NCBI GenBank assembly: GCA_016928995.1
Contig: JAFGJS010000066.1
Coordinates: forward strand, 1-16,440
DNA length: 16,440 nucleotides
Source: Candidatus Sumerlaeota bacterium
GTDB taxonomy: Bacteria; Sumerlaeota; Sumerlaeia; JAFGJS01
Reading direction: 5' to 3'
Part shown: piece by piece, positions 1 through 16,440 of the stretch
How positions within the stretch are numbered: position 1 is the first letter of the stretch
Layout: the number at the start of each line of letters is the position of its first letter
Notes under the pieces: model-generated
What the model was told of the DNA's origin: nothing
Database searches by the model: none
The model's input: only the letters and a program-made list of their open reading frames with translations
Position numbers and translations under genes: made by a program

Positions 1-2
1 CC

Positions 3-32
3 TTTTCGTTCCTCTGAATTTTCGAACGAAAA
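3..32. repeat. 9-bp inverted repeat downstream of the HEPN-like gene
   Basis: TTTTCGTTC at 3-11 is mirrored by GAACGAAAA at 24-32 with a 12-nt loop. It lies 18 bp past the stop of the minus-strand gene that ends at 50, so it could be its transcription terminator. No clean T-run follows within the window, so this is only a hairpin call. Confidence 0.35.
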
Positions 33-49
33 CCGGAGAAAAATCCACC

Positions 50-559
50 TTAATGGCTGTCCAGTTTTTGGGGACAATTATAGCATTCATTGTAATTATC
101 ATCTCTTAAATTTTGTTCCGCGCACAGGATATGCGATCTAACGTCATCAAATGGTATCAACAAAGAAAGAGATATTTCATCATATTCCTTATCAAAAAAA
201 TCAATGAACGAAGCCCTTAAATAGTCCTCTGTATATACACTAAATTTAACTGCTTCTGAAGGATTAGGAAGGTTGCCGTAGTGCTTGAAATTTATTCTCG
301 CTGTATTCAAGTCCAAAATTTTTGCCCAATACTGAATTTGTCTTCCTGTTTTTTCTTTGATCGCATCAGCATAAGAAGTAAATGGAGTCTTCTCTTTCTT
401 GATTGGGACATCATACTGCTTTATTATACCCCAGCAAAGCATTTCCACCGAATCTTGAAAGAGTGATATAGCCATACCTGCTGAAATTGGATCATTTTGT
501 TCGGTGAAGATTTGGCCTTGGATAAATAAACGTTTTGAAAGAATCAGTTGATCGATCAT
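50..559 (-). CDS. HEPN-like domain protein, 169 aa
   Basis: Small, mostly helical soluble protein without signal peptide or membrane segment. The N-terminus (residues 7-45) has the pattern of HEPN-type proteins, with an Ala-Gly...Leu-Phe-Gln-Asp-Ser-Val-Glu helix. Residues 88-93 read R-I-N-F-K-H, an R-x4-H motif followed by Tyr-Gly, which is the signature of HEPN ribonuclease domains. HEPN proteins are often toxins or defence effectors that cut RNA, but some are non-catalytic, so nuclease activity is inference. No MNT nucleotidyltransferase antitoxin is adjacent on the visible side; the other side is outside the window. The gene is more AT-rich than its neighbour murD. No Shine-Dalgarno is seen before the ATG at 559. 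Related proteins may be longer, so C-terminal shortening is possible; the tail carries a Cys-Tyr-Asn-Cys pair. Confidence 0.7.
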   Translation of the reverse strand: MIDQLILSKRLFIQGQIFTEQNDPISAGMAISLFQDSVEMLCWGIIKQYDVPIKKEKTPFTSYADAIKEKTGRQIQYWAKILDLNTARINFKHYGNLPNPSEAVKFSVYTEDYLRASFIDFFDKEYDEISLSLLIPFDDVRSHILCAEQNLRDDNYNECYNCPQKLDSH

Positions 560-607
560 AAGAGTATCTTCGCAAGATATATTACATCATGCCTTTAACC
601 GTCCATT

Positions 608-640
608 CCTAGACCCCAAACCCTAGACCCCAGACCCTAT
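608..640 (-). repeat. 14-bp tandem repeat with G-quadruplex pattern, overlapping the murD stop
   Basis: The plus strand holds 2.3 copies of a 14-bp unit, CCTAGACCCCARAC (608-621, 622-635, then a partial copy). On the minus strand, which is the murD coding strand, this gives G-runs at 635-637, 628-631, 621-623 and 614-617 separated by loops of 3 to 4 nt, a standard intramolecular G-quadruplex pattern. The first G-run begins inside the murD TAG stop codon, so the structure would form right at the 3' end of the murD mRNA. Confidence 0.6.
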
Positions 641-2058
641 TGCAGCTGCACTTCCTTCATCTGCTTGATCATGCTCCGCACGCAGTCCTTGAAATCTTTG
701 CCGCGTTGCTCGAAGTTTTTATATTGATCGAAGCTGGCGCATCCCGGCGAGAGCAGCACGATGTCGTTGGGCTGCGCGGATTCGATGGCGCGCCACACCG
801 CCTGCTCCATGTTAAAAACCGGTTTCGTGAGCACGTCCCGGCTCCAAGCCTGCATCATGCCTTGGGCCGCTTCGCCCATCACGATCAGCGCCTTGACCTT
901 ATCGCGGATGATGGGCAGCAGCCGGCTGAATTCGTCGCCTTCCTTGGGGCGTCCTCCGGCGATCAGGATGATCGGCCGGTCGAAACTTTGCAGCGCCACT
1001 TCCATCGCGTCGAGGTTCGTCGCTTTCGAGTCGTTGATGAACTGCACGCCGTGATATTCCGCGGAGAGTTCGATGCGATGCTCCACGCCTTCGAACTGCG
1101 AGATGCCTTCGGCGATCTGTTCCGGCGTCACGCCCATGATGAACGAGACAGCCACCGCCGCGAGCGCGTTGAGCTCGTTATGCTGGCCGGGGAGTTTCAG
1201 GTCGCGCACCGAACAGATGTCGATGGGCCGCGTTCCGTCATGCACCATGATGTTGCCGCCGGAAACCATCACTCCCGGCTGGTTCGGAAAACGGCGGCTG
1301 AAGCCCCAGACTTGCGGCTTGGCGTCTTTCGCCAGCCGCCAGACCTTCAGGTCATCCGCGTTCAGCACCAGCGTGTCCCCGGCCGCGGTTTGATTCATCA
1401 TGATCCGCGCTTTCGCCGCCAGGTAATTCTCGAGATTGCCATGCCGCTCCAGATGATCCGGCGTCAGGTTGAGGATCACGGCCACGTTAGGATGAAAAAG
1501 CTTGATCGTCTCCAGCTGGTAGCTGCTGACTTCGATCACCAGGATCGATTCGTCGTAGTGCTCCGGGGGATTCAGCAGCACGTCGCTGAACGCCGTGCCG
1601 ATGTTGCCGCAGGCGATCGCTGGCTTGCCTGCTTTATTCAGGAGCTCCGTAATCAGAGCCGTCGTTGTCGTTTTACCGTTTGTGCCGGTGATCGCCACGA
1701 TTGGCCGGTCCGTCAGCCGGTACGCCGCTTCTATTTCGCTGATGATCTCAACGCCCATGGAATCCAGCAGCTGGTAAGTGCGATTTTTCGGTGAAATTCC
1801 CGGGCTTACGATAGCCAATTCGGGCTTCCAGACATCGGGGTTGAAACTGCCTTCAAAGAAAAGCTCCACCTTTGCTTCGCGCAGTTCTTCTTCGCTTTGT
1901 TCGCCCAGCGTAGAGGGATAATCGTCGGCCAGCGCTGTTTTTGCGCCGAGGCTGGAGAGCAATAACGCCGCTGCAACGCCGGAACGGCCGGCTCCGAGCG
2001 CCAGCACCCGCAGGCCGTTTATTTCGTCGATGTTCCATTTTTCAGTGTGGTAATCCAT
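637..2058 (-). CDS. murD: UDP-N-acetylmuramoyl-L-alanine--D-glutamate ligase (MurD)
   Basis: Cytoplasmic Mur ligase that adds D-glutamate to UDP-MurNAc-L-Ala using ATP, the second amino-acid step of peptidoglycan precursor synthesis. At 473 aa it is the usual MurD length. Domain 1 opens with a Rossmann-like stretch with G-x-G-R-S-G at 22-27. The central ATPase domain has the GTNGKTTTT P-loop at 125-133, V-S-S-Y-Q-L at 177-182 and D-H-L-E-R-H at 201-206. The C-terminal domain has N-D-S-K-A-T-N at 342-348, A-G-G at 367-369 and S-P-G-C-A-S-F-D-Q at 437-445; all are MurD hallmarks. The ATG at 2058 has a GGCGGAAG stretch just upstream. No mraY, ftsW, murG or other dcw-cluster gene is adjacent, so it appears stand-alone. 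A G-rich repeat overlaps its stop. Confidence 0.97.
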   Translation of the reverse strand: MDYHTEKWNIDEINGLRVLALGAGRSGVAAALLLSSLGAKTALADDYPSTLGEQSEEELREAKVELFFEGSFNPDVWKPELAIVSPGISPKNRTYQLLDSMGVEIISEIEAAYRLTDRPIVAITGTNGKTTTTALITELLNKAGKPAIACGNIGTAFSDVLLNPPEHYDESILVIEVSSYQLETIKLFHPNVAVILNLTPDHLERHGNLENYLAAKARIMMNQTAAGDTLVLNADDLKVWRLAKDAKPQVWGFSRRFPNQPGVMVSGGNIMVHDGTRPIDICSVRDLKLPGQHNELNALAAVAVSFIMGVTPEQIAEGISQFEGVEHRIELSAEYHGVQFINDSKATNLDAMEVALQSFDRPIILIAGGRPKEGDEFSRLLPIIRDKVKALIVMGEAAQGMMQAWSRDVLTKPVFNMEQAVWRAIESAQPNDIVLLSPGCASFDQYKNFEQRGKDFKDCVRSMIKQMKEVQLQ

Positions 2059-2298
2059 GATGCTTCCGCCTTGTACGATGCCTCATCATCAGAAGGAGAC
2101 GATAAAAGCGCAAGATTAAAAATGCGTCCTTTACGGATTCTGATGCGCGTTCCGATGGCTATTGGGCGCAGTAATCCCAACTTAAGGCGTTATCGCGTTA
2201 GCAAATGCATGAAACTGGGAGACATAGAACGCCTTTAGACTGTCGAAATCAACCGCTTATCCCAGGCCGTTTTTTTTACACGCAAAGGTGAAATTCAA

Positions 2299-2327
2299 TT
2301 GAGCAATACGGATTCGAACCTTAATAT
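2299..2327 (+). promoter_or_regulatory. Possible promoter of the radical SAM gene, leaderless arrangement
   Basis: TTGAGC at 2299-2304 and TAATAT at 2322-2327 are 17 bp apart and resemble -35 and -10 boxes. A start site about 7 nt past the -10 would fall on or next to the ATG at 2336, which has no Shine-Dalgarno, fitting a leaderless mRNA. The rest of the 2059-2335 gap holds only a weak 8-bp inverted repeat (AAGGCGTT 2184-2191 / AACGCCTT 2228-2235) and a T8 run. This is by eye and unproven. Confidence 0.3.
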
Positions 2328-2335
2328 TGCATATT

Positions 2336-3106
2336 ATGAAAGTAGACGGACTTATCTCGCGCATCATTTTTGGTCCCGTGGATTCGCGGCGCTATGGGCG
2401 ATCACTGGGCGTGAATCCGCTGCCGGCAGGCGTCAAACTATGCAGTTTCAACTGTCCATATTGCGAATGCGGCTGGACCGACGTGCCCGCCAGCCGCGAA
2501 GCGCGAGCGGAACTTTTTCCAACTGCGGCAGAAATCACTACAGCGTTGCGTACGGTTCTCGAACAGGCTGCGGCGGAGAAACTGCCGATCGACACGATCA
2601 CGTTCGCCGGCAATGGCGAACCGACGCTGCATCCGGAATTTCCGGCTTTGATCGACGCTGCGCTGGCCGCGCGCAATGAACTGGCGCCTTCCGCCGGACT
2701 GGTCGCACTGAGCAATTCGACTACGCTGCATCGCCCGGAGATTGTCGCAGCGCTCAGCAAACTCGACCGGCAGGTGATGAAACTCGACGCCGGAACGCAG
2801 GAATGCTTCCGGCGGATCGCCATGCCCATCGAGCCGATGTCGCTTGACAGCATCGAAGCAAACATTCAGAAACTGTCGAGAGTCGTTTTGCAGTGCATGT
2901 TTGTGCAGGGACGTGTGGATAACACCGGCGACGAGGAAGTGGCGGCCTGGCTGGAGCGCGTCAAACGGATCCAGCCGCTCAGCGTGCAGATCTACAGTCT
3001 GGACCGCAAAGCCGCGGATTATCGTCTGGAGCCTGTGCCGCGCGAGACTCTGGAGCGGATCGCTGAACGTGTGCGCCAGGCCGGCCTGATGGCGGAAGTA
3101 TTTTAA
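2336..3106 (+). CDS. Radical SAM protein, COG0731/wyosine-synthase-like family
   Basis: Predicted cytoplasmic 4Fe-4S radical S-adenosylmethionine enzyme of 256 aa. The N-terminus carries F-G-P-V-D-S-R-R-Y-G-R-S-L-G (12-25), typical of the COG0731 family related to TYW1-type proteins. It is followed by the cluster motif C-S-F-N-C-P-Y-C (Cys36, 40, 43), with a further Cys45. G-N-G-E-P-T (92-97) matches the SAM-binding GGE-type motif, and the later strands fit a partial TIM barrel. The bacterial members of this family have no settled substrate, so none is assigned. The ATG at 2336 is preferred over an in-frame TTG at 2327; neither has a ribosome-binding site. It diverges from murD and is followed 35 bp later by a histidine kinase gene on the same strand, possibly co-transcribed. 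Confidence 0.88.
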   Translation: MKVDGLISRIIFGPVDSRRYGRSLGVNPLPAGVKLCSFNCPYCECGWTDVPASREARAELFPTAAEITTALRTVLEQAAAEKLPIDTITFAGNGEPTLHPEFPALIDAALAARNELAPSAGLVALSNSTTLHRPEIVAALSKLDRQVMKLDAGTQECFRRIAMPIEPMSLDSIEANIQKLSRVVLQCMFVQGRVDNTGDEEVAAWLERVKRIQPLSVQIYSLDRKAADYRLEPVPRETLERIAERVRQAGLMAEVF

Positions 3107-3141
3107 ATAGACGAAACAAAGCTTACAATTGGCGATAATTT

Positions 3142-4410
3142 ATGGAAGACCTTCAAAACCACGAAGAAAATAATTGGTCCAAAAAAGATCCGCATCAGTT
3201 CACGCAGGAATTCGAGGCGCTGCTGCAAATCAGCTACTTTGTGGATTCCGCCATGGCGCTGCACGACATCCTTGATAAGATCGTGGAAATCACCGTGCAT
3301 GCCAAGGAAGTGGACGTCTGTTCGATTTATCTGAAAGATGAAGCGGGACATGGGATCGTGCTGCGCGCCTCGCGCGGATTAAGCCCAAACTTAATCAACC
3401 AGGCGCGCTATGAGTCCGGCGAAGGGATTCCGGGTTGGGTTTTCGCGAATGGAGAGACGCTGGCTCTTTCCGACGCGCAGGAGGATGAGCGTTTCCAAAC
3501 CGAAGAAAATTCGAGTGCTGGCGAATTTAAATCGTGGCTATGCGTTCCGCTATATATTCGCGAAGAGATCATCGGGTGCCTCTCCATTCGCATGCGCGAG
3601 CGTTACGAGTTCGACAAGTCGGACCTGTTGCTGTATGAAACGATCGCCCGCCAGATCGGCATCGTGATCGAGAAGTCGAGGCTTTATTTCGACAAGATCG
3701 ACGCTGAGCGCATGGGCGCCATCGGACTCAGCCTCTCGGAGATTTCCCACTCGATTAAAAACATCCTCTCCAACATGCAAGGCTCGATGTATCTGGTCGA
3801 GTCATGCCTTGCGCGCAACGACATCAGCTGCGCCCGCGAGGCGTGGGATTTGGTGCGCCGTTCGAATCGCAAGATCGCCCGTTTGGTGCAGAACATGCTT
3901 TCCTTCAGCCGCAGCGCCAAACCGCATTTGGAGCGCAATAATCTGAACGCTCTGATCACCGATATTCTGGAGCAGATCGAGCGGACGCTGGAGAATAAAA
4001 ATATCACTGTGGAGCCGCGTCTGGAGACGGACCTGCCGGAAAGCTGGTTTGACTACGATCATATTTACGACGCGGTGATGAATCTGGTGACTAACGCGGC
4101 GGACAGCCTGGCCGACGTTGAGAACGGCCAGGTGGAAATCCGCACGAAAACCGACCGTGAGAACAAGCAGATCATCCTGACTGTCCGCGACAATGGCTGC
4201 GGCATTCCCAAGGAACTCCAATCTAAAATCTTTCAACTTTTCTTCACTACGAAAGGCGCGCAGGGAACCGGCATCGGCTTGGCCTGCACGCGTAAAATCA
4301 TCGAAGAGCACGGCGGGAAAATCTCGCTGGAAAGCGAGTCCGGCGAAGGAGCGGCTTTTATTGTGCGCTTGCCTCTGGAAAAGCCCGAACATCAGCAGAC
4401 ATTGGTATAG
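3142..4410 (+). CDS. GAF-domain sensor histidine kinase, cytosolic
   Basis: 422-aa two-component sensor kinase without membrane segments, so probably sensing an internal ligand or partner. A GAF domain spans about 25-180. The dimerisation and phosphoacceptor segment has S-E-I-S-H-S-I-K-N, with His203 the likely phosphorylated residue. The HATPase_c domain shows the N box (N314-x3-N318-A-A-D), the G1 box D-N-G-C-G-I-P (350-356), the F box F-F-T-T-K-G (367-372) and the G2 box G-T-G-I-G-L (375-380); all kinase motifs look intact. The H-box variant with Ser-Ile-Lys-Asn after His resembles NtrB/AtoS-like kinases. No response regulator is adjacent. It converges on a GAF/PP2C phosphatase gene, 51 bp apart at their 3' ends, which hints at a shared signalling circuit but does not prove one. 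No clear Shine-Dalgarno precedes the ATG. Confidence 0.93.
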   Translation: MEDLQNHEENNWSKKDPHQFTQEFEALLQISYFVDSAMALHDILDKIVEITVHAKEVDVCSIYLKDEAGHGIVLRASRGLSPNLINQARYESGEGIPGWVFANGETLALSDAQEDERFQTEENSSAGEFKSWLCVPLYIREEIIGCLSIRMRERYEFDKSDLLLYETIARQIGIVIEKSRLYFDKIDAERMGAIGLSLSEISHSIKNILSNMQGSMYLVESCLARNDISCAREAWDLVRRSNRKIARLVQNMLSFSRSAKPHLERNNLNALITDILEQIERTLENKNITVEPRLETDLPESWFDYDHIYDAVMNLVTNAADSLADVENGQVEIRTKTDRENKQIILTVRDNGCGIPKELQSKIFQLFFTTKGAQGTGIGLACTRKIIEEHGGKISLESESGEGAAFIVRLPLEKPEHQQTLV

Positions 4411-4461
4411 GAACGATATTTTTTCTTTTATTGACTGGCTGGCGATGCAGGGGAGCTGCGC

Positions 4462-5958
4462 TCAATGGGCGCGGATATCAATAACCTCGGATTTGCCGAA
4501 GGAGCGCATTTTTTCAAGGTCGTTGATTTTGACGATAATCATGGTGATGTCGTCGTGCTGCCGGGCATGATCGGAGAAACGGTCGATGTCCTTCATGATC
4601 GCTTGTTGAATTTCTTGCGGTTTGCTTTTGGGACCGCAGCCGCGAAGCACTTTGAGCAAACGATCCCGGCCATATTCGTCTCCGCTTCGATTCATCGCTT
4701 CCACCACGCCGTCGGTGTAGAGGATGAACACATCATTGTTGTTGAGCGGAACGTCGATTTCCTCCATCATCTGATCGCTCACTGTGTCGATCAGTCCGAG
4801 CGCGATTCCGCGCGGAGTGTGGATGAGCGTCGTGCTCCCGTCGCCGGTCAGCTGCACCATGGGCTCCTGCCCGGCGCGGCACATTGACATTTTGCCATGG
4901 CGAAAGTCCATGATCGCAAAGATCATCGTGATAAAGACTTTGTCCTCCGTGTCCTGCAGGAAGCGCTGATTCACCTCGCGCATCACGTCTCGCGGAGTCC
5001 GGATCAGCGAACTTTGCGCGCGGATCACGCTGCGCGCCATCGTCATGATAATCGCTCCGGGAATCCCTTTGCCCACGACGTCCGCGATCACCAAACCCAG
5101 CCGGTGCCCATCCAGCCAGATGAAGTCGTAGAAATCTCCGCCGACCTCCAGCGCCGAAACACTGGTGCCGGAAAAATCCACTCCGGGAACATCGGGAACC
5201 GATTTGGGCAGCAGCAGTTGCTGAAAGCGGCGAGCGACGTTCAGTTCCTGTTCGATCCTTTGTTTTTCCGACAATTCATTGTAAAGCTGCACCGTGTCCA
5301 CCAGCACGGCGGCCTGTGAAGAGAACGCTTTCAAGGAGCGCAGATCGCTGTCGGTGAACACCTGGTCGTTGCGTTTGTTCACCATGCAGATCACGCCGAG
5401 AATTTTTTCGTGCACCTTCATCGGTGAGAGGATCAGGCTTTTCACCGGCAGTTGGCTTTCGGAAAACCTCGGCATCCGGCGGTCCGTTTGCGCGTTGGCG
5501 ATCAACATCGCATCGCCGTTTTGGGCCACAAGCCCGATGATTCCTTCGCCGATCTTTACGCGCTCCTGCTTGACGATCTGCTCCAGGTATTTCGGCTTCG
5601 TGAGCACATAATCCGACGTGCTTTGCAGCGGGGGAAACATGCCTGCAATCACGCGCGGGGTGAGCGTTTCGCCGTCGTTGTTCACCAGAAATATCGCCCC
5701 GGCCTCGGCTTGCGTTTGCTCGACGATGTAATTATTGATGTCGTTCAGGCTTTTTTCCTCATTGATTTCCGTGCTCAAGCTCTGGCCGAGCTGCGACAGC
5801 AAATCGAAAACCGCCTGCGTTTCCGTGCGCAGTTGCAAGACCCGGTCTTCCTGGTCCTGAAGCTTGATGATATAACGACGGACAAGGATCGCCAGAAACA
5901 GGCTCAAGCCCAGCGCGCAATACAACAAAATCTGATATAGAAAAATATCATTCGACAT
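4462..5958 (-). CDS. GAF and PP2C/SpoIIE-type serine phosphatase, membrane-anchored (RsbU/RsbP-like)
   Basis: 498-aa signalling phosphatase. An N-terminal hydrophobic segment (about 7-26) followed by Arg-Arg suggests one membrane anchor with a cytoplasmic remainder. A short helical linker (30-65) leads to a GAF domain (about 66-225), then a coiled stretch with E-L-N-V-A-R-R-F-Q-Q-L-L-L-P (238-251), typical just before SpoIIE domains. The PP2C core has E-V-G-G-D-F-Y-D (271-278), D-V-V-G-K-G (293-298), Y-T-D-G-V-V-E-A (414-421) and H-D-D-I-T (468-472), which supply the metal-binding aspartates. In known systems such enzymes dephosphorylate anti-anti-sigma factors in partner switching; no such partner is visible here. 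It faces the GAF histidine kinase tail to tail. No Shine-Dalgarno is evident at the ATG at 5958. Confidence 0.93.
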   Translation of the reverse strand: MSNDIFLYQILLYCALGLSLFLAILVRRYIIKLQDQEDRVLQLRTETQAVFDLLSQLGQSLSTEINEEKSLNDINNYIVEQTQAEAGAIFLVNNDGETLTPRVIAGMFPPLQSTSDYVLTKPKYLEQIVKQERVKIGEGIIGLVAQNGDAMLIANAQTDRRMPRFSESQLPVKSLILSPMKVHEKILGVICMVNKRNDQVFTDSDLRSLKAFSSQAAVLVDTVQLYNELSEKQRIEQELNVARRFQQLLLPKSVPDVPGVDFSGTSVSALEVGGDFYDFIWLDGHRLGLVIADVVGKGIPGAIIMTMARSVIRAQSSLIRTPRDVMREVNQRFLQDTEDKVFITMIFAIMDFRHGKMSMCRAGQEPMVQLTGDGSTTLIHTPRGIALGLIDTVSDQMMEEIDVPLNNNDVFILYTDGVVEAMNRSGDEYGRDRLLKVLRGCGPKSKPQEIQQAIMKDIDRFSDHARQHDDITMIIVKINDLEKMRSFGKSEVIDIRAH

Positions 5959-6265
5959 CGGATCAGCCAGATTATCCTCGTCACATGGTCTTAAAGTCTT
6001 CGCGGCACACTCAAATCCTTATGGCGCGGTGTCACGCGCCATTCAGCATCTTTCTGCGGGAGCATGGCAAGATCCTGCAGCGTTCTGTTGAGCTGATGCG
6101 CCTTCACGTTTTTCAAACCGTTCCAGCGCCAGAAACAATAAACCATCATCCTCGCGCCGAGGCAAGCTTTATTGTTATTTTATATCAAAGATTCCGTTCT
6201 GTAACTCCAATAAGTGCATTGTCCCGGAGTTTTTGAATGGATCGTGCGGGGAGGAGCGCCGCATG
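5959..6265. other. Gene-free stretch between the phosphatase and glyA, with hairpins
   Basis: No convincing gene on either strand. A perfect inverted repeat ATGGCGCG (6021-6028) / CGCGCCAT (6035-6042) with a 6-nt loop lies about 65 bp upstream of the phosphatase start, where an operator or 5' leader hairpin could sit. A smaller hairpin CCTCG / CGAGG (6150-6162) lies further upstream. The glyA terminator follows at 6266. Confidence 0.4.
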
Positions 6266-6299
6266 AAAAAAAAACCGGCCGTTGCGAGACAACGGCCGG
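6266..6299 (-). terminator. Intrinsic terminator of glyA
   Basis: Perfect 10-bp stem CCGGCCGTTG (6275-6284) / CAACGGCCGG (6290-6299) with a 5-nt loop. Read on the minus strand it is followed by nine T residues (6274-6266). It begins 27 bp past the glyA stop codon. Confidence 0.93.
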
Positions 6300-6326
6300 G
6301 CGTATGATCAGTTATTTGGGATTGAG

Positions 6327-7619
6327 TCAGCGGAGCGCGCCATTCGGATCGTGCAGCGGGAAACTGTTGCATAACTCCTCCACTTGCGCACGAATGCGGC
6401 TCAGCAGCGCTTCATCTTCGGGCGACTTCAGCGCCTGGCAGATCCAGCCGCCGATTTTGCGCATTTCGTCTTCCTGCATGCCGCGCGTGGTCAACGCCGG
6501 TGTGCCGATGCGGATGCCGCTCGTAACCATTGGTTTTTGAGTGTCGAACGGGATCATGTTCTTGTTCACCGTAATCGCCGCGCGCTCCAGCGCCGCTTCG
6601 CCGGCTTTGCCCGTGATGCCCAGCGGCGTCAAGTCGCACAGCAGCAGGTGGGTGTCCGTGCCGCCGGTCACCAGGCGCACGCCGCCGGATTTCAGCGCCT
6701 CACCCAGCGCCTGCGCGTTGTCCAGGATTTGTTGGGCGTATTTTTTGAACTCCGGCTGGAGGCATTCGCCGAACGCCACGGCCTTCGCCGCGATCACATG
6801 CATCAGCGGACCGCCCTGCATGCCGGGGAAGACCGATTTATTGATCGGCTGGGCGTATTCTTCTGTCATCAGGATGAAGCCCGAACGCGGGCCGCGCAGC
6901 GTCTTGTGCGTCGTGCTGGTCACGATGTCCGAATGCGGGACCGGGCTGGGATGCACGCCGCCGGCCACCAGGCCGCTGAAATGCGCCATGTCCGTCATGT
7001 GGATCGCGCCGACTTCCTCGGCGATTTCCTTCATCTTGGCGAAATCGACGATCCGGGGATACGCGCTCCAGCCGCTGATCAGCAGTTTCGGCTTCACCTC
7101 GCGCGCGGTCCTGGCCACCGCATCGTAATCCAGGCTTTCTGTCTCCTTGCTGAGCTGATAGCCGTGCGCCTCGAAGACCTTGCCGGAGAAATTCAATCGC
7201 ATGCCATGCGTCAAGTGCCCGCCGTGAGCCAAATCCATGCCGAGGATTTTGTCGCCCGGCTGGAGCAGCGCGAAGTATACCGCGATGTTCGCCGAGCTGC
7301 CCGAGTGCGGCTGCACGTTCGCGCACTGCGCGTCGAAGAGCTCCTTCGCCCGCTCGATGGCCAGATCCTCCGCCTGATCCACGAACTCGCACCCGCCGTA
7401 GTAGCGCTTGCTGGGCAGGCCCTCGGCGTACTTGTTGGTCATCACGCAGCCCTGCGCTTCAAGCACCGCTGCGCTGGTGTAGTTCTCCGACGCGATCATC
7501 TCCAGACCGCGCGCCTGGCGCGTATACTCGCGCTCAATGATCGCGGCCAGTTCCGGATCGCTCTGCCGGATATGATTAATCTGCAGGTAGCCCTCTTGGG
7601 CCGTAGGAGTTGTGGACAT
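6327..7619 (-). CDS. glyA: Serine hydroxymethyltransferase
   Basis: Cytosolic PLP enzyme that interconverts serine and glycine while charging tetrahydrofolate with a one-carbon unit. The 430-aa length is normal for bacterial GlyA. Visible hallmarks are M-I-A-S-E-N-Y at 41-47, N-K-Y-A-E-G (62-67), R-Y-Y-G-G (72-76), [10 protein letters not shown] (102-111), [12 protein letters not shown] (210-221) and the PLP-lysine motif [10 protein letters not shown], with Lys239 expected to form the Schiff base. The C-terminal [11 protein letters not shown] (370-380) is also typical. A GAGAGG stretch about 8 nt before the ATG may be the ribosome-binding site. It is monocistronic: an intrinsic terminator follows, and the next gene upstream is an unrelated secreted protein. 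Confidence 0.98.
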
Positions 7620-7704
7620 CGGAAGCGCCTCTCTTTACGGAGAAAATGAGAACGAAACGCCGCCGATTATATCCATTGAATCAACACACGCAACCCTCAA
7701 ATCG

Positions 7705-7732
7705 TTGAAACCAATCAAGCCTCCGTTGAGGC
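7705..7732. repeat. 28-bp repeat copy 1, downstream of a beta-helix gene
   Basis: This stretch and 9317-9344 match at 23 of 28 positions (both start TTGAAA and end TGAGGC). Each lies 20 to 75 bp past the stop of one of the two beta-helix paralogs, as expected if gene and 3' flank were duplicated together. On the minus strand this copy forms GCCTC-AACG-GAGGC followed by TTGATT, a weak terminator-like hairpin. Confidence 0.5.
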
Positions 7733-7805
7733 CTAGATAAGAGGTTTGTTTGAATGTGGCCTCTCCCTATATCTATTCCTATCTCCAAATCTCTTAACAA
7801 AAACA

Positions 7806-9110
7806 CTACTCTACGATCAATGAACCTGTCACGGCAGACTGATTAATATCATTTCCACTGTAATCCATATATCCTGTCGTTTTATATAAAAGAGATTTTA
7901 TTATAGCACGCACTCCTTCGCCACAGTTGCTAGCGGTGTTATTTCTGTCTATAAAGCCAGAGACTAATCTTGAATCTACTTTCGCAAAGTAACCATATTT
8001 GCAATTAGTAACATCGCTCTTGTATACTACTACCGTAGAATTGTAGTTTGATGTGATGCCTGTGCCGATATTTGAGATTTGAGCGATTCGAATATCCCCC
8101 TGACTGAAATCACTAACTAATACGCCCATTGAATCTACATAACTTGAGTCTTTATTGTGAATGTTTAGCATTACGACATCCTGGATATTAGCGAAGGAGT
8201 ACCAGCGAACATGAATCCCGAGAAAATTATATTCGAATTTGCAGTTTTTCACTGATATGGTTGAGCGTTCATATATGCCGATTGCTGCATATGTGGTGTA
8301 TTCAAACTGGATGCCTTGAATGGTCAGGTTGCTCTGATTTTCGATGAATATTCCGTATTCCCGGATTGCATTTGTTGGAGCGGCGGCATCTGCGCCGCTG
8401 ATAATTACAGTATCAGGAGCATCAACATTTCCATTAATCAGTATTTCCCTATCGCCTGCGACAAGTTTTTCACCGATCGATATTGATTCACGATAAATGC
8501 CAGGCAATACATTTATCGTTGCGTTTGTTTTCAGAATATCGGGCAGCAAATCCACTGCTGCCTGGATGGTTTGCTTGGCGGTGTCTGTAGTTAGGCCGTT
8601 GTTAGCGTCGTCGCCGTTTTCAGCGTCTACATACAACGTTATATCTTCATCGAATGACTGCTGACCCAGCAAGGCGGGATTCACGACGCGGCGGTCGGGA
8701 TTGAGGCGCTGGAATGGGGAACCGAGGTCGTGGCAGAACCAGACGCGCAGATAGATGCGTTCATCTTCATTAAACACAGTCGGAACCAACGGATCCATAC
8801 CGGTTAGCGTATCACCGATCACGACGTTGAAGAAGCCGTCGATCACCTGAGAGGTGATATAACCCGATGGCTCACTACCGGCCACACTCGTGCTGTCGTT
8901 GGACCAGTACGAAGTTAGGCCATTCTGGTTGACCAGTGCGAACTTGAAGTAGCCCGTGCCATCGAAGGGTGTGCCGTTGTGCTTCACCCGGCCGTTGTAG
9001 TTGAACTCCACCTCCTGCTGGGCGTGGGCGAAATTCGCCAGCAGCAGGATCAGCGCCGCCCACGTGATGAAAAACAAAGCCTTAGCGTTACTTCTCATGC
9101 TCGTGTTCAT
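7806..9110 (-). CDS. Secreted parallel beta-helix repeat protein
   Basis: 434-aa exported protein. A Sec signal peptide with hydrophobic core at about 11-26 ends in A-H-A (cleavage after residue 30). Residues 35-150 form a beta-rich N-terminal domain (F-N-Y-N-G-R-V opening), common in secreted proteins of uncultured environmental bacteria. From 159 the sequence has L-Y-V-D-A-E-N-G-D-D-A-N-N-G-L and T-I-Q-A-A-V, the usual entry to a right-handed parallel beta-helix, followed by irregular short strands with many Asn, Ser and Ile to the C-terminus. No catalytic residues can be named; such folds serve as glycan-binding or cleaving proteins, adhesins or surface structures. AGGAG (9120-9124 complement) sits 9 nt before the ATG; Met5 is a second possible start. 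A truncated paralog lies directly upstream on the same strand. Confidence 0.85.
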   Translation of the reverse strand: MNTSMRSNAKALFFITWAALILLLANFAHAQQEVEFNYNGRVKHNGTPFDGTGYFKFALVNQNGLTSYWSNDSTSVAGSEPSGYITSQVIDGFFNVVIGDTLTGMDPLVPTVFNEDERIYLRVWFCHDLGSPFQRLNPDRRVVNPALLGQQSFDEDITLYVDAENGDDANNGLTTDTAKQTIQAAVDLLPDILKTNATINVLPGIYRESISIGEKLVAGDREILINGNVDAPDTVIISGADAAAPTNAIREYGIFIENQSNLTIQGIQFEYTTYAAIGIYERSTISVKNCKFEYNFLGIHVRWYSFANIQDVVMLNIHNKDSSYVDSMGVLVSDFSQGDIRIAQISNIGTGITSNYNSTVVVYKSDVTNCKYGYFAKVDSRLVSGFIDRNNTASNCGEGVRAIIKSLLYKTTGYMDYSGNDINQSAVTGSLIVE

Positions 9111-9316
9111 CTTTCTGTTCTCCTCATGATTTATCGGGGGCGAAGATGCCCCGTCAGCCGGTATTTTTCAAGTCTCTATATATAAGGAGCATCCTGGCAG
9201 GAAAATCATGATTTTTTTTTCGATTTTTTTCATCCTTTTTTTTAGGGCAAAAATTAACGCTCCAGGGAAGCATCGAACGCCCAATCACCAAAACGACACA
9301 AGGGATTCTAAAGTAT

Positions 9317-9344
9317 TTGAAATCAATCAAGTCCGCGCTGAGGC
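9317..9344. repeat. 28-bp repeat copy 2, downstream of the second beta-helix gene
   Basis: Diverged copy of 7705-7732 (23 of 28 positions), 17 bp past the stop of the second beta-helix gene. The rest of the 9111-9361 gap has long T-runs (about 9210-9243), A-rich on the minus strand, which could act as an upstream promoter element for the first beta-helix gene. Confidence 0.5.
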
Positions 9345-9361
9345 GGGCCGATAATTGCCGC

Positions 9362-10366
9362 TTAATCGTAGATCACTGAGCCATCGGTCGCTTGGATCGA
9401 TGTCGTATTTCCTGAATAAGTCACATAAAAATTAGCATAAGAAACGGTTGAATTGATGCGTGAACTGACCCCCAGATAGCAGTTTTTCGCTTCGCTATTT
9501 TTTGTGCCGCTCATGAAATACATTAGGCTGTTCATCCACATGCGAAAACCGATACGGCAATTATCGGCTGTTGATTCTCGGACAGTCACTCTGGACATAT
9601 AAGCGCAAAAGTAGGCAGATCCAGTATCTGTGCAAACAGTACGAATGACTGTTGCCATGCTGTTTTCGACTCGAATACCGTAAGTCTCGTCAGCATTGCT
9701 TGACGAGCTGCAATCGTTGTCGATCGTCACATCGGAAATATTTCCCGAAGTGTACGTTGTAAGTTGTATCCCTGTATGGTTCATTGCAAATTGGCAATGC
9801 GAAATGCTGATGGAACTGTAATCTGCGGCGCGTATGCCTAGTGTCAGGTAATATTCAAAGCGCATCCCCTTGACGTAAATTCTATTCAGTCTGCTGATAT
9901 TGAAACCAGTGGATCGCACTGGAACCGTCGGAGCCTCGGCATCCGCTCCACTGAAGATGACATTTTCAGGATGATCAATATTTCCGATAATGCTGATAGA
10001 AGCGTCTCCAACAACAGTTTTATCGCGAAAAACACCGCTTTCCCGATAAATGCCATCGAAAACTTGAATGGTGATGCTCTGCCGGCAAAGGGCCGGTATG
10101 AGATTCCAAGCCGCCTGGATGGTTTGCTTGGCTGTGTCCGTAGTCAAACCGTTATTGGCGTCGTTTCCGTTTACAGCATCCACATAGAGAATGATGTCTT
10201 CATTGCAGGATTGAATGCCAAGCAGCGCGGGATTGACTACGCGGCGATCGGGGTTGAGACGCTCGAATGGTGAAGCGAGGTTATGGCAGAACCAGACGCG
10301 GAGATAGATGCGTTCGTCTTCGTTGAACACCGTGGGGATTGTTGCCTTTTTGCCATCGGCATGCAC
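9362..10366 (-). CDS. Truncated beta-helix paralog lacking signal peptide, probable pseudogene
   Basis: 334-aa reading frame clearly paralogous to the gene at 7806-9110. Near-identical segments include P-T-V-F-N-E-D-E-R-I-Y-L-R-V-W-F-C-H, L-N-P-D-R-R-V-V-N-P-A-L-L-G and N-N-G-L-T-T-D-T-A-K-Q-T-I-Q-A-A; the later beta-helix part has diverged. Similarity begins at residue 11, matching residue 110 of the paralog. The signal peptide and the N-terminal domain are therefore missing, and the first ten residues come from sequence antisense to the HTH gene. The ATG at 10366 has no credible ribosome-binding site. Without a signal peptide the product could not be exported as its paralog is, so this is most likely a 5'-truncated remnant, although the rest of the frame is intact. 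Confidence 0.75.
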   Translation of the reverse strand: MHADGKKATIPTVFNEDERIYLRVWFCHNLASPFERLNPDRRVVNPALLGIQSCNEDIILYVDAVNGNDANNGLTTDTAKQTIQAAWNLIPALCRQSITIQVFDGIYRESGVFRDKTVVGDASISIIGNIDHPENVIFSGADAEAPTVPVRSTGFNISRLNRIYVKGMRFEYYLTLGIRAADYSSISISHCQFAMNHTGIQLTTYTSGNISDVTIDNDCSSSSNADETYGIRVENSMATVIRTVCTDTGSAYFCAYMSRVTVRESTADNCRIGFRMWMNSLMYFMSGTKNSEAKNCYLGVSSRINSTVSYANFYVTYSGNTTSIQATDGSVIYD

Positions 10367-10764
10367 AAGTCGCTAAGTTCCCTGACGCCAGATATCCAAA
10401 AAAATTGGTGACGCTGGGCGACCACCTGCGTAAGGTCCGGCTGGACAAAGGACTGTCACAACCGCAAACGGCGGATTCGTTGCTTGTGAGCGTGAGCGCC
10501 GTGCGCAGTTGGGAAGCCAATCGCTTCCAACCAGAAGTTCGGCACGTGCCGCGCATCCTAGGATTTTTGGGTTACAATCCGCTTCCCAATGGACCGGGCT
10601 GGCCAGAGCGGCTCTATCAAGCAAGAGCGCAGCTGGGGCTGACACAGGAGCAAATGGCCAAGCAATTGGGTGTGGGGCATTTTTCATATCAGAGTTGGGA
10701 GCGAGACATCCGTCAGCCTAGTGAAAAGATGCGGGCGCTGTTGGAGCAGAATGAGCAGGGATAG
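10339..10764 (+). CDS. Double Xre-type HTH DNA-binding protein, possibly 5'-truncated
   Basis: 141 residues counting from a TTG at 10339. Two helix-turn-helix modules are visible. The first (about 26-80) has T-L-G-D-H-L-R-K-V-R-L-D-K-G-L-S-Q and ends in F-L-G-Y-N-P. The second (about 89-135) has R-L-Y-Q-A-R-A-Q-L-G-L-T-Q-E-Q-M-A and S-Y-Q-S-W-E-R. This tandem layout, with a Y-P-K-x-x-x-T-L-G-D-H lead-in, occurs in a family of small predicted regulators, often present in several copies per genome; the target is unknown. No Shine-Dalgarno or ATG is found, and a minus-strand beta-helix gene fragment abuts the 5' end near 10340, so the true start may be lost. TTG 10405 or GTG 10408 are alternative starts. 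It could be non-expressed. Confidence 0.65.
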   Translation: MLPFCHRHAQVAKFPDARYPKKLVTLGDHLRKVRLDKGLSQPQTADSLLVSVSAVRSWEANRFQPEVRHVPRILGFLGYNPLPNGPGWPERLYQARAQLGLTQEQMAKQLGVGHFSYQSWERDIRQPSEKMRALLEQNEQG

Positions 10765-10851
10765 GTCGTGGTTTGTCACGCGTCTTCCGAAGCTGAACCG
10801 GTGGTGAACTTTGACAACCTTTGAAATAGAGACAAGCCGGAGCATGCAAAG

Positions 10852-11091
10852 TTAGGCGTCATACAAATCGTCGAAGAGGCTTAACTGGCAAGGGGCTTGA
10901 TCGTCAGGATTCAGGGAACGCGGGATCAGGCGACCGTCGTCCTGGCCACCGGATTGCTCGATGGTTTTCAGCACCTTCGGAATGCAATACTCGGCCAATT
11001 CTTCGCAGACCTGGATTGAGTTCAGGCGAAGCAGTTTGTAGCCAGCGGTTTCGGTACAATCGACGAACTTCCAGCTCGCGGTAAACTTGAA
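10852..11091 (-). pseudogene. 3' remnant of an unidentified gene
   Basis: An open frame of 79 codons plus stop runs from 11091 to TAA at 10852-10854, with gene-like content (L-L-R-L-N-S-I-Q-V-C-E-E-L-A-E-Y in the middle and a C-terminus ending S-L-F-D-D-L-Y-D-A). It has no start codon: directly upstream on the minus strand is a TAA (11092-11094), so only the tail of a gene seems to remain. The family is not recognised; the tail of a transposase or other accessory gene is possible. The GTTAGGC at the stop codon is not enough to call an integron site. Confidence 0.4.
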
Positions 11092-11204
11092 TTAGTCCAG
11101 CAAAGGACCGCCCATGCCGATTCACGCACTATATATGGTTACATCCGTCTGGATGATAAAGTTGAAAGAGGTTCAGATTTGATCGCTGATGCTCTTCAAC
11201 AATT

Positions 11205-11459
11205 TCACGAAACAGGAATTCTTTCCGGGCAGTGCTCTGCAATTTCCCTTAATTGAATCAACCATTGCCCAGTTGGAAACACCTGATCGTCGCATTTATA
11301 TTCCTCGCGGAAAATATCAAAATAATATTGCACGCCATTTTGAATTTTTCCATCAGGAAATATGATAAACACCGCCGGTTTGCTTAGTTTTAAAAACTCT
11401 GTTATTTTATTCCTTGATTCCTCATCGTGGCAAATAACGCCCTTTTTCTCAATTTTCAT
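11205..11459 (-). CDS. Hypothetical protein, 84 aa
   Basis: Small soluble protein of unrecognised family, AT-rich compared with the core genes. It is basic at the start (M-K-I-E-K-K-G), with a hydrophobic strand P-A-V-F-I-I-F-P-D-G at 28-37 and two cysteines in the first 56 residues (10 and 56). The frame stays open upstream to 11666, but the ATG at 11459 is chosen because a strong AAAGGAGC (complement of 11468-11475) lies 9 nt before it. It stands alone between a gene remnant and a plus-strand promoter/RNA unit that starts about 95 bp upstream and reads away from it. No function can be offered. Confidence 0.55.
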   Translation of the reverse strand: MKIEKKGVICHDEESRNKITEFLKLSKPAVFIIFPDGKIQNGVQYYFDIFREEYKCDDQVFPTGQWLIQLREIAEHCPERIPVS

Positions 11460-11553
11460 TTTGAATAGCTCCTTTTTTGAAATATTTTCAAGGAGCCCTG
11501 TTTTTAACTTGACACGCCACGTTTCATTTATTAAAATTGATCGTTTTTTCCAC

Positions 11554-11581
11554 TTGACAGCTATACCGAAGTGGATATAAA
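11554..11581 (+). promoter_or_regulatory. Strong sigma70-like promoter for the orphan RNA unit
   Basis: Perfect -35 TTGACA (11554-11559), 16-bp spacer, and -10 TATAAA (11576-11581). The expected start is near 11588. No convincing coding gene lies downstream before the terminator at 11744-11784. Confidence 0.6.
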
Positions 11582-11587
11582 CTGTAT

Positions 11588-11784
11588 TTATTGTGGAGTT
11601 GACTGAACTCCACAGCATTGTGAAATAAGAAGTTACGGTACTTTTTGGACGTGGCCAACCCTCCATTTGTTGGCCCTAAAAAAAGCGTTGGCGCAGAAAC
11701 GGGAAGCAAAATGGGCTTCTTAAATTCTGTCGTTGGACGCTACAGACCTGCTTTGTTGTCTCTAGCAACGAGCAGGTCTTTTTT
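11588..11784 (+). ncRNA. Candidate structured small RNA, about 197 nt
   Basis: Bounded by a consensus-like promoter and an intrinsic terminator with no convincing gene between. Several perfect stems occur in order: TGTGGAGTT/AACTCCACA (11592-11600/11606-11614), GGCCAAC/GTTGGCC (11653-11659/11669-11675), then a longer-range AGCGT/ACGCT pair (11684-11688/11737-11741) that encloses GAAGC/GCTTC (11703-11707/11715-11719), and finally the terminator stem. The arrangement does not match tRNA, tmRNA, SRP RNA or a riboswitch I can recognise; the size resembles 6S RNA but the several separate hairpins do not. A 29-codon frame with a GGGAAG site (ATG 11711 to TAA 11800) overlaps the end and is an alternative reading. 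Expression is inferred only. Confidence 0.4.
11744..11784 (+). terminator. Intrinsic terminator on the plus strand
   Basis: Stem AGACCTGCT (11744-11752) / AGCAGGTCT (11771-11779), extended inward by GTTG/CAAC, followed by a run of T through 11784. It closes the orphan RNA unit. No coding gene upstream on the plus strand explains it. Confidence 0.8.
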
Positions 11785-12174
11785 ATGCAGCGAACATTAA
11801 TTTTGATCCATTTTTTTGGATACTGTCAAGAAAATTTTGAATAACCCGTGTAAATTAAAGCGGATAGCGCCAAACCGACTTCCCGGCTCTCATCGCTATG
11901 TGAAGAAATATTGTAAGTCACATTTTTGGAATGATCTATATTTATAGAGATATTTGCCATCCGTTTTTTCTTGAGTTTAACTCAAGTCTTCAGATGAATC
12001 TTCCCTGATCGGTTATCACAGATGCCGTAATGACTCCCCTTGTTCATCCTACTTGCGAGCGCTGGACTGAATACCGTCGCCGCCCGCCATCTAGCGACGC
12101 CGCCAAGCAGATCTTGTCTCCCTCAATATTAATGCTGAAGAAGCGATTGGCGCGTTAAATGTGGAAATTCAATA
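11785..12174. other. Mostly gene-free stretch with a 17-bp palindrome
   Basis: No gene can be supported with confidence. CTTGAGTT-T-AACTCAAG (11970-11986) is a perfect palindrome of operator-like form, but neither neighbouring gene starts next to it. A small GC-rich plus-strand frame (ATG 12030 to TAA 12156-12158, 42 aa, with an R-R-R stretch) lacks a ribosome-binding site and may be a gene fragment. ATCCA/TGGAT around a T-run (about 11806-11822) follows the terminator. Confidence 0.35.
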
Positions 12175-12588
12175 TTACTCTCTTCCCAGAAAATATGTTA
12201 ATCCCAAAGGATGTTCAGGAGTGTTTTGCTGTCGGATAAATATCCAATCATCATCATGCAACATCACTGCTTCCCAAACTAACAGGCCATAAAAAAGTTG
12301 CGCTTGTTCAAAGTCCTGCCCACAGGCTTCGTAAATCGGTTGATAGGGTGTGCCGGTCCAGTTGGCCCCCGGGATGAAACTGGAATTGAATATGCCGTTC
12401 TCTCCTTGCGCCTCTCCGCTTTCGATAGCTTGATTCATTACATGGAAAAGTGTTTCCATGATTTGTTCATGATCCGCATCGCTGAGCCTTCTTCGCCAGC
12501 GATTATAGTTTTGGCGATGTGGGATTCGTGTCTGTTGACGGCCATTAATGTCAAATAGCATGGGCATGATCCATACCGCTTTATCCAT
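12175..12588 (-). CDS. Conserved-looking hypothetical protein, 137 aa
   Basis: Soluble protein without signal peptide or membrane segment. It has dense, conserved-looking blocks: D-I-N-G-R-Q-Q-T-R-I-P-H-R-Q-N-Y-N-R-W-R-R-R-L-S (near 12-35), S-S-F-I-P-G-A-N-W-T-G-T-P-Y-Q-P-I-Y-E-A-C (about 69-89) and a helical F-Y-G-L-L-V-W-E-A-V-M, rich in Trp and Tyr. From memory, proteins of this pattern recur across bacteria as uncharacterised small proteins; a database search is needed to confirm this, and no function is assigned. The ATG at 12588 is preferred over a TTG at 12597; neither has a clear ribosome-binding site. A possible TATAAA -10 box lies about 25 bp upstream on the minus strand. It sits alone among remnants and hairpins, so it is probably accessory. 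Confidence 0.7.
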   Translation of the reverse strand: MDKAVWIMPMLFDINGRQQTRIPHRQNYNRWRRRLSDADHEQIMETLFHVMNQAIESGEAQGENGIFNSSFIPGANWTGTPYQPIYEACGQDFEQAQLFYGLLVWEAVMLHDDDWIFIRQQNTPEHPLGLTYFLGRE

Positions 12589-12700
12589 TGTCAGCAAGTA
12601 AAACTTGATTTTAAGAGTGTTTATATTGGTTCTGATGCTACTGTTTTTTATGGTTTTGGGGGATCAGCCTTGAATTCAGGAAATGACGAGGCGATTTGAA

Positions 12701-12780
12701 CGCCTATACATAAATCGACAAGGAGCCATTGTATATCACCGTCATTCTGCTTGCGGTGATATATCTTATGACTATAGGCG
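12701..12780. repeat. Nested inverted repeats
   Basis: Outer arms CGCCTATA (12701-12708) / TATAGGCG (12773-12780) enclose perfect inner arms TATATCACCG (12732-12741) / CGGTGATATA (12754-12763) with a 12-nt loop. It lies between the 137-aa and 81-aa genes. No T-run follows on either strand, so it is not a standard terminator. It could be a small mobile remnant, a recombination site or a processed mRNA hairpin. Confidence 0.55.
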
Positions 12781-12837
12781 GCGATGATGCAAGGGAGAAT
12801 CCGTTCAATGGTGTAGGAAAGTGTCTTCTAATTTCCG

Positions 12838-13083
12838 CTATTTTTCGCGCCCAAACTGCTTCCACAGGCGCATTGCCTCGCGTTCGTCTATGCCGACTTC
12901 TTTGGTGAAGCGCAGGAAACGCTGCAAACTGAGTTTGGGAGTTCCCGGTTTGAAGGTATAGGCAGATGAACGAACCGGAATCATCGGATTGGCGCTGTCC
13001 GTATTTGGATCATCGCCATCTGAAGTTGGATCGTGTGTGCTGACGAATCGCTGAAGGCGTTGACGGATGTTTTTGTGGGACAT
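12838..13083 (-). CDS. Hypothetical protein, 81 aa
   Basis: Small hydrophilic protein of unrecognised family. The N-terminus is basic (S-H-K-N-I-R-Q-R-L-Q-R), the middle (17-35) is rich in Asp, Asn, Ser and Pro and likely disordered, and the C-terminus (50-81) looks helical with K-L-S-L-Q-R-F-L-R-F-T-K-E-V-G-I-D. The ATG at 13083 has a good AAGGAA site just upstream. It starts 30 bp after the stop of the HEAT-like membrane gene on the same strand, so the two may be co-transcribed. No function is suggested. Confidence 0.6.
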   Translation of the reverse strand: MSHKNIRQRLQRFVSTHDPTSDGDDPNTDSANPMIPVRSSAYTFKPGTPKLSLQRFLRFTKEVGIDEREAMRLWKQFGREK

Positions 13084-13113
13084 AATGGTTCCTTTTATAC
13101 CGCGAAATAGCCG

Positions 13114-14112
13114 TCATTCAAAGTTTTTGATGGCTGTCTCGGCAGCCTTTTTAACGAGGAAGTCGGCGTCGGGGTCGTCGAGCACGGCCTGGATGATGGG
13201 TTTGTCTTCCGGGTTCGCGATCTGGCCGAGGGCGGCGATGGCGGCGCGTTGTTCGGGGCAGGGTTTCGTGGCGTATTGGCGGATGATGCCGCGGCATTCG
13301 GCGGCTTTGCGTTGGCCGAGCAGGCTGAGCGCGGCGATGCGGTCGCCGGTGGCGGCGGTTTCGTTGCTCAGCACGGCGGCCTGGAGCGTGGAGAATTCGC
13401 CGTCGAGGCGCAGTTGTCCGCGCTGTTCGAGCGTGGCGAGCATCATCTGGGCCTGGCTGGCCAGCGGGTCATCGCCGCGCGCGAGGCCGAAGAGGGTGCG
13501 GTCCACGGCGCCTTTGTCGCCGGTGTAGGGGCGGGTTTCGGCGAGGAACTGGAGGCAGTAGGCGCGCCAGCGTTCGGGCTGCTCGGGGTCGCGGCACATG
13601 TCGATGAACTCGCGATAGAGCTGGCGGTCCTTGCGCTCCTGGTTGAGCAGGGCGTTGGCCATGTTGTTGCGGACGAGGAGGCTGAGTTCGGGGTCGTGGA
13701 TCGCGGCTTTGAAGAAGCGCAGCGTGGCGGCGTCGAGGTTCGGATTTTTCATGCGCCCGGTGACGGCCTGGGCCTGTTTGCGGCTGTCCCATTCGAGGAA
13801 GCCGGCGAAGTCCGGGGGCGCGAGGCCGGGATCGAGGGCGCGAGCGGTTTTCGGCGGCGGAGCGGGCACGTGCGCCGGTTCGGGCCGGGGAGTGGGTTTG
13901 GGAGTGGGCGTAGGAGCGGGTTCCGGGTTTCGGGTGTCGGGAGAGGCCGTGGTTGCGCCGGCGAGCGGCGGCGAAGTTTCGGTCTCCGCGGAATCGCCGG
14001 CCGTTTTTGTCGGCGCGGGCGCCGGGTTTTGGAACAGCCAGTATATTGCCGCGGCGGCAGCGATGATGAGGATGACGACGGCGGCTGGGGCGGTGCGTGA
14101 GGTTGTTTTCAT
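13114..14112 (-). CDS. Membrane-anchored protein with Pro-rich linker and HEAT-like repeats
   Basis: 332 aa from the ATG at 14112, chosen over an in-frame upstream ATG at 14145 because CAGGAGCC lies 4 nt before it. A single hydrophobic segment (about 9-27) after a short basic start acts as a membrane anchor or uncleaved signal. Residues 29-100 form a Pro/Ala/Thr-rich linker (P-T-P-T-P-K-P-T-P-R-P), suited to spanning the periplasm. Residues about 125-332 are helical with repeated motifs such as N-N-M-A-N-A-L-L, A-A-L-S-L-L-G and A-A-I-A-A-L-G-Q-I-A-N-P-E-D, typical of HEAT/PBS-lyase-like repeats that bind partners. No enzyme motifs are seen. A scaffolding or docking role is inference. A long antisense frame is a composition effect of the GC-rich codons. 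Confidence 0.8.
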   Translation of the reverse strand: MKTTSRTAPAAVVILIIAAAAAIYWLFQNPAPAPTKTAGDSAETETSPPLAGATTASPDTRNPEPAPTPTPKPTPRPEPAHVPAPPPKTARALDPGLAPPDFAGFLEWDSRKQAQAVTGRMKNPNLDAATLRFFKAAIHDPELSLLVRNNMANALLNQERKDRQLYREFIDMCRDPEQPERWRAYCLQFLAETRPYTGDKGAVDRTLFGLARGDDPLASQAQMMLATLEQRGQLRLDGEFSTLQAAVLSNETAATGDRIAALSLLGQRKAAECRGIIRQYATKPCPEQRAAIAALGQIANPEDKPIIQAVLDDPDADFLVKKAAETAIKNFE

Positions 14113-14162
14113 GGTTGGCTCCTGTTTTTTTTTGCGGCTTTCCAAAGAACCGCTTTCGATTC

Positions 14163-14235
14163 ACCACAACGGCACGACACAACGTTTTTTATTCGGTGGA
14201 AATGCGGAATGAAATATTCGTCATGCCGTTGTGGT
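14163..14235. repeat. 16-bp inverted repeat upstream of the HEAT-like gene
   Basis: ACCACAACGGCACGAC (14163-14178) and the complement of 14220-14235 match at 15 of 16 positions, with a 41-nt spacer. It lies 51 bp upstream of the HEAT-like gene start and might be an operator, a 5' leader hairpin or a small mobile remnant. The rest of the gap to the IS at 14417 shows no gene. Confidence 0.5.
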
Positions 14236-14407
14236 AACGATTCTTTATTAGATCTGCCTTCAGTCGTGAAGCAAGGTTTTATTTGACCGCTCCCAATAAC
14301 TACTATAATAGAATTTTCTGTAGATCAAGTTCATTTTGCGGCGATTGTGAGCAATCCGGCAGCAACTTTGGAATGTGCCAGCAATCCCTCCTTTCCTATA
14401 TATTATT

Positions 14408-14416
14408 CAAATTATG
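14408..14416. repeat. Left target-site duplication of the IS
   Basis: CAAATTATG, repeated exactly at 15446-15454 on the other side of the element. Nine bp fits IS256-type insertions; a 7-bp reading (AAATTAT) with GGGTTA ends is the only other symmetric solution. Confidence 0.85.
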
Positions 14417-14442
14417 GGTTAAATAGAACTTTTGAGGGGCTA
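14417..14442. repeat. Left terminal inverted repeat of the IS
   Basis: It starts GGTTAAATAGAA and ends TGAGGGGCTA, matching the right end (15421-15445) with one gap and a few mismatches in the middle. The transposase stop codon lies inside it. Confidence 0.88.
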
Positions 14443-15370
14443 GTTTTCTCCTTTTAACAACTCAATAATGATTTTCTTAGATCTATTGTCATTAAGCCCT
14501 CTATGAACATTTAATTTGCTTTTTAAGACATTAAAATATCCATCCAATGAGTTAGTAGTATTAGGAATATTGAGTTCTGGATATTTTAGATAAGTAAATA
14601 AATATGGTAAATTAGTTTTTAGACTACGATAAGCAGATCGCAATCGCTTATGAGTATAATTCCATCGTCCTGTTTCAGGATTGATGGTTTTTTGTTTTAA
14701 AAAATCTTTCCATTTTTCGTACCACTGATTCAATTGTCTGGTAAATGATTCCTCATCAGCCCTGATTAAAGTGGCTGTTATTTCTTTTAATTCAATACTG
14801 GATTCTAATTTAGGATCGCTCGTCAAATATCTTAAGACTATTTGTGTTTGATGAAAGTGGCACATTTGGACTGGGATGTCACTAAATGCCTGTCTAACAC
14901 CCCTTTTACCGTCTAAAACGATAGCTTCAATTTTAAATCCATTCTTTTCCAGATGACTTCTTCCTTGCTGATAAATACTAACTTTTTCATAAGGAGCAAA
15001 CTTCCACCAAATATTCTTTTTTAAGTTTGGTTCTCTAAATACACATAGTCCTTTAACTCGAGAAAAGAAAGTGACATCAGCTACTATGACTAAGGATTGG
15101 GGATTAAGCTTTACTATACTTTTAACCTCTAATTCATCTAATTTTGTTTGTATCCATCTTGTACTTCGATTATACTTTCTGGCTAGACTAAGATATGTTT
15201 GCCGTTGCCAGACATATTGATTAAATAATTCATTTTTAAAGTTTCTATCTCTTTTTTTACTTTGAAATCTTTTACCACAATTTAAACATTTATATAGTTG
15301 TAAACCTCTTTGTCTGCCATTCTTTTTAACTCGATTATTTTTACAAAATAGGCATCTTTTTATTGGGCAT
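14440..15370 (-). pseudogene. IS256/MULE-type DDE transposase with apparent 1-nt frameshift near the start
   Basis: Minus-strand translation gives a continuous transposase-like frame of 317 codons, from just after a TAG at 15394-15396 to the TAG at 14440. No ATG, GTG or TTG occurs in its first 130 codons. An ATG at 15370 lies in another frame; deleting one A from the A5 run (T5 at 15357-15361) joins the two and yields 309 aa starting M-P-N-K-R-C-L-F-C. In that numbering a zinc ribbon has C6-x2-C9 and C28-x2-C31, then candidate catalytic D98 (V-A-D-V-T-F-F) and D153 (V-L-D-G-K-R-G), C-H-F-H at 170-173 and T-T-N-S-L-D-G near 271-277, where IS256 relatives often have Glu in place of Asp276. The extra A could be a mutation, an assembly error or a slippage site. 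Only the last 141 residues follow an in-frame ATG. Confidence 0.8.
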
Positions 15371-15420
15371 ATTAGTTTGTAGTTAGTTTTTATCTAAAAT
15401 ATAACATAAGTTAGTGTTTT

Positions 15421-15445
15421 TAGCCCCTCATTTTTTCTATTAACC
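15421..15445. repeat. Right terminal inverted repeat of the IS
   Basis: The reverse complement starts GGTTAATAGAA and ends TGAGGGGCTA, pairing with 14417-14442. The transposase reads inward from this end. Confidence 0.88.
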
Positions 15446-15454
15446 CAAATTATG
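15446..15454. repeat. Right target-site duplication of the IS
   Basis: CAAATTATG, identical to 14408-14416. Removing the IS and one copy restores a continuous AT-rich spacer. Confidence 0.85.
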
Positions 15455-15652
15455 GAAGATAGGCGATTTTTGAGCTTGAGTGCAAATTCTGCTTGAACTC
15501 GATGATGCCGTTCTGTTAGGTTAGCGGTGGACTATGGCATTGAGTTGTTTGCGGTCATCTATTAAGTTTGCAGATGTTTCGTTTTTGCCGATTTACACGT
15601 TTTTTTGTTTTCCCCGATAGTCATTTTAGAATCCATTTTGAAGGAGCCGGTC

Positions 15653-16440
15653 ATGCGTTTCGAAGCCGAACTTTCCCGTCCGCTGTTCCATAATTCTAAG
15701 GTGTGGATGATTCTATTTATCTTGTTTCTTCTGTCGCGAGGGGGGCAGGGGGCGACGTGGTCGGTGGGGAGCGGGGGGGATTTTGGCTCGCTCTCCGCAG
15801 CGCTGGCTTCGCCGTCGGTGGCGGAGGGGGATGTGCTGGAACTGCTGGCGGGGGCGCATGCGTGCGGGGCTTTGACGTGGACGAAGCGGGTGAGTATCAT
15901 GGGGGCGGAGGGCGTGCGGCCGGCGTTGCTTTTGCCGGGGACTTTGGAGGCGGCGTTCGATGGGGCGGGGTCGATCACGGGGGTGGATTTGCTGGCGTCG
16001 GGGGCGGTCAGCGGGGCGCTGGTGCGGGTGAGTGCGAGCGAGTCGGCGTTGACGTTGAGCAGCGTGGACATTGGGACGACGGGGACGGGTTCGGCGGACG
16101 TGGGTTTGGCGGCGGATGCTGGCGCATTAAGCTTGGAGGATGTGGCGGTTGCGGGCGATTTCGATTTGGGTTTGCGGGCGGGGACGTCGAGTTCGGCGGC
16201 GGGGAGCGTGGAAGGTTCGCAGGTGGATGTGGCGGTTGCGGGCGAGGCGCTGGAGGTTTGGGGTGCGCTGGCGTTGGCGGATTCGTCGGTGACGATCGCT
16301 GCGGGCGAGTCGCTGGGCGGTGCGGTGAACGCGGGCGGGGCGCTGCAGTTGGAGCGCTGCGAGGTGTTGGGCGAGTCGTTGGCGAGCGGGGGGATTCTGT
16401 TTGAGCTGGAGGCGCGGGGGACGACGGTCACGCTGGTGAA
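15653..16440 (+). CDS. Secreted repeat-rich surface protein, 5' part (runs off the window)
   Basis: The frame is open for 262 codons from the ATG at 15653 to the window edge. AAGGAG at 15641-15646 sits 6 nt before the ATG. A long signal peptide has a hydrophobic core W-M-I-L-F-I-L-F-L-L-S (18-28) and probable cleavage near G-Q-G-A (34). The mature part opens with W-S-V-G-S-G-G-D-F-G-S-L-S-A-A-L, a usual start for parallel beta-helix or Pmp/autotransporter-like passengers, and continues as Ala/Gly/Ser/Leu/Val-rich strands with quasi-repeats (V-D-V-A-V-A-G-E, E-D-V-A-V-A-G-D). Codon use is extreme for G at third positions (GCG, GGG, TCG, GTG, TTG), which also keeps long antisense frames open. 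No anchor domain is visible yet. The IS lies about 200 bp upstream; no promoter is clear in 15455-15640. Confidence 0.8.
   Translation, partial: MRFEAELSRPLFHNSKVWMILFILFLLSRGGQGATWSVGSGGDFGSLSAALASPSVAEGDVLELLAGAHACGALTWTKRVSIMGAEGVRPALLLPGTLEAAFDGAGSITGVDLLASGAVSGALVRVSASESALTLSSVDIGTTGTGSADVGLAADAGALSLEDVAVAGDFDLGLRAGTSSSAAGSVEGSQVDVAVAGEALEVWGALALADSSVTIAAGESLGGAVNAGGALQLERCEVLGESLASGGILFELEARGTTVTLV
15740..15779 (+). other. Poly-G tracts with G-quadruplex pattern early in the surface-protein gene
   Basis: Four G-runs of 6, 5, 4 and 7 (15740-15745, 15748-15752, 15766-15769, 15773-15779) fall in the codons around the signal-peptide cleavage site and encode Gly-rich sequence. Such runs can form a quadruplex in the coding strand or mRNA, and long homopolymers can slip during replication. 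Confidence 0.6.

What the first reader, a model, noticed from the sequence alone, without database searches (positions are those of the whole stretch)
11554..11784. Orphan promoter-structured RNA-terminator unit without a convincing gene
A TTGACA/TATAAA promoter and a strong intrinsic terminator frame about 197 nt on the plus strand, containing four further stems including a perfect 9-bp hairpin and a multi-branched segment. There is no good ORF and no known RNA family is recognisable. It sits in an accessory region among gene remnants, so it may be a new small RNA or the non-coding part of a mobile or defence element.
Basis: partly seen in the sequence, partly recalled or inferred. Interest (0 to 1): 0.62.

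Follow-up and report, generated by a model that had tools for sequence, protein, structure and literature searches.

The report
Orphan small-RNA gene, no relatives found
A roughly 200-base stretch has its own start signals, a very stable RNA fold and a stop signal, so it is probably a gene for a small regulatory RNA, but no relative was found, its function cannot be told from sequence, and it is an ordinary kind of thing.

Summary
On the + strand a TTGACA-16-TATAAA promoter (11554-11581), a second TTGACA-17-TAAAAT promoter upstream (11509-11537) and an intrinsic terminator (stem 11744-11779, then U6) frame about 197 nt. Its folding energy lies below every one of 200-300 dinucleotide shuffles (z about -5.3 to -5.7), the most extreme of the stretches sampled on the contig. 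Three hairpins plus the terminator are well defined; one proposed stem is uncertain (pair probability about 0.6), and the "multi-branched" part is a single long hairpin. Two hairpin loops are complementary over 6 bases (CCAUUU/AAAUGG), a possible kissing contact. No Rfam family matches; the genome has its own 6S RNA elsewhere. No related sequence was found in up to 386 genomes, in the phage, plasmid and E. coli records tried, or by exact-pattern scans of two contig collections, so covariation could not be tested. The 29-codon frame has no relative. Best reading: a stand-alone small-RNA gene in a lineage-specific intergenic region, most likely pairing with target mRNAs through its exposed A/U-rich segment. 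Transcription is unproven and the mechanism is inferred. New member of a known kind; low to moderate interest.

The parts
11509..11537 (+). upstream promoter-like site, TTGACA-17-TAAAAT (11/12)
11554..11581 (+). promoter-like site, TTGACA-16-TATAAA (11/12); predicted start near 11588
11588..11784 (+). predicted structured non-coding transcript, about 197 nt
   Evidence: fold z -5.3 to -5.7
11592..11614 (+). 5' hairpin: perfect 9-bp stem (11592-11600 with 11606-11614), loop GACTG; also a DNA palindrome at the predicted start
   Evidence: pair probability about 0.9-1
11615..11652 (+). weakly paired A/U-rich segment (alternative stem 11627-11646, probability about 0.6); candidate pairing or Hfq-binding region
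   Evidence: function inferred
11653..11675 (+). hairpin GGCCAAC/GTTGGCC; loop CCTCCATTT
11663..11668 (+). CCATTT, first half of a possible 6-bp loop-loop contact
11684..11741 (+). long hairpin with internal loops; apical loop AAAATGG
   Evidence: z -4.3 alone
11709..11714 (+). AAATGG, second half of the possible loop-loop contact
11744..11784 (+). intrinsic terminator, stem 11744-11779 and T6
11208..11459 (-). neighbouring divergent 84-aa orphan gene with a good ribosome-binding site (AAGGAG)

Best explanation
It is a stand-alone gene for a small structured non-coding RNA. Transcription from one or both tandem sigma-70-type promoters starts near 11588 (or near 11545) and stops at the intrinsic terminator near 11784. 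Shown from sequence: the signals, a fold far more stable than chance, and the lack of a coding signal. Inferred: that the RNA is made, and that it acts in trans by pairing its exposed A/U-rich segment (11615-11652) with target mRNAs, the hairpins giving stability and perhaps a compact core through a loop-loop contact, possibly with Hfq, which this genome encodes. I put the existence of such a transcript at about 0.75 and this specific trans-acting mode at about 0.35-0.4.
For: Fold below all shuffles, also without the terminator, and the most extreme of those sampled on the contig. The + strand folds better than the - strand (z -5.7 against -3.7), and G-U pairs in the stems favour the + strand. 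Two strong consensus promoters, both on the + strand just upstream. Terminator of -20.6 kcal/mol with T6, better than 300 local shuffles. No family for the 29- or 38-codon frames and no relative of the 29-codon frame in 193 genomes. The genome encodes Hfq and CsrA, so RNA-regulator machinery is present. Loop complementarity of 6 bases, chance about 0.002 for random loops of these sizes and 0.026 for permuted loops.
Against: No homolog, so no covariation and no sign of selection. No transcript data. The loop-loop contact was picked after seeing the fold and among several loop pairs, so its real significance is modest. The U tract is only 6 long. No target was identified; the duplex scan against the window gave nothing that stands out besides the trivial antisense strand.
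Confidence: 0.4

Rival explanations
1. Cis-antisense regulator of the divergent 84-aa gene (11208-11459, - strand): a leftward mRNA starting from a - strand promoter-like site at 11829-11800 would carry the full complement of this RNA in its leader, and pairing would attenuate it, as in plasmid copy-number control.
For: The - strand site TTGACA-18-CAAAAT (10/12) is at the right place and the - strand is also more structured than chance.
Against: The -10 of that site is weak and falls below a stricter threshold, the RNA does not overlap the gene's start, and the gene may have a nearer promoter. No replication gene is present.
Confidence: 0.2
2. Orphaned leader: a riboswitch-like or attenuator leader ending in a terminator whose downstream gene was lost by rearrangement.
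For: Multi-hairpin fold with possible kissing loops directly followed by a terminator; no convincing + strand gene for several hundred bases downstream.
Against: No Rfam riboswitch match; no anti-terminator pairing identified; no relative with an attached gene.
Confidence: 0.15
3. Small protein gene: the 29-codon frame 11711-11800 or another short frame is translated.
For: An ATG-started frame exists.
Against: It runs through the terminator, has no good ribosome-binding site and has no family or relative.
Confidence: 0.04
4. Chance or DNA-level feature: palindromes serving as protein-binding sites, without a functional RNA.
For: No conservation detected; the palindrome 11592-11614 sits at the predicted start, like an operator; an HTH gene lies about 0.8 kb away.
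Against: The fold remains extreme without the terminator, and promoters and terminator are correctly ordered on the same strand.
Confidence: 0.15

Closest known systems
Intergenic trans-acting bacterial sRNAs with intrinsic terminators (Hfq-dependent class)
   Same: Own promoter, 50-250 nt, hairpins, weakly paired A/U-rich segment, U tract; Hfq is encoded in the genome.
   Different: No target, no expression evidence; U tract of 6; no sequence relationship to a named sRNA.
6S RNA (RF00013)
   Same: Similar length (187 model positions against about 197 nt).
   Different: The genome has its own 6S on another contig (82.2 bits); the ends here do not pair and there is no central-bubble hairpin.
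Plasmid-type cis-antisense RNAs (CopA, RNA I, RNAIII of pIP501; from memory)
   Same: Strong promoter, hairpins, terminator, opposite to a possible leader.
   Different: No replication gene, and the opposing leader is conjectural.
Candidate structured RNAs found by comparative genomics (e.g. PMC2864571, PMC6429828; abstracts seen)
   Same: Structured intergenic RNA without known function.
   Different: Those rest on comparison of homologs; here there is a single sequence.

Membership tests
6S RNA | match to the RF00013 model | tested here: not met
   no match in the window; the genome's 6S lies elsewhere
6S RNA | one long hairpin with paired ends and a central bubble | tested here: not met
   separate hairpins, ends not paired into one long hairpin
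Hfq-dependent sRNA | intrinsic terminator with U tract | tested here: met
   stem and T6
Hfq-dependent sRNA | Hfq present in the genome | tested here: met
   PF17209, E 2.9e-24
Hfq-dependent sRNA | binds Hfq and pairs with targets | not testable with these tools
   needs pull-down or target assays
Any of 4227 Rfam families | score at or above gathering cut-off | tested here: not met
CsrB-type CsrA sponge | several GGA motifs in hairpin loops | tested here: not met
   no GGA in the hairpin loops, though CsrA is encoded
Retron, CRISPR or transposon guide RNA | adjacent reverse transcriptase, Cas or TnpB/IscB gene, or a repeat array | tested here: not met
   no such gene among the proteins scanned near the unit and no repeat array
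Conserved structured RNA class | homologs with covarying stems | tested here: inconclusive
   no homolog in 39 class genomes or 386 genomes in all

The most novel reading that the evidence does not exclude
The first known example of a new class of compact structured RNA with a kissing-loop core, present in an under-sampled lineage and not covered by Rfam.
Probability: 0.1. Interest if true: 0.5.

Novelty: new member of a known kind. Interest (0 to 1): 0.25.

Why it matters
If expressed, it adds one lineage-specific small RNA in a class of bacteria in which this genome has no close sequenced relative among those held. It matters beyond that only if relatives turn up that allow a covariation test; alone it shows that a simple promoter-fold-terminator search can pick out plausible RNA genes that conservation methods cannot reach.

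Tried and rejected
Core motif TTGGCGCAGAAACGG: several short blastn hits in relatives looked like a shared element, but inspection showed most to lie in what reads as coding sequence (L018 at the end of an rpsT-like gene; L003, L009 and L016 also in open frames), and the model R1 found nothing in L013, L005 or L029. The one exact 20-mer match in genome contigs (L029) lies inside an open 184-aa frame, and about 0.5 such matches are expected by chance. 6S RNA rejected. Two model builds failed from a miscounted structure string, one script ran before its locus file was present, and one protein query had a wrong frame. Neighbour genes did not help: no convincing class-level homologs of the 84-aa gene (one short match at E 0.06) and no viral or plasmid ones; the 140-aa gene has distant plasmid relatives, annotated only as hypothetical.

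Full report
What is there. The window is a whole contig (C109) of a 4.55-Mb genome in 161 contigs; the nearest genomes held are of the same class only. In the roughly 0.7-kb gap between an 84-aa gene on the - strand (11208-11459, preceded by AAGGAG) and a 140-aa gene on the - strand (12175-12597), the + strand carries TTGACA-17-TAAAAT (11509-11537), TTGACA-16-TATAAA (11554-11581) and, about 200 nt on, a terminator hairpin followed by six T (11744-11784).

Is it more than chance? Yes for each component. The stretch 11588-11788 folds at -75.7 kcal/mol against a shuffle mean of -51.9 (z -5.31, 0 of 200). For 11588-11784 z is -5.74 (0 of 300), without the terminator -4.11 (0 of 300), and the - strand scores less (-3.73). 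With only 40 shuffles each (z -4.6) it still ranks first among 496 stretches sampled on both strands of the contig. A perfect TTGACA with a -10 of at least five matches occurs only twice on the contig, both here; 0.9% of local shuffles hold one, none of 2000 hold two. The terminator beats all 300 local shuffles, though shuffles of the whole, more GC-rich contig sometimes reach its energy.

Anatomy. Pair probabilities give: a 5' hairpin 11592-11614 (perfect 9-bp stem), a weakly paired segment 11615-11652 with an alternative stem at probability about 0.6, a 7-bp hairpin 11653-11675, a long hairpin 11684-11741 with internal loops, and the terminator. The loops CCTCCATTT and AAAATGG share six complementary bases (11663-11668 with 11709-11714); the chance is about 0.002 for random loops and 0.026 for permuted ones. 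As this was noticed after folding and several loop pairs exist, it is a lead, not a result.

What it is not. No Rfam family. Not 6S, which is found elsewhere in the genome at 82.2 bits. No tRNA or tmRNA in the window. The 29-codon frame has no family and no relative in 193 genomes or in plasmids. No repeat array and no defence or mobile partner gene next to it.

Relatives. Blastn in 193 genomes, a covariance model in 39 class genomes (one 46-nt hit at E 0.3, taken as chance) and in 386 genomes (stricter filters), the whole gap in the class, phage, plasmid and E. coli records (one chance match), and exact patterns in viral contigs and genome contigs (one match inside an open frame) gave no homolog. 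The model rests on one sequence, so distant homologs would be missed. Covariation is untested.

How it may work. The genome encodes Hfq and CsrA. The exposed A/U-rich segment 11615-11652 would suit target pairing or Hfq binding; GGA motifs are not in the loops, which speaks against a CsrA sponge. A duplex scan within the window showed no target that stands out. A trans-acting sRNA is the default expectation for such a unit; cis-antisense control of the 84-aa gene and an orphaned leader remain open.

Verdict. A plausible, structured, stand-alone small-RNA gene; new member of a known kind; function not determinable here; interest 0.25.

Noticed in passing
14417-15446: 26-nt imperfect inverted repeats (77%) flank a region with an IS256-family (variant Zn-binding type) transposase fragment at 14440-14865 (-): probably a decayed insertion sequence.
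   Followed up: partly
8557-8783 and 10110-10336: 227-nt direct repeat, 80% identical, inside two neighbouring similar genes on the - strand; one of them (9362-10366) has a weak pectate-lyase-like match, so this is likely a tandem gene duplication.
   Followed up: no
12175-12597 (-): 140-aa protein without any family but with relatives (30-38% identity) on Pontibacillus, Priestia, Roseomonas and Exiguobacterium plasmids, all annotated hypothetical: an uncharacterised, widely spread family.
   Followed up: partly
10339-10764 (+): Protein with two helix-turn-helix domains, similar to phage-repressor and antitoxin regulators.
   Followed up: no
15562-16440: Strongly GC-skewed, low-complexity stretch open on both strands, near the contig end.
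   Followed up: no
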